Source of the DNA: Nitrospira sp.
Lineage (GTDB): Bacteria; Nitrospirota; Nitrospiria; Nitrospirales; Nitrospiraceae
Direction: 5' to 3'
NCBI GenBank assembly: GCA_015709715.1
Contig: CP054184.1
Span: 1,287,001-1,351,000, forward strand
Length of the DNA stretch: 64,000 nucleotides
Shown here piece by piece: positions 1 to 64,000 of this stretch. Both the position numbers and the translations under genes were made by a program. Positions within the stretch are counted from its first letter, which is position 1. Every line of letters starts with the position of its first letter. The notes under the pieces are model-generated. The model was not told the origin of the DNA. It searched no databases and was given only the letters and a program-made list of their open reading frames with translations.

Positions 1-994
1 CGAGGACCACATCATTGGGAACGACCTGTTCCTTGGTCAAGGCCAGCAGCGGATGCCGCGCCTGCTTGAGGACAACCCGCCCCTCGTCGTTGAGGCGAGA
101 CGCCGTGGCGTTCAGGTGATGCCCCAGGGCCGCTTTGGCGGCGATGGCATCCAGACGACCCAGCAGGGTCACGCAGTCAGTCAGACCTTCCTCGTGCGGG
201 GCGACCAAGGCGGACAGTTCGCGCAGGATCCTCCGAACCTCCCGTTCGACATCCAAGTCCACCACCTTGATGGAGTTGTTCAACTCGACGAGTTCGCGAG
301 GTTCCACAAACACGGTCGCACCGCTGGAGGACACATCGTGCACGATGCCGGGGACCTTGCCCTGCATCTCAGCCTTGATCGGGACCACGTACCGCCCTTC
401 GCGCTGCGCAAAATATCGTTCCTGCAGCACTTCCTCGTAGCGCCGGGAGTGCAGGATTTGGTCGAGCCGGTGGCGCATGTGCTGTTTGAGTTCATTGGCC
501 CGCTGCAGGAATCGGTGCAGCTCGGGGCTCGCCGACTCCCGCATCGATCCGTCCGGATCGATGGCCGCATGGAGCGCAGTCCTGAGCGCGCGATACTGTC
601 CGGCCGGACCGAATCCGTCGACCAGGGCACCGATGGCAGGCGCATCGGCCTGGTGGCGCAACAGATAACGCTGCACCTCGTCCATCAGATCCAGCACCAG
701 GCCGATGTCACGCAGTTCCAGAACCTCTAGGCAGGCTCCCTTCGCTGCCCGATGCACCAGCCCGATCACGTTGGGAAACCTCAGGGCGGGAAACGGATCG
801 AGTCCGGCACGCAACCGCACCATGTCGGAGGTTTCTTGCCCTCGGGCGACCGCCTCGCCCAGGCTCTGCTCCAACAGCAGGGTTCGGCAATGCTCCATCC
901 CGACCGTCGAATGTGCATGGGAGGCCAAGAGGTCGAGAAGCTTGCCCCATTCCAGCAGCTTCGCCGCTTCCCGTTGCAGTGATTCAGATTGCAT
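1..994 (-). CDS. mutS2: Endonuclease MutS2, N-terminal part (truncated by window edge)
   Basis: The reading frame is open from an ATG at 994 to the window edge, giving 331 codons with no stop. The N-terminus (MQSESLQREAAKLLEWGKLL) and the core segment with RYVVPIKAEMQGKVPGIVHD followed by SSGATVFVEP are hallmark MutS2 sequence. MutS2 is a MutS-like ATPase without the mismatch-recognition domain; known homologues suppress recombination or rescue collided ribosomes through a C-terminal Smr domain. The Walker ATPase and Smr domains would lie beyond the left edge, so they cannot be checked here. It is divergent from gap, with about 190 bp between the starts. Confidence 0.93.
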   Translation of the reverse strand, partial: MQSESLQREAAKLLEWGKLLDLLASHAHSTVGMEHCRTLLLEQSLGEAVARGQETSDMVRLRAGLDPFPALRFPNVIGLVHRAAKGACLEVLELRDIGLVLDLMDEVQRYLLRHQADAPAIGALVDGFGPAGQYRALRTALHAAIDPDGSMRESASPELHRFLQRANELKQHMRHRLDQILHSRRYEEVLQERYFAQREGRYVVPIKAEMQGKVPGIVHDVSSSGATVFVEPRELVELNNSIKVVDLDVEREVRRILRELSALVAPHEEGLTDCVTLLGRLDAIAAKAALGHHLNATASRLNDEGRVVLKQARHPLLALTKEQVVPNDVVL

Positions 995-1103
995 GCAAGC
1001 CTGACTCTACCCGACCGTTTGGCGCGCAAACAAGCGGCCCTCAGCGCCCGGAACTACCCCACCATTCAGCCACCGTACGCGCCGCGGCCTTCTTTTTGTG
1101 TGC

Positions 1104-1132
1104 TTGACACGCCGAGAGACGGTCAGTACTAT
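1104..1132 (+). promoter_or_regulatory. Sigma-70-type promoter for the gap-pgk-tpiA-secG operon
   Basis: A perfect -35 box TTGACA (1104-1109) and a -10 box TACTAT (1127-1132) are separated by 17 bp. The expected start of transcription near 1139 leaves about 45 nt of leader before the gap ATG at 1183. Confidence 0.7.
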
Positions 1133-1170
1133 CGCCGCAGATTTGCTCTGTTCAACCCGTTCATTTTTGA

Positions 1171-2190
<1,020 letters not shown>

Positions 2191-2268
2191 CCCACCCCGC
2201 CACGCACGCCGCTAGGCACTGGGGGCGCAGCGGTGTGCCTGGATCATCACCATTGTAGAGGATCTGCC

Positions 2269-3468
2269 ATGAACCTTCGAAAGCAAATCATCGAGGATGT
2301 TCAGCTTCGCGGCAAGCGCGTCATCATCCGTGCCGACTACAACGTCCCGCTCGATGATTCGTTGCAGATCACGGATGACACCAGGATCCGCTCGACCTTG
2401 CCGACGATCAATCGCGCCGTCGATGAAGGGGCGCGGGTGATACTCTGTTCGCATCTCGGCAGGCCCAAGGGAAAATTCGACCCCAAGTACAGCTTGGCAC
2501 CGGTCGCGAAACGGTTGCAGCGGCTCCTAGGCAAGGAAGTGATCTTTGCGCCGGATTGCATCGGTTCGGTCGTAGAAAGCCTGGTGGCAAGGATGAAACC
2601 CGGCGATGTGATGTTGCTGGAGAACCTCCGTTTCCATGCGGAGGAAGAAAAGAACGACGACGCGTTTTCCAAAGCGCTTGCCTCCCTCGCCGACGTGTAC
2701 ATCAATGACGCCTTCGGAGCGGCGCACCGCGCCCATGCGTCGACGGTCGGCATCACGAAGTTCATTCCCGAGGCGGCTGCCGGTTATCTGTTGCGGAAAG
2801 AGATCGAATACCTTGAGGGCGCCGTCGAAAACCCGGTTCGCCCCTTCGTCGCGATTCTCGGCGGCGCCAAAGTCTCAGGCAAAATCGGGGTCATCGAGAA
2901 TCTCGGGAAAAAGGTCGACAAGGTCATCATCGGCGGCGGCATGGCCTTCACCTTTCTGAAGGCGATGGGGCTCGAAATCGGTCTGTCGCTCGTGGAAAAC
3001 GACATGCTCGATTTTGCCAAGGGCGTCCAGGATCACGCCTTCTCCAGCGGAGTGAAGTTTTACCTGCCCGTCGACTGTGTCGTCGCAGCCGGTCGGGAGC
3101 CTGGAGCCGAGACGAAGATCGTCCCCGTACAGGAGATTCCGAAAGGTTGGTACGGGTTGGACATCGGCCCCGCATCGGTCAAATTGTTCTCCGAGGCGGT
3201 CCAGGACGCTAAAACCATTCTGTGGAACGGGCCGATGGGCATGTTTGAAGTCGATGCGTTTGCCAGGGGAACACTGGCCATGGCCCACGCAGTCGCGAAT
3301 GCCTATGCCTTGACCATCGTCGGCGGAGGAGAAACCGCCCTCGCCGTGCACCGCGCCGGGGAATCAGAAAGCATCTCCTTCATTTCGACCGGCGGCGGAG
3401 CGGCGTTGGAATTGTTGGAAGGCAAGACGCTCCCCGGTCTCGCAGCCCTCCCCAATCGCCAGCCCTAA
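2269..3468 (+). CDS. pgk: Phosphoglycerate kinase
   Basis: 399 aa, full length. It transfers phosphate from 1,3-bisphosphoglycerate to ADP. The start is taken at ATG 2269 (MNLRKQIIEDVQLRGKRVII), which matches the family N-terminus; an upstream in-frame start at 2233 would add 12 unrelated residues. Recognisable motifs are RADYNVPLD near the N-terminus, the substrate-binding SHLGRPKGK, and the C-terminal ATP-binding region with FISTGGGAALELLEGK. Second gene of the glycolytic operon. Confidence 0.97.
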   Translation: MNLRKQIIEDVQLRGKRVIIRADYNVPLDDSLQITDDTRIRSTLPTINRAVDEGARVILCSHLGRPKGKFDPKYSLAPVAKRLQRLLGKEVIFAPDCIGSVVESLVARMKPGDVMLLENLRFHAEEEKNDDAFSKALASLADVYINDAFGAAHRAHASTVGITKFIPEAAAGYLLRKEIEYLEGAVENPVRPFVAILGGAKVSGKIGVIENLGKKVDKVIIGGGMAFTFLKAMGLEIGLSLVENDMLDFAKGVQDHAFSSGVKFYLPVDCVVAAGREPGAETKIVPVQEIPKGWYGLDIGPASVKLFSEAVQDAKTILWNGPMGMFEVDAFARGTLAMAHAVANAYALTIVGGGETALAVHRAGESESISFISTGGGAALELLEGKTLPGLAALPNRQP

Positions 3469-3506
3469 CCGAACTATCGGAGCCCGTCCAGCCGATCCGA
3501 GGATTT

Positions 3507-4286
3507 GTGAGAACACGTTTCATCGTCGGTAATTGGAAGATGCATAAGACCGCCTCCGAGGCGAAGGTCTTTATCGGCCAACTGGCCCAAGCGATTCCCC
3601 CCTTGGGCAACCTGCAAATCGGGCTCGCGCCGCCGTTCACGGCTCTTCAGGCCGTTCGTGAGGCCTTGGGGAGTTCGCCGCAATTTCTGCTCGGCGCACA
3701 GAATCTTCATTGGGAAGACAAGGGCGCTTTTACGGGAGAGGTTTCGGGAGCGATGCTCGCCGATCTCGATTGCCGATTCGTTCTCATCGGTCATTCTGAG
3801 CGGCGTCAATACTTCGGAGAGTCGGACGGCTGGATCAACAAAAAGGTTCTCGCCGCGCTCCGGCACGGCATCATGCCGATTCTCTGTGTGGGTGAAACAC
3901 TCCAGGAGCGCGATTCCGGCCAGACCGATGCGATCATCCAGCGGCAACTTCGAGCCGCACTGAACGGTGTCGAGGACAGCGCCGTTGCCTCCCTCACGAT
4001 TGCATACGAACCGGTGTGGGCTATTGGCACGGGCCGCGCCGCCTCCCCGGACCAAGCCGCTCCCGTCCATCGCCTCATTCGGCGCACACTCAACGACCTG
4101 AGTCGCTCGAACGCGGGAGAACGGGTCCGGGTTCTCTACGGTGGCAGCGTCACCCCCGACAATATCGCCGAGTTTCTTGCTTCGGAAGAAATCGATGGCG
4201 GGTTAGTCGGCGGGGCTTGTCTGGACCCTGTCCGATTTGCTACACTCCTGACCGTCGCTCTCGGGTATAAGCCCACTGCGAACTGA
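3507..4286 (+). CDS. tpiA: Triosephosphate isomerase
   Basis: 259 aa with a GTG start 38 nt after pgk. It interconverts dihydroxyacetone phosphate and glyceraldehyde 3-phosphate. The N-terminal catalytic lysine motif (FIVGNWKMHK), the histidine motif IGHSERRQYFGE, the catalytic glutamate motif AYEPVWAIGTG and the phosphate-binding YGGSVTPDN are all present. The gap-pgk-tpiA-secG order is common in bacteria and supports co-transcription. Confidence 0.97.
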   Translation: MRTRFIVGNWKMHKTASEAKVFIGQLAQAIPPLGNLQIGLAPPFTALQAVREALGSSPQFLLGAQNLHWEDKGAFTGEVSGAMLADLDCRFVLIGHSERRQYFGESDGWINKKVLAALRHGIMPILCVGETLQERDSGQTDAIIQRQLRAALNGVEDSAVASLTIAYEPVWAIGTGRAASPDQAAPVHRLIRRTLNDLSRSNAGERVRVLYGGSVTPDNIAEFLASEEIDGGLVGGACLDPVRFATLLTVALGYKPTAN

Positions 4287-4296
4287 ATCAAACACC

Positions 4297-4653
4297 ATGT
4301 ACACATTACTCGTCATCGTTCATGTCATCGTGTGTTTGCTGATGATCGGAGCCATTCTGCTACAGTCCGGCAAGGGCGCTGAAATCGGCGCCGCCTTCGG
4401 CGGCTCGAGCCAGACGGTGTTTGGCAGCCGGGGTCCGGCCAACTTCCTGAGCAAGTTCACGGTCATCACAGCTTTCGTGTTCATGTTTACCTCCCTTACC
4501 TTGGCCATCCTCGCGAAAGACCGTACTTTTTCTTCTACGGTCATCGACCTCAATAAGAAGCCCGCGGAAACGGCTCCCGCCCCCACTACCTCCGGGGATG
4601 CCGCTAAACCGTCACCTGGGGAATCCCACCCCGGCGGAGAAGGCTCGCACTAG
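4297..4653 (+). CDS. secG: Preprotein translocase subunit SecG
   Basis: 118 aa, 10 nt after tpiA. SecG is the small accessory subunit of the SecYEG channel in the inner membrane. Two hydrophobic segments (about residues 2-22 and 52-72) flank the conserved cytoplasmic loop with LLQSGKGAEIGAAFGG and SSQTVFGSRGPANFL, which is typical of SecG. The C-terminal tail of about 40 residues is rich in Pro, Ala and Gly and is poorly conserved in the family. Its place after tpiA is a frequent bacterial arrangement. Confidence 0.95.
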   Translation: MYTLLVIVHVIVCLLMIGAILLQSGKGAEIGAAFGGSSQTVFGSRGPANFLSKFTVITAFVFMFTSLTLAILAKDRTFSSTVIDLNKKPAETAPAPTTSGDAAKPSPGESHPGGEGSH

Positions 4654-4773
4654 GTTCGCCTCCCCACATTCAGCTCACGGTGATATCCAGGGCTTGGCCT
4701 GATGGATTTGTCTATGGGTTGAGGGGAAACACTCGGCTGGAATAATCAGCGTAATCGGGAAAGTTGCGGCCTG

Positions 4774-5688
4774 TTAGACGGAAGTCAGCCAATGACGGTG
4801 GGTGGCATCTTCCCCGTGAACGATCGCAAAAAAATCCTTTTGAAGAGCCTGTGTGATAGGTCCAGGCTTTCCGTTTCCGATCCGTCGACGATCAATTTCG
4901 GTCACAGGGGTCAGTTCCGCGGCTGTTCCGGTCACAAACACTTCGTCCGCCACATACATTTCGTCCCGGGTAAACCGCTCTTCAACGACCGGAATATTGC
5001 GCTCCTTCGCCAGCTGCAAAATCGAGTTTCGAGTAATCCCTTCCAGGATCGAGGTCAGCGGAGTGGTCTTCAACATACCGCGCCGAACGATAAACACGTT
5101 TTCCCCGGTCCCCTCGGCTACGTATCCTTCAGGGTCCAACATGATGGCCTCGTCGTACCCGTCAGCCTTCACCTCACGCTTGGCCAGAATCGAATTGACA
5201 TAGTAGCCGGAGATTTTCCCTCGGGTCATCGAGACGTTAACATGGTGGCGTGTGAAGGAAGACACCCTCGCGCGAATGCCCTTGGAGAGGGCCTCGTCTC
5301 CCAAATAAGTGCCCCATTTCCATGCGGCAATGCTCACCTTGATGGGATTCTCCCCAGGATAAAGCCCCATCGCACCGTATCCGATATACACGAGAGGCCT
5401 GATATAGCAGGCCTCCAGACGATTCACTCGCACCGTTTCGACGATGGCCTCGGTGATCTGCTTGCGATCATAAGGCATCTCCATCAAGCCGATATGCGCG
5501 GACTCAAAGAGGCGATCCACATGTTCGGGAAGCCGGAAAATAGCGGATCCGTTCTTCCCCTTGTAGCATCGGATCCCCTCAAACGCCGCGAGGCCGTAAT
5601 GGAGCGAGTGAGTGAGCACATGGACCTGCGCATCGGCCCACGCGACAAACTGTCCGTCCATCCATATTTTTTCACTGGTTTGCAACAT
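4774..5688 (-). CDS. ilvE: Branched-chain amino acid aminotransferase
   Basis: 304 aa, class IV PLP-dependent aminotransferase. It catalyses the last step of valine, leucine and isoleucine synthesis by transferring the amino group of glutamate to the branched 2-oxo acids. The N-terminus (EKIWMDGQFVAWADAQVHVL) and HSLHYGLAAFEGIRCY match IlvE. The PLP lysine lies in YVNSILAKREVKADGYDEA, and the motif EGTGENVFIVR follows. It is a single gene, divergent from rplU and convergent with secG. Confidence 0.95.
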   Translation of the reverse strand: MLQTSEKIWMDGQFVAWADAQVHVLTHSLHYGLAAFEGIRCYKGKNGSAIFRLPEHVDRLFESAHIGLMEMPYDRKQITEAIVETVRVNRLEACYIRPLVYIGYGAMGLYPGENPIKVSIAAWKWGTYLGDEALSKGIRARVSSFTRHHVNVSMTRGKISGYYVNSILAKREVKADGYDEAIMLDPEGYVAEGTGENVFIVRRGMLKTTPLTSILEGITRNSILQLAKERNIPVVEERFTRDEMYVADEVFVTGTAAELTPVTEIDRRRIGNGKPGPITQALQKDFFAIVHGEDATHRHWLTSV

Positions 5689-5822
5689 GCGCGGGATAAT
5701 AGCAGCGCCCTACAACGACCGTCAAGGCAGCGGCGCGCACGGACCTACGCACCCCGAGCCTTGACACTCTCTTCGCGGCTATGATACAGACTCACGTTCT
5801 GCTGACGAGGAGAAAGAGACAC

Positions 5823-6137
5823 ATGTACGCTATTATCGAGACCGGTGGAAAACAGTATCGGGTGGAAGCGGGGACGGTGTTGCAGGTAGAGTCGCTTCCC
5901 GGTGAAGTCGGACATACCGTACAGATCGACAAGGTACGGTTGCTCAATGGTGAAAACGGATTGGTCGTCGGCCATCCGCTCGTCGCCGGTGCCAGCATCA
6001 CCGCGGAGATCATCCGCCAGGGGCGGACACGATCCATCACCATCTTCAAAAAGAAACGTCGCAAAAATTATCGCCGCACCAGAGGCCACCGGCAAGGGTT
6101 CACGCAGCTGCGGGTCACTGAAATCGCCGCGAAGTAA
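5823..6137 (+). CDS. rplU: 50S ribosomal protein L21
   Basis: 104 aa. L21 is a large-subunit protein that binds 23S rRNA near L20. The sequence starts MYAIIETGGKQYRVEAGTVL and ends with the basic KKKRRKNYRRTRGHRQ region that marks the family. The start is ATG 5823, preceded by GAGGAGAAAGAG; an in-frame ATG at 5781 would add 14 non-family residues. It heads the rplU-rpmA-obg-proB-nadD-rsfS run. Confidence 0.97.
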   Translation: MYAIIETGGKQYRVEAGTVLQVESLPGEVGHTVQIDKVRLLNGENGLVVGHPLVAGASITAEIIRQGRTRSITIFKKKRRKNYRRTRGHRQGFTQLRVTEIAAK

Positions 6138-6158
6138 CGGCGCAAAGGAGAATTCGCC

Positions 6159-6422
6159 ATGGCAACAAACAAAGGCGGCGGATCCACTAGGAACGGCCGC
6201 GACAGTAACCCACAATACCTTGGCGTCAAGGCCTACGGCGGAGAGACTGTCAAGGCAGGCTCTATCATCGTCCGGCAGCGCGGCACCAAGTTCTTTCCCG
6301 GTTTTAATGTGGGATTGGGACGCGATCACACGCTGTTTGCCTGCGTGAACGGCGTCGTGAAATTCGAAGGCGGACGTGGTCGCCAAAAAGTGAGCGTCTA
6401 CCCCTCGACAACCAAGTCCTGA
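6159..6422 (+). CDS. rpmA: 50S ribosomal protein L27
   Basis: 87 aa, 21 nt after rplU and preceded by the Shine-Dalgarno AAAGGAG. L27 reaches toward the peptidyl-transferase centre. The conserved N-terminus [20 protein letters not shown] and the block with [14 protein letters not shown] are clear. The N-terminus begins directly with ATNKGGGS, so there is no cleavable N-terminal extension of the Firmicutes type. Confidence 0.97.
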
Positions 6423-6521
6423 CCTGCCCTCGGCAGACCTCGTCGCCATCACGGGCTTGTCCCCCTCCTTTCCCTAACCTCCCCAAGGATCGGCGGATAG
6501 GATATACTGCTGCGTCCAAGG

Positions 6522-6539
6522 CACCCTGCCGGCAGGGTG
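6522..6539. promoter_or_regulatory. Perfect 18-bp palindrome just upstream of obg
   Basis: Two 9-bp arms, CACCCTGCC and GGCAGGGTG, form a perfect palindrome with no spacer. It ends 9 nt before the obg ATG (6549) and touches the GAGGG that serves as ribosome binding site (6539-6543). A -10-like TATACT lies at 6503-6508 without a clear -35 box. It may be an operator for a dimeric regulator or an RNA element that hides the ribosome binding site. No function is known from the sequence. Confidence 0.4.
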
Positions 6540-6548
6540 AGGGTTTGC

Positions 6549-7580
6549 ATGTCTACATTCGTCGACCAGGCACATATCTTCGTCAAAGGCGGTCAAGGCG
6601 GCAATGGCGTCTGTAGCTTTCGTCGGGAGAAGTACGTCCCACGTGGGGGCCCTGACGGTGGAGACGGCGGTAATGGCGGGCGGGTGATTGCGAAAGCCAC
6701 AACCCGCCTCAGCACCCTGCTTGACCTGAGGTACCAGAAACACTACACCGCTGAAAACGGCCAACCAGGCGGCGGCAGCCGCTGCCATGGCCGAACGGGC
6801 GACGATGTGGTCATTCTCGTGCCGGTTGGGACCATGATCTTCGACGACGACACGCAGGAACTTCTCGCCGACCTGACCAGCGACGGTGAAACCTGCGTCA
6901 TCGCACAAGGGGGTCTCGGTGGACGAGGCAATTCCCACTTTGCCACTTCCACAAACCGCGTGCCGATCCATTTTGAACCGGGCACTCCCGGCGAGGAACG
7001 GTCGCTTCGGCTCGAACTGAAATTGCTGGCCGACGTCGGACTGGTCGGGTATCCCAATGCCGGCAAGTCGACCCTGATCGCAGCTGTGTCGTCGGCGCGG
7101 CCCAAGATCGCCGATTATCCCTTCACCACCTTGACGCCCAATCTGGCGGTCGTGCGATGGAACGAGGAGCAGAGCTTCGTCATTGCAGATATTCCAGGCA
7201 TCATCGAGGGAGCGCATGAAGGCAAGGGCTTGGGCTTTCAGTTTCTTCGCCATGTCGAACGCACCAGCCTGTTGGTGCATGTCATCGACATTTCCGAATG
7301 GACTCCTGACGATCCGGTAACCAGTTTGGACATCATGCGGCATGAACTCACCGCCTACAATGACACTCTCGCCGCCAGACCGTTTGCCGTCGTGGGAACG
7401 AAACTCGACATCGCCGGCACAGGCGAACGACTGAAACGATTGCGGGCGCATTGTCGGCGTCGCGCGATCCCCTTTTTCTCCATTTCGGCTGCTACCCGAG
7501 AGGGACTCGACAAATTTGTTCAGTACCTGGGCCAGCAAGTGGAGCGCCTGCGGAACACCCCGTGCGAGACGAACTCCTAA
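6549..7580 (+). CDS. obg: Obg family GTPase (ribosome assembly)
   Basis: 343 aa. It is an essential GTPase that binds the 50S subunit late in assembly and is linked to the stringent response. The glycine-rich Obg fold is at residues 1-160 (FVDQAHIFVKGGQGGNGVCS, then RGGPDGGDGGNGG), and the G domain follows with G1 GYPNAGKST, G3 DIPGI and G4 TKLD. No large C-terminal OCT domain is visible. The start is ATG 6549; a GTG at 6537 in the same frame lies inside the palindrome. The end overlaps proB by 19 nt. Confidence 0.95.
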   Translation: MSTFVDQAHIFVKGGQGGNGVCSFRREKYVPRGGPDGGDGGNGGRVIAKATTRLSTLLDLRYQKHYTAENGQPGGGSRCHGRTGDDVVILVPVGTMIFDDDTQELLADLTSDGETCVIAQGGLGGRGNSHFATSTNRVPIHFEPGTPGEERSLRLELKLLADVGLVGYPNAGKSTLIAAVSSARPKIADYPFTTLTPNLAVVRWNEEQSFVIADIPGIIEGAHEGKGLGFQFLRHVERTSLLVHVIDISEWTPDDPVTSLDIMRHELTAYNDTLAARPFAVVGTKLDIAGTGERLKRLRAHCRRRAIPFFSISAATREGLDKFVQYLGQQVERLRNTPCETNS

Positions 7581-8683
7581 GGCAAGCCAGACGCATTGTC
7601 ATCAAGATCGGGAGCAGCCTGGTCGCCTCGCGCGAACAGGGGCTCAGCGCGGAACGCATCGAGCGCTTGGCCGGTGAGATCGCCGAGGTACGGGCTCAAG
7701 GCCGGGAAGTATTGGTCGTCTCATCCGGCGCGGTCGTCTCAGGTATCAAGAAGCTCGCGCTTCGTGAATATCCCAAGAGTTTGCCGATCAAACAGGCCGC
7801 CGCCGCCGTCGGACAGAGCCACCTGATGTGGGCGTATGAGAAGGCCTTCGAGCGGTTGCATCTCGGCGTCGCCCAAATCCTGCTCACCCATGGAGACTTG
7901 GCCGATCGGCGGCGATTCCTCAACGCCCGGCACACCCTCACCACCCTGATCAAGTTCGGCGTCGTTCCCATCATCAACGAAAACGACACCGTGGCCGTGG
8001 AGGAAATCCGAGTGGGAGATAACGATACCCTGGCGGCCCAAGTGGCGCATTTAGTCGATGCCGATTTGCTCGTCATCCTCTCGGACGTCGACGGCCTGTT
8101 CACCGCCGATCCCAGAAAAGACCCGACCGCCACGTTGATTCCGCTGATTCCGGAGATCACCCCGGAGATCGAGCAGCGGGCCGGTCTGTCCTCAACCTTC
8201 GAAGGGACCGGCGGAATGGCCACAAAGGTGCGGGCAGCGAAGAAGGTCGGTGAATATGGCGTCGCGACGCTCATCTTGAACGGCACACAGCCGCGCCTAT
8301 TCCCGAAGGTGTTCGCCGGTGAGCCAGGCGGGAGCCTGTTCGTGGCCCGCGAACGACGGATGAACAGCCGCAAACATTGGATCGCCTTTACCCTCCGGCC
8401 ACGGGGTCAGGTTCAACTCGACCGGGGCGCAGTGGAAGCATTGTCCCGGAAGGGCAAAAGCCTCCTGGCGTCGGGCATCAGGGATATCGTGGGACAGTTT
8501 GAGGCAGGAGATCCCGTCACCTGCCTGACGCCGGACGGGAAGGAATTCGCCAAGGGCCTGGTCAATTTTTCGTCGGCCATCCTCGCCCGCATTAAGGGGC
8601 TCAAAACTGCGGACATTCAGAAAATCCCGGGCCTCCAAGAATACGAAGAGGTCATTCATCGGGATAACCTGGTTGTGCTCTAA
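7562..8683 (+). CDS. proB: Glutamate 5-kinase
   Basis: 373 aa. It phosphorylates glutamate in the first step of proline synthesis. The amino acid kinase domain (about residues 1-260) has RIVIKIGSSLVA at the start, the SSGAVVSG motif, and NENDTVAVEEIRVGDNDTLAA; a C-terminal PUA domain follows (about 280-360). The family begins right at the GTG at 7562, which overlaps obg by 19 nt; an ATG at 7451 would add 37 residues read from obg sequence. proA is not in the window. Confidence 0.93.
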   Translation: MRDELLRQARRIVIKIGSSLVASREQGLSAERIERLAGEIAEVRAQGREVLVVSSGAVVSGIKKLALREYPKSLPIKQAAAAVGQSHLMWAYEKAFERLHLGVAQILLTHGDLADRRRFLNARHTLTTLIKFGVVPIINENDTVAVEEIRVGDNDTLAAQVAHLVDADLLVILSDVDGLFTADPRKDPTATLIPLIPEITPEIEQRAGLSSTFEGTGGMATKVRAAKKVGEYGVATLILNGTQPRLFPKVFAGEPGGSLFVARERRMNSRKHWIAFTLRPRGQVQLDRGAVEALSRKGKSLLASGIRDIVGQFEAGDPVTCLTPDGKEFAKGLVNFSSAILARIKGLKTADIQKIPGLQEYEEVIHRDNLVVL

Positions 8684-8698
8684 CGCCGTCTGACACAC

Positions 8699-9391
8699 AT
8701 GCGTCTGGGACTCTTGGGCGGTAGCTTCAATCCAATCCATTGGTGTCACCTTTCCATTGCGCAAGCCACCCGAGAGGTGCTCGACCTGGACCAGATCCTC
8801 TTCATCCCCGCCGGTGCCCCCCCGCACAAGCAACCCGGTTCTCTTGCCCCCGCCGCCCACCGGTACGAAATGGTCCGTTTGGCCATTCAGGACGTTCCCC
8901 ATTTTGGACTGAGTGATCTCGAAATCCGGCGCGAAGGCAAATCCTACTCGATCGATACCATTCGAGCCATCCAGCGCCACTATGGAGCCGATACCGCGCT
9001 GTTTTTCATCATCGGACTCGATGCCTTCTTGGATCTGCCCTCGTGGAAAGAAGCTCAGACGCTGCTCGAAACCTGTCACTTTGTAGTCATCTCACGCCCC
9101 TCCACCGCCTTTTGCAGCTTAGCCGCTATCCCGCTGTTTCGGAGCATCCCGGAAGCGCTGCTACGCGACCTCGACGCCGGCATCCGAGACCGGGCCGACG
9201 TCCCCATTCCCGATGGGCACACGCTCACCTTTCTCCGCCTCCCTCCCTGCGACATCTCCGCGTCCGAGATCAGACGACGCCTACAAGCGGGAGAGTCGCT
9301 GGCAAATTTGTTGCCCACCCCTGTCGAATCCTATATACTTCGCGAGGGTTTATACAGGGAGGCCGGCGATCGCACTCGAAGCAAAGGCTAA
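8699..9391 (+). CDS. nadD: Nicotinate-nucleotide adenylyltransferase
   Basis: 230 aa. It joins ATP and nicotinate mononucleotide to form deamido-NAD. The nucleotidyltransferase fold begins RLGLLGGSFNPIHWCHLSIA, and the C-terminal motif is SASEIRRRLQAGESL. The usual signature is [HT]-x-G-H; here it reads HWCH, with cysteine at the glycine position, while both histidines are kept. It starts 15 nt after proB. NAD synthesis is also represented in the window by nadA. The last 23 nt overlap the proposed rsfS start. Confidence 0.9.
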   Translation: MRLGLLGGSFNPIHWCHLSIAQATREVLDLDQILFIPAGAPPHKQPGSLAPAAHRYEMVRLAIQDVPHFGLSDLEIRREGKSYSIDTIRAIQRHYGADTALFFIIGLDAFLDLPSWKEAQTLLETCHFVVISRPSTAFCSLAAIPLFRSIPEALLRDLDAGIRDRADVPIPDGHTLTFLRLPPCDISASEIRRRLQAGESLANLLPTPVESYILREGLYREAGDRTRSKG

Positions 9392-9788
9392 GGCTCTCGC
9401 AATCGCGAGCGCCATCTTGGACAAGAAAGCCACCGATGTTCTCATCCTGCATATCGCCAAACTGACCTCTGTCGCCGACTACTTGGTCATCGGGTCCGGA
9501 GAGTCAGAACGTCAAGCTCGGGCTATCGCCGACCACGTGAGCGACCTGTTGACCGAGCAAGGCGAGGCCCCCCTCAGTGTGGAAGGCGCATCACGAGCCC
9601 AATGGATCGTGATGGACTTCGGTGACGTCGTGGTACATGTCTTTCAAAAGGACATTCGTGAACATTACGCCCTCGAACGGCTATGGGGCGATGCCGGACA
9701 GGTCCGATTGCCGGAGGAGCGCGTCGTAAAGCCTCCCCGCGCCCGGCGGACTGCCACTCGTCCGGCTCGTACCAGGAAACGGGTCTAG
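9369..9788 (+). CDS. rsfS: Ribosomal silencing factor RsfS, apparent ATC start
   Basis: 139 aa from the proposed start. RsfS binds L14 and blocks subunit joining in starvation. Family motifs are clear: TDVLILHIAKLTSVADYLVI, GSGESERQARAIADHV, VEGASRAQWIVMDFGDVVVH, then HVFQKDIREHYALERLWGDA; a basic tail of about 25 residues follows. No ATG, GTG or TTG lies near the family N-terminus. The next in-frame ATG upstream (9213) would add 52 residues read from nadD sequence. An ATC at 9369 is preceded by the ribosome binding site AGGGAGG (9356-9362) at a 6-nt spacing and gives normal length. nadD-rsfS is a standard pair. Confidence 0.88.
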   Translation: MALEAKAKALAIASAILDKKATDVLILHIAKLTSVADYLVIGSGESERQARAIADHVSDLLTEQGEAPLSVEGASRAQWIVMDFGDVVVHVFQKDIREHYALERLWGDAGQVRLPEERVVKPPRARRTATRPARTRKRV

Positions 9789-9789
9789 A

Positions 9790-11190
9790 ATGTTCCGCCT
9801 GCTCTCGACCATCTTCCTCGTCAGCCTCGGCATCTTTCTCTACAGTTACTTCCGTGAGCTCAATCCTGGAACCGTGGCCATTCGAACCAGCCCGGACGCG
9901 CTGTTTGAATTGAGCCCCGTGACGTTGGTGCTCCTCTCCATAGCGCTGGGTGCCGTCCTGGTCACGCTGATTGTGACGATCAAGGAAACCTCCCACGTTT
10001 TCATGAACTGGAGGACGAACCGGCTGGTCCGGCGCAAAGAGAAAGTCGACGCGCTGCACCGAGACGGGACCCACGCCTTTATGTCGAAACGCACAGCCGA
10101 TGCCGTACGCTTATTCGAACGAGCGCTGGTCATCGATCCCAACCGGACAGACTCCCTTTTGTGGCTTGGCAACATCTATCGCTCGGAGAGCAACTTTACC
10201 GAGGCCATCCGCCTGCACCAGCAGGCCCATCGCATCGAGGAACGAAACGTCGAAATCTTGCTCGAATTGGCCAAAGATTTGGAAGGGGCGCGACGGTATG
10301 AGGACGCACTGCAAACCCTCCAGGACATCCTGCGCCTCGAACCCGATAACCTCATGGCCCTGATCAGGAAACGTGACCTCTACATTCGACTCGAGAAATG
10401 GAGCGATGCCCTGGAGATTCAGCACCGCCTGGCCAAAGCCCATCTCCCGGAAAGTGAACGGCGGACGGAGGCCAACCTCCTGCTGGGATGCACGTATGAG
10501 GTCGGGCGGCAGCTCTTGGAACGGGGGCATCCCGACAAGGCCCGTCGCTATTTTCGTGGCGCCATCAAAAAAGATCGCACGTTTTTGCCGGCGTACATCG
10601 GACTGGGAGAAATTCTCGTCCGGGAAGGCAAAACCAAGAACGCCGTCGAGATCCTGAAGAAGATCTACGCCAAGACCCGCAGTGTCATCATCCTCCACCG
10701 GCTGGAGGAATTGTTCCTTGAACTCGGAGAGCCGGATGAGATCATTCGGGTCTACCAAGAGGCTCTGCAGCAGGACCCCCATAACACCGTCATTCAGTTT
10801 TATCTTGGTAAGCTATATTACCGCCTGGAAATGGTGGATGAGGCCTACGACATTCTGTCCACGCTCGACAGCACCCACGAACAACTGGTGGACTACCACA
10901 AGATCATGGCGAACCTGTACCTGCGCAAGCAGCACATGGATGAAGCCGTAGGTGAACTCAAGAAGGCCTTGGGCTTCCGAAAACGCGTCGTGGTTCCCTA
11001 TCTCTGCACTCAATGCCATCATGAAATCGCCGAGTGGTCCGGACGTTGCCGACGCTGTGGACGCTGGAACACCTATGTAGCCTTGCCCTGGCTCGACGCC
11101 AACAAGCCCGAAGCTGAACGAGACGGGTCAACCGCTAGAATCCGTGCCGTGCCTTATCAGGGCATTGCATCTCCTTTTGAAACCGTGTAG
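9790..11190 (+). CDS. LapA/LapB-like membrane TPR protein with rubredoxin-type zinc ribbon
   Basis: 466 aa. Two hydrophobic segments at about residues 3-20 and 44-66 resemble the small two-span protein LapA (DUF1049). Residues 90-390 are tetratricopeptide repeats. The C-terminus has the metal-binding pattern CTQCHHEIAEWSGRCRRCGR, as in LapB (YciM). E. coli LapB is about 390 aa with a single N-terminal span and tunes LpxC turnover by FtsH; LapA is a separate protein there. The arrangement suggests a natural LapA-LapB fusion that controls lipopolysaccharide synthesis. This role is inferred, since no lpxC or ftsH is nearby. Confidence 0.78.
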   Translation: MFRLLSTIFLVSLGIFLYSYFRELNPGTVAIRTSPDALFELSPVTLVLLSIALGAVLVTLIVTIKETSHVFMNWRTNRLVRRKEKVDALHRDGTHAFMSKRTADAVRLFERALVIDPNRTDSLLWLGNIYRSESNFTEAIRLHQQAHRIEERNVEILLELAKDLEGARRYEDALQTLQDILRLEPDNLMALIRKRDLYIRLEKWSDALEIQHRLAKAHLPESERRTEANLLLGCTYEVGRQLLERGHPDKARRYFRGAIKKDRTFLPAYIGLGEILVREGKTKNAVEILKKIYAKTRSVIILHRLEELFLELGEPDEIIRVYQEALQQDPHNTVIQFYLGKLYYRLEMVDEAYDILSTLDSTHEQLVDYHKIMANLYLRKQHMDEAVGELKKALGFRKRVVVPYLCTQCHHEIAEWSGRCRRCGRWNTYVALPWLDANKPEAERDGSTARIRAVPYQGIASPFETV

Positions 11191-11286
11191 GGTTTTCCCG
11201 CCGTTTTTATCTATCGCCAAGCTCGCATGCTGCCCTTCGCCGTACCAGATGGGAGCAGTCGTTTGTCTTTTTGAGGAGTTGCGTGC

Positions 11287-12321
11287 ATGACTGATTTCAA
11301 GATCTTAGCCGACAAAGCGTTGCGTGACGAAGCTCTCAGCCGGGAGGAAAGCCTTTCCGTCCTCCAAGCTCCGGATTCGCGGTTACTGGAACTCCTCCAG
11401 GCTGCCTTCCAGGTCCGCGAGCGCTATTTCGGCAAGACCGTCCGACTGCAAATGCTGCTCAATGCCAAAAGCGGCGCCTGTCAGGAGGACTGCCACTATT
11501 GTTCCCAGTCTGCCGTCTCGACGGCCCCGATTGAACGATATGGCTTACTCCCCCTGGAAAACATGCTGACGGGCGCGCGCCGGGCAGCCGCGGCCAAGGC
11601 TCAACGCTACTGCATCGTCATCAGCGGACGCAGCCCGCTCGATCGCGAAGTGGCCGACATCGCCACCGCTGTCCGTACCATCAAACAGCAGGTTCCCATT
11701 CAGATTTGCTGCTCTCTCGGCCTGCTGAACGAACGCCAAGCGAAGGATTTAAAGGCTGCCGGTGTCGACCGGATCAATCACAATTTGAACACCAGCGAAG
11801 CGTATCACCCCTCCATCTGTACGACCCACACCTTCCAGGATCGACTGGCCACCCTCCAGCATGCGCGGACGGCCGGACTGGAAATCTGCTCCGGCGGCAT
11901 CGTCGGTATGGGGGAGCGCGACGAGGATCTCGTCGACTTGGCCCTAGCGCTGCGAGCCGTGAAGCCGGAATCCATCCCGCTCAACACCTTGCACCCTGCG
12001 TCAGGGACGCCGTTGGAGCACTGTGATACCCTCACTCCGCAGCGCTGCCTGAAAGCCCTCTGTCTCTTCCGTTTCCTCAACCCACGGACGGAAATCCGCA
12101 TTGCCGGTGGCCGCGAGCGTAATCTGCGCAGCCTCCAGCCCCTCGCGCTGTACCCGGCGGACTCGGTCTTCGTTGATGGGTACCTCACGACACCGGGCCA
12201 GCCGGCTGCTGAGGTCTGGCGGATGATCGAGGATCTCGGATTCGAAATTGAGGCAGACCATCAGCCGGCCGCTCCCTCCTCGGTGGAGGCTCCGCAGCCT
12301 GCGGTTCAGCTTCATTCGTAA
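11287..12321 (+). CDS. bioB: Biotin synthase
   Basis: 344 aa radical SAM enzyme. It inserts sulfur into dethiobiotin. The SAM [4Fe-4S] motif is GACQEDCHYCSQSAVS (CxxxCxxC), and the later YNHNLNTS-type segment reads INHNLNTSEAYHPSIC. The C-terminal region has the conserved IRIAGGRE. It stands alone, preceded by a GAGGAG ribosome binding site, and no other bio gene is in the window. It is convergent with the FtsX-like permease and overlaps its end by 10 nt. Confidence 0.95.
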   Translation: MTDFKILADKALRDEALSREESLSVLQAPDSRLLELLQAAFQVRERYFGKTVRLQMLLNAKSGACQEDCHYCSQSAVSTAPIERYGLLPLENMLTGARRAAAAKAQRYCIVISGRSPLDREVADIATAVRTIKQQVPIQICCSLGLLNERQAKDLKAAGVDRINHNLNTSEAYHPSICTTHTFQDRLATLQHARTAGLEICSGGIVGMGERDEDLVDLALALRAVKPESIPLNTLHPASGTPLEHCDTLTPQRCLKALCLFRFLNPRTEIRIAGGRERNLRSLQPLALYPADSVFVDGYLTTPGQPAAEVWRMIEDLGFEIEADHQPAAPSSVEAPQPAVQLHS

Positions 12322-14960
12322 CGCAAGCCGTCGATGAGCGGCTGCCTGGCCGCCCAGCGTGCCGGCCACAGCCCCGCCACGAGGGCTGCGGCCAAGGCCA
12401 TGAGGGCTATCTCTGCGGTCAGCCCGAACGGCCACGAGAGCTGAATCGTCCAACCAAACGACTGCCGATTGATCACACGGATCAGGATCCACGCCAGGGC
12501 GAACCCTCCAACGAGCCCCATCGCGGTCCCCAACAAACCCAAATAGCCGGCCTCCCACAAAATCAACGCGGTAACCTGCCCTGGACTGCCGCCGATAGCC
12601 TGCAGCGTCGCCAGCTCTCGACGTCGCTCTACCACCGAGGTTACGAGGGTGTTGACAATGCCAAGCATGGCGATAATCACCGCTATCGCCTCTAAGACAT
12701 AGGTGAGGGCGAAGGTCCGATCGAAAATCCGTAGGATCTCGCGGCGCAGTTCGGCATTGCTGAGCACGATCGGAGCAAACGCCGAGTGGGGGACACGGGC
12801 CAAGGTCTCCTCAAGGGCGCCCCGAGCTTGTTCCAGATCCGAACCGGGGTTGGTATAGACAGGAAACACTGTCACCGCCGTATCCTTCCACCATCGATGG
12901 TAGAGCGCCCTGTCCATGACGATCTTACCCCCATCGGTTGCATAGTCGAAAAATACTCCTAAGACCGTCACCATCTGTTCCCCAGCCGGAGTCATGACGG
13001 ACAGGCGGTCTTCCGTGGTCACCCTCAAGGCATTGGCCAGCACCTCTGAGACAATGACCCCATCACCGGCTGCGGCACGACGCAAAATCGTCGAGGGGTC
13101 GCCGTCTATAAAGAGATATCTGCTTCGTGCGGCGTGGAGGGCCAGATCCCTTGACACCAGGGCGATCGAACGTCCCTGAATTTCAATCCGAACGTCTCGG
13201 TAGGTGTCCACGGCGGACACATGCTCCGTCTCGGCGAGCCGCGCCTGCCACGCAAAAGGTAGGGTGGTCCCCTCTGCCCCCTCCTGCCCCACATGGGGCC
13301 AGCCGGCCGGCGCCACGATGAAATCAGCCATGACTGTCTGATTGATCCAGATTTCCACGGTTGCGCGAAAGCTCCGAATCATCACCATCACACCGACCAT
13401 GATCGCCACCCCCACCAGAAAGGCGGAGACGGTCACCGCATTGCGCCCGATTCCCCTCACGGTTTGCTCACGGGCGATATGGCGAATGGCTCCTCCCAGA
13501 TTGGGAGCAGCATCCCCACCCCCCAGTCGGCGAGTCCGACACACTTGCTGGATCAATACCGGTACCAGACAAGACAAGCCCGCCAAGATACAGAATGTTG
13601 CCAGGTATCCGAACACCGGAACGCCGCCGATCGGTTCCAGGAATAGGGAGCCGGCTGCGATCAGGAGAAGCAGCAACCCTGCCTTCGTCATCGCGGTAAC
13701 GCGCACATGTTGCGCCACGTCATAGGCACCCTGGGCCAGGGCGGCCACGACGACCGTCCGACCGGCATCCAGGCTGGGGCCAAGCGCCCCGCACAGAGAC
13801 ACAACACTGCCGATCAACAACGCTTCCTGTAACAGCGAAGCAGCTGCGGCCAACCCTTGCCACACCTGGGGCACAGTCCCCAGCGGAACGTAAAGGTCCT
13901 GAATGGTCCTCCCAACCAACCCCACGAGCACATGGCCCAGAGCCAAACCTAACCCACCACCGATCGCGCCTCCTGCCAATCCGAGCAGGCCCGCTTCAGC
14001 CAGGAAGAGTCCCGCGACCATGGCTTCAGACATCCCGATTGCTCGCAAAATCCCTACCTCGCGGCGCCGTTGCGCCACGGCAAAGGCGATCGTGTTGTAT
14101 ATCAGGAAGGTGCCCACTAACAGCCCCACCATGCTGAGCACCGACAGGTTCATTTGAAACGCCCGAACCATGGCCTCGACCTGCCGGCTGCGCTGAATCG
14201 GGCGACGAACAGTGACTGCCGGCGGGGCAACCTGCCTCACTGCCTCGGCAACCGCTTCGACAGAGACCGCTTTATCCGTGATCACATCGATCCGGTCTAA
14301 ACGACCGATCAGGTCGAAAGTTCGCTGAGCGACTGCAATGTCCATCACGGCGATCCGATCCCACGCGGACAGAGCCCCGACGGGCCTGTTCATGATCGCC
14401 GCTACGGACAGGGTCAGCTCACGGTTCCCGTGGTCGACAAGGATCTGCTGGCCCACCTTCACCCCCAGCTCCAGGGCAAGAGCGTGCCCCAGCAGCAGCC
14501 CCTCGGGAGCGAAGAGCTCCCCCAGCCCATCCGTTTCGTCATCTATGCTCGATAGCGTCGCGGGAATGCGGCCCTGCCTCGTCCCTAGTTCCTCCAGTAG
14601 ATCCAGTCCAAGCACGGTCAAGGATCGGATGCGGCCATCCGACTGCACCGTACGCACACTCACCTCCAAGACCGGCCGCGTCGACTCGACTCCGGCAACT
14701 TCTCGGACTCGTCGGATGAAGCGCTCATCCATCCCCCCTGCCCCGCCCGATACTTGAAGCGTGACGGGACCCGCCACGGTCAGGACCGACTCCTCGAACG
14801 AACGCAGCACGTTCACATTGGCGGTCTGAACGGCAACCGTCGCGGCGACCCCCAACCCAACTCCAAGGATCGTAAGCAGGGTCCGACCACGATGGGTAGT
14901 GACATGGATCCATCCGAGACGAAAGAACACAAAGATCCAAGTAACTGGTACACTTCTCAT
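12312..14960 (-). CDS. Large FtsX-type ABC transporter permease (two FtsX modules)
   Basis: 882 aa membrane protein. An N-terminal span (about residues 20-45) is followed by a periplasmic domain, a first FtsX membrane module (about 270-400) with RRREVGILRAIGMSEAMVAG, further membrane segments, a second large soluble domain, and a second FtsX module at the C-terminus (RRRELATLQAIGGSPGQVTA). This duplicated layout is that of YbbP-type permeases, which work with LolD-like ATPases in lipoprotein or envelope export. The nearest ATPase on the same strand is 16316-17065, separated by pyrD and an opposite-strand gene. Substrate unknown. Confidence 0.85.
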   Translation of the reverse strand: MRSVPVTWIFVFFRLGWIHVTTHRGRTLLTILGVGLGVAATVAVQTANVNVLRSFEESVLTVAGPVTLQVSGGAGGMDERFIRRVREVAGVESTRPVLEVSVRTVQSDGRIRSLTVLGLDLLEELGTRQGRIPATLSSIDDETDGLGELFAPEGLLLGHALALELGVKVGQQILVDHGNRELTLSVAAIMNRPVGALSAWDRIAVMDIAVAQRTFDLIGRLDRIDVITDKAVSVEAVAEAVRQVAPPAVTVRRPIQRSRQVEAMVRAFQMNLSVLSMVGLLVGTFLIYNTIAFAVAQRRREVGILRAIGMSEAMVAGLFLAEAGLLGLAGGAIGGGLGLALGHVLVGLVGRTIQDLYVPLGTVPQVWQGLAAAASLLQEALLIGSVVSLCGALGPSLDAGRTVVVAALAQGAYDVAQHVRVTAMTKAGLLLLLIAAGSLFLEPIGGVPVFGYLATFCILAGLSCLVPVLIQQVCRTRRLGGGDAAPNLGGAIRHIAREQTVRGIGRNAVTVSAFLVGVAIMVGVMVMIRSFRATVEIWINQTVMADFIVAPAGWPHVGQEGAEGTTLPFAWQARLAETEHVSAVDTYRDVRIEIQGRSIALVSRDLALHAARSRYLFIDGDPSTILRRAAAGDGVIVSEVLANALRVTTEDRLSVMTPAGEQMVTVLGVFFDYATDGGKIVMDRALYHRWWKDTAVTVFPVYTNPGSDLEQARGALEETLARVPHSAFAPIVLSNAELRREILRIFDRTFALTYVLEAIAVIIAMLGIVNTLVTSVVERRRELATLQAIGGSPGQVTALILWEAGYLGLLGTAMGLVGGFALAWILIRVINRQSFGWTIQLSWPFGLTAEIALMALAAALVAGLWPARWAARQPLIDGLRYE

Positions 14961-14991
14961 GAGACAGCTAGCTGACCGAGTGGTGTAGTAA

Positions 14992-15020
14992 TTGTTTTTA
15001 CAGATTTACCCAGGTATGCT
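14992..15020 (+). promoter_or_regulatory. Probable sigma-70 promoter for the small LuxR-type gene
   Basis: A -35-like TTGTTT (14992-14997) and a -10-like TATGCT (15015-15020) are 17 bp apart, in the divergent gap between the permease gene and the LuxR-type gene at 15056. Confidence 0.4.
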
Positions 15021-15055
15021 AGGATTACTAACAGTAGAATTTGGGACACAATCTC

Positions 15056-15391
15056 ATGGCAACACGCAAACGAGTTCGGTCCAAGAAAGTTAGCGGATCC
15101 CGAAAGTCCCTCTCCCCGACCAAGCCCGCACGCACCGCGCAACCAGCCCGGACGACGAAGCCGAGCGGAAAACGGTCAGATGGGTTAACCCCCCGTCAGA
15201 AGGAAATTCTGAAACTGGTTTCGCAGGGTTACACGAACCGCGACATTGCAGGCCGGCTGGAGATCAGCGTGCGCACAGTGGAAGTGCACCGCTTCAATTT
15301 GATGCGGCGGTTGAAGGTTCGAAATGTAGCCCAGTTGCTCCGCCAGGCATTGCAACACGGCTTTCTCCCGAAAAACTTCGCATTCAAGTAA
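15056..15391 (+). CDS. Free-standing LuxR/GerE-type DNA-binding protein
   Basis: 111 aa from ATG 15056 (a TTG at 15041 is in frame but less likely). Residues 1-45 form a basic Lys/Arg/Pro/Thr-rich tail. The rest is a single LuxR-type helix-turn-helix: LTPRQKEILKLVSQGYTNRD, then ISVRTVEVHRFNLMRR and NVAQLLRQAL. No receiver or ligand-binding domain is present. The window has three more proteins of the same design (37541-37879, 38830-39153, 63058-63342). It probably binds DNA directly, but how it senses a signal is unknown. It sits between the FtsX-type permease (divergent) and pyrD (convergent). Confidence 0.85.
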   Translation: MATRKRVRSKKVSGSRKSLSPTKPARTAQPARTTKPSGKRSDGLTPRQKEILKLVSQGYTNRDIAGRLEISVRTVEVHRFNLMRRLKVRNVAQLLRQALQHGFLPKNFAFK

Positions 15392-15419
15392 CGGGTCCCA
15401 GAGTGGGGAACTCGTCGAC

Positions 15420-16346
15420 TCAGAGTTCTCTGAGTTTTCCCCGACAGGCCTCAAGCGACACGAACTCTCTGCTCGTCAGTTCGTGAACCAGCTCTTTTTC
15501 CAATCGGTCGAACACAGCCACGCCTTCTTCAACCAACGCGGTTCCGACTTGAACCGCTGAGGCCCCACAGAGCACATGTTCGAAGGCATCGACGCCCCGA
15601 ACCACGCCACCGGTCCCAATGATGGGAATCCGCCCGTCCAGTAGTTTCCAGAAAGCCCTTACATTGGCCAATGCGACAGGTTTGATCATAGCCCCACCCA
15701 AGCCGCCGAAGCCGCCTTTTGGCTTGATCACCGGTGTTTGTCGTTGCGGGTCGATGACCAATCCGTTCCCGACTGAGTTGATGAGGTTCAAGTAATCCAC
15801 GCCGCAGCGCCGAATCACATCCGCCATCACCGCATGGTGGGCGGGGTCGAAGTACGGAGGCAGCTTCACCCCCATGGGCACTGAAATCAAGGGGCGAACG
15901 CGCCGGAGCAGCCGCTCGGAGTCGACCGGATCATAGGCAATCTGTGGTTTTCCGGGAATATTCGGGCAGGAGAGGTTGACTTCAATCAGGTCCGGTCTCG
16001 CCTGATCAATGGCGCGCGCCATGGTCAGGAAATCATCTTCACACAGTCCCGCAATACTGGCAATCACCGGCTTCCCGAACCGAGCCAATTCGGGGATGAG
16101 GTCTGCGTAGGCGCGATAGCCAAGATTGGGCAACCCCATGGAGTTGATGGACCCGCCGGGAAACCCATAATACCGCGGTTCGGGATTGCCCCCACGCGGT
16201 TCCAGCGTCATGGACTTCGTCACGATCGCCCCTGCCTGCGAGCGGCCGAGGGCCAAGAGTTCTTCGCGCGTGACGCATAGCGCGCCGGAGGCATTCATGA
16301 AACAGGTCGGAAATTTCACTCCCGCAATCGTGACGCTGAGATCCAT
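15420..16346 (-). CDS. pyrD: Dihydroorotate dehydrogenase, class 1A type
   Basis: 308 aa cytosolic flavoprotein of pyrimidine synthesis. It oxidises dihydroorotate to orotate. The catalytic segment EVNLSCPNIPGKPQIAYD has the active cysteine of class 1 enzymes and the flanking sequence of the fumarate-reducing class 1A enzymes (Lactococcus DHODA type). Further matches are VKLPPYFDPAHHAVMADVIR, SVGNGLVIDP and KPKGGFGGLGGAMIKP. The start ATG 16346 has a strong AAAGGAG site and overlaps the upstream ATPase gene by 31 nt. No pyrK partner is adjacent, consistent with class 1A. Electron acceptor is inferred. Confidence 0.93.
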   Translation of the reverse strand: MDLSVTIAGVKFPTCFMNASGALCVTREELLALGRSQAGAIVTKSMTLEPRGGNPEPRYYGFPGGSINSMGLPNLGYRAYADLIPELARFGKPVIASIAGLCEDDFLTMARAIDQARPDLIEVNLSCPNIPGKPQIAYDPVDSERLLRRVRPLISVPMGVKLPPYFDPAHHAVMADVIRRCGVDYLNLINSVGNGLVIDPQRQTPVIKPKGGFGGLGGAMIKPVALANVRAFWKLLDGRIPIIGTGGVVRGVDAFEHVLCGASAVQVGTALVEEGVAVFDRLEKELVHELTSREFVSLEACRGKLREL

Positions 16347-17065
16347 TCTGCTCCTTTCGGTCTGACATCCGGTGTGGTGCGGTTCACCAGTCGGCCGTCC
16401 CGCATGTGCCAGATATAATCCGCAGCAGCCGCCGCGGCTTCGCTATGGGTCACCAGGAGAACCGACTGTCCGAATCGCTCAGGCAGGGCACGAAAGAGTG
16501 CCACAATCTCGGCGCCCTGAGTTGAGTCGAGATTGCCGGTCGGTTCATCCGCTAGGATCAGTCGGGGACGATGCACGATTGCGCGCGCGATGGCCACACG
16601 CTGCTGCTCCCCTCCCGACAGTTCGCTGGGCCGGTGTCGACGGCGGGTCTCCATCCCCACACTCTGCAGCACCTCGTCTACACGGGACATCACGTGCCTT
16701 CCCTGATCGCCGTTCAGCAGCAGCGGAAGGCTCACATTCTCCTCAACCGTCAAGCCTGGGATAAGATGAAACGCCTGAAACACGATCCCGATGAATTCAC
16801 GCCGAAGACGAGTCCACTCGGCTGCTCCGGCCTGGGTCATCGGCCGGTCTCCAATCGCAATGGTACCGGCAGTCGGATGATCCAATCCCCCAATGAGATT
16901 GAGCAACGTGCTTTTTCCACATCCGCTCGGCCCGACGAAGGCACAGAACTCCCCTTCGCCGATATCCAACGTCACATTGTGCAGCGCTCGCACCACCGAG
17001 GAGCCATGGCGATATTCCTTCGTCAGGTTTTGGACGCGCGCCACCCGTTGCGGAGAATCGTGCAT
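16316..17065 (-). CDS. ABC transporter ATP-binding protein, LolD/MacB type
   Basis: 249 aa from ATG 17065; a GTG at 17086 would add 7 residues. Walker A is [16 protein letters not shown], the signature motif is [14 protein letters not shown], and Walker B is [13 protein letters not shown], followed by the switch histidine in [10 protein letters not shown]. These features place it with ATPases that serve FtsX-type permeases. It overlaps pyrD, so the two are probably co-transcribed. The likely permease partner is the gene at 12312-14960 on the same strand. The 17065 start is divergent from comF. Confidence 0.88.
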
Positions 17066-17163
17066 GACGGCGTATAACACAGCCACGGCTCCCCTACAAC
17101 CTTGACAGATCAGGGGGGTTTTCCGTACAAGACGAAGGGCATCGTTAACGGAGGGTCCGCATC

Positions 17164-17967
17164 GTGGCCTTGATGTTCGATCTCATTCGACGGGCTTCCC
17201 GCTTGCTCCTCCCCTCGGATTGCACGACCTGTGGACAGGCGCTTTCGAGCGACCCTACGCCGTTCTTCTGTCGAGACTGTTGGGCCCACATTCGGCCGAT
17301 TCAGGGTCCTGGTTGCTCCCGATGCCGGCGCCCATTTGCATCCGAAGTCGCGACGGTATTTAGCCCAACCCACGAATGCCATGACTGCCGAACCCGACTC
17401 CCTCGCTATACCCGGGTGTGGGCCCCCTATGCCTACCGATCGCCATTACGGGAGGCCATCGCTCTGTTCAAATATCATCGAAAAGTTGCCTTGGCCCGCT
17501 CACTCGGCATACTCCTGATCCAAGCCCTGCCGGCACAGCTGGAGACCGATCTGATTATGCCGATCCCGCTCCATCCGAACAGGCTGCGTGAAAGAGAATT
17601 CAACCAATCCCTTCTCCTCGCGGATTACGTCAGCCCCATCCTGCAACGACCGGTATCCTATCGAAACTTGGTGCGGGTCGTCGATACCAATCCGCAGACT
17701 ACCCTTTCCCGCTCCGCTCGACTCCGCAACCTCCGGAAGGCCTTCGCCCTCAAGAATCCCGGTGAAGTGCGTGGGCGCATTATTTTACTCGTTGATGACG
17801 TGTTCACCACAGGAACCACCGCCGACGAATGCGCGAGCGTCTTGCTCAATGCGCAGGCACGCGAAGTCAAAGTCCTCACCTTGGCACGGTCGATCGATGG
17901 CGATCTCTTTCAGGACGCGAACCCTCTGCCGATGATTCCCACTGCCCACCTGGAAGGAAGAGCCTAA
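17164..17967 (+). CDS. comF: ComF-family phosphoribosyltransferase
   Basis: 267 aa. An N-terminal zinc-finger-like part has paired cysteines (CTTCGQAL, CRDCW, CSRCRRPF, CHDCRTRLPRY). A phosphoribosyltransferase domain follows, with the PRPP motif ILLVDDVFTTGTTADEC. ComFC proteins take part in DNA uptake in competent bacteria, but many species carry comF outside a competence locus. The start is GTG 17164 or ATG 17173, which differ by three residues. No other com gene is nearby, so its role in transformation is uncertain. It is followed after 2 nt by the fmdB-like gene. Confidence 0.88.
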   Translation: MALMFDLIRRASRLLLPSDCTTCGQALSSDPTPFFCRDCWAHIRPIQGPGCSRCRRPFASEVATVFSPTHECHDCRTRLPRYTRVWAPYAYRSPLREAIALFKYHRKVALARSLGILLIQALPAQLETDLIMPIPLHPNRLREREFNQSLLLADYVSPILQRPVSYRNLVRVVDTNPQTTLSRSARLRNLRKAFALKNPGEVRGRIILLVDDVFTTGTTADECASVLLNAQAREVKVLTLARSIDGDLFQDANPLPMIPTAHLEGRA

Positions 17968-17969
17968 CC

Positions 17970-18314
17970 ATGCCGATCTACGAGTATCGCTGTCGGCAAT
18001 GCAAGCGACGCACAACACGTCTCGTGTTGAGTCTCAGCAATCCACCGCAACTTTCCTGCGACTACTGTCACAGCCCCGCCTTGGAACGAATCATGTCTCG
18101 TTTCGCCTCCCCCAAATCCGAAGAAGCTCGACTCGAAGCCCTTGCCGATCCCGGCAATCTGGCGGGGCTGGACGAGAGCGACCCGCAAAGCATGGCGCGC
18201 TTCATGAAAAAAATGGGGAAAGAAATGGGAGAAGACCTGGGCGACGACTTTGAAGGGGCACTGGAAGGGGAAGAGCTCCCTCCATCAACAATGGACAGTG
18301 GTGACATCGATTGA
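17970..18314 (+). CDS. FmdB-family zinc ribbon protein
   Basis: 114 aa from ATG 17970, two nucleotides after comF. The N-terminal 40 residues match the FmdB zinc ribbon: MPIYEYRCRQCKRRT, then LSCDYCHSPALERIMSRFAS, with two CxxC pairs. The remainder is acidic and rich in Glu, Asp and Met, and ends PPSTMDSGDID. The family is a widespread putative regulatory or metal-binding group; its exact role is not known. It is likely in the same transcript as comF. Confidence 0.85.
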   Translation: MPIYEYRCRQCKRRTTRLVLSLSNPPQLSCDYCHSPALERIMSRFASPKSEEARLEALADPGNLAGLDESDPQSMARFMKKMGKEMGEDLGDDFEGALEGEELPPSTMDSGDID

Positions 18315-18337
18315 CAAGCAATGTCATGAATATTCAC

Positions 18338-18366
18338 TTGACAGGATTGCCTTGGTCTCCTACCAT
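18338..18366 (+). promoter_or_regulatory. Sigma-70-type promoter for the HTH-mraZ pair
   Basis: A perfect TTGACA (18338-18343), 17 bp and TACCAT (18361-18366). It lies 62 bp before the HTH gene ATG. A short dyad, TGACA-agcaa-TGTCA (18312-18326), is just upstream and could bind a regulator. Confidence 0.6.
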
Positions 18367-18428
18367 CGCTCCGAGAATGGATAGGCAGCAGGTTTCTATG
18401 GCTCCGTTTTTTTCACAGCTGTGTGCCC

Positions 18429-18626
18429 ATGACCACCGACCACAAGAACGAGCTGCTCACGGTGGCGGAAACCTGCCGTTATCTGAAGATCAGCCCCCGT
18501 ACGCTCTATCGCTATATTCAGGAGCGCCAACTCCCCGGTTTCAAGCTGGGAAAGGAGTGGCGGTTCGCACGGACCGATTTGGAGCGATGGCTCCGCGAAC
18601 GGATGGGGCCGCCCTCGCAGCCATGA
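18429..18626 (+). CDS. Excisionase/MerR-like small HTH DNA-binding protein
   Basis: 65 aa from ATG 18429; a GTG two codons upstream (18423) is also possible. The sequence LLTVAETCRYLKISPRTLYR, then IQERQLPGFKLGKEWRFA, is a typical HTH_17 (excisionase-type) winged helix-turn-helix. These small proteins bind DNA as recombination directionality factors or as simple regulators. No integrase is in the window, so a regulatory role is more likely. It is 16 nt upstream of mraZ. Confidence 0.85.
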   Translation: MTTDHKNELLTVAETCRYLKISPRTLYRYIQERQLPGFKLGKEWRFARTDLERWLRERMGPPSQP

Positions 18627-18642
18627 TCGGAGAACGACGCTG

Positions 18643-19083
18643 ATGTTCGCAGGGGAATATCTCTGCAAAGTTGATGAGAAGGGACGATTTTCGATTCCCT
18701 CGCCGCTTCGTGAGCACCTCGAGGCGGAGGGCAACCAGGTGATGTTCCTGAGAAATGCCGAACAGTCACTCTGGCTCTATTCCGCCAAGGAATGGCAAAA
18801 GGTCTTGGAACGAACCAAAACGACTCTAGATGAGGATCAGAGCCGCCTCTTCATGCATTTCGTGGTGTCAGAAGCCGGCATGTCGGAAATCGACAAAGCG
18901 GGCCGTGTCCTCATCCCCGGCAAACTCCGCAAACTGGTGCCGGTCGACGATGATCAAGAAATCATCCTGGTTGGGTTGTATCACCGCCTGGAGGTTTGGA
19001 ATCCAGCTGAATGGCGACGGTACATCTCCAAGACGGAAGACCGTTACGAACAGAACATGGCGAAGATTCTTAATCTTCTCTGA
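18643..19083 (+). CDS. mraZ: MraZ transcriptional regulator, outside a dcw cluster
   Basis: 146 aa, normal length. The two SpoVT-AbrB-like halves are visible as GEYLCKVDEKGRFSIPSPLR and EIDKAGRVLIPGKLRKLVPV, each with the conserved D-x-K/A-GR motif. MraZ is a DNA-binding repressor normally found as the first gene of the division and cell-wall cluster, followed by rsmH. Here it follows a small HTH gene and is followed by a rusA-like gene, with no rsmH, ftsL or ftsI nearby. Either the cluster has been split or this is a second copy. Confidence 0.92.
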   Translation: MFAGEYLCKVDEKGRFSIPSPLREHLEAEGNQVMFLRNAEQSLWLYSAKEWQKVLERTKTTLDEDQSRLFMHFVVSEAGMSEIDKAGRVLIPGKLRKLVPVDDDQEIILVGLYHRLEVWNPAEWRRYISKTEDRYEQNMAKILNLL

Positions 19084-19092
19084 CGGGCCACC

Positions 19093-19740
19093 TTGCGCCG
19101 CCTACCTCTCTCTCGACGGGGTCCCCTTCCGATTCGCGCCACTTCTTTCCGAACAGCGTCTGGCAAGCCGGTTGGGGTGCCCAAGACTTCCGTGTCACCT
19201 AGGTCCGTTGTTCCCCCTGAGGTCTCGCCCCCCTCGTATCCGACCAATAGGACGGATGGCTCGCAGGTCACGGCGGACGCCATCCGGTTGATTCTCCCCA
19301 TTCCACCCAGCGTGAACCATCAATACGCCACCGTTAATGGTCGCCGGCTCCTCTCGGCAAAAGGACGGGCGTTCAAAGCACTGGTTGGACAACAAACTCT
19401 CGTTACACTTGCCCAATCGGCCCATCGTGCTACGCTAACGCGTGCCCTCCACCACGCCGATCTGGCGCTGTCGATTCACTTCTTTTTTGCGTCTCCGCTC
19501 CGCCGCGACACGGATGGAGGACTCAAGATCGCACAAGACGCCCTTTGTGAAGCATTGGGAGTGAACGACAACCGGGTGGTGGAAACCCATCTCTACAAAC
19601 ATCAGGATCGCGACCAGCCGCGCATGGAGATACGCTTGTCTGTCATCTCCTCTGATTCACAGCAAATGCAACATACCGGCAACCTGGTCAGGATCCTCTC
19701 TGGTGATCCCGCAGGCTCGGAGCAGGCCTCGCGCCGTTGA
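19093..19740 (+). CDS. RusA-like Holliday junction resolvase
   Basis: 215 aa if read from TTG 19093; the start is uncertain. The core begins near residue 66 with ILPIPPSVNHQYATVNGRRL, and the active-site acidic block RRDTDGGLKIAQDALCEALG is followed by VNDNRVVETHL, as in RusA endonucleases. The first 60 residues are rich in Ser, Pro and Arg and look unrelated to the fold, so translation may begin at GTG 19177, GTG 19192 or TTG 19288. RusA nucleases cut Holliday junctions and are often of phage origin, but no other phage gene is nearby. Confidence 0.75.
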   Translation: MRRLPLSRRGPLPIRATSFRTASGKPVGVPKTSVSPRSVVPPEVSPPSYPTNRTDGSQVTADAIRLILPIPPSVNHQYATVNGRRLLSAKGRAFKALVGQQTLVTLAQSAHRATLTRALHHADLALSIHFFFASPLRRDTDGGLKIAQDALCEALGVNDNRVVETHLYKHQDRDQPRMEIRLSVISSDSQQMQHTGNLVRILSGDPAGSEQASRR

Positions 19741-19785
19741 GCGGGACTCCACGGGCGAACCCGCGTCTTCGCAACACGAGAGAGC

Positions 19786-21027
19786 ATGGCGAACCGACCG
19801 ATTACCATCGATCAACTCCAGACAGGTATGTTCGTCGTCAAACTGGACGTAGCTTGGTTCCGCTCGCCATTCTTTCGGCATTCCTTCTTGATTCGGACGA
19901 CCGAGCAAATCGACAAATTACGACGGGCAGGCGTCAAGCGATTGCAGATCGACCCGGCACGGGGCCTGGACCTCTCGGACCGCCCAGCGGCACCTTTGCC
20001 GCCTCCGCCGGGATCACTCGCCCACCTCGCAAAGACTCCCACCGAGGGTCGGACGGAGGTACGGTCGCTCGCGATGATGGCCGAGGAGCTGCAAGCCGCC
20101 CGGGCCGCCCGCGATCAACTCCAACGCTCGGTGCAATCGACGTTTTCACGGATTGCGGAAACCGGCGCCGTGGACTCGGAAGATGCCAAGCATCGGGTCC
20201 ACGAGATCAGCGCGGTCGCTCAAACCCTGACCACACACGCCCTCTTCATCGCCCTCAGCCAGGGTCGGAACGAACATGAACCGCTCAGTCAACATGCCCT
20301 GGCTACCTGCAGTTTTTCGATGATCCTGGCCCATGCGGCGGCGTACGATCTCCTGTCCATATTGGATTTAGCCACAGGAGCCTTGCTGCACGACATCGGT
20401 CTCTTGCAGACGCCGGCGGCGATTCTTCGGCGGGTCGCCGCCACCTCCGCCATCCTGTCCGAACAAGAACAAAAAACTTACGAAGGGCACGCGCGTGCGG
20501 GGGCCATTATGCTGGAGCGCCAAGGAGGGTTTACACCGGTCGTCGAACAGATCGTGGCGGAGCACCATGCCTATTTGAACGGAACCGGATTTCCCGCCGA
20601 AACCCGCGGCGCCTTCACCTCCCCGATGACCCGCATCGTCATGGTGGCGGATCGCTACGATGAATTGCTCGCCGGTTTCGGGGGCGCCTCTCCCTTGACG
20701 CCTCACCAATCCCTTCAGCGGCTTTACCAGGAGGGGCAGGATGGGCGATACGACGTATCCTTGATCTCCCTCTTCGTCAAGACGATGGGAATCTATCCCG
20801 TCTATAGCTTCGTCGAACTGACCACCGGTGAGCGGGCCATCGTCAGTGTCATCAACACGAAGAAATTGCACCAGCCCATCATCACCGTCACGCATGATCC
20901 GGTAGGCGAACCCTATGTCGTCCCGCTGGTGCTCGACCTTGCCAATCAGGATGCGCAGGCACCGGCCCGAGGCATTCGATCCGTCCTCGGAACCGTCCCC
21001 GAAGGATTCGAGCGCGCGGCTCCATAG
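19786..21027 (+). CDS. HD-GYP-domain protein with DUF3391-type N-terminus, altered GYP motif
   Basis: 413 aa, cytosolic. The N-terminal domain (about residues 1-75) reads RPITIDQLQTGMFVVKLDVA, as in DUF3391 proteins. A helical linker leads to the HD domain with ALLHDIGLLQTP and HARAGAIML. The HD-GYP signature of c-di-GMP phosphodiesterases, normally HHExxDGxGYP, is here HHAYLNGTGFP: the histidines are kept but the acidic residue and the GYP tyrosine are changed. It may still hydrolyse c-di-GMP or may only bind it. It is convergent with the macB-like permease gene. Confidence 0.88.
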   Translation: MANRPITIDQLQTGMFVVKLDVAWFRSPFFRHSFLIRTTEQIDKLRRAGVKRLQIDPARGLDLSDRPAAPLPPPPGSLAHLAKTPTEGRTEVRSLAMMAEELQAARAARDQLQRSVQSTFSRIAETGAVDSEDAKHRVHEISAVAQTLTTHALFIALSQGRNEHEPLSQHALATCSFSMILAHAAAYDLLSILDLATGALLHDIGLLQTPAAILRRVAATSAILSEQEQKTYEGHARAGAIMLERQGGFTPVVEQIVAEHHAYLNGTGFPAETRGAFTSPMTRIVMVADRYDELLAGFGGASPLTPHQSLQRLYQEGQDGRYDVSLISLFVKTMGIYPVYSFVELTTGERAIVSVINTKKLHQPIITVTHDPVGEPYVVPLVLDLANQDAQAPARGIRSVLGTVPEGFERAAP

Positions 21028-21067
21028 CCCGCGCCCTCTCCTCACGGGTCATGTCTTCCCCGTCCGA

Positions 21068-22303
21068 TTACTCGTACCGCAAGGCATCGATGGGGTTCAG
21101 GCGGGCAGCTTTATTGGCAGGATACAGTCCGAAAAAGAGACCGACGACCAGCGAAAAAAAGCAGGCCCCGGCAATCACATCCAACGAGATGATCGTGGGC
21201 CAGCCGGCAATCGCCGTTGTCAGGGAGGCTCCGACGACCCCGACGATTACCCCGAGCAGCCCCCCGAGCAGACTCAACGTGACTGCTTCAATTAAGAATT
21301 GCGCCACGATGTGCCCCCGCTTAGCGCCCACCGCCATCCGCACACCGATTTCCTTGGTCCGCTCCGTCACCGACACCAGCAAAATGTTCATGATGCCGAT
21401 TCCGCCGACCACCAGCGACACCGAGGCGATCGCGAACAGCATGGCCGTGAGCGTCCGGCTCGTTCCTTCCTGGACCTTCCCGATGTCGACCTGCGTACGG
21501 ATCGTGAAATCGTCCCCCTGATCAGGTTGCAGCCGATGCCGTGCCCGCAGAATCTCACGAATGTGTTCGACGGCCTCGGGTAGGTCGGTGTTGTATTCCG
21601 TAGCGGCAAACAGCGCACCCACCGATCCCAAGAACTGACTGCCGAAGACCTTCCGTTCCGCAGTGGTGAAGGGAATGAAGATCACGTCGTCTTGGTCGGC
21701 CCCCTGCGCCGATTGCCCCTTAGGCGCCAACACCCCGATGACTTGGAACGGCACGTTCCTGATGCGGACGGTGGCGCCGATTACCTCCTCTCCAGGATCA
21801 AAGAGATTCTCCAAGGTGGTTTGGCCGATCAACGCCACCCGAGCCGCGCTATCCAAATCCGCCTGTGCAAAGGGTCCGCCGCTGGTGAACGTCCAGTCCC
21901 GAATCGTGAGATAACTGGGCGAGATGCCGTTCACAGGACCGTTCCAATTGCGGTTCCCATTGACGATCTGCATGACATCTCGCTTGGCCCATCCGGTGTC
22001 GGATAAGAGCGGGCTCCGTTTCTTCAAATCCAGTGCATCACTCACCGTCAGCGTGACCGCACCTCCTTGTCCGCCCCGCACCCCTCCGACGGTCGTGGCC
22101 CCGGGCATGACGATGATGACATTCGTTCCCATGCTGGCGACCTGCGCTTGAACGGCCGCCCGGGCTCCCTGTCCGATGCTCACCATGGCAATGACCGCAC
22201 CCACGCCGATCACGATGCCCAGCATGGTCAGACCGGCGCGCAATCGGTTGCGGCTGACAATCCGCAACGCCGTAAGGATGGTCAACCACAAGAAAGCGGC
22301 CAT
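21068..22303 (-). CDS. MacB-like ABC transporter permease
   Basis: 411 aa from ATG 22303. An N-terminal span with NRLRAGLTMLGIVIGVGAVI is followed by a large periplasmic MacB core (about residues 45-285) and a three-span FtsX module with ERTKEIGVRMAVGAKRGHIV. The C-terminus ends in NPIDALRYE, typical of MacB permeases. The ATPase is a separate gene just upstream (8 nt gap), and an HlyD-type adaptor precedes it, so the three form a tripartite efflux or export system. A TolC-type outer membrane channel is not in the window. Confidence 0.9.
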   Translation of the reverse strand: MAAFLWLTILTALRIVSRNRLRAGLTMLGIVIGVGAVIAMVSIGQGARAAVQAQVASMGTNVIIVMPGATTVGGVRGGQGGAVTLTVSDALDLKKRSPLLSDTGWAKRDVMQIVNGNRNWNGPVNGISPSYLTIRDWTFTSGGPFAQADLDSAARVALIGQTTLENLFDPGEEVIGATVRIRNVPFQVIGVLAPKGQSAQGADQDDVIFIPFTTAERKVFGSQFLGSVGALFAATEYNTDLPEAVEHIREILRARHRLQPDQGDDFTIRTQVDIGKVQEGTSRTLTAMLFAIASVSLVVGGIGIMNILLVSVTERTKEIGVRMAVGAKRGHIVAQFLIEAVTLSLLGGLLGVIVGVVGASLTTAIAGWPTIISLDVIAGACFFSLVVGLFFGLYPANKAARLNPIDALRYE

Positions 22304-22311
22304 CGGAGGTC

Positions 22312-23076
22312 CTAGGAAGTGACGGATAGGTGAGGCATACGCTGCACATCCTGCACGATCTGCCCGTCTTTCATGACGAGTTCTCGGGACGCGTATGCGG
22401 CGATATCCGATTCGTGCGTCACCAGGATGATGGTAATCCCATCTTCGCAATTCAATCGTTCGAGAATACCCATGATTTCCCGGCTGGAGGACGTATCCAA
22501 ATTCCCGGTGGGTTCGTCGGCAAAGAGGATCGACGGGGATCCGACCAGCGCCCGAGCAATGGCCACGCGCTGCTGTTGTCCGCCCGACAGCTGGGTGGGA
22601 TAGTGCTGCTCGCGGCCGGCCAAGCCCACTCGTTCGAGGGCGGCGGCCGCCTGTCGACGCTGCTCCCTGATGGGCAGGCCCCGATAGAAAAGAGGCAGCT
22701 GCGCGTTTTCCAATGCACTGGTTCGCGGAATGAGGTTGAAGTTCTGAAAGACGAAGCCGATCCGCCGATTCCTCAGTTCCGCCAATAGATCGGGCTTGGC
22801 CGTGGCGACATCCAACCCGTCCAGCCGATACCGGCCTCGTGTGGGTTGATCCAGGCATCCCAGAATGTTCATGAGGGTCGACTTCCCCGATCCGGAGGTC
22901 CCCATGATGGCGACAAACTCTCTTCGATCAATAGCCAGATTCACCCCTTGCAGGGCCCGCACCTCGACATCGCCGACCCGATAAATCTTCCACAGATCCT
23001 CACACAGGATCAGTGGAGTGGAACCATTGCCGCCGCTGGTCAGGCCCGCCCGAGAATCACCGGAACCGTGGGTCAC
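22312..23076 (-). CDS. MacB/LolD-like ABC transporter ATP-binding protein
   Basis: 254 aa from GTG 23076, chosen because GGAGG (23085-23089) lies 8 nt upstream; a GTG at 23091 would add five residues directly after the adaptor stop. Walker A is GTSGSGKSTLMNILGCLD, the signature is [16 protein letters not shown], and Walker B is [13 protein letters not shown] with the switch histidine in ILVTHESD. It supplies energy to the MacB-like permease 8 nt downstream. Confidence 0.92.
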   Translation of the reverse strand: MTHGSGDSRAGLTSGGNGSTPLILCEDLWKIYRVGDVEVRALQGVNLAIDRREFVAIMGTSGSGKSTLMNILGCLDQPTRGRYRLDGLDVATAKPDLLAELRNRRIGFVFQNFNLIPRTSALENAQLPLFYRGLPIREQRRQAAAALERVGLAGREQHYPTQLSGGQQQRVAIARALVGSPSILFADEPTGNLDTSSSREIMGILERLNCEDGITIILVTHESDIAAYASRELVMKDGQIVQDVQRMPHLSVTS

Positions 23077-23091
23077 GCCATCCGCCTCCAC

Positions 23092-24318
23092 TTAGAGTCC
23101 CCGATCCCGTCGCGATCCCCGTTGTCCGCCTCCGAATCCCGGCGGTAGTTCGGCTCCCTTCCGCTCACCGCGCTGGGCATCGAGCCCAATCACCACCGCA
23201 TCCCCCTCATTGAGATCGGGAGTGACCACCTCCGCGTAGGCTCCGTCCGAAATCCCCACCTCCACCGTGACCGCCTCCAATTCCTGATCGACGCCCTGCC
23301 TCCAGAGCACGCGCCGGCGCCCCATCGAGGCCGGAGGTGTGTTCCCGCCGCTCTTCGCCTGGGTGGGAGGCGTGAACCGCAGAGCGGCCGTCGGCACCTT
23401 GAGCGCCTGATCCCGTTTCGCGACCACAATCGATACATTGGCCGTCATGCCCGGCTTGAGTCGAAACCCGGGATTCTCGCATTCCACCACCACGTCGTAT
23501 GTCACCACGTTCTGCACGTTGATCGGCGCATTCCGCACTTGGCGCACGCGGCCATGAAAGACTTCGCCAGGATAGGCATCCACCGTAAAGGACGCGTCCT
23601 TTCCTTCAGCCACGCCACCGATGTCGGCTTCACTGACGTTGGTATCCACCTGCATCTTGGTAACCTTCTCGGCGATCAGAAACAAGGTGGGGATGGAAAA
23701 GCTCGCCGAAATTCGTTGGCCGACCTCCACCTGTCGAGAAATCACCACCCCATCGACGGGAGAGCGGATGACGGTATATTTCAAATCCAGTTCGGCGGCC
23801 TGGAGCATCGCCTCCGCTTGTTTGACCGCCGCTTGAGTTACCTTCACTTGGGCCACGGCGCCTTCATAAGCGGTCAGGGCGACGTCAACCTCGTTTTGGG
23901 AAACGAACTGCTGTCCGATCAGCGCCTTGGCGCGATCAAGTTCTCGCCGCTTCTGAGCCTGTTCGATCTGAGCCTTGTCGAACGCCGCTTTGGTGTTGGC
24001 CAAACTCGCCGCAGCCTGGTCACGTCTAGCTTGGTAGGGGAAGGGATCAATGCGAGCCACGACCTGACCGGCCTTGACGCTCGAATTGAAGTCGGCGTGA
24101 AGACTCTCGATCATACCGGACACCTGGCTGCCGACCTGAATCGTGGTAATGGGATTGATCGTCCCGGTGGCCGTCACAAGCGAGATCAGGGTTCCCCGCT
24201 CCACCGGCACGGTGCGGTATCGAACCGGCGGCTTTCGCTCACCGTTGAAAAATACGTAGCCGGCGATGGCCAGACCAATGGCCAGCACTCCGACGATCAC
24301 AGTCACTCGTCGTACCAT
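23092..24318 (-). CDS. MacA-like periplasmic adaptor (HlyD/RND-type membrane fusion protein)
   Basis: 408 aa. An N-terminal membrane anchor or uncleaved signal (about residues 5-24, VIVGVLAIGLAIAGYVFF) is followed by the barrel-sandwich motif GTINPITTIQVGSQVSGMIE, a helical hairpin (about 95-155), and DGVVISRQVEVGQRISASF. The C-terminal part has a beta-barrel and a Gly-rich end. It is the first gene of a macAB-like operon and links the inner-membrane transporter to an outer membrane channel. Substrate unknown; macrolides are only a family example. Confidence 0.9.
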   Translation of the reverse strand: MVRRVTVIVGVLAIGLAIAGYVFFNGERKPPVRYRTVPVERGTLISLVTATGTINPITTIQVGSQVSGMIESLHADFNSSVKAGQVVARIDPFPYQARRDQAAASLANTKAAFDKAQIEQAQKRRELDRAKALIGQQFVSQNEVDVALTAYEGAVAQVKVTQAAVKQAEAMLQAAELDLKYTVIRSPVDGVVISRQVEVGQRISASFSIPTLFLIAEKVTKMQVDTNVSEADIGGVAEGKDASFTVDAYPGEVFHGRVRQVRNAPINVQNVVTYDVVVECENPGFRLKPGMTANVSIVVAKRDQALKVPTAALRFTPPTQAKSGGNTPPASMGRRRVLWRQGVDQELEAVTVEVGISDGAYAEVVTPDLNEGDAVVIGLDAQRGERKGAELPPGFGGGQRGSRRDRGL

Positions 24319-24418
24319 GCGGCGATGTTCCCTTGGGCAATGCCGGCATTCTAGCAGGAAAAGAGAGGACGATTCAGCCGACAGGACCAGGCCCCGAGCG
24401 AGACGCGCGGTAAACGAC

Positions 24419-24452
24419 GAAGGCCGTTTGCCTGTCCAGGCAAACGGCCTTC
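24419..24452. terminator. Perfect 16-bp hairpin between two minus-strand units
   Basis: The arms GAAGGCCGTTTGCCTG (24419-24434) and CAGGCAAACGGCCTTC (24437-24452) are perfectly complementary around a 2-nt centre. It lies between the lipoprotein gene end (24488) and the macA-like gene start (24318), both on the minus strand. It is a probable terminator of the lipoprotein gene, but no clear T run follows, so an RNA-processing or protein-binding role is possible. Confidence 0.6.
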
Positions 24453-24487
24453 TGATCCACAGATCTCGGTGATACAGGTGTCAGCGT

Positions 24488-25189
24488 CTATGGACTGACG
24501 GTAATGCGATCCTTAATTTCGTCGAACAGATCCTTTGTCACCACGTTCTTGGCAACCAGTTCGCCTTTGACCTTATAGGGACGATTGCCCACGATCCGCT
24601 CCGCCACATCCTGGGTAATCCCCAGGGACAGCACCAGGTCGGCCGAAGACACCTTATTGATATTCAGCAACGACGTCCTGGCCGCATCGGCAGGCGGCTG
24701 AGGCGAGACGCCCACCAAGCCGGAGGCCCCGGATGCCGACGACGATGGCGCGACGGCCGGCGACAGCGAACGGGCGCGCTCTTTCATCTCTTTTTGATAG
24801 CGGGCCACCAACGACTTCAACTGTTCATTGTGGCGTCGGGCTTCTTCATATTCCTGCTTGACGCTCCGATTCTGCGCCGTCAACTGCTTGACCTTGTCTT
24901 CCAGTTCCTTGGTGCGCAACTCAATGGTGTCGCGCTCTTTGTCACGACCATGTTCGATCCGCTGCAATTCATCGCGCGCGATCTGGCTTTCCGACCCGAT
25001 CTTCGCGTTGAGGTCTTTGAGCGTCTTGACCTGCTGTTCCAATGCATTCTTCTGAGCGCGGGCACGTTCGAGCTCGCTTTTAGCCGCATCGGCATCGGCC
25101 AGCGCCTCATGATATTTCCTTTCGGACACACACCCGCTGACGGCCACCGCACTGAGAAGCGCGACCCCCGCCATCCACACCTGCCTCAT
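24488..25189 (-). CDS. Coiled-coil lipoprotein with C-terminal helix-hairpin-helix domain
   Basis: 233 aa from ATG 25189; an upstream in-frame start at 25213 adds eight residues. A signal peptide ends in the lipobox VSGC near residue 19. Residues 25-140 form a long charged coiled coil, followed by a Ser/Ala/Pro linker. The C-terminus, with LLNINKVSSADLVLSLGITQ and AERIVGNRPYKVKGELV, resembles helix-hairpin-helix domains of the ComEA/T2SK kind. It is probably an envelope lipoprotein. A helix-hairpin-helix on a lipidated coiled coil is unusual, and its function is unknown. It is divergent from uppP. Confidence 0.8.
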   Translation of the reverse strand: MRQVWMAGVALLSAVAVSGCVSERKYHEALADADAAKSELERARAQKNALEQQVKTLKDLNAKIGSESQIARDELQRIEHGRDKERDTIELRTKELEDKVKQLTAQNRSVKQEYEEARRHNEQLKSLVARYQKEMKERARSLSPAVAPSSSASGASGLVGVSPQPPADAARTSLLNINKVSSADLVLSLGITQDVAERIVGNRPYKVKGELVAKNVVTKDLFDEIKDRITVSP

Positions 25190-25428
25190 GCGATCCTCCC
25201 CCTGTTCGGCCACAACCGACTAGAAGTCTGTTCTGTTGTTGTGTGTATGCCAACCTCCCCGCTTTGTCAACAAGTTTGCCGATTGGACGGTGAAGGGCGC
25301 CGCCCGCGCCGCGAACGCACGAACAGGCCCTCCGCTTGACTGCCGAAGGACAGTTTGGGAATATGCAGGCACACGTCCGCGCGACTACGCAACCAACCAC
25401 GACGCCACCTGCAGCCTACTATCCACCT

Positions 25429-26301
25429 ATGATGAACTGGGGCCCGGAGCTCGCCGTCATTCTCGGCATCATCGAGGGACTCACCGAGTTCCTCCCCGTC
25501 TCTTCGACCGGACATCTGATCCTAGTCGGGCACGCCCTCGGATTCACGGGAGACATCGCGTCGAACGTGGAGATCTCGATCCAGCTCGGCTCGATTCTGG
25601 CCATCATTGCCTATGAACGCACCAAACTCGGCGCCCTCGTCGCAAATACAATACGGGAGCAACGGGATTTCCGCTCGCTCGTAACAAGCGGCGGCAGCTC
25701 CTGGCAATCGGTGCTGCAGAAATCGCTGCAGAGTCACCCCAACCTGTGGTTCGTCATCGGCTTGGGTCTGGCCTTTTTGCCCGCCGCCCTCGTCGGTTTT
25801 CTGGCCCACAAAACCATCAAGGCCTACCTGTTCACACCGACCACCGTCGCCGCGTCGCTGATTCTTGGTGGCCTCATCATCTTGGCGGTCGAACGGTTGC
25901 AAGATCGCGCCCATACCAAGGAACTCCTTCAGGTCACCCCGCGGTCGGCGCTCTGGATCGGAATCGCCCAATGCGCCTCCTTGATTCCCGGCATGTCCCG
26001 CTCCGGTTCGACCATCGTCGGCGGCCTCCTTGCGGGCCTGGATCGACGCGTCGCGACCGAATACTCCTTTTTCTTGGCGCTCCCGACCATGATCATCGCG
26101 ACGATCTATCAAATGCTGAAATCCCAAACCGTCTTTTCACAGGCTGATTATGTGGCGCTGGCCCTCGGCTTGATCGTGTCGTTTGTGGTCGCCTGGGCCG
26201 TCATCGCCGCCTTTCTGACCTTCGTTCAGCGGCACAGCCTGCGCGTGTTCGCGTATTACCGGATGGTGCTGGGCGTTGTCGTTCTCCTGGTGGTGCACTG
26301 A
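25429..26301 (+). CDS. uppP: Undecaprenyl-diphosphatase (bacitracin resistance family)
   Basis: 290 aa from ATG 25429 (ATG 25432 is equally good; ATG 25363 would add 22 residues). This inner-membrane enzyme recycles the lipid carrier of peptidoglycan and polysaccharide synthesis. The motif GIIEGLTEFLPVSSTGHLIL holds the catalytic Glu and Ser-Ser-Thr region, and the second motif is LIPGMSRSGSTIVGGLLAGL. About eight hydrophobic segments are visible. The carrier it regenerates would be needed by the glycan cluster at 45-52 kb. Confidence 0.94.
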   Translation: MMNWGPELAVILGIIEGLTEFLPVSSTGHLILVGHALGFTGDIASNVEISIQLGSILAIIAYERTKLGALVANTIREQRDFRSLVTSGGSSWQSVLQKSLQSHPNLWFVIGLGLAFLPAALVGFLAHKTIKAYLFTPTTVAASLILGGLIILAVERLQDRAHTKELLQVTPRSALWIGIAQCASLIPGMSRSGSTIVGGLLAGLDRRVATEYSFFLALPTMIIATIYQMLKSQTVFSQADYVALALGLIVSFVVAWAVIAAFLTFVQRHSLRVFAYYRMVLGVVVLLVVH

Positions 26302-26326
26302 TCGATTATCGGAAGGAGTCCGTCTC

Positions 26327-26593
26327 ATGGGAAATGCGCTGGACACTGTCCACGTGTACGACACGTGGGTCACTGGCAGAAAAGGCAAGATCCATTTCGA
26401 TGTCATGACCACCAGCCAGGAGCTGGCCCTGACGCTCGCGAAGCAGCACTTGGTCGAGATCGGGGAGCCGGATGCCCCCATCACCGTGAAGCAATGCCGC
26501 TTCTGTCACAGCGAACCCTTGGCGATGTTTAGCCAGGCTCAGCAGAAGCAGTTTCGTGAGAAGGGAGGGTTCATCCTGCCTTTGCCGGCCTAG
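26327..26593 (+). CDS. DUF2024-family protein
   Basis: 88 aa from ATG 26327, preceded by GGAAGGAG. The sequence VHVYDTWVTGRKGKIHFDV, then EIGEPDAPITVKQCRFCHSE, matches the small DUF2024 family, which has a conserved CxFCH motif. The function is not known; the Cys-x-x-Cys-His pattern could bind metal. It follows uppP by 25 nt and may share its transcript. It is convergent with lspA. Confidence 0.85.
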   Translation: MGNALDTVHVYDTWVTGRKGKIHFDVMTTSQELALTLAKQHLVEIGEPDAPITVKQCRFCHSEPLAMFSQAQQKQFREKGGFILPLPA

Positions 26594-26610
26594 GTTCGGA
26601 GGCCGGAGAA

Positions 26611-27135
26611 TCAGGAGGAGGGAGGATGCTCCGTCAACACCGGCGCCTCCTCAGGGTGTTTCTCCAATGCAAAGTGGAGGATCAGAAAGACCACCCCGAC
26701 GGTGATGGCCGAGTCGGCCACATTAAAGGCGGGCCAGTGATACCCGTTGATATAGAAGTCCAGAAAGTCGATCACCTCGCCGTAGCGTAGTCGATCCATC
26801 AGGTTGCCGATCGCGCCCCCCAGAATCCCCGCGACGCTGAGTTGTCCCATCCAATCGTCTTTCGGCATCCGCGCCAGGATCGTTCCCAGAAGCCCCAGCG
26901 CGAACACCGAGGTCACCCCGAAGAAGACGAACCGAAACGAACTGCTGCTGGACGACAGAAATCCGAAGGCGGCGCCGGGATTTCGAATGTAGGTGATGTT
27001 GAAGAAATTCTGGATGACGGGAATGGACTCATGGAGACGCATATTCTCCATGACGGACACCTTCGTGACTTGATCCACCACCACGATGATGAGACTCAAG
27101 AGACCCAGCAGAAAGTATCGCACGGATGGGCTCAA
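26611..27135 (-). CDS. lspA: Lipoprotein signal peptidase (signal peptidase II)
   Basis: 174 aa from TTG 27135. This aspartyl protease in the inner membrane cleaves prolipoproteins. Four hydrophobic segments are visible, with the catalytic motifs NPGAAFGFLS, then GGAIGNLMDRLRYGEVIDFL (Asp) and FNVADSAITVGV (Asp). The TTG overlaps the ileS stop (TTGA) and is preceded by GGAGG (27143-27147) at 7 nt; GTG 27123 is an alternative without that spacing. ileS-lspA is a common bacterial pair. The lipoprotein at 24488-25189 is a likely substrate. Confidence 0.93.
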   Translation of the reverse strand: MSPSVRYFLLGLLSLIIVVVDQVTKVSVMENMRLHESIPVIQNFFNITYIRNPGAAFGFLSSSSSSFRFVFFGVTSVFALGLLGTILARMPKDDWMGQLSVAGILGGAIGNLMDRLRYGEVIDFLDFYINGYHWPAFNVADSAITVGVVFLILHFALEKHPEEAPVLTEHPPSS

Positions 27136-29951
27136 CGTACCGCCTCCACACAACGATCGCACAGGGTCGGATGGTCGGCAAAGCTCCCCACTGCAGGCCG
27201 ATAGTTCCAGCAACGTTCGCACTTTTCCCCGGTCGCCTTCTCCACCCTGATGCTGAAATCAGGGGAGAGCGGAGGATGATGAACGGACCGCAATTCGACA
27301 TCCGACACGATAAAGACCGATGAGAGATCCTGCTGGTACTGCTTCAGAAACTCATATCGCTCGGAATTCGCCTCGATCACCACCCGCGCTTCCAGCGGAG
27401 CCCCGATCACTTTGTCGCGGCGTTTCACTTCCAGGGCCGCCTGGACTGCCGTTCGCACATCCAAGAGGCGCTCCCACCTCTCAGCCAACACTGAGTCGCT
27501 CCAGCGGGCATCGGCCTCGGGGAATAGAGCTAGATGCACACTATCCGCCTTCGATTCCGCACGCACCACCTCCGGCAACATTCGCCAGATTTCATCGGCG
27601 GTAAAACTCAAGACCGGTGCCATGAGCTTCGTCAGCGCGACGAGAATATCGAACAATACCGTTTGCGAGGCGCGCCGCATGGGGGAATCTTTGCGGAAGG
27701 TGTAGAGCCGATCTTTCAGGATATCGAGGTACACGGCACTCAGGTCCACCGAGCAGAAATTGTTCAATGCGTGGAAGATCGCGTGGAACTCGAACTCGTC
27801 GTAACTCTTCCGCACGCGCGGGATCAGCTCGCCGAGGCGCATGAGGGCCCACCGGTCCAGTTCAGGCAACTCCTCGAACGGCACCCGGTGCTGCCCCGGA
27901 TCGAAATCGTACAGATTGCTCAAGAGAAACCGGCAGGTATTGCGGATCTTGCGATAGGCTTCGATCAAGTGGTTCAGGATCTCTTGGGAGATCCGCAGAT
28001 CTTCGCGATAATCTTGCGCCGACACCCAGAGACGGAGGATCTCGGCGCCCGATTGCTTGATCACATCCTGCGGCGCCACGACGTTGCCCGCCGACTTCGA
28101 CATCTTGCGCCCGGCTCCGTCCAGCACGAACCCATGCGTGAGCACCGCCTCGTAGGGGGCTCGGTGATCGGTGATCACACCTGCCAGTAACGCGCTGTGA
28201 AACCAGCCGCGATGCTGGTCGGAGCCTTCGAGATACAGGTTGGCCGGCCACCATTGCCGCGATTTGAGAACGGCGGCATAACTCACGCCGGATTCGAACC
28301 ACACGTCCAGAATGTCTCGCTCCTTCTCGAATTCCGTTCCGCCGCATGCATCGCAGCTGGTCCCAACGGGGAGTAAGGAGTCGGCTCGATTGGCGAACCA
28401 GTAGTCAGTCCCGTGCTGTTCGATCAGGTCCGCCACATGGTCGATCACCCCGGGATCGGCCATGACCTTGCCGCACTTCACGCAGGTGAACCCAGGGATC
28501 GGCGTGCCCCAGACTCGTTGGCGCGACAGGCACCAATCGGGCCGGTTCTCGATCATCCCCTTGATCCGGTCGCGGCCGTAGGCCGGGATCCAGCGGACCC
28601 GCTCAATCTCCGCCAGCGCCTCTTTCCGCAACTCGTTGGTCTCCATCGACACGAACCACTGTTCGGTCGCGCGGAAGATCACCGGCTGCTTGCAACGCCA
28701 GCAGTGCGGATAGGAATGCTTCAGCGTCCCATGGCCCAGCAACCGGCCGTTCTCTTTCAGGCGCTCGACGATCTTCGGATTGGCCTTGAACACATGCTGG
28801 CCGGCAAAGTCCGGAACAGCCGCGGTGAATTTCCCGCCGTCGTCCACCGGAGCCAGAATCTCCAACCGTTCTCCGACGCTGGCCTTGGCATTGTGGTCCA
28901 ACACCAGGAGATAGTCTTCCATCCCGTGCCCCGGCGCGATATGGACACAGCCCGTGCCTTGGTCCAAGGTTACAAAGTCGCCCAGTAGAATCGGCGAGAG
29001 GCCGGTGGTGAGCGGGCGCTGGGTTTCCAGCCCCTCGAACCCTTCGCCTCCTTTTTTGACCGCCACGACCTGGTAGCCGGAAAGATCACAGGCCTTGGCG
29101 ACGGACTCCACCAGCTTCTCGGCCATGATCAGCAACTCATGCCCAAGCTGTACGAAGGCATAGTCGATGTCGGCATGGAGACAGACCGCTTGGTTGGCCG
29201 GTAATGTCCAGGGCGTCGTGGTCCAAATCAGGACCGCAACGGTCTGCACATCGTTCGGAAACGAGGGACCGCCGAATCGCTTACTCAAGATGGTCGGGGG
29301 GCTCGCGAGGGGAAACTTCACATACACCGACGGCGAGGTATGGTCGTCGTACTCGACCTCCGCCTCGGCCAAGGCCGTCTGGTCGTGCGTGCACCAAAGA
29401 ACCGGCTTGAGTCCCTTGTAGACCCCGCCTCGCTCCACGAAACGGCCGAACTCCCGGAGAATCGTCGCCTCATACCGAGGATTAAGCGTGAGATACGGCT
29501 GCTGCCAGTCCCCCAACACGCCCAACCGCTGAAACTCTTCTCGTTGGATCGCCACGTACTTCTCGGCATATTCTTTACAGAGTTTGCGAATCGCCAAGGC
29601 ATCCAAGTCCCGCTTCTTGTCACCAAGCTCCTTTAAGACCTGGTGTTCGATGGGCAGGCCATGGCAATCCCAACCCGGCACGTAGGGGACCTGATACCCC
29701 GACATCGTCTTCGATTTGACGATGATGTCTTTCAGAATTTTGTTCAATGCGTGGCCGATGTGAATGCGCCCGTTCGCATAGGGCGGCCCATCATGCAAGA
29801 TGTAGGGCTCACACCCCCGGCGCGCTTCCTGAATCCGCTCGTATAGCCGTTCCGCCGCCCAGCGGGCGAGCATCTCCGGCTCCCGCTGCGGGAGGTTGGC
29901 CTTCATGGGAAAGTCGGTTTTGGGTAAATTCAGGGTCGCTTTATAGTCCAT
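27132..29951 (-). CDS. ileS: Isoleucyl-tRNA synthetase
   Basis: 939 aa class I synthetase, full length. It charges tRNA-Ile and edits valine. The HIGH motif is in PPYANGRIHIGHALNK, and the KMSKS loop is AGRKMSKSAGNVVAPQ. A CP1 editing domain is between them. The C-terminus carries a zinc ribbon, CERCWNYRPAVG then CDRCVEA, as in bacterial type 1 enzymes. It is co-transcribed with lspA. Confidence 0.97.
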   Translation of the reverse strand: MDYKATLNLPKTDFPMKANLPQREPEMLARWAAERLYERIQEARRGCEPYILHDGPPYANGRIHIGHALNKILKDIIVKSKTMSGYQVPYVPGWDCHGLPIEHQVLKELGDKKRDLDALAIRKLCKEYAEKYVAIQREEFQRLGVLGDWQQPYLTLNPRYEATILREFGRFVERGGVYKGLKPVLWCTHDQTALAEAEVEYDDHTSPSVYVKFPLASPPTILSKRFGGPSFPNDVQTVAVLIWTTTPWTLPANQAVCLHADIDYAFVQLGHELLIMAEKLVESVAKACDLSGYQVVAVKKGGEGFEGLETQRPLTTGLSPILLGDFVTLDQGTGCVHIAPGHGMEDYLLVLDHNAKASVGERLEILAPVDDGGKFTAAVPDFAGQHVFKANPKIVERLKENGRLLGHGTLKHSYPHCWRCKQPVIFRATEQWFVSMETNELRKEALAEIERVRWIPAYGRDRIKGMIENRPDWCLSRQRVWGTPIPGFTCVKCGKVMADPGVIDHVADLIEQHGTDYWFANRADSLLPVGTSCDACGGTEFEKERDILDVWFESGVSYAAVLKSRQWWPANLYLEGSDQHRGWFHSALLAGVITDHRAPYEAVLTHGFVLDGAGRKMSKSAGNVVAPQDVIKQSGAEILRLWVSAQDYREDLRISQEILNHLIEAYRKIRNTCRFLLSNLYDFDPGQHRVPFEELPELDRWALMRLGELIPRVRKSYDEFEFHAIFHALNNFCSVDLSAVYLDILKDRLYTFRKDSPMRRASQTVLFDILVALTKLMAPVLSFTADEIWRMLPEVVRAESKADSVHLALFPEADARWSDSVLAERWERLLDVRTAVQAALEVKRRDKVIGAPLEARVVIEANSERYEFLKQYQQDLSSVFIVSDVELRSVHHPPLSPDFSIRVEKATGEKCERCWNYRPAVGSFADHPTLCDRCVEAVR

Positions 29952-30049
29952 GGTTTTCTATCGACGCGAGGCGTCACATGCTCCGGAAGTAGGCGTAAAG
30001 AGAGGACTATACCGAATCGAGGCGAGAGGAACCAGTGCTTTGTTTGTCC

Positions 30050-31153
30050 CTAACTGAGCGCCATCATGCGGTCCAACGCCACCTTCGCCCACCGCTTCTC
30101 ATCGTCCGGGACCACGATGTGATTCACCACATGGCCTTCGGCGAGATTCTCCATGGCCCAACATAAATGCGGCGCATCGATGCGAAACATGGTGGCGCAT
30201 TGGCAGACGGTCGAGGAGAGAAAGAACACCTTCCTATCGGTCAATTCATGCTTCAGACGGTTCACCAGATTCAGTTCCGTGCCCACCGCCCAGGCAGTGC
30301 CGGGAGGGGCTGCGGTGACGGTGCGGATGATGAATTCGGTCGAGCCGACCAAGTCGGCCTTGTTGACCACGTCTTCGTGGCACTCCGGATGGACGATGAC
30401 CGTAATCCCAGGGTGTTGCTTACGGAAGTACTCGACGTGCGAGGGCTGGAACATTTGATGGACACTGCAGTGCCCCTTCCACAGGATGAGTTTCGCCCGC
30501 TTGATCGCCTCGACGGAATTGCCGCCGCGCGGCATATACGGATCCCACACGATCATCTGGTCGCGAGGGATGCCCATCTTATTGGCGGTATTCCGCCCCA
30601 GATGTTCGTCGGGGAAAAACAGGATCTTCTCGCGCCGCGCCCAGCACCACTCGATCACCGCCCGCGCGTTCGACGAGGTACAGGTAATGCCGCCATGTTC
30701 GCCGCAAAAGGCCTTCAAGACCGCGGCAGAATTCACGTACACCGCAGGCATCACCTGCTCTTCAACCGGAATCACCCGCCCCAACGTATCCCAGCAGGCC
30801 TCCACCTGTTCGATCGCCGCCATGTCGGCCATGGAACAGCCGGCGGCCATGTCGGGCAGAATCACGGTTTGGTTCGAGCGACTCAAGATGTCGGCGGTCT
30901 CCGCCATGAAATGGACCCCGCAAAACACGACATAGGGCCGGTCGGACCGCTGCTCCGCCAGTTGCGCCAGCTTCAACGAGTCGCCGCGGAATTCGGCATG
31001 TTGAATCACCTCATCCCGCTGGTAATTGTGCCCGAGAATCATCACGCGGTCGCCCAGCGTCCGTTTCGCCGCGCGAGTTCGCTCACATAGATCTTCCGCG
31101 GGCAGCGATTGATACTCGGTGACAGGGCGAGGAAGCGTGGCGACCGTTTTCAC
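30050..31153 (-). CDS. nadA: Quinolinate synthase
   Basis: 367 aa with a GTG start at 31153. This [4Fe-4S] enzyme condenses iminoaspartate and dihydroxyacetone phosphate in NAD synthesis. Recognisable motifs are ILGHNYQRDEVIQHAEFRGD, VVFCGVHFMAETADILS (cluster cysteine), ADMAAIEQVEACW, and ITCTSSNARAVIEW. A C-terminal cluster cysteine is in STVCQCATMFRID. nadB and nadC are not in the window. It is a single gene, divergent from the thiamine operon. Confidence 0.95.
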   Translation of the reverse strand: MKTVATLPRPVTEYQSLPAEDLCERTRAAKRTLGDRVMILGHNYQRDEVIQHAEFRGDSLKLAQLAEQRSDRPYVVFCGVHFMAETADILSRSNQTVILPDMAAGCSMADMAAIEQVEACWDTLGRVIPVEEQVMPAVYVNSAAVLKAFCGEHGGITCTSSNARAVIEWCWARREKILFFPDEHLGRNTANKMGIPRDQMIVWDPYMPRGGNSVEAIKRAKLILWKGHCSVHQMFQPSHVEYFRKQHPGITVIVHPECHEDVVNKADLVGSTEFIIRTVTAAPPGTAWAVGTELNLVNRLKHELTDRKVFFLSSTVCQCATMFRIDAPHLCWAMENLAEGHVVNHIVVPDDEKRWAKVALDRMMALS

Positions 31154-31320
31154 CTGAAGCCTTTCGGTTGGATGTAAAACACTATACCAGAAGCGAACTT
31201 ATGTAGCCTAATTCTACGACAGCCCTTCTCGCACAATCAATGAACGAAGCCCGGAGCAAAGGGCCCAGGCACGAAGCCCTTGTGGACCGCCGCCTGATTC
31301 GCCCTGGGTCTTCCGACAGA

Positions 31321-31349
31321 TTGACTTCGCCTCCTGGGCTCGGTACCAT
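31321..31349 (+). promoter_or_regulatory. Sigma-70-type promoter of the thiamine operon
   Basis: TTGACT (31321-31326), 17 bp and TACCAT (31344-31349). The expected transcription start lies just before the TPP riboswitch. Confidence 0.6.
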
Positions 31350-31359
31350 CACCCCCGAC

Positions 31360-33468
<2,109 letters not shown>

Positions 33469-33492
33469 GCAGCCTCCGAAGGGGAAGAGAGC

Positions 33493-34293
33493 ATGGGGAA
33501 ACCAAGACCGGCACCGTTACGGGAGCGTGACATCACCCGCCATATCGCGCGGGAATACTATAAAGAATTCGATCAACTCATTGAGAGCGACGTCATCATC
33601 GTCGGCGCCGGCCCGTCCGGGTTGATCTGTGCCCACGATTTGGGCCGAATGGGATTTCGTACGCTGGTGCTGGAACAAAGTTTGGCGCTCGGCGGTGGGT
33701 TCTGGTCCGGCGGCTACCTGATGAACAAGGCCACCATTTGCGCCCCGGCCCATAAAATCCTGAAAGAGATCGGCGTGCCTTGCAAGCAGATCAAGGAATG
33801 TCCCGGCATGTACATGGTGGATCCCCCGCATGCTACCGGAGCCCTGATTGCCGCCGCCTATGACGCCGGAGCCAAGATCATGAACCTGACGCGGGTGGTC
33901 GACTTGATCTTGCGCCGGGAAGGGGTCCTCGAAGGCGTGGTCGTCAACAGCACCACGGCGGAGATGGCCGGCCACGATATCATCCATGTCGATCCGATCG
34001 CGCTGGAGAGTAAAATCGTGGTCGACGCGACGGGCCATGACGCCATCGTCGTCAACCTGCTCCACAAGCGCGGCCTGTACCAGCAGGTGCCGGGCAACGG
34101 AGCCATGTGGGTGGCCCGCTCGGAAGAAGAAATCATGGATCGCACCGGTGAAGTTTCGCCGAATTGCTTCGTCATCGGACTGGCCGTCGCCGCCGTCTTC
34201 GGCACGCCCCGCATGGGCCCGGCCTTCGGCTCCATGCTCCTATCGGGGCGCTACGGCGCCGAGTTGATTCACAAGAAATTACGGCAGAAGTAG
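33493..34293 (+). CDS. thi4: Thi4-family thiazole synthase, histidine (sulfide-dependent) type
   Basis: 266 aa. It makes the thiazole part of thiamine from NAD and glycine. A dinucleotide-binding motif is in DVIIVGAGPSGLICAHDLGR, and the C-terminus has FGTPRMGPAFGSMLLSG. In yeast Thi4 a cysteine gives up its sulfur; in the archaeal enzyme a histidine takes that place and free sulfide is used. Here the segment reads AGHDIIHVDPIALESK, with histidine before VDP, so the catalytic, non-suicidal type is likely. This residue assignment is from memory of the family. It replaces the usual thiG/thiS system and lies right after thiC. Confidence 0.9.
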   Translation: MGKPRPAPLRERDITRHIAREYYKEFDQLIESDVIIVGAGPSGLICAHDLGRMGFRTLVLEQSLALGGGFWSGGYLMNKATICAPAHKILKEIGVPCKQIKECPGMYMVDPPHATGALIAAAYDAGAKIMNLTRVVDLILRREGVLEGVVVNSTTAEMAGHDIIHVDPIALESKIVVDATGHDAIVVNLLHKRGLYQQVPGNGAMWVARSEEEIMDRTGEVSPNCFVIGLAVAAVFGTPRMGPAFGSMLLSGRYGAELIHKKLRQK

Positions 34294-34298
34294 CGCAC

Positions 34299-34814
34299 AT
34301 GGATGTTCAAGATTTTTTAGTGCAGGGCGAAGGCAGCGACGAAGACAAGCGCGAAGCCTGGCAACTGTTCCAGCAGGCCTACGAACAGCAGATGAAGGGA
34401 CAGTTGGAGGAGGCTGTCGCACTGTACAAACAGTCGCTGGAACGGCACCAAACCGCCGAAGCCTATACCTTCCTCGGCTGGACCTACAGTTTCATGGGCA
34501 AGCTGGATGAGGCGATCGAGGAGTGCCATAAGGCCATTTCCTGCGACCCGGATTTTGGAAACCCCTACAACGACATCGGGGCCTACCTGATCGAGAAGGG
34601 CGACCTGGATGAAGCCATTCCCTGGTTTCAAAAGGCCATGCAAGCTAGGCGATACGAAAGCCCCGCGTTCCCCCATCTGAACCTGGGCCGCGTGTATGAG
34701 CGTCAGGGCAAATGGACCGAGGCTATCGACTGTTACAAACAGGCCCTCGTGCTGAATCCGGAGTACAGCCTAGCCAAGAAGGCCCTGGGACGACTGATCA
34801 GTTCACTCAATTGA
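34299..34814 (+). CDS. TPR-repeat protein in the thiamine operon
   Basis: 171 aa from ATG 34299, five nt after thi4. Four or so tetratricopeptide repeats cover residues 20-165, for example AEAYTFLGWTYSFMGKLDEA and PHLNLGRVYERQGKWTEA. No signal peptide is visible, so it is probably cytosolic. TPR proteins are scaffolds for protein contacts. Its partner could be thiC, thi4 or the pseudo-receiver that follows, but nothing in the sequence proves this. Confidence 0.85.
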   Translation: MDVQDFLVQGEGSDEDKREAWQLFQQAYEQQMKGQLEEAVALYKQSLERHQTAEAYTFLGWTYSFMGKLDEAIEECHKAISCDPDFGNPYNDIGAYLIEKGDLDEAIPWFQKAMQARRYESPAFPHLNLGRVYERQGKWTEAIDCYKQALVLNPEYSLAKKALGRLISSLN

Positions 34815-34833
34815 CCCGGAGCAACAGGCACAC

Positions 34834-35208
34834 ATGAGCGGGACCGTCCTCGTCGCCGTAACCGACATTTTCTTCTACACCAAGGTGCGGGACGCCCTGC
34901 GGCCGCAGGGATACACCTTGGAGCGGATCCGAAGCCAGGAGCAGGTGGCCGAAACACTCGCCTCTACGCAGCCGGACGCCATGATCTTGAACATGAACGA
35001 CCTTGTCATCGACGCCTTTGCGGCGCTGCACACCGTGAGAACCTCGTCTCTCACGCCGGGACTTCCCGTCCTCGCCTTCGCCAACCATGAGGAAGTGGAC
35101 ACCTGGAACCGTGCCAAGGAGTTGGGGGTCACCAAGATCGTCTCGCGCAATGAGTTTTCAGCTCGCACGAAGGAACTCGTCGAAGAAATCACGAGGATCG
35201 CATCATGA
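34834..35208 (+). CDS. Degenerate receiver-like protein
   Basis: 124 aa. The size and the alternation of beta and alpha segments match a CheY-type receiver: VLVAVTDIFFYTKVRDAL, PDAMILNMNDL, LPVLAFANHEEVD, GVTKIVSRNEF. The phosphoacceptor aspartate at the end of the third strand is replaced by asparagine (LNMND), and the acidic pair of the first strand is missing. It therefore cannot be phosphorylated in the usual way. It overlaps ygfZ by 4 nt (ATGA), which implies translational coupling. Role unknown. Confidence 0.7.
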   Translation: MSGTVLVAVTDIFFYTKVRDALRPQGYTLERIRSQEQVAETLASTQPDAMILNMNDLVIDAFAALHTVRTSSLTPGLPVLAFANHEEVDTWNRAKELGVTKIVSRNEFSARTKELVEEITRIAS

Positions 35209-36296
35209 AGCAATCGCGCCTTCATCCCATTCATGCACAGCTCGGCGCCACATTCGAAGCAATCGCAGGCTGGGAGATCCCGGCACATTATGGAGATTGG
35301 CGCACGGAATATCAGGCGGTCCGCACCGCCGTCGGCCTGGCGGACCTCTCCCCTCGTGGGAAGGTGCGCGTGACCGGCGAGGATCGCGTGAAATGGCTGC
35401 AAGGGATCATCAGCAACGATATTCTCCCGCTGCAGCCTGGCCAAGGCCGCTATTCGAGCTTCCTGACACACAAGGGGAAAATGATCACCTACTTCCGCTG
35501 CTATCTCCAGACGGACGCGGTGTGGCTGGAAGACGTCGGCGAAATCGGCGACCACACCTTCACCGCCCTGCGTAAGTTTCTTCTGTACGGCACCAAGGCC
35601 AAGATGGAAAACTGCGGAGAGAGCTGGGGGTTGCTGTTGGTCAGCGGTCCCAACGCGGCGCGCACCGTACAAGCCGCCTTCGGTGTAGACTGTCGCGATC
35701 TCCTGCCGCTTCATTTTGTCGCCGCGCAGATCGGGGGACAACCTGCACTGGTCATCCGAACAGAGGAAACCGGTGAAGTCGACCTGGAACTGTTGCTCCC
35801 GTCCGAGGGGCTGCTGGCGGCATGGAATGCCCTCATGGAAGCAGGAGCTGCCTTTGGGATCAAACCCACCGGCGGTCAAGCGAGAGAAGCCCTCCGCATG
35901 GAAGCCGGCCTTCCGAAGGCCGGGCCGGATCTCAACGAGGAAATCGTTCCGCCGGAAGCCAATCTGGAAGGCAAGGCTTTCAGCTTGAACAAGGGTTGCT
36001 ACCCCGGACAAGAGGTGGTGGCCCGCATGGACACCTACGGCAATGTGCGCCGGCATCTCGTCGGGCTGCTCCTCCACGATGCCACCGTCCCGACAAGAGG
36101 AGCCAAGCTCTTCAGCGGCGACCGCGAAGTGGGTTGGGTCAGCAGCGCGACCTTCTCACCGCATCAGAACGCCGTTCTGGCATTCGGCTTCCCTCTGCGG
36201 GATTTCTCCGCGCCGGACACGGCGCTTACGGTGGAGATCGACGGCAAGAAGCACGACGCGACGGTGAAGGCGCTGCCCCTCTACCGCCGCGCGTAA
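35205..36296 (+). CDS. ygfZ: YgfZ/GcvT-family folate-binding protein (Fe-S cluster maintenance)
   Basis: 363 aa. The family-defining motif is NKGCYPGQEVVARMDTYG, near residue 265, with the conserved cysteine. The N-terminus (SRLHPIHAQLGATFEAIAGWEI) resembles GcvT. YgfZ proteins help repair or assemble Fe-S enzymes with tetrahydrofolate. Its place behind thiC is notable, since ThiC is an Fe-S enzyme known to depend on such maintenance in E. coli. No glycine-cleavage genes are nearby. Confidence 0.9.
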   Translation: MKQSRLHPIHAQLGATFEAIAGWEIPAHYGDWRTEYQAVRTAVGLADLSPRGKVRVTGEDRVKWLQGIISNDILPLQPGQGRYSSFLTHKGKMITYFRCYLQTDAVWLEDVGEIGDHTFTALRKFLLYGTKAKMENCGESWGLLLVSGPNAARTVQAAFGVDCRDLLPLHFVAAQIGGQPALVIRTEETGEVDLELLLPSEGLLAAWNALMEAGAAFGIKPTGGQAREALRMEAGLPKAGPDLNEEIVPPEANLEGKAFSLNKGCYPGQEVVARMDTYGNVRRHLVGLLLHDATVPTRGAKLFSGDREVGWVSSATFSPHQNAVLAFGFPLRDFSAPDTALTVEIDGKKHDATVKALPLYRRA

Positions 36297-36309
36297 CAAG
36301 GGTGGGACG

Positions 36310-36792
36310 TTATTTTTCAGGGTTTCTGACCGCCGTCACGGCCGCCGCAAAGCCTAGCAAGCTAGCCCGTTCATCGTCATCCAACGCCAACAGAAGATGC
36401 GTCTCTTCCGCATGCATGAGGCGCAGGCTCAGGAACGGCTCCTCGCGACGCTTCTCGCGGTTGTCCCACATGGCATCGATCAGCTGCACCTTGTCCAACT
36501 GCCCCACTGAGACGATGTCGTAGCGAAAATAGCTGTCGCCGATGACCATGTCGAATAACACGTTGCCGGCGGTCAACAGCAGCAGATTGAACCGCCCCTG
36601 ATCTTCGTACCCCTCCGGCAAAAATTTGTTGATATGGCAACGGGCCACCTTCCGATCACCCAATGCCGCCCGGATCTTGAGCTGAAGCGCGTCGTAATCG
36701 ATTTGGAGCGCCCGCTCGTCCGGACTCGTCGCCGCCACCGCCGCATCCTTCGTCCGCTCGAATATGTCATCCGCCGATAACAACCCTGCCAT
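36310..36792 (-). CDS. Protein of unknown function
   Basis: 160 aa from ATG 36792, with the ribosome binding site GAAGGAGAAA. I do not recognise the family. The sequence starts MAGLLSADDIFERTKDAAVA and is mixed helix and strand without a signal peptide or membrane segment. A central part, RCHINKFLPEGYEDQG then DMVIGDSYFRYDIVSVGQLD, has a rather hydrophobic strand pattern. The frame has clean codon use and a good start, so it is a real gene. It is convergent with ygfZ. Confidence 0.75.
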   Translation of the reverse strand: MAGLLSADDIFERTKDAAVAATSPDERALQIDYDALQLKIRAALGDRKVARCHINKFLPEGYEDQGRFNLLLLTAGNVLFDMVIGDSYFRYDIVSVGQLDKVQLIDAMWDNREKRREEPFLSLRLMHAEETHLLLALDDDERASLLGFAAAVTAVRNPEK

Positions 36793-36833
36793 GATGCTTT
36801 CTCCTTCGTTACAACAACGGCCCGTTCGCTTGC

Positions 36834-37079
36834 TCAGGGGGCGCGTCTGGCCCGTAGCGCCCGAACCACCCCGACCACCCCGATCCCAGCCCATACGAAT
36901 TCCAGCAGGACGAATCCCACCCGGCGATCTTCGATCGCCACAATCCCCAATAACAGCGATCCCACGATGTTCAGCGCCAAGTAGCCCGCATCCAACTCGC
37001 GCCACACACCGGCTTGAATGAGCGCGTAGGCCGCCAAGACCATGACGGCTCCCACTACCGATATGACCTGCATCAGCAT
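36834..37079 (-). CDS. Small CBU_0592-like membrane protein
   Basis: 81 aa from ATG 37079; a TTG at 37115 would add 12 residues. Three hydrophobic segments fill the protein (VISVVGAVMVLAAYALIQAG, YLALNIVGSLLLGIVAI, VLLEFVWAGIGVVGVVRAL). The pattern resembles the CBU_0592-like domain found in short bacterial membrane proteins. The function is unknown. Neighbours give no further clue. Confidence 0.65.
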   Translation of the reverse strand: MLMQVISVVGAVMVLAAYALIQAGVWRELDAGYLALNIVGSLLLGIVAIEDRRVGFVLLEFVWAGIGVVGVVRALRARRAP

Positions 37080-37290
37080 GCTGGTGATCGACGCGCTCCG
37101 GACAGAGGCCGCCAAGGAACGCGGTACCGTACCCGGCCCATCCTCATGATTGCAAGCGGAATTTCCCCCGACGGACAGGCGGATGCAGGGTTCTGCGCGC
37201 GATCGGAAGGGAAGTGCCTACGCGGGCCGTCCATTGCATTTACGGCCTCGGCTCCGGCATACTTTGCCCCATTACAGAGGGAGGATGAGT

Positions 37291-37527
37291 ATGAGCGGTC
37301 AGGGTTGTTTGATTGGCGGGTGTCAGGGAAAGGTCTACGCTCCCGCGGGTACGCAGTCGATTTGTAAGGACCACTTTCTCAATTTCCTGACCTGGCGTCG
37401 ACGCCGTGGACCGCAGATGTTCCGCAAGTACGCCGCCATGACCATGGAAGAACGGGACCAGGTCGCAGCGGAGTGGCAACAGACCTTGAACACCAAAGAG
37501 TTGCCGACTCCCCTCTCGGCACTCTAG
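37291..37527 (+). CDS. Small cysteine-containing protein of unknown function
   Basis: 78 aa from ATG 37291, chosen because AGGGAGG (37277-37283) lies 7 nt upstream; ATG 37285 is too close to it. The N-terminus MSGQGCLIGGCQGKVYAP, then SICKDHFLNFL, has three Cys and one His spaced as in a small zinc site. The rest is basic and then acidic-helical. It is not a family I can name. It is divergent from the membrane protein gene at 37079. Confidence 0.65.
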   Translation: MSGQGCLIGGCQGKVYAPAGTQSICKDHFLNFLTWRRRRGPQMFRKYAAMTMEERDQVAAEWQQTLNTKELPTPLSAL

Positions 37528-37540
37528 TTGCGGCGCGCCC

Positions 37541-37879
37541 CTAGTGTTTGCCGTCGTGAGCTTCCAGAATCCTCCCCTCCAACGCCACCTTCAGAAGCTG
37601 CGCCGTATTCGAAACCCGTAGTTTCTTCATCATGTTGGACCGATGGGCTTCCGCCGTCTTGATGCTGATGCTCAAGTGTTGGGCAATGCTTCGATTGGTG
37701 TGTCCGCCCCAGATCAGCTGCAGAATTTCCCGTTCACGCGGTGTGAGATCTTCCGGTCGACGCCTGACCGACAACGTGCCCCGCACCTCCACCTCTTGAC
37801 CCTGTCGCTTCGCCGCGGCGGTCGAGTTCGTTCCTCGCCGTCCCGTCGAACTCCTCCCGCCTCTCTTGTCTGCCACCAT
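37541..37879 (-). CDS. Free-standing LuxR/GerE-type DNA-binding protein
   Basis: 112 aa. A 40-residue basic, Gly/Arg/Ser-rich tail is followed by a lone LuxR-type helix-turn-helix: LTPREREILQLIWGGHTNRS, then ISIKTAEAHRSNMMKKL and NTAQLLKVALEGR. It is most similar to the protein at 38830-39153, with near-identical recognition helices. No receiver or sensor domain is present. A ribosome binding site AGGAGA lies 6 nt before the ATG. It has a long upstream region with a sigma-54-like element (38115-38135). Confidence 0.88.
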   Translation of the reverse strand: MVADKRGGRSSTGRRGTNSTAAAKRQGQEVEVRGTLSVRRRPEDLTPREREILQLIWGGHTNRSIAQHLSISIKTAEAHRSNMMKKLRVSNTAQLLKVALEGRILEAHDGKH

Positions 37880-38291
37880 GCCGTCTCTCCTTCATGCATG
37901 CCCAGTTTCACGCCTCGCCCTGTCCAATGGAGCCGCGCATGCGCCCGACTCCCCACTGTCCTCCGGCAAACTCCCCAGGGGGTTCGCCCTACGAGGCCAA
38001 CTATTCAAACTTCAGGCCTTATCGCCGTATAGGACGGTGGCCTACAAGATCAATCAGTTATCACCTCACAGGGAAAAGAGACGAATGGAAAAACCTGTGT
38101 CAGGAGCAGGATGAGTTGTGCCAACCCTGTGCCATGACACAGTAAGATGGCGCAGGACGATGTTACGGGTGCCTACTCCGAACAGGCACGGACGGTGAGA
38201 GGACGTAGCGATGTAAGGAAGGTTGTTGGGATAGCGGGTGAATCCCTTTGGGCGCCCAGCTCAGCCTTAGGCGCGCGCGACAAGGACGACT
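37880..38291. other. Intergenic stretch, about 410 bp, no supported gene
   Basis: Between the small LuxR-type gene (start 37879) and the end of the SnoaL-like gene (38292). Short open frames here show no family likeness. It holds the 21-bp element at 38115-38135. It probably contains the leader and promoter of the LuxR-type gene, which would have an untranslated leader of about 230 nt from the element. Confidence 0.6.
38115..38135 (-). promoter_or_regulatory. Sigma-54-like element B
   Basis: Read on the minus strand, TGGCACAGGGTTGGCA (38134-38119) has a full -24 box TGGCAC and GC at the -12 position, with the required 10 bp between GG and GC. On the plus strand it shows two TGTGCCA copies 11 bp apart. 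The same 21-bp block recurs at 39620-39640 (18 of 21 identical). It could instead be a repeated regulator site. Confidence 0.45.
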
Positions 38292-38687
38292 TCAGCCCAT
38301 CACAGGGCTACCGTGGTGATGGATCATCAGCCACTCGTCGCCGATGCGTTCGAACAGATTGGTCGCCAAAACCCGGCTCTCCACGGGCTTGTCTCCCTGG
38401 CGACTGGTGAGATTTTCGGTGCAGATCACCCACCCGAGATCGCCCGCGACCTGCACCTGCACGTCGGTCAGCTCAAACTTCATGGAGAAGGTGTTGTTGA
38501 AGATCAACACCCAGGAATCACGCACGGCCGGCCAATCACTCCGCAGACTCCAGCCAGGATGGATACAGGTGACGTATTCGAGGTGTGCCCACACCTTATC
38601 CATCTGAAGCATGTCCAGACTTTCAAAGGCGGCATAAAAGGCGAGATTCGCACGGGTAATTTCTTCGATTCGTTGCTCGATCACCAT
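38292..38687 (-). CDS. SnoaL/NTF2-like fold protein
   Basis: 131 aa from ATG 38687. The sequence AFYAAFESLDMLQMDKVWAH, then HPGWSLRSDWPAVRDSW and a C-terminal MIHHHGSPV, is typical of the NTF2-like/SnoaL group, including small proteins often annotated as ketosteroid-isomerase-like. No specific substrate is indicated. It has no signal peptide. An upstream in-frame start at 38840 would add 51 residues that look random. It lies downstream of the LuxR-type gene on the same strand, with about 140 bp between them. Confidence 0.8.
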   Translation of the reverse strand: MVIEQRIEEITRANLAFYAAFESLDMLQMDKVWAHLEYVTCIHPGWSLRSDWPAVRDSWVLIFNNTFSMKFELTDVQVQVAGDLGWVICTENLTSRQGDKPVESRVLATNLFERIGDEWLMIHHHGSPVMG

Positions 38688-38829
38688 CGCCTCCGATGGT
38701 GCGGCATTGTACTGCAAACACCATCGTCGGCGCGAGTGCGATTTACAGAACGGCGGGGGTGGATCCGCGGGGAGCTGCGAGGCGGCGGGAGTGCACACTC
38801 CCGCCTGATGCAGGTCGCCGCGAATCCCG

Positions 38830-39153
38830 TCAGCTCGCATGGGTGGCGAGCAACCCCTCTTCCAGCGCCGTCTTCAACAACTGGGCGATATTGGAGACGC
38901 GCAGCTTCTTCATCATATTGGCACGATGCGCCTCGGCCGTCTTGATGCTGATCTGCAGCCGTTCCGCGATGACGCGGTTCGTCATGCCGGCCCACACCAT
39001 CTGGAGGATCTCGCGCTCGCGCGGAGTCAGCTCCTCCGGCCGCCGCTTGACGGCGACCGGCTTCACCTGCACTTGGCTCAGGCTCACGGATAATCCCGGC
39101 TGGCTCGCCGCGCGATTGCGAAAACCCTGCTCATTGTCCTCGTTCCACATCAT
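38830..39153 (-). CDS. Free-standing LuxR/GerE-type DNA-binding protein
   Basis: 107 aa from ATG 39153 (or 39150), preceded by AAGGAG. A short acidic then neutral N-terminal part is followed by LTPREREILQMVWAGMTNRV, ISIKTAEAHRANMMKKL and NIAQLLKTALEEGLLATHAS. It is a lone helix-turn-helix, closely related to 37541-37879. The 81-aa gene at 39186-39431 ends 32 nt upstream, so they are probably in one transcript. Confidence 0.88.
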   Translation of the reverse strand: MMWNEDNEQGFRNRAASQPGLSVSLSQVQVKPVAVKRRPEELTPREREILQMVWAGMTNRVIAERLQISIKTAEAHRANMMKKLRVSNIAQLLKTALEEGLLATHAS

Positions 39154-39185
39154 GCCCGCACTCCTTACCTCTGATGAATCCCGCC

Positions 39186-39431
39186 TCACCGCTCGGGGTT
39201 CGGCAGCGCGGGGGTCATGCTCCGGAGGTCTTGCAGATATCCCAACACCGCTTCGATGGCGCGGGCCCGTTCCCGCCAAGTGCCTTGCGACAATCCCGCA
39301 AGATCCACCCAATATCCATCCACCTTTTCCCTGACCACCAATCGATCATACGGTCCATGGGCCGAGGGCTGGATGCTCAGAAGAAATTCCCGATCGGTCC
39401 CATTCGATAACAGGAACCCTTTGACGTCCAT
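39186..39431 (-). CDS. Small protein of unknown function
   Basis: 81 aa from ATG 39431, chosen because AGGAGG lies 6 nt upstream; an earlier in-frame start at 39458 is less likely. The sequence MDVKGFLLSNGTDREFLLSI, then REKVDGYWVDLAGLSQGTWR, suggests a compact soluble domain. I do not recognise the family. It lies between an NtrC-type regulator and a small LuxR-type gene. The upstream region carries element A (39620-39640). Confidence 0.65.
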   Translation of the reverse strand: MDVKGFLLSNGTDREFLLSIQPSAHGPYDRLVVREKVDGYWVDLAGLSQGTWRERARAIEAVLGYLQDLRSMTPALPNPER

Positions 39432-39619
39432 GCTACGCCTCCTGCCGACGGTATCCAACGCCGATCTCGGTCACCCCGTCTTCACACGCTCACGCCCCTT
39501 GGTGATATCAAAGATCGTGCCATTCGATCGGGAAGCGAGACGATGTTTGAAAATCAAGGCAGTTGGCGATCGCACGGCGCAAACCACGGGGACTCGTCGT
39601 CAAACTCATGGCAGGAAGT

Positions 39620-39640
39620 GTTGTGTCACACCTGTGCCAT
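39620..39640 (-). promoter_or_regulatory. Sigma-54-like element A
   Basis: On the minus strand it reads TGGCACAGGTGTGACA (39639-39624). The -24 box TGGCAC is complete, but the -12 position has AC instead of GC. It is 18 of 21 bases identical to element B and lies about 190 bp upstream of the 81-aa gene. The NtrC-family gene ends at 39705, just upstream. Confidence 0.35.
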
Positions 39641-39704
39641 CGTTTCCCCCCTGTCACGATCGGCACAGGCGATGGAGAGAACCGTAAGCGAGAACCCGTC
39701 TCGG

Positions 39705-41111
39705 TCAGGTTAGGGGCTCGAGTGGTTGGTCGCTGATCGAATCGGCCGGGTCGAAGATGTCGTACTCGGCCAACCGCCGATAGAAAGTCCGGCGGCTCAT
39801 GCCCAGCAATCGGGCGGCTTCGGACCGGTTTCCGCCCGTTTGTCGAAGCGCCCCCATCATGCGAGTTCGTTCATCTTGTCGCTGCAGTGGAATAAACGCG
39901 GTCCCGGTCGCAGGGTTGCGAATCTCCGCCGGCAAATCCTCGACCATCAGGACCGAGCCTTTGCAATGGATCATGGCCGATTCCACCGCACTCTTGAGTT
40001 CACGGACATTGCCGGGCCAGGCGTAGGTCACCAACACCTGCAACGCCTCCTGGCTGACCTGATGGACCGGCTTCTCCATCACCGACCGGAATTGCCCCAG
40101 GAATGCATGCACCAAATAAGGAATGTCGTCCGGTCGCTCCCGTAGGGGCGTGAGGTGCAGGCGGGCCACCTTGATGCGATACAGCAGATCCTTCCGGAAG
40201 GTTCCCTGCTCCATATCCTCCAGCAGATTGTGGTGGGTGGCGGCCAGCACCCGTACATCGACCTTCCGCGGCCTCGACTCCCCTAAGCGTGTCACCTCTC
40301 GCTCCTGCAACACCCGAAGCAGGCTGGTTTGGACCGCGAAGGAAATATCGCCGATTTCATCCAGAAAGATGGTCCCGCCCTCGGCTGCCTCGAAGACCCC
40401 TTGCTGGTTGTCGATCGCCCCCGTAAAGGCGCCCTTCTTGTGGCCGAAGAGTTGGCTGCCGAGGATCGAGTCAGTAAATCCCGCACAGTTCACGGCCAGG
40501 AAGGGCTGGGACGCTCGTCGACTGGAGAGGTGAATCGCCCGTGCCACCAGTTCCTTGCCGGTGCCCGTCTCCCCCTCGATCAACACCGTGGCATCCACTG
40601 CCGCAACCCTCTGAATGTCTGCATAGAGGGCCATCATCGCCTGACTCCGGCCGATCAAGTCGTGGAACTTACCCTGATCAGCCAGTTGAGACTGCAGGAC
40701 CTGCGCGTGGTCCTCCGCGGCAAACCGACGCCGAACGTTTTCGACCCACTGTTCGGCGATCGTCAGCCGCAACTTCAGAAACTCGATTCCGACCGGCTTG
40801 ACCAAGTAGTCGTTGACGCCGGCCTGGAGTGCCGCGCGCAGGGACTCCGGTGAATCGTGCGCGGTGATCATCACGATGACGCAACGTTCGCCGCCGGAGC
40901 TGGACCGTATGTTCTGGCACAATTGGAGACCGTCGATATGGCTGCCGCGCAATTCCCAGTCGAGCAGCACCAGTTCATGGGGCCGATGGGCGAAGGCCTC
41001 CCATGCCGAATCGCCGTCGGCGCAGGCCGTCACGTCATGGCCGCGCGCCTGGATCACCTGCTCGAACAGCCGGCGGATATCGATATGGTCTTCCACCAGA
41101 AGCACGCGCAT
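39705..41111 (-). CDS. Sigma-54-dependent response regulator, NtrC family
   Basis: 468 aa with three domains. A receiver (about 1-120) has the phosphoacceptor Asp51 in LVLLDWELRG. An AAA+ domain (about 150-385) has Walker A GETGTGKE, the sigma-54 contact loop GAFTGA (227-232) and Walker B GGTIFLDEIGD. A C-terminal Fis-type helix-turn-helix ends NRSEAARLLGMSRRTFYRRL. It activates sigma-54 promoters after phosphorylation. The adjacent hybrid kinase (15 nt upstream) is the likely partner. Element A lies directly downstream and element B about 1.6 kb away on the same strand. Confidence 0.95.
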   Translation of the reverse strand: MRVLLVEDHIDIRRLFEQVIQARGHDVTACADGDSAWEAFAHRPHELVLLDWELRGSHIDGLQLCQNIRSSSGGERCVIVMITAHDSPESLRAALQAGVNDYLVKPVGIEFLKLRLTIAEQWVENVRRRFAAEDHAQVLQSQLADQGKFHDLIGRSQAMMALYADIQRVAAVDATVLIEGETGTGKELVARAIHLSSRRASQPFLAVNCAGFTDSILGSQLFGHKKGAFTGAIDNQQGVFEAAEGGTIFLDEIGDISFAVQTSLLRVLQEREVTRLGESRPRKVDVRVLAATHHNLLEDMEQGTFRKDLLYRIKVARLHLTPLRERPDDIPYLVHAFLGQFRSVMEKPVHQVSQEALQVLVTYAWPGNVRELKSAVESAMIHCKGSVLMVEDLPAEIRNPATGTAFIPLQRQDERTRMMGALRQTGGNRSEAARLLGMSRRTFYRRLAEYDIFDPADSISDQPLEPLT

Positions 41112-41126
41112 ATGACGCTCACCGCA

Positions 41127-44100
41127 CTAGATAAACACGACCTGCAGCCGGTCCAGATAACGAGTCAAGGAGTCGATCGTCGCCTGGATTTCAGCCCCGT
41201 TCCCATGCAACGCCGCGGCCTCCAACGTATGCCCAAAGACGCTGATGGCCATCAAGCCGTAGGTCCCTCCCGCTCCCTTGATACCGTGACCGATGGCACG
41301 GATCTGCTCGAAGTCTTGAACGGCCAACGCCTCCGCGAGTTGCGAGAGGTCTTGCCGTCGATGCGCGAGAAATCCCGGCATGAGACTTTCAAACTCCGCG
41401 CTGACCTGTAAGACCACCGGTTCGGCATGGAACTCTGCGTTGAATCGGCCTGCCAGAGAGGCCGTCTGCGCATAGAGCTGAATCGCTTCCAACAGCCGCG
41501 CCTTGCGGATCGGCTTCGTCAAGTGCGCCGTGCAGCCGGCGGACAGGCTCCGCTGAATCTCCCCCTGCAAGGCATTGGCCGTCAACGCGAGAATCGGAAC
41601 CGGAGGACGACCCTGCGCACGTTCCCAAGCCCTAATGGCCTTGGTGGCGCTGTACCCATCCAGGACCGGCATTTGGATATCCATGAGCACCAGATCATAG
41701 GCCCCCCGTGTGAACATCTCAACCGCCACCTGGCCGTTCGGCGCCGTGTCCACCCGATGGGGCGTGGATCGGAAATAAAACTCGATCATACGGCGGTTGT
41801 CGACGAAGTCTTCGGCCAACAGGAGGCGTAACCCGCCCGCACCGTTCGCGGAAGCCCCGGTCTGCGGCGACCGCGACTCCGCCTCATACTCCGGGGCCTT
41901 GCCGATCGCCGCCATCATCCCGTTGAAGAGATCGGAACGCCGGAACGGCTTCGTGAGATACCGCACGATTCCACTCTCGCGGGCCCGCATCTGATCGCCC
42001 GCCCGCCGCTCCGAAGTCAACATGATGATCGCCGGGGCCGCGAATCCTGGTGTCCGGGCGATGGTATCGGCCACCTGCCATCCGCTCATCTTCGGCATCC
42101 GCACGTCCAAAATCACCAGCCGGTAGGGCATGCCCGCCTGAGCGGCCCGCGACAGCTCCATCAACGCCTCCTCGCCGCCGGGCGCTTCCGCGGCGGGAAT
42201 TCCCCAGCCCATCAGGGTCTCGCGAACGATCAGGCGATTCGTCGCGTTGTCGTCGACGATCAAGGTGCGCAACCCCGCGAGCTGTTCCCATTGCGCGGGC
42301 GGAGTCGAGCCGGACGGTTGGGCCGGAACCGCGAACTTGGCGGTCAGCCGAAAGGTGCTTCCCTTGCTCACCTCGCTCGCGACCTCGATCTTGCCGCCCA
42401 TCCGTTCGATCAGTCGCCGGGAAATCGTCAAGCCGAGACCCGTCCCGCTGTATTGTCGCGTGATCGACGAATCGACTTGGGTGAAGCGCTCGAAAATGGC
42501 GTGCAATTTCTCCGGCGGAATCCCGATGCCCGTATCCCGAATAGTGAAGAGGAGATGGCCCGGCCCGTCGTCGTCGGGATTGCGCTCCACCCGCAACACG
42601 ACTTCGCCTTCTTCCGTGAACTTCACGGCATTGCCCAACAGATTGAGCAGAACCTGCCGTAAGCGGTTGGGGTCGCCTATCAGCGAGGTCGGCACATCCG
42701 GCTGAATCTGGTAGGCCAACTCCAGATCCTTTTCCATGGCGCGCACGGCGACCAGCTCGGCGGCCCGCTGGACCAGATCGTTCAGATCGAATTCGACGAG
42801 GTCCAAATCGAGATGCCCGGCCTCGATTTTCGACAGGTCGAGCACATCGTTGATCAAGCTCAGCAGGTTGCTGCCGGCATCGCGGAAGATCTCGACATAT
42901 TCCCGTTGATCCTCGCTGAGCGGCGTCTCCAGCAGCAGGTCGGCCATGCCGACGATGGCGTTCATCGGCGTGCGAATCTCGTGGCTCATCGTCGCCAGAA
43001 AATCGCTTTTGGCCCGATTGGCGGCTTCGGCCGCTTCTTTGGCCATCGTCAAGGCGGCTTCGGCTTCTTGACGCTGTTTCGCTTCGTAGGCCAGGGTCAC
43101 CAGGTTGCCTATCGAGGTGGCAAATTGTGTTTCTTCGGGACTCCATTCCCGCGCGTCCCCGCCCCGCTCGTGGCAGACGACGCCCGCCAGTTGACCGCCG
43201 AAAAAGATGGGCACATCCAGGAGCGAAGTGATTTCCAACTCCCGCAAGTACGGCAGGAGCAGTTCGCGGGTTCTCGGATCGCGCACGGCATCGTGCGCAT
43301 CGACGACCTGCTCCTGCAGCAGTTCCGCCAGATATCGCGGATACTGCGCCACGTAGAGGCGCTGCCCTGTGGAGTGCCGCCCAGGCCCGCGTTCATATAA
43401 CTCGGCGCAGTCCAACGTCTCCCCACTCCGATCCAACAGCCAGACGCTGGCCCGATCCGCCGCCAAAACCTTGGCCGAGGTTTCCATCAATTCTTCCAAG
43501 GCCGCCTGCCAGTCTCCGGACCCGATGTGCTCGCTCTTCGTGAGGCGCATCAAGGCGTCCTGGTGCGCCTGCAATACCGCCTGGCTACGCGACAGGGCCG
43601 CCTCCGCTTCCTTGCGGCGTGTAATGTCCAGCACCAGCGTCAGCAGACAATCCTCATGTCGTAGAGAGACGGGTTCGACGTTGAATAGTCCGTGCCGGAC
43701 CTCGCCGCTTTTGGTGCGGAATTCTTTTTCCAGGTTGCGCAGGAAGCCGTCGCGCCGAAGCAGATCCGCCAACTGCCGGCGATCCTCGGGATTCACCCAA
43801 ATCCCGACATCCAATGAAGACAACCCGACCAGTTCTTCGCGCTGGAAGCCCGAGATACGCATGAAGGCTTCATTCACATCCAGCACACGTCCGTCTTCCA
43901 ACCGGCTGATCGCCATTCCCGCCGGACTGGCATGAAACGCTTTGGAGAACTGCTCTTCGCTTTCCTGCAGCGCCAGTTCCACCTGTTTCCGTTCCGTGGT
44001 GTCGCGGGCCACCACCTGAAACCCGGTGACCTTCTCCCCCTCCAGCAACAGTTGCGCATGTTGCCCCAGCCAGACCTCGCGCCCATCCTTGGTCACGACC

Positions 44101-45152
44101 GGCACCTCGTACACCGAACGAGGTTTGCGCCGTACGAACTGCCGGCCATAGAAACGTTCGGCCCGTGACCGCCAGTGCGGCTGCACGATCTCGAGATAGT
44201 GCCGCCCCAGCAATTCCTCGGGCAGATACCCCAAGACCCGCAGGGATGTGGGGTTGCAGTAGACGAACCGTCCGTCGGCATCGGTGCGATAGATGATATC
44301 GCCCACATGCTCCACCAACCGACGGTACCGCTCCTCGCTGTCTCGCAACGCTTCTTCTGCCTGTTTTCGCGCCGTCACATCTAAATGGATGCCGCTCATC
44401 CGCGCCATGCGCCCCTGCTCATCGCGCACGCCGCCACCGAAGGCGGCGATCCAGCGATAGGACCCATCAGCATGGAGGAGACGGTGGTCGAGGCGATATT
44501 GTTTGCTCTGTCCGTCCCGATGGAGGGCTACGGCAGCCAATGCCCGCGCCCGATCATCCGGATGAAGACGAGACGCCCAGGCGGCAATGGTCGGCTCGAT
44601 CTCGTGAGCGGCACAGCCGAGTTGGCCTTTCCAACGAGGAGAATAAAAGGCAGCCCCCGTCGTGAGCTCCCACTCCCAGACTCCGACATGCGCCCCTTCC
44701 GCCGCCAGTTCGAATCGTTCCTGGCTTTCGCGCAAGGCCGTTTCCACCCGTTTCTGTTCGGACAACTGCAAAGTCAGTCGCTCGTTGGCCGCAATCAGGC
44801 TCCTCGTCTGCTCGGAGACCTGCTCTTCCAAGCGGCTATTCGCCACCCGCAAGGCAACCTCCGTCTTCTGCTGTCGAGAGAGCAGGCCGGTGGCCCCCCA
44901 CACCATCGCCACGCCAAGGAGACGGTTGACGAGGGCCACTCCAGGCTCGACGCCCTGAGGAGACCCGAGAAACCCGACCGCCATCAACAGGGTCACCGAC
45001 GATGCATACCCCACCAGAACCTTGGGCTTAGCCTGTAACGCCGTCATCCAGAGCGGCAGGAGGTAGAGGAGCCAGACAGCATGGCCTAAGGGCGTCGCCC
45101 AATCCAGTGCAAAGACCACCGTGGTCACTAACAGGATCGCAGTACACCACAT
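41127..45152 (-). CDS. Very large hybrid histidine kinase with three PAS, GAF, two receivers and Hpt
   Basis: 1341 aa from ATG 45152; TTG/other starts up to 45254 would add 34 residues. Order: about four membrane spans (1-90), coiled coil, three PAS/PAC domains (about 150-525), GAF (about 545-690), DHp with His724 in FLATMSHEIRTPMNAIVGMA, HATPase, receiver 1 (Asp1016 in LVILDVRMPKM), receiver 2 (Asp1158 in LVLMDIQMPVLDG) and a C-terminal Hpt (His1289 in IGHGIKGAGGTYG). A full four-step phosphorelay is built into one protein. The NtrC-type regulator 15 nt downstream is the likely final acceptor. Signal unknown. Confidence 0.93.
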   Translation of the reverse strand: MWCTAILLVTTVVFALDWATPLGHAVWLLYLLPLWMTALQAKPKVLVGYASSVTLLMAVGFLGSPQGVEPGVALVNRLLGVAMVWGATGLLSRQQKTEVALRVANSRLEEQVSEQTRSLIAANERLTLQLSEQKRVETALRESQERFELAAEGAHVGVWEWELTTGAAFYSPRWKGQLGCAAHEIEPTIAAWASRLHPDDRARALAAVALHRDGQSKQYRLDHRLLHADGSYRWIAAFGGGVRDEQGRMARMSGIHLDVTARKQAEEALRDSEERYRRLVEHVGDIIYRTDADGRFVYCNPTSLRVLGYLPEELLGRHYLEIVQPHWRSRAERFYGRQFVRRKPRSVYEVPVVTKDGREVWLGQHAQLLLEGEKVTGFQVVARDTTERKQVELALQESEEQFSKAFHASPAGMAISRLEDGRVLDVNEAFMRISGFQREELVGLSSLDVGIWVNPEDRRQLADLLRRDGFLRNLEKEFRTKSGEVRHGLFNVEPVSLRHEDCLLTLVLDITRRKEAEAALSRSQAVLQAHQDALMRLTKSEHIGSGDWQAALEELMETSAKVLAADRASVWLLDRSGETLDCAELYERGPGRHSTGQRLYVAQYPRYLAELLQEQVVDAHDAVRDPRTRELLLPYLRELEITSLLDVPIFFGGQLAGVVCHERGGDAREWSPEETQFATSIGNLVTLAYEAKQRQEAEAALTMAKEAAEAANRAKSDFLATMSHEIRTPMNAIVGMADLLLETPLSEDQREYVEIFRDAGSNLLSLINDVLDLSKIEAGHLDLDLVEFDLNDLVQRAAELVAVRAMEKDLELAYQIQPDVPTSLIGDPNRLRQVLLNLLGNAVKFTEEGEVVLRVERNPDDDGPGHLLFTIRDTGIGIPPEKLHAIFERFTQVDSSITRQYSGTGLGLTISRRLIERMGGKIEVASEVSKGSTFRLTAKFAVPAQPSGSTPPAQWEQLAGLRTLIVDDNATNRLIVRETLMGWGIPAAEAPGGEEALMELSRAAQAGMPYRLVILDVRMPKMSGWQVADTIARTPGFAAPAIIMLTSERRAGDQMRARESGIVRYLTKPFRRSDLFNGMMAAIGKAPEYEAESRSPQTGASANGAGGLRLLLAEDFVDNRRMIEFYFRSTPHRVDTAPNGQVAVEMFTRGAYDLVLMDIQMPVLDGYSATKAIRAWERAQGRPPVPILALTANALQGEIQRSLSAGCTAHLTKPIRKARLLEAIQLYAQTASLAGRFNAEFHAEPVVLQVSAEFESLMPGFLAHRRQDLSQLAEALAVQDFEQIRAIGHGIKGAGGTYGLMAISVFGHTLEAAALHGNGAEIQATIDSLTRYLDRLQVVFI

Positions 45153-45397
45153 CGACTTGCGTCCTTCCTTTCTCGCCCGCCAAGCGATCCGACTGGATTC
45201 CCGACACGCTGCCGACAGAATAGGCCCGCGCCGAAAACCGGTAAAGTAGGCCAATCGGCCCTAGGCGGCTCTAGCGCCAGCCTCGTTCCTGTCCGTCCTA
45301 CGGGCAGAAACCTGGGTCTGCTCAGATGAAATGAGGAAAATAGGAGGATCGAGAGAACTTTTCAACCATGGAGCCAAAGAACGATGGGAAGCCGGAC

Positions 45398-46657
45398 CTA
45401 GACTATCCTTTGGAGGTTCCAGCTATGATCGACAAACATGCCCTTCCCGCGCCATCCTTCGTGAGGATACATTCTGCCGGTTCCATAATAATCTCCGTCC
45501 AGCACTTGGAGTTCAGCCGCATACTGGACCCAATCCTGCGTCAGCGTATGACTCTCTATCGCCACATGCAGGAAATATCGCCCTCCACACAGCGGCAGGT
45601 GAGGTACGTGGAAGTCCACGTATCCGCGGCCTTCAAGCGTGAGGGGCGCACGATCGACGAGATCGGTAGAGAGAATACAGACCGTACGCTCATCCCGATT
45701 CACCACTACCATCACGCGCATATCATTGAAAGTCTTCTGAACGTGGCAAGCATAGTGCACCCGCACCACGAGATGTTGGCCCGAGAACGCAGGCTGGACC
45801 GGCTCTAATTTCTCATTATGAAATGTAATCGCTTGGACCATCAGTTCGTGATGGGTATAACGGTCCTTCCGGTCGGCCAGCGACACCTCGCTTCCAGCGA
45901 ATGCCTCGCTCATGTACTGCTCAATCACCTGCTGCGGAGGCCCGTCTCCGACAATGGCCCCCTGCCGCAGGAGCAGCGCCCGCTGACACAAGTTGGCCAC
46001 AACCGGCAAATCGTGACTGACCAGGATGACAGTGCGCCCATCCCGCCGCGCCTCGTCCATCTTGCCGAGGCATTTCTTTTGAAATGCGCCGTCGCCGACC
46101 GACAACACTTCGTCTACGATCAAAATTTCCGGATCGAGATGGGCGGCCACGGAAAATGCCAACCGTACGTACATGCCGCTCGAGTATCGCTTCACCGGCG
46201 TATCGATAAACTGCTGCGTCCCAGAAAACTCCACGATCGCTTCGAGCCGGCGATCGGTCTCGCTCTTCCGCATCCCCAACATCGCGGCGTTCAGGTAGAT
46301 GTTCTCACGTCCGGTAAGTTCCGCATGAAAGCCAGTCCCTACTTCCAATAGAGAGGTCACGCGCCCATAAATGTCCACTTCGCCGGCCGTCGGTTCCGTA
46401 ATCCGCGAGAGAACCTTCAACAACGTGCTCTTGCCCGCTCCATTGTGGCCGATAATACCCAGAACTTCCCCTTCAGCCACCTCAAACGAGACGTCGTGCA
46501 GCGCCTGGAAGGTACGGTGGCCGGTTGGTTCCCTTCTGGTTGCCCCCGCCAGAGAACGGCAGAGATGCACGAGCTGATCTCGCAAGGTATCGTGGCGGAC
46601 GCCAGCGATGGCATATTGCTTCGTCAACCCACGCACCGAAATCGCCACGTCACCCAT
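45398..46657 (-). CDS. wzt: Polysaccharide ABC exporter ATPase with C-terminal glycan-binding domain (Wzt-like)
   Basis: 419 aa. The ATPase (about 1-250) has Walker A GHNGAGKSTLLKVLSR, the signature YSSGMYVRLAFSVAAH, and Walker B LDPEILIVDEVLSVGD. The C-terminal 160 residues form a Wzt_C-type domain, which in known systems recognises the end of the finished O-polysaccharide. It overlaps the wzm gene by 1 nt and is the last gene of the glycan cluster. Confidence 0.93.
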   Translation of the reverse strand: MGDVAISVRGLTKQYAIAGVRHDTLRDQLVHLCRSLAGATRREPTGHRTFQALHDVSFEVAEGEVLGIIGHNGAGKSTLLKVLSRITEPTAGEVDIYGRVTSLLEVGTGFHAELTGRENIYLNAAMLGMRKSETDRRLEAIVEFSGTQQFIDTPVKRYSSGMYVRLAFSVAAHLDPEILIVDEVLSVGDGAFQKKCLGKMDEARRDGRTVILVSHDLPVVANLCQRALLLRQGAIVGDGPPQQVIEQYMSEAFAGSEVSLADRKDRYTHHELMVQAITFHNEKLEPVQPAFSGQHLVVRVHYACHVQKTFNDMRVMVVVNRDERTVCILSTDLVDRAPLTLEGRGYVDFHVPHLPLCGGRYFLHVAIESHTLTQDWVQYAAELQVLDGDYYGTGRMYPHEGWRGKGMFVDHSWNLQRIV

Positions 46658-47553
46658 CAGATCACATCCGCGAAGGTTCGTTCCATCCGCTTGAAGTAGA
46701 CCACACCGCTTACAAAGAGCACTACCACGATGCCGATGCTGGGTAGAATGGTCGCCAAGTCAGGAGGGCGTTGCCCCAGGAGCGTCCATCGGAACCCCTC
46801 CACGATACCCACTACAGGATTTAAGCTGTACCACACCCGCCACCGGTCAGGGATCAAACTCACTGGGTAGACCACCGGCGAGGCGAACATCCAGAACTGC
46901 ACAAAGAACGGAATGATATGCCCCACGTCGCGGAACTTCACGTGCAACGCTGAGAACCAGAGGCTGACCGCCAATGTGGCGAGCAACGCAATGAGCACAA
47001 AAAGGGGAAACAGAACGATCTGCCACCCTGGCATCACCCCGAACCAGAGCATCAGCGGAACCATCAGGACCAGTGCGCACAGCAGATCGACCGCCGGTGT
47101 CGCGGCGGCGGCCAACGGGATGATCAGCCGAGGGAAATAGACCTTGCTGATGAGATGCGACTCTCCGACCAAGCTCGTCCCGCTACGGCTCGTCGCCTGG
47201 GCAATGAAGTTCCAGGGGAGCAACCCGGCATAGGCAAATAACGGATACGGCACCCCTTCCGAGGGCAACTTGGCGAGGTAACTGAAAATGGCCGTAAATA
47301 GAAGCATCGAAATGAGCGGCTGAAACACTGCCCATCCAGCCCCGATGACCGCCTGCTTGTAACGCACCTTGGTATCCCGCCAAATCAGAAACACCAGCAA
47401 CTCCCGATACTGCCAGATGGCTTGAAGATCCAAATGGAACAACCCTCGACTCGGACGGATGCGAACCGTCGGCGTGCGAGGTTCCTTGTGGAGCTCGCCC
47501 ATCGGCACGAGGCGGCTGCCTGCTGCTGCAGGTTCTAAACGATTCATGGACAT
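46657..47553 (-). CDS. wzm: Polysaccharide ABC exporter permease (Wzm-like)
   Basis: 298 aa ABC-2 type permease. Six hydrophobic segments start near residue 70, after the amphipathic IWQYRELLVFLIWRDTKVRY and the motif QAVIGAGWAVFQPLISMLLF. The C-terminal half includes SPVVYPVSLIPDRWRVWYSL, typical of the Wzm/TagG group. It pairs with wzt to export a lipid-linked glycan across the inner membrane. The upstream neighbour is one nucleotide away. Confidence 0.93.
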   Translation of the reverse strand: MSMNRLEPAAAGSRLVPMGELHKEPRTPTVRIRPSRGLFHLDLQAIWQYRELLVFLIWRDTKVRYKQAVIGAGWAVFQPLISMLLFTAIFSYLAKLPSEGVPYPLFAYAGLLPWNFIAQATSRSGTSLVGESHLISKVYFPRLIIPLAAAATPAVDLLCALVLMVPLMLWFGVMPGWQIVLFPLFVLIALLATLAVSLWFSALHVKFRDVGHIIPFFVQFWMFASPVVYPVSLIPDRWRVWYSLNPVVGIVEGFRWTLLGQRPPDLATILPSIGIVVVLFVSGVVYFKRMERTFADVI

Positions 47554-47554
47554 G

Positions 47555-48394
47555 TCATGATTTTAAGAGATAAGGTTCCCAAAACCCGCGATCATACCTC
47601 GGCCAGGCATGACACCCGAAAGGGAGGCGCTGTTGATTCAACGTGAAACAGGCCCGTGGCGCAACCTCGAAAGCGAACCTCAGCCCCACGTCGAAAGGCG
47701 CGACCCTGAAGTCCGGGTAGTACCGCACGGCCTCGTCAGCCCAGAAATGGTCCTCATTCCTGGTTCCGTCCGGACGAAGATGCCATTGCCGCACCTCTCG
47801 CGAAACTCCATTGAAGTGCTTGATGTGCTTGAACCACTTCCTCGGGAGATGCCACCATTGCGCGTATACGGGCTTTCCCGCCGTGATTCGTTGCCAATAG
47901 ATCTCGGGGTCGATCCAGTACCGATCGGAGGATAACACCTTGAGAAAACTCGACACCTTCCTGAGCGAGAACCCGCCGTTTCCGACACGCTGAGTGCCCA
48001 CCCAAGGACTGTCGTCACACTGCATCCAGGGAGCGCCGATGTAATCGAGGTCGGTTGCACACCACTCCGCCAGTTGATCTGAGAAGACCAAAGCATCGAG
48101 CTGATAGATCAACAGGTACCGGTATGCCCGGAAGGTTTCATAGAACATCGGCGAGAGCATCAGTTTGGCATTGGCGATGGCGCTCCCGAAATACGTATCG
48201 GCAAATCGCTGGATGTGGAAACCAGGCCGCGCGATCCTCAGACTCTGGGGAACCACAAGGAACTTGTCGTACGCTCCAAGAAAATGCTCCACGTGACGGA
48301 AAGAAATCTCCTCGTCCGCCGTGAACTCGGCCCGGCTATAGCCCGGAACCACGACCGCCACGGAAGGTCGGCCCTGAAGAGATTCGGTTTTCAT
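47555..48394 (-). CDS. DUF5672-family protein, likely glycan-modifying
   Basis: 279 aa from ATG 48394, preceded by AAGGTGG; an ATG at 48436 would overlap the deacetylase gene. The block YRYLLIYQLDALVFSDQLAE, then WCATDLDYIGAPWM and VGNGGFSLRKV, is diagnostic for DUF5672. Similar sequences occur in glycosyltransferase-like proteins of glycan loci. The D-x-D-like pattern LDAL is compatible with nucleotide-sugar binding but is not proof. It lies between wzm and a deacetylase gene. Confidence 0.8.
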   Translation of the reverse strand: MKTESLQGRPSVAVVVPGYSRAEFTADEEISFRHVEHFLGAYDKFLVVPQSLRIARPGFHIQRFADTYFGSAIANAKLMLSPMFYETFRAYRYLLIYQLDALVFSDQLAEWCATDLDYIGAPWMQCDDSPWVGTQRVGNGGFSLRKVSSFLKVLSSDRYWIDPEIYWQRITAGKPVYAQWWHLPRKWFKHIKHFNGVSREVRQWHLRPDGTRNEDHFWADEAVRYYPDFRVAPFDVGLRFAFEVAPRACFTLNQQRLPFGCHAWPRYDRGFWEPYLLKS

Positions 48395-48405
48395 GCGTTC
48401 CACCT

Positions 48406-49137
48406 TCAAGCCCTTACCGCCGACTTCTTGAACCAAAAGGTGCGTCTGGGAGCGCCGGAAGCAAGCAACTCCGGAACAGTCACAAATCGATATCGCCCAC
48501 TCAACCGGTCTAACACGGTCTCCAATGCCTGGAGCATCGCACGGCGATCGGGCCAGGCCCGATGCTCTGGATCGGTCTCATGCGCAGCCACGCCCTTGTC
48601 AAACAAGGTGTCATGCAACAACACGATGGCTCCCGGCTCGACCATTTCCAACAGATAGCGACTCAGCACGGCGGGGTCCGACTCGTGCCAATCTCCGCTG
48701 TTCACGCTCCACCCAACGACTTCATAGCCCATCAACCCCGCCTCTATGCGAGCGAGTACCGTCTGCTCGCCGTAAGGAGGCCGAAAGAGCCTGGTCTGCA
48801 TGGGCCGAAGCGCATGCGCAGCATCCCGCAGTTGCCGACGCCGCTCTCGACTCGAGAGCCCGGGCAAGGCCCGATGATCCCATGAGTGACTACCAATCGC
48901 ATGACCGGCAGCCACGATCCGGTGGACTAGATCGGGATGGGACGCCGCGGCCTGCCCGACCAAAAAAAACGTCCCTCGTGCCTTGTACTTTTCGAGGAGG
49001 GCCAGGACCAAGGGCGTCTGCTCAGGATCAGGGCCATCATCGAACGTGAGGGCAGCAACGGATTCATGGGTCACCACGTGGGTGACGCTCCCCAATACTT
49101 TCCTCACGGCTGCGGAGATCACCGTTCGGGGATTCAT
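48406..49137 (-). CDS. Polysaccharide deacetylase, CE4 family
   Basis: 243 aa. The NodB fold is shown by TFDDGPDPEQT (motif 1, catalytic and metal Asp), GSHSWDH (motif 2, metal His pair), LFRPPYGEQT (motif 3) and the C-terminal IVLLHDTLF. It removes N-acetyl groups from a sugar polymer. A clear signal peptide is missing, although the N-terminus is mildly hydrophobic, so it may act in the cytosol on the lipid-linked glycan. Confidence 0.9.
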   Translation of the reverse strand: MNPRTVISAAVRKVLGSVTHVVTHESVAALTFDDGPDPEQTPLVLALLEKYKARGTFFLVGQAAASHPDLVHRIVAAGHAIGSHSWDHRALPGLSSRERRRQLRDAAHALRPMQTRLFRPPYGEQTVLARIEAGLMGYEVVGWSVNSGDWHESDPAVLSRYLLEMVEPGAIVLLHDTLFDKGVAAHETDPEHRAWPDRRAMLQALETVLDRLSGRYRFVTVPELLASGAPRRTFWFKKSAVRA

Positions 49138-49152
49138 GCGACCTGCCTTCCT

Positions 49153-50028
49153 CTACTCAGCCATGACGGGAGGCGCCCCGAAGCGAATGCTCCCCTTGAG
49201 CAAGCCCATCAGCCGCCCCACCCGCCACGCCAGCAAGGTCTTCCCCTCGGCGGTGCGCATCAATTCCGGGATTCGTCTCATGACGCATCGCCAAGACTGT
49301 AGGTAAGCGCGCCACCGCCACAATTCCCACGCCGGCGGAGCACCGTACTTTTTGTACAAATACACTTCATATTCTGCATACCGAGATGCTTGGGTATACA
49401 CTCCGCCTGAAGTAGCTCGCAGACGACAATGGAGCACGGCACTGGGCACGAACTCCAACGGCTTCGCCTGTTGCTGAAGCCGCATACAGTAATCGATGTC
49501 TTCGCACACGAGGATGGACTCGTCAAATCCCCCGATCGCATGATGGAGTGACCGTTTGACCCCGAGCGTTCCCGCGCCGGCGTGCGGGAATGGCAAGAAG
49601 CTGAACCGCTGCAGTCCGTCAACTTGTGTCCGGTCCCTGGCAGCTCGAGCCGAGAGAGAATTGAGCCTCTCAAAATCGAGGCGGGATGCGACGAAATCAT
49701 GATCTCGCAAGGCGGATTCCATCGCCACAGCCCACCCCTGGGCCGGAAGGTCATCGGCATCACAAAAAAGAAGGCTTTCCCCGGCGGCGGCATAAGCACC
49801 GACGTTTCTCGCATGGGAAGCACCACGACGCGCCGCCGCTTGAACGACTTTCAAACAAGGGATGCGCCCTCGGTAACGCTCAATTCGTTTGAGCGTCTCA
49901 TCGGTCGACCCATTGTCGGCCAGGATGATTTCCCATTCGCCGGGCCAGACCTGCTCGCACAGCGCCTGCAAGAGATCCTCGATCGTCTGCGCAGCATTCA
50001 AACAGGGGACGATCACGCTCAGTTTCAT
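49153..50028 (-). CDS. Glycosyltransferase family 2
   Basis: 291 aa from ATG 50028; a start at 50076 would add 16 residues and overlap the neighbour. The GT-A fold is shown by LSVIVPCLNAAQTIEDLLQA, IILADNGSTDETL and the D-x-D motif FCDADDLPAQGWA. A later VCEDIDYCMRLQQQA follows the ED motif of inverting GT2 enzymes. It adds a sugar to the glycan of this locus. Donor and acceptor cannot be read from the sequence. Confidence 0.9.
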   Translation of the reverse strand: MKLSVIVPCLNAAQTIEDLLQALCEQVWPGEWEIILADNGSTDETLKRIERYRGRIPCLKVVQAAARRGASHARNVGAYAAAGESLLFCDADDLPAQGWAVAMESALRDHDFVASRLDFERLNSLSARAARDRTQVDGLQRFSFLPFPHAGAGTLGVKRSLHHAIGGFDESILVCEDIDYCMRLQQQAKPLEFVPSAVLHCRLRATSGGVYTQASRYAEYEVYLYKKYGAPPAWELWRWRAYLQSWRCVMRRIPELMRTAEGKTLLAWRVGRLMGLLKGSIRFGAPPVMAE

Positions 50029-50065
50029 ACGAGGCCTGCTTCCAACACGTTCCGCCTGTCGCGAA

Positions 50066-51340
50066 TCAGCGAGCACTCTTGGAGACGGCTTGCTCCGTTT
50101 CTCTGATATCCGGCGGCAAGAGCGCCAGCCGACAGGCCTGAGCGAAACGCCCGCGTCGCACCCAGCGGCTGGGGTCGTACAATAGCGCGCTCAACGCCAC
50201 CACCTTGGCCATCCGTGGTGAGCCACCCCGAAGGCTCACAGCCGTCGCGATCAACAAATCTCCCAAGAGCCGCCGCATACGAAATCCCAGCGCCCACGTT
50301 TTTCCAGAGAGTTCTCGTGCAATCTCTCTCCAGAACATCCTGACAGCGGCGACTGGATGGGGAGATGCAGCCGCGAGCGCCCCAGACACCCGATTCAACC
50401 ATTCGATGACAGCCGGCTCTTCCAGCAGCCACGGAGCCTCCCGGAGAGATCGGAGCAGATGGTCATGGGTGGGTTTCAATCCTCCACCGGACCACCATCG
50501 CTGATGGGCGATGCTGGCACAGACCGCAGCACGCGCCTTTCGCCTTACCCGATTCGCCTCGGCCGTATCGGGGAGTTTTTTAAGAGCCTTCTCGACAATC
50601 GCCGGCAACTGCTGCTCATTGGTGCCATCGGCAATCGTGCTGTACCATAAACCTTGCTGGGAATACCTTCCTCGAGCCACCGGTCCCCCTGACAGGAACA
50701 TCCAAGGAGTCAGCGCGGCAATTCGGAGCGCCATGTCATAGTGCTCCATGCCGGCCTTTGTCTCATCAAAAAAACCCGCGCGCTCAAATAGGTCCCGTCG
50801 AACCAACCAAGTGGGCGGATGCAGGAAATCATCCGTTCTCGTCACGAATTCTTCGAACACCTGCCCGGAAGGTCCCCACTCGGGCCACAATAGCAGCGGA
50901 ACCTCGCCACCCGTTACGACACTTTGCCCATATACCACACCGATTTCAGGGTGCGCTTCCAAGATTGGCACCTGTATCATCAACTTGTGCGTGAGGAACT
51001 CATCATCGTCGTCCAGCAACGCCACATATTTTCCCCGCGCGCGCCTGATCCCGGCGTTGCGGGCGCCCGAGGCTCCGCTGTTTTTTGCCAGGCGGATGTA
51101 CTGCACCTGAGGAAACTCCGCTACCACGAGCGCCGTGTCATCTGGAGAGCAGTCGTCCACGACGATGATTTCCACATCGAACCACTCGCCGGCCTTTTCC
51201 TGCGCCAATGCCGAGCGAATGGCGTTCCTGAGGAGCGATGCGCGCTTGTACGTAGGTATGACGATGCTTACCAGCGGGCGGGCCGGAATGGCGTCGGCCA
51301 TCGCCCCATCGGGTTCGACCTCTGTCACTCGCTCACGCAT
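50066..51340 (-). CDS. Glycosyltransferase family 2 with long C-terminal helical region
   Basis: 424 aa from ATG 51340, chosen because GGAG lies 6 nt upstream. The GT-A part (about 20-270) has VSIVIPTYKRASLLRNAIRS, IIVVDDCSPDDTALV and VALLDDDDEF (D-x-D). The last 130 residues are helical and rich in Arg and Leu, and may bind the membrane. It is 26 nt after the oxidoreductase gene, so in the same transcript. Confidence 0.9.
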   Translation of the reverse strand: MRERVTEVEPDGAMADAIPARPLVSIVIPTYKRASLLRNAIRSALAQEKAGEWFDVEIIVVDDCSPDDTALVVAEFPQVQYIRLAKNSGASGARNAGIRRARGKYVALLDDDDEFLTHKLMIQVPILEAHPEIGVVYGQSVVTGGEVPLLLWPEWGPSGQVFEEFVTRTDDFLHPPTWLVRRDLFERAGFFDETKAGMEHYDMALRIAALTPWMFLSGGPVARGRYSQQGLWYSTIADGTNEQQLPAIVEKALKKLPDTAEANRVRRKARAAVCASIAHQRWWSGGGLKPTHDHLLRSLREAPWLLEEPAVIEWLNRVSGALAAASPHPVAAVRMFWREIARELSGKTWALGFRMRRLLGDLLIATAVSLRGGSPRMAKVVALSALLYDPSRWVRRGRFAQACRLALLPPDIRETEQAVSKSAR

Positions 51341-51366
51341 ACCATGCTCCACGCAGTACCCTCCTC

Positions 51367-52512
51367 TCAATCCCGCCAATACCCAAGCGGTCGGTTTTCA
51401 TTGTTTGCGGAAGAAGGCTGAGACACCGTCGGCAGGGAATCACTCCCCAGTTGAATCCACCCTGGGCGGTAGGACGCTTGCAGCACGGCCGTCAACGCTC
51501 GTTGGACGGCAAGGCCATCATAAAAAGAGGCATCCACGTGAGGGTTAAGTTTGCCTCGGATACAGGCATCCACGAAGCTGTGCATCATGACGGGAAGGCA
51601 ATGCGGTTTGCCGTCCGATGCAGGGTCCGGCAACGACAAGTTTTTCCACTCTGTCTGACCGGGAGTCGACACTTTCAGCGTATCCACCGATCCTCTACTC
51701 AGTGAGGCCCTCAGTGCACCCTCCCGTCCAATCACTTCGATAAACGCTTTGTCTCCGAGAGTGGGTGTGGCGCGGCTGGCAAACCATTGCCCACGCAGAG
51801 CGTTCTCGCAGATGAACCACCCACCGGCGATATCATCTGTCTCAACATCTGTGAGTCGTCCTGTCAGGCGGTCGACTCCCTCACGCGGGATCAAGGTCGT
51901 GAACCCCGTCACCGCTTCAATGGGGTCCAACACGAAATTAACTAAGTCGAACAAGTGAGATCCGACGTCGTAAAGCACTCCGGCTCCCGCCCAACTCAGC
52001 TTCTCTCGAAAACCGATCAGAGAATCCGGATGAAGACCTTGCCACGAATCGAACTCGATGCGCACGTAATGCGGCTGCCCAACATCACCCTGGCGGAGTC
52101 GACGTCGCAGCTCTTGAACGCCGTAGAGATAGCGGAATGTAAACGCAACCTGGTGGACCCTCTCAGTCGCCTCGGCCGCACGAACCATATCGAGGGCTTC
52201 CCCGACACTGATGCCCAGCGGCTTTTCACACAGCACATGTTTTCCGGCAGCGAGCGCAGCCTTCGCTTGACGTGCATGAAACACGTTGGGAGTCGCGATA
52301 GTCACGGCATCGATATCGGCTCGCGCGCACAACATCTCATAATCTGTGGTGGTCTCAGGCACGTTCAGTCGGCCGGCCATGGCCTGCGTGCGGTCATGAT
52401 CGCGCCCGCAGAGCATCACCACCTCTGCTTGCGGATGAGATTGCAAGCCGGGGACGTGACAGGTTTCGGCAAACGCTCCGGTTCCGATCACGCCGATACG
52501 TAGTTTCTTCAT
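51367..52512 (-). CDS. Gfo/Idh/MocA-family oxidoreductase
   Basis: 381 aa from ATG 52512. The NAD(P)-binding fold starts LRIGVIGTGAFAETCHVPGL and continues with the typical CEKPLGISVGEALDMV. The C-terminal domain, with GAGVLYDVGSHLFDLVNFVL, carries the conserved D-x-G-x-H. Such enzymes oxidise or reduce nucleotide sugars or sugars. In this place it likely makes a modified sugar for the exported glycan. It appears to be the first gene of the locus. Confidence 0.9.
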   Translation of the reverse strand: MKKLRIGVIGTGAFAETCHVPGLQSHPQAEVVMLCGRDHDRTQAMAGRLNVPETTTDYEMLCARADIDAVTIATPNVFHARQAKAALAAGKHVLCEKPLGISVGEALDMVRAAEATERVHQVAFTFRYLYGVQELRRRLRQGDVGQPHYVRIEFDSWQGLHPDSLIGFREKLSWAGAGVLYDVGSHLFDLVNFVLDPIEAVTGFTTLIPREGVDRLTGRLTDVETDDIAGGWFICENALRGQWFASRATPTLGDKAFIEVIGREGALRASLSRGSVDTLKVSTPGQTEWKNLSLPDPASDGKPHCLPVMMHSFVDACIRGKLNPHVDASFYDGLAVQRALTAVLQASYRPGWIQLGSDSLPTVSQPSSANNENRPLGYWRD

Positions 52513-52765
52513 GTAGGACGACGGATGCGATTCGACCCTTGCGTATGCCAGCCGGCCCGCCATGGAGCGATGCCCCTGCACGGACAGGCCTATCTCTCAT
52601 CACTGACGGGAGCTGTCGAATGTGGAACGCCTTGGAGGATCGCACGTGATCCCGTGAGGGGAAAATAAGGAATACCCTGAGAAGTCGCTCAATCACACCT
52701 GAGGAAGTCGGGAGGGGCAGAGGATGGGGGCGAAACGGATAAACATCACAACAGCATGTAATAAC

Positions 52766-53419
52766 TCATGAATCTGTCCGCACGAGTCCGGTTCTGATCG
52801 CCAGGCGAACCAGGCCCGGGACGTCGTGGATCTCCAGTCGCTCCATCAACTGTGCCCGGTGGGTCTCAACCGTCTTGACGCTCAGGTCGAGGCGTTGCGC
52901 AATCTGCTTAGTTGACCAGCCCTCCGCGATGAGTTGGAGTATCTCGCGCTGGCGCCCAGTCAGACGACCCAGGGGCCCGAGTTGTGAATCGTCCTGCCGG
53001 CGATACGCATCCAAGGTAAATTTGACGACAGAGGGGGTCAAATAGGTCTCGCCTCGGCAGACTGTCTTGATGGCCAGTTCAAGTTCGGCACGATCGGCAT
53101 CTTTAAGCAGGTACCCTGCGGCGCCGGCACGAAGCGCTTCTTTGAGATATTCTTCGTTCGTGTACATCGACAGCATCAGCACCCGCGTTTGCGGGCACTC
53201 CTGCCGCATCCGGATCGTGGCCTCAAGCCCGTTCATCTCCGGCATGGCGATATCCATCAGCACCACCTCCGGTTCGCGTTCCTTTGCGATTCTCAAGGCG
53301 TCACGCCCATTGCTGACTTCATCGATCACCTGGATACCGTCCAACTTTTCCAACAAGGCGCGGAACCCGGCCCGTACCAGGGTATGATCGTCCGCCAGCA
53401 GCACCCTCACTTTTTTCAT
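52766..53419 (-). CDS. NarL/FixJ-type response regulator
   Basis: 217 aa. The receiver has the acidic pair in VLLADDHTLVRAGFR and the phosphoacceptor Asp56 in VVLMDIAMPEMNGLE. A LuxR-type helix-turn-helix has GRLTGRQREILQLIAEGWST and LSVKTVETHRAQLMERL. It overlaps the kinase gene by 4 nt, so the two are translationally coupled and form a cognate pair. The target genes are not known. Confidence 0.95.
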   Translation of the reverse strand: MKKVRVLLADDHTLVRAGFRALLEKLDGIQVIDEVSNGRDALRIAKEREPEVVLMDIAMPEMNGLEATIRMRQECPQTRVLMLSMYTNEEYLKEALRAGAAGYLLKDADRAELELAIKTVCRGETYLTPSVVKFTLDAYRRQDDSQLGPLGRLTGRQREILQLIAEGWSTKQIAQRLDLSVKTVETHRAQLMERLEIHDVPGLVRLAIRTGLVRTDS

Positions 53420-54966
53420 GTTGGAGCATTCTCCCCGAGCCGTGGTTCTGGTTTGGTCGGGAACAGGGCTCGGATTTCAGTCCCCTCACCTGGTGTGGAG
53501 TGGACTGCAAACTCCCCTCCGGCAAGACGGACCCGTTCTTCCATACCGGATAACCCGATGCTGGTTCCCGCATGCGCCCTATTGCGAATGTCTTGTAGGT
53601 CGAACCCAATTCCTCCGTCACGTATCACCAGCACCACCTCACGGGTCCCGAATTCCAGGCGCACCTCTACCCATTCGGCCCGGGAATGACGAGCCACATT
53701 GGTCAGTGCCTCTTGAGCCAATCGAAAGCAAGCGATTTCGATCTCAGGGGAGGGCCTGGTCACCGCACCCTCGGCGCTGAATCGCAGTTCCCAACCGGCC
53801 CGCTCGGCCTGTCTTCCGGCGTACCACCGGAGTGCGGGAACCAGCCCCAACTCATCCAATAAGGACGGCCGCAGATCCAAGGCCAGGCTTCGAACCCTTT
53901 GCAGCACTTGGGCAAGGATTTCCAGGCTGTCCGCAATTTGTTCCTCAACGTGCTCACAATTCGGTAGGGTACGCAGTTCGCGCAAATTCAACTTCATGGC
54001 CGTTAGCGCCTGACCGATTTCATCGTGTAGATCTCTGGCGATCGCGCGCCGTTCTGACTCTTGAATTTCCATCAACCGACGGGAGAGGACACGCAACCGT
54101 TCATTCGCCTCACTGAGCGCAGCGGTCCGTTCGTCCACGCGACGTTCGAGTTCCTCATGCGCCACCTTCAGCGCCTCCTGCGCCCGTTTCTGTTCCGTAA
54201 TGTCCGTATTTAGTTCCAAGCTGCCGGTGGGTCGCCCCTGCGAATCCCGAAGCAAGGTCCAGCGGCTTGACACCGTAATCGTCCGGCCATCGCGCGTGGT
54301 ATGGATGAGTTCCCCGGTCCAGAACCCGCCCTCGAGAAACAGCTGTTTGATCTCCTCCAACGGGCGCGGAAATCGAGTCCGCAGAAAGTGATGGATATAG
54401 GCCCCCAGCGCCGCCTCCGCTGTCCATCCATAGAGCCGGACGGCTCCATCGTTCCAATAGGTAATGGTATCGCGATCCAGATCCCGCACGAGAATCGCAT
54501 CGTTGGCCAAGTGAAGAAGTTCGGCTTGGTGCCGTAGCAATTCTTCCGCACCCACCTGTTTGTCTTTGTCCCGCACGACGAGGCAATAGCCGATCACATT
54601 TCCCGATGTATCCGGCACCGGACACACCGTGAGGAGCACGGGACGTCGATGACCATCACGGTGTACGTAGATCCACTCTTCCTGAGAGACCTGACCGATC
54701 CTCGCTCTTGCCACAATGGCGTCAAACCGATCCGCAATCAGGGCCTCGGCCTGAAGAACGCCCGCGTCCATACGCCCCGCCAATTCGGCAGGATCATGAA
54801 ACAAGGTAGGCGTCAGTTGACCGATCACGGCATCCGCCGCGATGTCCAACAATCTCTCGGCGGCGGGATTGAGACTTGTGATCACACCATCCGGCGCGGT
54901 CGTAATCACGGCTGGTTGGGTATCTTCGACACCGCTCAGCTCGACCACTTCAGCCTCCGCTCGCAA
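53416..54966 (-). CDS. Soluble PAS-PAS histidine kinase, NarX-like
   Basis: 516 aa with a TTG start. Two PAS domains (about 15-135 and 145-265) are followed by a coiled coil and the HisKA_3 motif RAIARDLHDEIGQALTAMKL. The ATP-binding domain has the N box EALTNVARHSRAEW and the G box IGLSGMEERVRLAGGEF. No membrane segment is present, so it senses a cytosolic signal. It feeds the response regulator at 52766. Confidence 0.93.
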   Translation of the reverse strand: MRAEAEVVELSGVEDTQPAVITTAPDGVITSLNPAAERLLDIAADAVIGQLTPTLFHDPAELAGRMDAGVLQAEALIADRFDAIVARARIGQVSQEEWIYVHRDGHRRPVLLTVCPVPDTSGNVIGYCLVVRDKDKQVGAEELLRHQAELLHLANDAILVRDLDRDTITYWNDGAVRLYGWTAEAALGAYIHHFLRTRFPRPLEEIKQLFLEGGFWTGELIHTTRDGRTITVSSRWTLLRDSQGRPTGSLELNTDITEQKRAQEALKVAHEELERRVDERTAALSEANERLRVLSRRLMEIQESERRAIARDLHDEIGQALTAMKLNLRELRTLPNCEHVEEQIADSLEILAQVLQRVRSLALDLRPSLLDELGLVPALRWYAGRQAERAGWELRFSAEGAVTRPSPEIEIACFRLAQEALTNVARHSRAEWVEVRLEFGTREVVLVIRDGGIGFDLQDIRNRAHAGTSIGLSGMEERVRLAGGEFAVHSTPGEGTEIRALFPTKPEPRLGENAPT

Positions 54967-55114
54967 CTCTACTTTCCGGCCCGTTCTTACCCAGAGTGGC
55001 AGGATAATTGGATGATACTACAGCCATCTCAACGAAGCGATGAGACGACCAGGAGTGGCGATGGCCGGAGAGAGCCCTTGTGTGCTTTAGACGAGACATC
55101 GGCTGCCGTAGGTG

Positions 55115-56026
55115 CTACTCCGCCTGTTGCAGGCGACTCGATTGCCGGCCGACCAGCCAGACGCCGGCCAATATCAACACGATACCGGCGATTTCCCGCA
55201 GGCCGATCGCCTCGCCGAGCACGAGGGCCGACAGCAGCAGCGCTGAGACTGGAATGAGGTTCACGAAAATGCCCGCTCGAGAGGGGCCGACCCCCTTCAC
55301 CCCATACAACCAGGCCTGCTGGCCCAGCGCCGTCGCAAACACGATCAGGTAGAGCAGGGCCAGCCAACCGGAGAGCGGCACGGAGTCGGCTCCGCTGACC
55401 GACAGTTTCTGATCCGTCCATAACAGCGGAATCTGCAAGAGGAGAGACACCAGCAGGGTCGTCCAGTTCACCGTCAGCGGAGAAAGCCGCTCCATGACTT
55501 CGCGCCCGCCGATGGAATAGAGGGCCCAGCTGACCAGTCCCAGCAGCACCAGCGTGCCACCGAGCCAGGGATTGGCTCCGGCCGGAAGGTTTCCCCCCAG
55601 ACCGGAGACCAGGGCAACACCGGCAAAAGACACCGTACAGCCGGCCGCTACGGTCCTGAAGGGGATGTCGCGCACCAACAGCGAGGAAAGTAGGGCCGTG
55701 ATCGCCGGACTCGCGCCGATAATGACACCGGCCGTCGAGGCGCCGATATATCGCAGACCGAACAACGTGCAGAGGTGGTTGCCCAGCACGCCCAGGCCCA
55801 GAAGGGACAAGAGTTTCACATCACGAACAGTCAGTCGGGCGCGATGCCCCTCGGTCAGCCACCAGAGGGGAATCAAAATCGCCAAGGCACCCGCGCCCCG
55901 CAGCACGGAGGTCTCCACCGCCGAAAAGGCCCCCAGCGCCATTTTCTGGCCCACGATGGAACCGCCCCAGACTAAGGCCGATGTAGTGAGCGCGGCATAG
56001 GCGGCAGCCGCCGTCGGCTTCTCCAT
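55115..56026 (-). CDS. EamA-family (DMT superfamily) transporter
   Basis: 303 aa from ATG 56026. Ten hydrophobic segments and two EamA repeats are visible, with ALVWGGSIVGQKMALGAFSA in the first and VFATALGQQAWLYGVKGVGP in the second. Members export amino acids, metabolites or drugs through the inner membrane. The substrate is not indicated. It follows the O-methyltransferase gene by 47 nt on the same strand. Confidence 0.92.
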   Translation of the reverse strand: MEKPTAAAAYAALTTSALVWGGSIVGQKMALGAFSAVETSVLRGAGALAILIPLWWLTEGHRARLTVRDVKLLSLLGLGVLGNHLCTLFGLRYIGASTAGVIIGASPAITALLSSLLVRDIPFRTVAAGCTVSFAGVALVSGLGGNLPAGANPWLGGTLVLLGLVSWALYSIGGREVMERLSPLTVNWTTLLVSLLLQIPLLWTDQKLSVSGADSVPLSGWLALLYLIVFATALGQQAWLYGVKGVGPSRAGIFVNLIPVSALLLSALVLGEAIGLREIAGIVLILAGVWLVGRQSSRLQQAE

Positions 56027-56073
56027 GGACTCGATCCTTCGTCGATCGTTCCGCAAAGGACTTGCCGCGACCG

Positions 56074-56736
56074 TCACGGCGCCGCCTGAGGCGGCGGTTT
56101 CGGCGTGATGACCCAGAGGCCATCCCGAATCGTCGCCATCACGGCGGTAACCCCTGCATCCTCTCTGACAACACGATTCAATTCCTGGATCGCGGCGGTT
56201 CGGTCGTCGGGCGGCGGATCGAGCAACACGTCCCCTCCCCACAAGACATTGTCGATGAGAATGAGGCCACGCGGCGACAGCAGTTCCCTCGCAAGGCGGT
56301 AATAGTTCACATAGTTCACCTTATCCGCGTCGATAAAGATCAGGTCACACGGCCCGTCCAACGCTGCCATGGTCTCAAGGGCCGGCCCCATACGCACCTC
56401 GATCTTCTGTCCGTGGGGCGATTGCGCAAAGTAGCGCCGCGCGACCGCCGCCGCTTCCTGATCGATCTCGCACGTCACCACGCGCCCATCGTCGGCCAAT
56501 GCCTCGGCGAAACACAGGGCGCTGTAGCCGGTGAACATTCCGATCTCCAACACCCGTCTCGCCTGTACCACGCGCGTCATCATATGGAGAAAGGCCCCTT
56601 CCAGCGGCCCTACGAGCATGCGGGCATACTCCATAGTACGCTCGGTCTCTTCGCGCAGGGCCCGGCGCGCCGGGGATTCCGGCAAGGAATGGGCGGCAGC
56701 ATAAGCGTCGATCTTCTCGGCAATGAGATCAGTCAT
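56074..56736 (-). CDS. O-methyltransferase, family 3 (CCoAOMT-like)
   Basis: 220 aa from ATG 56736. The SAM-binding motif is VLEIGMFTGYSALCFAEALA, followed by GRVVTCEIDQEA and DLIFIDADKVNYVNYYRLAR with the metal-binding Asp. The ending DNVLWGGDVLLDP is typical. It transfers methyl groups to catechol-like or other hydroxyl substrates; the substrate here is unknown. It is divergent from the M32 peptidase gene. Confidence 0.92.
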   Translation of the reverse strand: MTDLIAEKIDAYAAAHSLPESPARRALREETERTMEYARMLVGPLEGAFLHMMTRVVQARRVLEIGMFTGYSALCFAEALADDGRVVTCEIDQEAAAVARRYFAQSPHGQKIEVRMGPALETMAALDGPCDLIFIDADKVNYVNYYRLARELLSPRGLILIDNVLWGGDVLLDPPPDDRTAAIQELNRVVREDAGVTAVMATIRDGLWVITPKPPPQAAP

Positions 56737-56821
56737 CGGTTTCACTCGGCGTGAGAGTTGTGCGACAATCCGCAAGACCGCGCGATCATACCATGGACAC
56801 ATCAGCAGAAGGAGCAAGAAG

Positions 56822-58342
56822 GTGCAGACACTGGCGGCGCTGGAACCACTGACGACCCGATTGTTGGAAATCCGACGCATTCAAAGCGCCGCGTCCGTAC
56901 TGTCGTGGGACCAGGAAACCTATATGCCCGCAGGAGGGGGAGCCGCTCGTGCCGAGCAGATCGCGGTGCTGGAAGGCCTTGCCCATCGCCAGCTCGTGTC
57001 ACCGGACACCCACGCCTTGCTCGCGCAATGGGTCGATCCCGCCACCGGCGAGGCCGGTGATACGTGGGATGAGCCCTCCCGCGCCCTGTTGCGTGAGGCC
57101 TGGCGCGATGTCAGTCGGGCGAGGAAACTCCCGTCCGAGTTCGTCATGAGATTGAGCCGAGCCTCGTCTCTCGCCCAACAGGCCTGGATCACAGCCCGCG
57201 CGGAGAATCGCTTCGCGCACTTTCTCCCTCATCTCATCTCCCTTGTCGGCCTCAAACGGGAAGAAGCGGAGTATCTGGGGTACCGCGCGTCGCCCTACGA
57301 CGCCCTGCTCGACCTCTACGAGCCCGGCGCCACCATCGCGCAGATCACGCCTCTGTTTGCGCAACTGCGGGCCAAGCTCGTTCCGCTCCTCCAGCGCATC
57401 CAAGGCAGCGGGGTCACGATCGACGAGGGCTGTCTGCACCAAAGCTTCGACCCGGCACGGCAATTGGAATTCGGTCGGCTGGTGCTGGTGGCCATGGGGT
57501 ACGATTTCGAGCGCGGCCGCCTCGATCAGTCGGCGCACCCCTTCACGACGTCACTCCACCCAACCGATGTGCGCGTCACGACACGGGTCTTCGAGAAGGA
57601 TCTCCCCTCCTGCCTGTTCAGCTGCATTCACGAGGGGGGGCATGGTTTGTACGACCAAGGGCTGGATCCGCGCTATTACGGGACACCGCTGGGTGAATCG
57701 GTGTCGTTGGGATTTCACGAGAGCCAGTCGCGCCTGTGGGAAAATTGCGTCGGCCGCTCACGCCCGTTCTGGCGTTGCTTCTATCCCCTGCTTCAACAGA
57801 CGTTTCCTCAGCAGCTCTCGAATGTCTCTCCGGATCGGTTTTACGCGGCGATCAATCGTGTCACGCCGTCGTTGATCCGCGTTGAAGCCGATGAACTGAC
57901 CTACAACCTGCACATTATGCTACGGGTGGAGATCGAGCAACCCTTGATCGAAGGGAAGGTGCAGGCCGAAGACTTGCCGGAACTGTGGCGGGAGAAAATG
58001 CGAGACTACCTGGGCGTGGTGCCGGAACGCGACGCCGAGGGGGTCCTGCAGGACGTCCACTGGTCGATGGGGGCCTTCGGCTATTTTCCGACCTATACGT
58101 TGGGCAATCTCTACTCGGTACAATTTTACGAACAGGCCAAACAGGAGATCCCTCAACTGGAGGAGGACGTGGCGGCCGGCCATCTCCTCCCGCTCCGCCG
58201 GTGGCTCGAACAGAAAATTCACCGCTGGGGACGGATGTTCACGCCGGACCACCTCGCACGACGGGTGACTGGCAGCAGCGTGACGCCGGAACCGTTCCTG
58301 CGCTACCTGGAAACCAAATACGGCGAGATCTATCGCCTCTGA
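56822..58342 (+). CDS. M32-family metallocarboxypeptidase
   Basis: 506 aa from GTG 56822, which has AAGGAG 7 nt upstream and gives the normal family length. The zinc motif HEGGH is in SCIHEGGHGLYDQGLD, and the M32 motif HESQSRLWENCVGRS follows. The Taq and Pfu carboxypeptidases are the known models. It removes C-terminal residues from peptides in the cytosol. A hairpin follows the stop codon (58349-58363). Confidence 0.94.
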   Translation: MQTLAALEPLTTRLLEIRRIQSAASVLSWDQETYMPAGGGAARAEQIAVLEGLAHRQLVSPDTHALLAQWVDPATGEAGDTWDEPSRALLREAWRDVSRARKLPSEFVMRLSRASSLAQQAWITARAENRFAHFLPHLISLVGLKREEAEYLGYRASPYDALLDLYEPGATIAQITPLFAQLRAKLVPLLQRIQGSGVTIDEGCLHQSFDPARQLEFGRLVLVAMGYDFERGRLDQSAHPFTTSLHPTDVRVTTRVFEKDLPSCLFSCIHEGGHGLYDQGLDPRYYGTPLGESVSLGFHESQSRLWENCVGRSRPFWRCFYPLLQQTFPQQLSNVSPDRFYAAINRVTPSLIRVEADELTYNLHIMLRVEIEQPLIEGKVQAEDLPELWREKMRDYLGVVPERDAEGVLQDVHWSMGAFGYFPTYTLGNLYSVQFYEQAKQEIPQLEEDVAAGHLLPLRRWLEQKIHRWGRMFTPDHLARRVTGSSVTPEPFLRYLETKYGEIYRL

Positions 58343-58348
58343 ACCGCC

Positions 58349-58370
58349 CCTCCCCTCGGGAGGTTTCCCT
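58349..58370 (+). terminator. Probable terminator after the M32 peptidase gene
   Basis: CCTCCC (58349-58354) pairs with GGGAGG (58358-58363) around the loop CTC, followed by TTTCCCTT. It is 7 nt after the stop codon. Confidence 0.5.
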
Positions 58371-58469
58371 TCTTCGGCCTTCCGGCTCTCGATGGCCCAG
58401 CCCAGCAACTAGGGCCACACCAGGTCTTTTCAGCTCTATGGCCGCGAGCAGCACTCGTGATACTTCTCA

Positions 58470-58473
58470 CTAG
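58470..58473. repeat. Left target-site duplication (CTAG) of the IS5-family element
   Basis: CTAG directly precedes the left terminal repeat and matches the YTAR target of IS5-group elements. The other copy is at 59651-59654. Confidence 0.75.
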
Positions 58474-58490
58474 GGAACGTCTGATTAATT
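58474..58490 (+). repeat. Left terminal inverted repeat of the IS5-family element
   Basis: GGAACGTCTGATTAATT; matches the right end with two differences. Confidence 0.8.
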
Positions 58491-58623
58491 CGCGTTTCCA
58501 CGAAGCAATCTGTTTCTCGGTGGATCAAGACGGGCCATCAGCTGGGAACCCGCTGGTCCGAGAGCGCCTTTCTCGGATTCCTCCGCCGTCAGGCGGCCCG
58601 CGCCCCGTTCGCACCCCCGTCCG

Positions 58624-59580
58624 CTAGGCTGCCGCCAGCAAGTGCCGGCGTGCTACATACAGATTCGCCAAGCCGCAACTGATAGACAACCAGTGCGCAT
58701 TCTTCGCGAGCCCCCGGTACCGCACTTTGGCCCACCCGAAGATCCGCTTGATCACCAAGAACACATGCTCGACTTTGGCACGAACCTTCGACTTCGTCCG
58801 ATTGCGGGCCCGCTCCGTCTCGCTCAAGGGCCGATGGCGATGGGCTTTCGTCTGGACGAAGCTCTTGGCATGGGGAGCATGGTGCTGAATCATGTCGCGT
58901 TGCCCGCTATAGGCGGCATCGCCCCATACTCGTGTCTCCTGTCCATGCAGCAACTCCGGCAACACCTGGCTGTCATGGACATTCGCCGCCGTGGCCGCCA
59001 CTGAGTGAACCAGCTTCGTCCGGCTGTCCACTCCAATATGCGCCTTCATGCCGAAATACCACTGGTTCCCCTTCTTGGTCTGATGCATCTCCGGATCTCG
59101 CTCTTTCTGGCGATTCTTCGTCGAACTGGGCGCATTGATGATCGTGGCATCCACGATCGTGCCCCGGCTGACCTTCAGCCCGTGGGCAGCCAGATACGCG
59201 CCGATCCGCGCAAAGAGCTGTGCGCCCAAGTGGTGGGCTTCCAGCAGATGCCGAAACTTACAGATGGTGGTTTCATCCGGTACGGGCTCGCGGCCCAGAT
59301 CAATCCCCACGAACTGCCGCATGGCGTGTGAGTCGTACAGCGCTTCCTCCACCGCCGGGTCCGACAGGTTAAACCACTGTTGCAGACAATGGAGGCGCAA
59401 CATGCGTTCGACACCCACGGGCGGACGCCCTGGGCCCTCGGCCTTGGGGTAGACCGGCTCGATCGCCGCTACCAATTCCGCCCATGGAACAACCTGGTTC
59501 ATCTCGTTGAGAAACTGCTCCCGGCGGGTGGGCTTGCGATACTGTTCAAACGAGACTTCGGCAAACGTCTGTTGCTGCAT
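58624..59580 (-). CDS. IS5-family transposase
   Basis: 318 aa, full length and without frameshift. The DDE catalytic residues are visible: Asp in GTIVDATIINAPSSTKN, Asp in VWGDAAYSGQRDMIQ, and Glu in KVRAKVEHVFLVIKRIFG. The N-terminus MQQQTFAEVSFEQYRKPTRR is the usual IS5 start. It cuts and rejoins the element ends. The transposase is read from the minus strand, toward the M32 gene. Confidence 0.96.
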   Translation of the reverse strand: MQQQTFAEVSFEQYRKPTRREQFLNEMNQVVPWAELVAAIEPVYPKAEGPGRPPVGVERMLRLHCLQQWFNLSDPAVEEALYDSHAMRQFVGIDLGREPVPDETTICKFRHLLEAHHLGAQLFARIGAYLAAHGLKVSRGTIVDATIINAPSSTKNRQKERDPEMHQTKKGNQWYFGMKAHIGVDSRTKLVHSVAATAANVHDSQVLPELLHGQETRVWGDAAYSGQRDMIQHHAPHAKSFVQTKAHRHRPLSETERARNRTKSKVRAKVEHVFLVIKRIFGWAKVRYRGLAKNAHWLSISCGLANLYVARRHLLAAA

Positions 59581-59633
59581 GGGGCACGCCTCCAGTTCAG
59601 TGCTGCGCTACCCTTAGCACATCATGCAAAGAG

Positions 59634-59650
59634 AATAAATCAGACCTTCC
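59634..59650 (-). repeat. Right terminal inverted repeat of the IS5-family element
   Basis: On the minus strand GGAAGGTCTGATTTATT; pairs with the left end at 15 of 17 positions. Confidence 0.8.
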
Positions 59651-59654
59651 CTAG
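59651..59654. repeat. Right target-site duplication (CTAG)
   Basis: CTAG directly follows the right terminal repeat and equals the left copy at 58470-58473. Confidence 0.75.
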
Positions 59655-59774
59655 GATGAAAATAGGAGTTTCGTCGTAGTTTCTTATCCGGGAATGAGAG
59701 CTGGAGGCGCACCGACGGGGGAACGTGCCAAACAAGCGTCGCATGCGCCACGCGGCATGAGGAGATGTGCGAAT

Positions 59775-60461
59775 ATGGATGCATTCTCGGAGAGTGCTCC
59801 CGAACAAGCCGACCTGCGGATCCTGTTGGTGGACGATCATGCCCTGCTCCGCCGAGGGCTGCAGGAGTTCCTGCGAGAGTTCTTGGTCGAACAGGGGTTG
59901 ACGCCCTTCATCGCAGAAACCAGCACGGCCCACGACGCTCTTGACCTGGTGCGCCAAGCCCCATGGGAACTCGTCGTCCTTGACCTGAACCTTCCCGATA
60001 TGCCCGGACTGGAAATCGTGCGCATCATCAAATCGGTCCAACCAACCCTACCCGTGCTGGTCTTGAGCATTTATGCGGAAGAACATTACGCCGCCCGAGC
60101 CATGCGAGCCGGGGCGCTGGGGTACCTCACAAAGGATACGGGGCCCGATCAGCTACGCGCAGCGGTCGCGCGCATCCTGAAAGGAGAACCTCAGAGCGCT
60201 CCCCAACCGATGACCTACCCCGCCCGTCAGGCCCCGGCCCGAACCTCGGTCTGTACGCTCACACTTCCGACGGCGCTTTCGGATCGGGAATTGGAGATCC
60301 TGCAGTGGATCGCCCAGGGGCAACGCCTCACCCACATCGCAGACCAGCTCAACCTGAGTATCAAGACCGTCAGCACGTATCGCACCAGATTACTGACCAA
60401 ATTAGGGATGAGAACCACCGCGGACTTGATACGGTATGCGCTCGATCAGCACCTGGTATGA
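59775..60461 (+). CDS. NarL/FixJ-type response regulator
   Basis: 228 aa from ATG 59775; starts at 59694 or 59757 are in frame but lack a family-like N-terminus. The receiver has ILLVDDHALLRRGLQEFL and the phosphoacceptor Asp in LVVLDLNLPDMPGLE, with the conserved Lys in GYLTKDTGPDQLR. The output domain has LSDRELEILQWIAQGQRLTH and LSIKTVSTYRTRLLTKLGMR. Its output helix is nearly identical to that of the regulator at 62245. The IS5-family element ends 120 bp upstream. Confidence 0.93.
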   Translation: MDAFSESAPEQADLRILLVDDHALLRRGLQEFLREFLVEQGLTPFIAETSTAHDALDLVRQAPWELVVLDLNLPDMPGLEIVRIIKSVQPTLPVLVLSIYAEEHYAARAMRAGALGYLTKDTGPDQLRAAVARILKGEPQSAPQPMTYPARQAPARTSVCTLTLPTALSDRELEILQWIAQGQRLTHIADQLNLSIKTVSTYRTRLLTKLGMRTTADLIRYALDQHLV

Positions 60462-60545
60462 CACACCAACCCCTGGAGAGGCACGGCACCGCCGATTCCA
60501 CACCATTGCTCGACAGCCCGACCAAGAGCCGCCCGTCGGAGAATC

Positions 60546-60932
60546 ATGGCTAACGTCTTAGTCATCAATGCCGACTCGAATTTGAAGCGACTCGTAAAAC
60601 TCGCCTTACCCGGCATAGAACACTTTATTCGACACAGCACCTCCTTGCAGACGGCACAGCCCCACGCTCAGGCCTCTCCGCCGGAACTCGTCATCGCCCG
60701 CTACCAGGCTTCCGATGATCAGGGACCGGAAGGGCTGGAAGATCTGCGCCACAGTTTCCCGACTGCGCGCATAATCATCACCGCGGCATTGCACGACCCG
60801 ACGCTGGAAGGGGAAAAATTCCAGCGCGTCGTGCGCGACCTGCGCATTGAGTATTGCTTGATAGAACCCCTGAAAACCGGATCGATCGTACAAACGATAC
60901 AAGCGGCGCTCGCCCTCCCGCGGCGCTCCTGA
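60546..60932 (+). CDS. Degenerate receiver-like protein
   Basis: 128 aa, 84 nt after the first regulator. The layout follows a CheY-like receiver (VLVINADSNLKRLVKLAL, PELVIARYQASDDQGPEGLE, ARIIITAALHDPTLEG, IEYCLIEPLKTGSI). The phosphoacceptor position at the end of strand 3 is Ala/Arg instead of Asp, so it cannot be phosphorylated normally. It is encoded just before the kinase at 61046 and may act as a partner or regulator of that kinase. This role is inferred. Confidence 0.7.
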   Translation: MANVLVINADSNLKRLVKLALPGIEHFIRHSTSLQTAQPHAQASPPELVIARYQASDDQGPEGLEDLRHSFPTARIIITAALHDPTLEGEKFQRVVRDLRIEYCLIEPLKTGSIVQTIQAALALPRRS

Positions 60933-61045
60933 CACCACTGCTTCCGCCAACATGGTCGAACCATCGGGCCGACAGCACCTCCGGCAGCGCTCCTGCTTCC
61001 ACCAGGACACAAGCACGATATAATACGTCCTCGCCGAATTATGCC

Positions 61046-62248
61046 ATGTCACGGCTTCCAATGGTGCAGACCTTGAGTCCCATCCTCACAGCCTTACAGC
61101 TGCCGGCCTCACTTTGCCGACAATGGCGCCAGGGGCTGCCTATCATCTTGACGGTGGGGACGGCGATGCTTGAGCGGGTGGTCGTGCCCGAATGGTGGTC
61201 CCCTACTTTCTACCTGATTCCGCTCGGGCTCAGTTTCCGGAATCGGGACCGGCGGATCGCCCTGGCCTGCGCCACACTGGTATCCGGAACTCCCTTGCTC
61301 GACTTCTGGGGTTCTGCAGCCGAGCAGGACACAACCCTCAACACTCACCATGCCGGAGTTGTCCTTGCCGCATGGGTCCTCGCGCTGGGTACGCCCTCTC
61401 GTCGGCGGGACCGGCCACCTCACCCCATCGAGCCACGGCTCGACGAATCGGGAACAGACTGCCCCGCTACGGATGTTGAATCTCCGCGAGGCCGACAGCT
61501 CGAACAGGAATTGCAACTTGCAAGGGAGCGGCTCCGCGCCCTCTCTCATCAGCTCATCGACATACAGGAGGCCGAACGCCGGGAGTTGGCGCACAACCTC
61601 CACGACGAGTTCGGACAGATCTTAACCGCCCTTAAAATGGATTTGAACGGGATCCGGAAAAAACTGGCCGGGGCCCCAACGGACCCCCTCTCTCCCGCAT
61701 TGGCGCCGAGAGTCCATTCCGCCATACGCCTGACGGAGCAAGCCATCGACACCTGCCGCAAGACCGCCATGGGCCTGCGTCCCAGTCTGTTGGACGACTT
61801 GGGCTTGGTCGCTGCCATTCGATGGCTTGCCTATGATCTGGAAGAGCGTAGCGAGATCGTGTGCGAAGTCGAAGCCGAACCGGAATCTGAGACCTGGCTG
61901 TTCGATGAACGGATTGCCATCGGACTGTACCGCATTGTGCAAGAACTCCTCACCAACGTGGCCCGTCATGCCCACGCCTCCCATGTGCGCGTGAAGATTG
62001 TGCGCAGTCAAGACGCGGTCACCTTGCGAGTGGAAGACAATGGGGTCGGCATCCCCGATGATTCGGTGCAAAAGGGACGCGGCTTCGGGCTCCGTGGCCT
62101 CCAGGAGCGCACCGCCCTGCTCAACGGCTCGCTGATCGTTCGAGCCGAAGCCGGCGGCGGAACGCTCGCCATGGTCCGCATCCCCCTGCCCGCGACGGCT
62201 CAGACCGCGCCCTGTACCACGGGCACGAACCGAAAGCTGAGTGTATGA
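61046..62248 (+). CDS. Membrane-bound histidine kinase, NarX-like HisKA_3 type
   Basis: 400 aa from ATG 61046. About three hydrophobic segments (residues 30-115) form the sensor part. A coiled coil leads to the motif ERRELAHNLHDEFGQILTAL, and the ATP-binding domain has QELLTNVARHAHASHVRV and GFGLRGLQERTALLNGSLIV. It overlaps the downstream regulator by 4 nt and is its cognate partner. The signal is unknown. Confidence 0.93.
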   Translation: MSRLPMVQTLSPILTALQLPASLCRQWRQGLPIILTVGTAMLERVVVPEWWSPTFYLIPLGLSFRNRDRRIALACATLVSGTPLLDFWGSAAEQDTTLNTHHAGVVLAAWVLALGTPSRRRDRPPHPIEPRLDESGTDCPATDVESPRGRQLEQELQLARERLRALSHQLIDIQEAERRELAHNLHDEFGQILTALKMDLNGIRKKLAGAPTDPLSPALAPRVHSAIRLTEQAIDTCRKTAMGLRPSLLDDLGLVAAIRWLAYDLEERSEIVCEVEAEPESETWLFDERIAIGLYRIVQELLTNVARHAHASHVRVKIVRSQDAVTLRVEDNGVGIPDDSVQKGRGFGLRGLQERTALLNGSLIVRAEAGGGTLAMVRIPLPATAQTAPCTTGTNRKLSV

Positions 62249-62871
62249 ACATTCTGTTGGTAGACGACCATGCCGTGGTCCGCAAAGGACTTCGGCAGGT
62301 CTTGGCCGAGGAGCTGTCGGGCCCGTCCTTCGGTGAAGTCGGGTCGGCGGCCGGCCTTCAGCAAGCCCTGCACGGTCGCACGTGGGACCTGGTGATCCTC
62401 GATCTAAACCTGCCGGACCGACATGGCCTCGAAGTTCTGAAGGACCTCAAGACTCGACACCCGGCGCTTCCCGTCCTGGTCTTCAGTCTCTACCCCGAGG
62501 CCCATTACGCCACCCGTGCCATCAAGGCCGGTGCTGCCGGCTACCTCTCGAAAGACAGTGCCCCGGAAGACTTGGCCGCCGCCGTCGAAAAGGTGCTGTC
62601 CGGAGGGAAATTCGTGACTTCTGCGCTTGGCGAGCAGTTGGCACACGAGCTGGGCCGTCCAGCCTCGACCGCTTCCTTTAAGCCGTCGGATCGAGAATTG
62701 CAGATCCTTCGCCTGATTGCCGAAGGGCATACGCTGGCCGAGATTGCCGACCGGCTGGCCCTCAGCGCCAAGACGGTCAGCACCTACCGGAGCCGACTCC
62801 TCGACAAACTGCGGTTGCGCACCACGGCCGACTTGATCCGATATGCCATCGAGAGCCGCCTCATCGGGTGA
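62245..62871 (+). CDS. NarL/FixJ-type response regulator
   Basis: 208 aa, overlapping the kinase gene by 4 nt. The receiver has ILLVDDHAVVRKGLRQVLAE and Asp53 in LVILDLNLPDRHGLE; the conserved Lys is in GYLSKDSAPEDLA. The output domain has KPSDRELQILRLIAEGHTLA and LSAKTVSTYRSRLLDKLRLR, then TTADLIRYAIESRLIG. It is the direct target of the kinase at 61046 and shares its recognition helix with the regulator at 59775. Confidence 0.95.
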   Translation: MNILLVDDHAVVRKGLRQVLAEELSGPSFGEVGSAAGLQQALHGRTWDLVILDLNLPDRHGLEVLKDLKTRHPALPVLVFSLYPEAHYATRAIKAGAAGYLSKDSAPEDLAAAVEKVLSGGKFVTSALGEQLAHELGRPASTASFKPSDRELQILRLIAEGHTLAEIADRLALSAKTVSTYRSRLLDKLRLRTTADLIRYAIESRLIG

Positions 62872-62999
62872 TTCGCATCCGGACCGAAGGATTCATCATT
62901 CAGGTCGTTTCTGTACGAATAAGGATGACGCCAGAACGCGCTTTTCCCCGATAGGACCAACCCACGCCAATTGATATAACGATAGGCTGAATCAAGACC

Positions 63000-63024
63000 G
63001 GCAGATCCCACATCGTGATCTGCC
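63000..63024 (+). promoter_or_regulatory. 8-bp stem hairpin upstream of the small LuxR-type gene
   Basis: GGCAGATC (63000-63007) and GATCTGCC (63017-63024) are complementary with a 9-nt loop. It lies 33 bp before the start of 63058-63342 and has no T run, so it is more likely a regulator site or RNA element than a terminator. Confidence 0.35.
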
Positions 63025-63057
63025 ACAGTGATCATTCTTTCATCACCTTAACCACGA

Positions 63058-63342
63058 ATGCCTATGTCCAAGCCTCCTCGTCGACTCAAATCAGCACCTC
63101 GAAAGGTGCTCGCGGCTCCCCTGGTGCCCACGCAGCGGCCGATCGAGCTGACCAAACGCGAACAAACCATTCTCAACCACGTCTGGCTGGGGGCGCAGAA
63201 CCAAACCATCGCCGGCGAGTTGCATATCAGCGTGCGCACGGTGGAAGCACACCGGGCCATGATCATGCGGAAATTCGGCGTGACGAACGTCGCGCAGCTG
63301 CTCCGATCGGCCTTACTGGGAGGGTTCCTGCAATTGCGCTAG
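63058..63342 (+). CDS. Free-standing LuxR/GerE-type DNA-binding protein
   Basis: 94 aa; ATG 63064 is an equally possible start. A basic Lys/Arg/Pro-rich N-terminal tail of about 28 residues is followed by LTKREQTILNHVWLGAQNQT, ISVRTVEAHRAMIMRKF and NVAQLLRSALLGGFLQLR. It is the fourth small protein of this design in the window. It closes the second signalling cluster, 186 bp after the response regulator. Confidence 0.88.
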   Translation: MPMSKPPRRLKSAPRKVLAAPLVPTQRPIELTKREQTILNHVWLGAQNQTIAGELHISVRTVEAHRAMIMRKFGVTNVAQLLRSALLGGFLQLR

Positions 63343-63372
63343 CGTGCGGCGAGCCGGCCGATCGGGGCCATC

Positions 63373-63936
63373 TCAATAGCCCATCGCTCGATTGAGCTTC
63401 GTGAGGACAGGCGCGGGCAGGGTGAACTCCGCCGCGACCTCGATTCTGGCCGGCACCAGCAAGGTCGTGTGAAACACGATGTCGCGGATAGGGATCTTCA
63501 ATTCCGGCTGTTGCGGCGTACTGAGTTCGACCGATTCGACGGACTGCGTGATGGTTGTCACGTCCTGCGGTCCGTAGGTCGTCACGACTGCCTGCACGAG
63601 ATCTCGCACCTTTTCGTTGGTCTCATTCCCGTCAATCGCCCTTGTCAAGAGCGGTAAGACCTCTTCGCGAGCCTGATCGGACAACGTAAAGTTCTCAATC
63701 CGCTCTCGGCGGCGGAGCGACGTGAGATCGTTATCGAGATCCTTGCTGAACGTGCCGTAGGCGAAACGGAAAAATTCGAAGTGAAACCCCTTCAGCCCCT
63801 TCCCGAACAGTTGGAGTTCGCACAGGAAGCAGAGCTGTTGCAGCTTGACATCGCTCAAGAGTCCGAACGGCTCGGTAAGCGACAGCACATAGAGCAGCAG
63901 CGCACGATCCACAGCGATTTCATGAGGCTTCCGCAC
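63373..63936 (-). CDS. YwgA/SocA-like protein of unknown role
   Basis: 187 aa from GTG 63936, chosen because GGAGGA (63943-63948) is 6 nt upstream; ATG 63993 would add 19 residues. The N-terminal half, with LLSDVKLQQLCFLCELQLFG and FRFAYGTFSKDLDNDLTSL, resembles YwgA and the Panacea/SocA (DUF4065-like) domain, which is often found in antitoxin-like or phage-defence proteins. No toxin gene is adjacent within the window. The other neighbour lies beyond the right edge. Family call is tentative. Confidence 0.6.
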   Translation of the reverse strand: MRKPHEIAVDRALLLYVLSLTEPFGLLSDVKLQQLCFLCELQLFGKGLKGFHFEFFRFAYGTFSKDLDNDLTSLRRRERIENFTLSDQAREEVLPLLTRAIDGNETNEKVRDLVQAVVTTYGPQDVTTITQSVESVELSTPQQPELKIPIRDIVFHTTLLVPARIEVAAEFTLPAPVLTKLNRAMGY

Positions 63937-64000
63937 AACGTTTCCTCCGCGCCCCGACGCAAACCGTTGGACTATAGCCAGGCCCCTTTCCATTCGTCAA

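Follow-up and report, generated by a model that had tools for sequence, protein, structure and literature searches.

Comparison of sequences indicates that stand-alone GerE proteins, i.e. LuxR-type helix-turn-helix (HTH) proteins lacking a receiver or ligand domain, form a family maintained through the order containing Nitrospira. We consider it fairly probable that these proteins are constitutive DNA binders whose activity is set by their synthesis, and that they relay the signal of a bEBP/sigma-54 circuit. The regulation of Nitrospira, which drive nitrite oxidation worldwide, is little known. Sigma-54-dependent regulators have been indicated near the nxr genes (PMC6606698). If the proposed reading is true, the cascade, in which a hybrid kinase acts by way of an activator on the supply of a lone GerE protein, would constitute a concrete regulatory circuit of Nitrospira with a new small partner, and would provide a clear case of response-regulator output domains long kept without receivers.

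Stand-alone GerE proteins in the window and the genome

The window, i.e. the whole stretch of 64,000 nucleotides analysed, comprises bases 1287001-1351000 of a closed 4.16 Mb chromosome, whose named close relatives are nearly all Nitrospira or other Nitrospirales. The earlier note had placed four lone LuxR-type proteins in it, and open reading frames of 111, 112, 107 and 94 aa were indeed found there, labelled C (15056-15391, + strand), A (37541-37879, - strand), B and F (63058-63342, + strand), respectively. The start of B was set at the second ATG (39150), since ATGTGGA does not vary among relatives, giving a protein of 106 aa (38830-39150, - strand) with a GerE domain and orthologs. Each of the four contains one GerE domain (PF00196; 61-70 bits, cut-off 23.5), and the Pfam search detected in them neither the N-terminal receiver of NarL/FixJ-type regulators nor the autoinducer-binding domain of LuxR solos nor any other ligand domain. 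They all have the HTH-only build with a short tail that marks GerE-like stand-alone regulators. The motifs that the earlier note described are genuinely common to them; [KR]T[AV]E[AV]HR has four occurrences in the six-frame translation of the window, in exactly these four proteins.

The search of the genome with PF00196 gave 27 matches. Two were an ECF sigma factor and a transposase, and the other 25 comprised six lone and 19 longer proteins. The two lone proteins encoded outside the window are D (C1:2581144) and E (C1:2121441); the probability that four of the six would fall within any 64 kb by chance is about 0.0004. No in-frame ATG or GTG precedes the domain of E in this genome, and an in-frame TAG lies just before it (L012:1471-1815; C1:2121411). 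This copy may be damaged or have an unusual start; the relatives have a normal ATG.

The proposal of the earlier note, an expanded set of lone LuxR-type HTH proteins near signalling genes, gained support. A profile built from the lone family gave its members 92-156 bits, and none of the longer GerE proteins of the genome rose above 71 bits. The best matches of each lone protein were other lone proteins, and the lone proteins formed clades distinct from the full-length regulators encoded locally. In the tree, built from 66 of these short HTH domains and tentative in its deep forks, A, B, D, E and F formed one supported clade (99/87), with A nested inside B (98/93) and F joining E (99/91), and C formed a separate clade.

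For each of the groups A, B, C, D and E, 20-21 orthologs were fetched. All were still lone, mostly in open frames too short for a receiver, and the possibility that the proteins are fragments of longer genes was thereby ruled out. Members of the lone family were present in 25/25 genus genomes searched. The mean identity of the 62-residue HTH was 0.98 for B, 0.97 for C, 0.99 for D, 0.85 for A and 0.84 for E. The median dN/dS of the HTH in groups A-E (0.007-0.06, rough ratios because dS is near saturation) points to strong purifying selection. Sampling across the phylum revealed two lone members, C-like and D-like by score and by the named loci, in further genera of the family and in a sister family, and almost none beyond these. 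C and D therefore appear to be old (order level), A, B and E to have arisen later, and F to be local; an ortholog of F, which is encoded downstream of a NarL-type kinase/regulator pair, was sought in the genus sample and was not found.

The recognition helix of groups A-E reads [ED]xHRxN, a pattern present in 0/19 longer GerE proteins of the genome, the nearest full-length helix being ETHRAQ. This bears on the suggestion of the earlier note that the lone proteins compete for, or share, the target sites of NarL-type regulators, and on the wider reading that they are competitors or dominant-negative partners acting through common sites or mixed dimers. The HTH fold is the same, several NarL-type regulators are encoded in the window, and in some relatives one conserved NarL regulator is found upstream of the gene cluster described below. 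However, the helices of A-E fit no full-length regulator of the genome, and next to A, B and E it is bEBPs, rather than NarL regulators, that are conserved. Competition for NarL sites is not favoured because the [ED]xHRxN helix is FixJ/SsrB/EsrB-like, unlike the genome's own NarL-type regulators, and we regard this explanation as very unlikely.

Basic tails, described in the earlier note as frequent in the set, were confirmed for C (very basic, net charge +13 to +18) and for D (+2 to +6) and may add nonspecific DNA affinity there. A, B and E have tails close to neutral in the majority of genomes, so a basic tail as a common family trait was ruled out. The statement that such proteins are mostly single copies elsewhere was too strong, as no second recognised domain was present in 41% of 991 actinobacterial LuxR-domain proteins, though many of these may be longer proteins (PMC3466318). 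The bEBP, promoter and small-protein context, which was overlooked in the earlier note, is the more informative part.

The kinase-activator cluster of A and B and its counterpart at E

A hybrid histidine kinase, an NtrC-type response regulator (bEBP), a small protein S, B, a SnoaL-like protein and A are encoded on one strand of the window. The kinase (41127-45254, - strand) has several PAS domains, GAF, HisKA and HATPase domains, two receivers and an Hpt domain, and the bEBP (39705-41111, - strand) comprises a receiver, an AAA+ domain with the GAFTGA motif and a Fis-type HTH. The gene order bEBP - S - B - SnoaL - S' - A - orf36310 - GcvT is repeated across the genus genomes that were fetched; the distance between B and A is larger in two genomes, and in one the fetched stretch does not show the bEBP. 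Both the hybrid kinase and the bEBP are found upstream of B in 11/12 genomes. The lineage of the window has lost S', the second S copy, ahead of A.

The whole cluster is also present in a second genus: kinase, bEBP (76% identity), S, B, SnoaL (95%), S', A, orf36310 and GcvT. This constitutes an independent test of the link.

S (39186-39431, - strand, 81 aa) represents a family of proteins about 81 aa long, in which 21 residues are invariant and the predicted structure is beta4-alpha. It occurs in at most two copies per genome, always adjoining A or B by coordinates, and outside the genus it was found in 1/46 other genomes of the family, the one that has the whole cluster. The Pfam search of S gave no match up to E 1, and the fold search with two models (pLDDT 68 and 79) gave no Foldseek match under E 0.5; the best VIA-align Z was 5.2, with a weak PUR-repeat and polo-box likeness that is not interpretable. 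Encoded directly ahead of B and A, S probably modulates its GerE partner, a role guessed from gene order because no fold match was recognised.

Two other genes of this region deserve mention. The SnoaL-like protein (38292-38687, - strand, 131 aa), encoded between B and A, has an identity of 93-96% within the genus and of about 95% to its counterpart in another genus; it is better conserved than its neighbours. A small cysteine-containing ORF (MSGQGCLIGGCQGKVYAP...) is located at 37291-37527 (+ strand), between A and the GcvT-like gene.

In 20/20 genomes E is located directly after a second bEBP gene. Among the 31 bEBPs of the genome the B-linked one is closest to the E-linked one (58% identity), the other 29 reaching 46% or less; activator and lone GerE gene were duplicated together. 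The region upstream of E contains TGTCTC/GAGACA dyads. A gene for a Ras-like small GTPase lies directly upstream of the E-linked bEBP gene (L225:6746-7288).

Promoter-like elements and the proposed relay

The element TGGCACGATCTTTGAT (39507-39522, - strand) ahead of S-B resembles a sigma-54 promoter and has the form TGGCAYGATCYTTGAT in 20/20 genomes; of the looser form TGGCAYN5TTGAT, 0.08 occurrences would be expected in the window. About 100 bp above it these 20 genomes have two TGRCACA repeats and an inverted TGYGYCA (39609-39639, - strand; TGGCACA-N4-TGACACA followed by the inverted half-site), which are candidate activator sites. The pattern is unique in the genome: with two mismatches allowed, each genome has one triple TGNCACA pattern, located at B, and a search of the own genome for a strict TGRCACA trio with a variable gap gave none.

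A related element precedes A (38004-38020, - strand). GGC[AC]-N6-TTGA was found upstream of A in 20/20 genomes, the copy of the window being degenerate (AAGGCCTGAAGTTTGAA) and the 19 relatives having GGCAYN6TTGA. Repeated TGGCACA sites (TGGCACAGGGTTGGCA, 38119-38134, - strand), also one mismatch from a sigma-54 consensus, were seen upstream of A in all genomes with long enough fetched sequence, the window included, this region being reached in only some relatives. The box CGTAGGGCGAACACCTTGGGGAGTTC (37960-38000, - strand), just downstream of the -12-like element of A, is conserved in most relatives and may serve as an operator or as part of a leader RNA.

Taken over the three groups, every upstream sequence contains a single GGC[AC]-N6-TTG[AT] (B, 20/20; A, 20/20; E, 21/21, there as GGCAY-N6-TTG[AT]), the chance being about 2.5% per sequence as estimated from base frequencies. 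The -24 half reads GGC in all sequences and TGGCAY at B in 20/20, and the -12 half reads TTGA or TTGT in all 61 and TTGC in none. The textbook -12 element of sigma-54 promoters is TTGC. The main doubt about the sigma-54 reading comes from this departure, though the -24 half and the spacing fit. GGCAY-N6-TTGA/T could instead be a binding site or a sigma-70-type element, with A, B and E otherwise controlled and the bEBP acting elsewhere; the uniform absence of TTGC agrees with this, as does the rarity of canonical-like sites in the genome, where TGGCACGNNNNTTGNW is weakly enriched (6 versus 2 in the control) and mostly not clearly ahead of genes. Against it stand the conserved -24 half and spacing, the GAFTGA activators encoded adjacently at two loci, the repeated sites upstream, and the inspection by eye of the sequence downstream of the element, in which no -10-like box was seen. 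This alternative has a minor but real chance of being correct. In the second genus only two GGCA-N6-TTG sites were found in 20 kb, just ahead of S-B and S'-A, about two being expected by chance anywhere there.

The sigma-54 reading of these elements is part of the relay, which builds on observations made in this work: the family itself, the purifying selection, the gene order, the conserved DNA elements and the co-duplication of activator and GerE genes. The prerequisites of bEBP/sigma-54 control are present, since the activator has the GAFTGA motif and the AAA+ domain and RpoN is encoded in the genome. A GerE head without a receiver or ligand domain, comparable to the output domains of FixJ, NarL and GerE, is expected to bind DNA constitutively. 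The activity of the lone proteins should therefore follow their synthesis.

A lone GerE protein would resemble the freed output half of a FixJ/NarL regulator, binding DNA as a dimer once made, so that the amount made would set the signal. The hybrid kinase is proposed to phosphorylate the adjacent NtrC-type activator, which would bind the TGNCACA sites and act on sigma-54 RNA polymerase at the -24/-12 elements ahead of S-B and S'-A. Control of the synthesis of A and B by the kinase and the bEBP is most likely direct. E would be subject to the same arrangement behind the paralogous activator, whose sites would differ (TGTCTC/GAGACA). The lone GerE proteins would then carry the signal to promoters outside the service of sigma-54. 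DNA binding, the use of sigma-54, the direction of control, the role of S and the targets are the parts of this scheme that we infer.

A more specific version is put forward only tentatively. It would treat the whole as a duplicated module, in which bEBP and sigma-54 bring about production of a stand-alone GerE protein together with a dedicated S protein of a new family that tunes it, control of synthesis and the partner together replacing the receiver.

Known systems and the loci of C and D

GerE of Bacillus subtilis is a small HTH-only protein whose synthesis is set by a cascade of sigma factors. Sigma-K and GerE are listed in this cascade (PMC517825). The lone Nitrospira proteins are similar to GerE (PDB 1FSE) in their HTH-only build and in their profile match to this structure, but differ from it in belonging to a FixJ/SsrB-like HTH subgroup, in their apparent bEBP/sigma-54 control, in having several paralogs and in the S partner. 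PedR of cyanobacteria (NF052366) is likewise a stand-alone LuxR-type HTH protein; the proteins of the window match it at 39-49 bits and so fall short of the curated cut-off, 120. PedR uses Cys80 to sense redox (PMC13421787), whereas none of the four proteins of the window contains a cysteine, the residue of the redox disulfide dimer. The LuxR solos of quorum sensing share the LuxR-type HTH but by definition have an autoinducer-binding domain (PMC4338825), which is missing here.

The closest solved structures are the output domains of FixJ and SsrB/EsrB (PDB 1X3U, 2JPC, 7VIM), whose helices EVHRAN, ETHRMN and ETHRLN resemble EAHRAN of the lone proteins. Those regulators carry receiver domains, unlike the lone proteins, and FixJ-type sites (GTAGTTTCCC; TAAGTAATTTCCCTTA) were no better represented upstream of A-E than in shuffled sequence. 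Lone LuxR-type HTH proteins as such are already known (GerE, PedR and the actinobacterial set of PMC3466318). The literature search found no study of these lone GerE proteins in Nitrospira; new, as far as this search shows, are the Nitrospira family, the S protein and the occurrence of lone GerE genes together with bEBP genes at two loci.

C and D, which are preceded by sigma-70-like promoter elements, would act outside the bEBP/sigma-54 circuit. C is transcribed divergently from an FtsX/MacB permease gene and also has a DHO dehydrogenase gene as a neighbour, flanks that are kept in 19-20 of 20 genomes; the neighbours of D are pilD and rlmB. Such unrelated neighbours and promoters would also suit the view that these are ordinary lone HTH genes left from domain loss, with unrelated local jobs, and that proximity to signalling genes reflects no common mechanism. 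That view is at odds with the strong purifying selection, the single clade of A, B, D, E and F, the co-duplication of the module and the conservation in another genus, and it appears unlikely.

The sigma-70-like promoter of C lies in a nearly invariant block of a 21-genome alignment (14987-15045, + strand; AGTAATTGTTTTTACAGATTTACCCAGgTATGCTAgGATTAC...), and this near-invariant stretch of about 60 bp exceeds the needs of a bare promoter. The gene for a type IV prepilin peptidase and a cluster of pilus genes run divergently from D (L226:7130-8385); the prepilin peptidase neighbour is kept in 20/20 relatives and offers a lead for the targets of D.

Follow-up and report, generated by a model that had tools for sequence, protein, structure and literature searches.

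The window analysed here is a stretch of 64,000 nucleotides of Nitrospira DNA, in which a run of minus-strand genes and control elements is read in the order hybrid histidine kinase, EBP1, second 21-bp block, small ORF, LuxR1, SnoaL_3 protein, first 21-bp block and LuxR2 (Table 1). The initial annotation had described LuxR (GerE) genes downstream of both blocks and an NtrC-family gene adjoining the second, and we find the same arrangement. EBP1 has the features of an NtrC-family protein, namely a Fis HTH and a sigma-54 AAA+ domain carrying the GAFTGA and Walker A motifs. The start at 39431, named in the initial annotation, belongs to a small ORF of 81 aa, after which LuxR1 comes. No Pfam or NCBIfam match to the small ORF was found. 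GerE is a short LuxR-type regulator, and the GerE domain is the sole domain found in LuxR1 and in LuxR2; among the NCBIfam matches listed for these two proteins (25 each), none reaches its cut-off. Both proteins resemble PedR, a short GerE-type LuxR regulator, in being short and having the GerE HTH alone. They differ from the short GerE-type regulators in that the LuxR genes here are often paired with a small ORF: a small-ORF relative precedes LuxR1 in 21 of the 29 genus loci (the window's own included) and LuxR2 in 22 of 29, the window's LuxR2 being without one. The best relatives of LuxR1 are present in all 29 genus genomes. The hybrid kinase lies upstream of EBP1 in those relatives whose examined stretch extends that far, and its adjacency makes it the probable partner of EBP1.

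Table 1 Genes and control elements of the locus, in minus-strand order (window positions)
Feature	Position	Strand	Basis or remark
Hybrid histidine kinase	41127-45254	-	Pfam: PAS, GAF, HisKA, HATPase, two receivers, Hpt
EBP1, NtrC-type activator	39705-41111	-	Receiver + sigma-54 AAA+ (GAFTGA) + Fis HTH; putative UAS binder
Possible extra activator site	39652-39667	-	TGTGCCGATCGTGACA (TGT-N10-ACA); sequence; weak
Putative UAS of LuxR1 operon	39622-39639	-	Half-sites TGGCACA (39639-39633) and TGACACA (39628-39622); core of second block
Third, inverted half-site	39609-39615	-	CCTGCCA; alignment; TGYGCCA in most aligned relatives
Predicted sigma-54-type promoter of LuxR1 operon	39507-39522	-	TGGCACGATCTTTGAT, GG-N10-GA; conservation and matrix
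Small ORF, 81 aa	39186-39431	-	First gene of predicted LuxR1 operon
LuxR1, 108 aa	38830-39156	-	GerE DNA-binding domain, PF00196 E=1.7e-19
SnoaL_3 protein, 131 aa	38292-38687	-	PF13474 E=1.8e-28; probably third operon gene
Further half-site of putative LuxR2 UAS	38135-38141	-	TGTGTCA; sequence
Putative UAS of LuxR2	38117-38134	-	Half-sites TGGCACA (38134-38128) and TGGCACA (38123-38117); core of first block
Further half-site of putative LuxR2 UAS	38096-38102	-	TGACACA; sequence
Candidate, diverged sigma-54-type LuxR2 promoter	38004-38019	-	AGGCCTGAAGTTTGAA, 115 bp from UAS; weak
LuxR2, 112 aa	37541-37879	-	GerE domain, PF00196 E=2.1e-18

Two observations on the genes stand apart. Across all 28 relative LuxR1 loci the SnoaL_3 protein retains 92-96% identity, more than its neighbours EBP1 (about 80-85%) and LuxR1 (about 64-76%). 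On the plus strand the window also encodes two more small LuxR/GerE homologues (15158-15370 and 63100-63333), whose HTH identity to LuxR1 is 54% and 49%, respectively.

On the minus strand the first block (38115-38135) has the sequence ATGGCACAGGGTTGGCACAAC and the second (39620-39640) the sequence ATGGCACAGGTGTGACACAAC. Their identity at 18 of 21 positions and their shared strand, reported earlier, are borne out, as is the presence in both of TGGCAC, with GC (first block) or AC (second) at the -12 spacing. Eighteen is the best same-strand 21-mer match between the two intergenic regions; in a control of 1,000 first-order Markov pairs of these regions the best match averaged 14.5, the maximum was 17 and no pair reached 18. 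The pattern TTGTGYCANNCCTGTGCCA has two perfect matches in the 4.16-Mb genome (the two blocks), none with one mismatch, two with two and 15 with three. Its reversed control gave 16 matches in all in the same genome, so the non-perfect matches are at chance level, and as the pattern was derived from the blocks themselves the scan shows their uniqueness only. Across the window, TGGCACNNNNNGC with one mismatch occurs at chance frequency (86 matches against 76 expected), and so do direct repeats with three mismatches (10 against 12.6), among which only two exact pairs stand out.

The LuxR1 control region was aligned for 27 of the 29 genus loci; G024, whose contig ends at LuxR1, and G002, in which no promoter box was found and which is counted as being without a UAS, were left out. 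Two conserved islands are seen in the alignment, the block and a box, TGGCAYGATCYTTGAT, located 113-117 bp downstream of it. In the block two half-sites stand in tandem (TGRCACA-N4-TGRCACA), and an inverted TGYGCCA usually comes after them. Columns of the box have a mean conservation of 0.97, those of the tandem half-sites 0.83 and those between the two islands 0.66; across the region of the inverted half-site (39608-39616) the mean is 0.89. The GG and the GA of the box are each invariant (27/27). With a cut-off of at most two mismatches, which is our own choice (G008 has three at the right place), the tandem UAS is found in 25 of the 27 aligned loci, and its spacing to the box is 116 bp in 15 of these, 115 bp in seven, and 113, 114 and 117 bp in one each. 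The block therefore occupies the position of an enhancer relative to a conserved box. A review puts the distance from enhancer to promoter at about 100-150 bp (PMC7057263), and a study of Clostridiales places most UASs at 100-250 bp upstream, with promoters often having several of them (PMC6615313).

When scored with a matrix built without this genome, the window's own box, TGGCACGATCTTTGAT, ranks first of 127,966 window positions. It lies inside the interval covered by the initial annotation, where it was missed, and is a better sigma-54-like box than the block. We predict that transcription of the LuxR1 operon starts near 39496. The -12 element of the box is TTGA in 27/27 loci; the usual element is TTGC, and the canonical GC is thus absent. 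Confirmed E. coli sigma-54 sites with other -12 elements, as entered in Table 1 of PMC4591121, include pspA and pspG (TTGT) and hydN (GTGA). We note that two further motifs, TTGACGc and TAA..CCCTAGT.TT, are conserved between the LuxR1 UAS and promoter (about 39523-39605 in the window, and in relatives). The latter, which has diverged in the genome of the window, could be a GerE/LuxR self-site. Exact TGT-N10-ACA, the form of the possible extra site in Table 1, occurs in 6 of 27 LuxR1 regions (shuffled mean 1.0) and is thus not favoured there over spacings of 8 or 9, each of which also occurs in 6.

The LuxR2 set comprises 25 sequences, 24 placed by their box and one, that of the window's genome, by spacing. 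The LuxR2 box of most relatives approximates TGGCAyrrsCyTTGAT and is accompanied by a composite half-site array, with TGTCTC mostly at -140 to -121 and TGGCACA-like sites mostly at about -110 to -101 and -90 to -81. At LuxR2 of two loci, L052 and L079, the tandem of the window's first block recurs, with 116 bp separating it from a box. The window itself has four TGRCACA-type half-sites at 38096-38141, and TGTCTCA was not found in its LuxR2 region. The candidate box scores -5.8, which is third-best in the region and is equalled or exceeded at 286 of the 127,966 window positions; it is outscored by two sites within the first block, at 1.0 (an overlapping site) and -0.8 (the block, a value reached at 75 of 127,966 positions). 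Since the candidate scores poorly and the block sites score higher, the LuxR2 promoter in the window may be weak, altered or different.

A near full-length orthologue of EBP1 (at least 80% identity, E <=1e-100) is present in 23 of the 29 genus genomes, the window's own included. G016 has a broken copy, and G019 an EBP1 tail at a contig edge. Of the loci that could be assessed, all 24 that contain EBP1 sequence have the UAS, vs 1 of the 4 that do not: G027 has a UAS, and G002, G008 and G014 do not. These three genomes and the broken G016 belong to one clade, so the co-loss represents few independent events; moreover, G002 is 66% complete and its EBP1 may therefore simply be absent from the assembly. 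In the G016 locus (L073, G016:C85) EBP1 is without an internal stretch, where the frame shifts, and the UAS and promoter are intact; the defect reflects either recent decay or an assembly error.

A paralogue, EBP2, was located in 25 genus genomes and adjoins a third LuxR gene (LuxR3) in 24 of the 25 stretches, the contig of G010 ending early; these 24 loci form the LuxR3 set. Here, a box resembling GGCA-N6-TTG(A/T) has GAGACA/TGTCTC half-sites some 80-140 bp upstream of it. The window's own genome has such a locus at G000:C1:2120129-2121623 (L183), with EBP2, then a third small LuxR, GAGACA/TGTCTC half-sites and the box GGCATAGGTCTTGAT; the LuxR match reads across one TAG. EBP1-type half-sites number 63 in 27 LuxR1 regions, 49 in 25 LuxR2 regions and 4 in 24 LuxR3 regions (shuffled means 2.8, 2.8 and 1.5), and EBP2-type half-sites number 5, 34 and 68 (shuffled means 3.8, 3.5 and 3.9). 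Half-site type thus tracks the neighbouring activator, and the LuxR2 regions hold both types in 22 of the 25 sequences, the window's genome not being among them. The recognition helix of EBP1 is SRRTFYRRL in 22 of 23 copies and SRRTFYPRL in the broken G016 copy (SRRTFY in 23/23), and that of EBP2 is SRAT(F/L)YRR(L/M) in all 24 copies containing the helix, leaving a constant R/A difference between the two. Just before the helix the HTH reads GNRSE in EBP1 vs GNRTK or similar in EBP2. We infer that the R/A residue of the helix sets the half-site type. The co-occurrence, together with the paralogue half-site and helix comparisons, lends indirect support to EBP1 as the most likely regulator acting on the blocks.

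The search for rpoN, proposed earlier as a check, located the gene in the window's own genome (E=6.4e-57) and in 29 of the 29 genus genomes searched. A strict UAS-gap-promoter pattern had 19 matches in 18 of these genomes, of which 18 lie at LuxR1 and one at LuxR2, and its reversed control gave no match. In 147 family genomes the pattern matched 20, two of them outside the genus. One of the two (G042, another genus) has the pattern before a small ORF-LuxR pair, with its own EBP1 some 8 kb away; the other (G087, L189) has no relatives of the locus genes nearby and was taken as chance. G046 and G064 have more distant EBP1 orthologues (about 58-60% identity), and the 9.5-kb stretches examined there yielded no LuxR1 or LuxR2 relative, so the link between EBP1 and LuxR is not universal. 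Looser patterns were also scanned across the 29 genus genomes. TGGCACGNNNNTTGAW gave 48 matches in 24 genomes (reversed control 5), of which 29 fall at LuxR1 (21), LuxR2 (7) and LuxR3 (1) promoters and 19 elsewhere. TGGCACGNNNNTTGCW gave 54 matches, with all 29 genomes represented (reversed control 15); 36 of the 54 have TGGCACGNCTGTTGCT in common, with one or two of these in the majority of genomes, and may mark either a promoter or a coding stretch that has been conserved. The presence of rpoN throughout the genus, the GAFTGA motif and the enhancer spacing support the original suggestion that sigma-54 is required and that the neighbouring NtrC-type activator is involved.

It is very likely, in our judgement, that the blocks are UASs bound by EBP1, driving a sigma-54 promoter about 115 bp downstream at the LuxR1 operon, with a related region at LuxR2. 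The observations beneath this reading are the architecture, its conservation and spacing, rpoN and GAFTGA. The hybrid kinase presumably phosphorylates EBP1, which would bind the clustered TGRCACA half-sites and then oligomerise. By looping the intervening DNA of about 115 bp, EBP1 would promote the open complex of sigma-54 RNA polymerase at 39507-39522, and the output would be a small ORF-LuxR1-SnoaL transcript. The LuxR2 control region is related, probably by duplication, and might likewise depend on sigma-54 in this genome; the relatives usually add TGTCTC/GAGACA sites matching EBP2. The TTGA -12 element, the tandem half-sites with no clean dyad, the window's LuxR2 candidate box scoring below two sites of the first block, the UAS of G027, which has no EBP1, and the distant EBP1 orthologues of G046 and G064 count against this reading.

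The initial annotation had read the blocks themselves as sigma-54 -24/-12 promoters, a proposal prompted by TGGCAC with GC or AC at the right spacing. For the second block it is not supported. Of 25 LuxR1 loci, 11 keep the GG of the block (14 have it changed), 10 keep the GC and only 5 keep both, on which ground the block was rejected as the LuxR1 promoter, whereas the GG/GA of the separate box downstream never varies. The second block scores -11.4 vs 27.8 for this box, on a matrix that was built from the downstream-box family and is hence biased against the blocks. For the first block the case against a promoter is weaker, because the downstream candidate is poor in this genome and both the block and the site overlapping it score higher. 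Taking the two blocks together we regard them as promoters with very little probability. The other possibility raised in that annotation, a repeated regulator site, is preferable, and the NtrC-type protein itself is most likely that regulator. One could also suppose that a different regulator binds the blocks, for instance LuxR1 or LuxR2 in autoregulation, and that the adjoining activator works elsewhere. The sites are indeed tandem rather than dyad, and TTGACG and TAA..CCCTAGT.TT are also conserved in the LuxR1 region with no binder assigned to them. Against this, LuxR1 is kept in G008 and G014 despite a degenerate UAS, EBP1 was not found in those genomes, and the half-site type follows the neighbouring activator; a different regulator is accordingly improbable, if slightly less so than promoter blocks.

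A further account concerns the first block only and is compatible with EBP1 acting at the second: the block at LuxR2 would be left over from a duplication of the small ORF-LuxR pair, with no function retained here. The missing small ORF and the poor promoter candidate fit such a history, but four half-sites remain intact amid diverged surroundings, and we think a functionless remnant unlikely, though it is the least unlikely of these alternatives.

The proposed control by EBP1 may be compared with known systems. The NtrC, NifA, FhlA, ZraR and AtoC systems share the receiver-AAA+(GAFTGA)-Fis HTH architecture, clustered sites about 115 bp upstream and a GG-N10 promoter. The present locus differs from NtrC-type systems in its TTGA -12 element, in its mainly tandem TGRCACA sites with an 11-bp period and in its target, a small LuxR gene encoding GerE alone. 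The nearest published parallel that we found is the PrsK/PrsR system of PEP-CTERM genes. In that system (PMC1569441), a conserved activator site (motif 1) is combined with a sigma-54 box (motif 2), and kinase and NtrC-type regulator usually occur in tandem; its motif 1, however, ends in TTTACA, the spacer averages 62.8 nt and the targets are PEP-CTERM genes. EBP1 was not accepted as a PrsR, since it scores 329 bits against TIGR02915, below the cut-off of 502.6. Among the titles and abstract openings listed for Nitrospira with sigma-54, RpoN, LuxR or transcription starts, in a search that took in few subscription papers, none dealt with this module.

More tentatively, and with rather less than even confidence, the sequence comparisons suggest a two-activator cascade in Nitrospira. 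With recognition helices that are almost the same, EBP1 (SRRT) and EBP2 (SRAT) would read distinct half-sites, TGRCACA vs TGTCTC/GAGACA, and both would act on the composite LuxR2 enhancer of most relatives, perhaps in mixed oligomers, bringing two signals to one TTGA sigma-54 promoter. The control by EBP1 proposed here belongs to an ordinary class of bacterial gene switches and is conserved among related Nitrospira, which are nitrifiers. A mislocated promoter call is thereby replaced by a specific, testable control region, a DNA code is predicted for the two paralogous activators, and a way into gene regulation in Nitrospira is offered.
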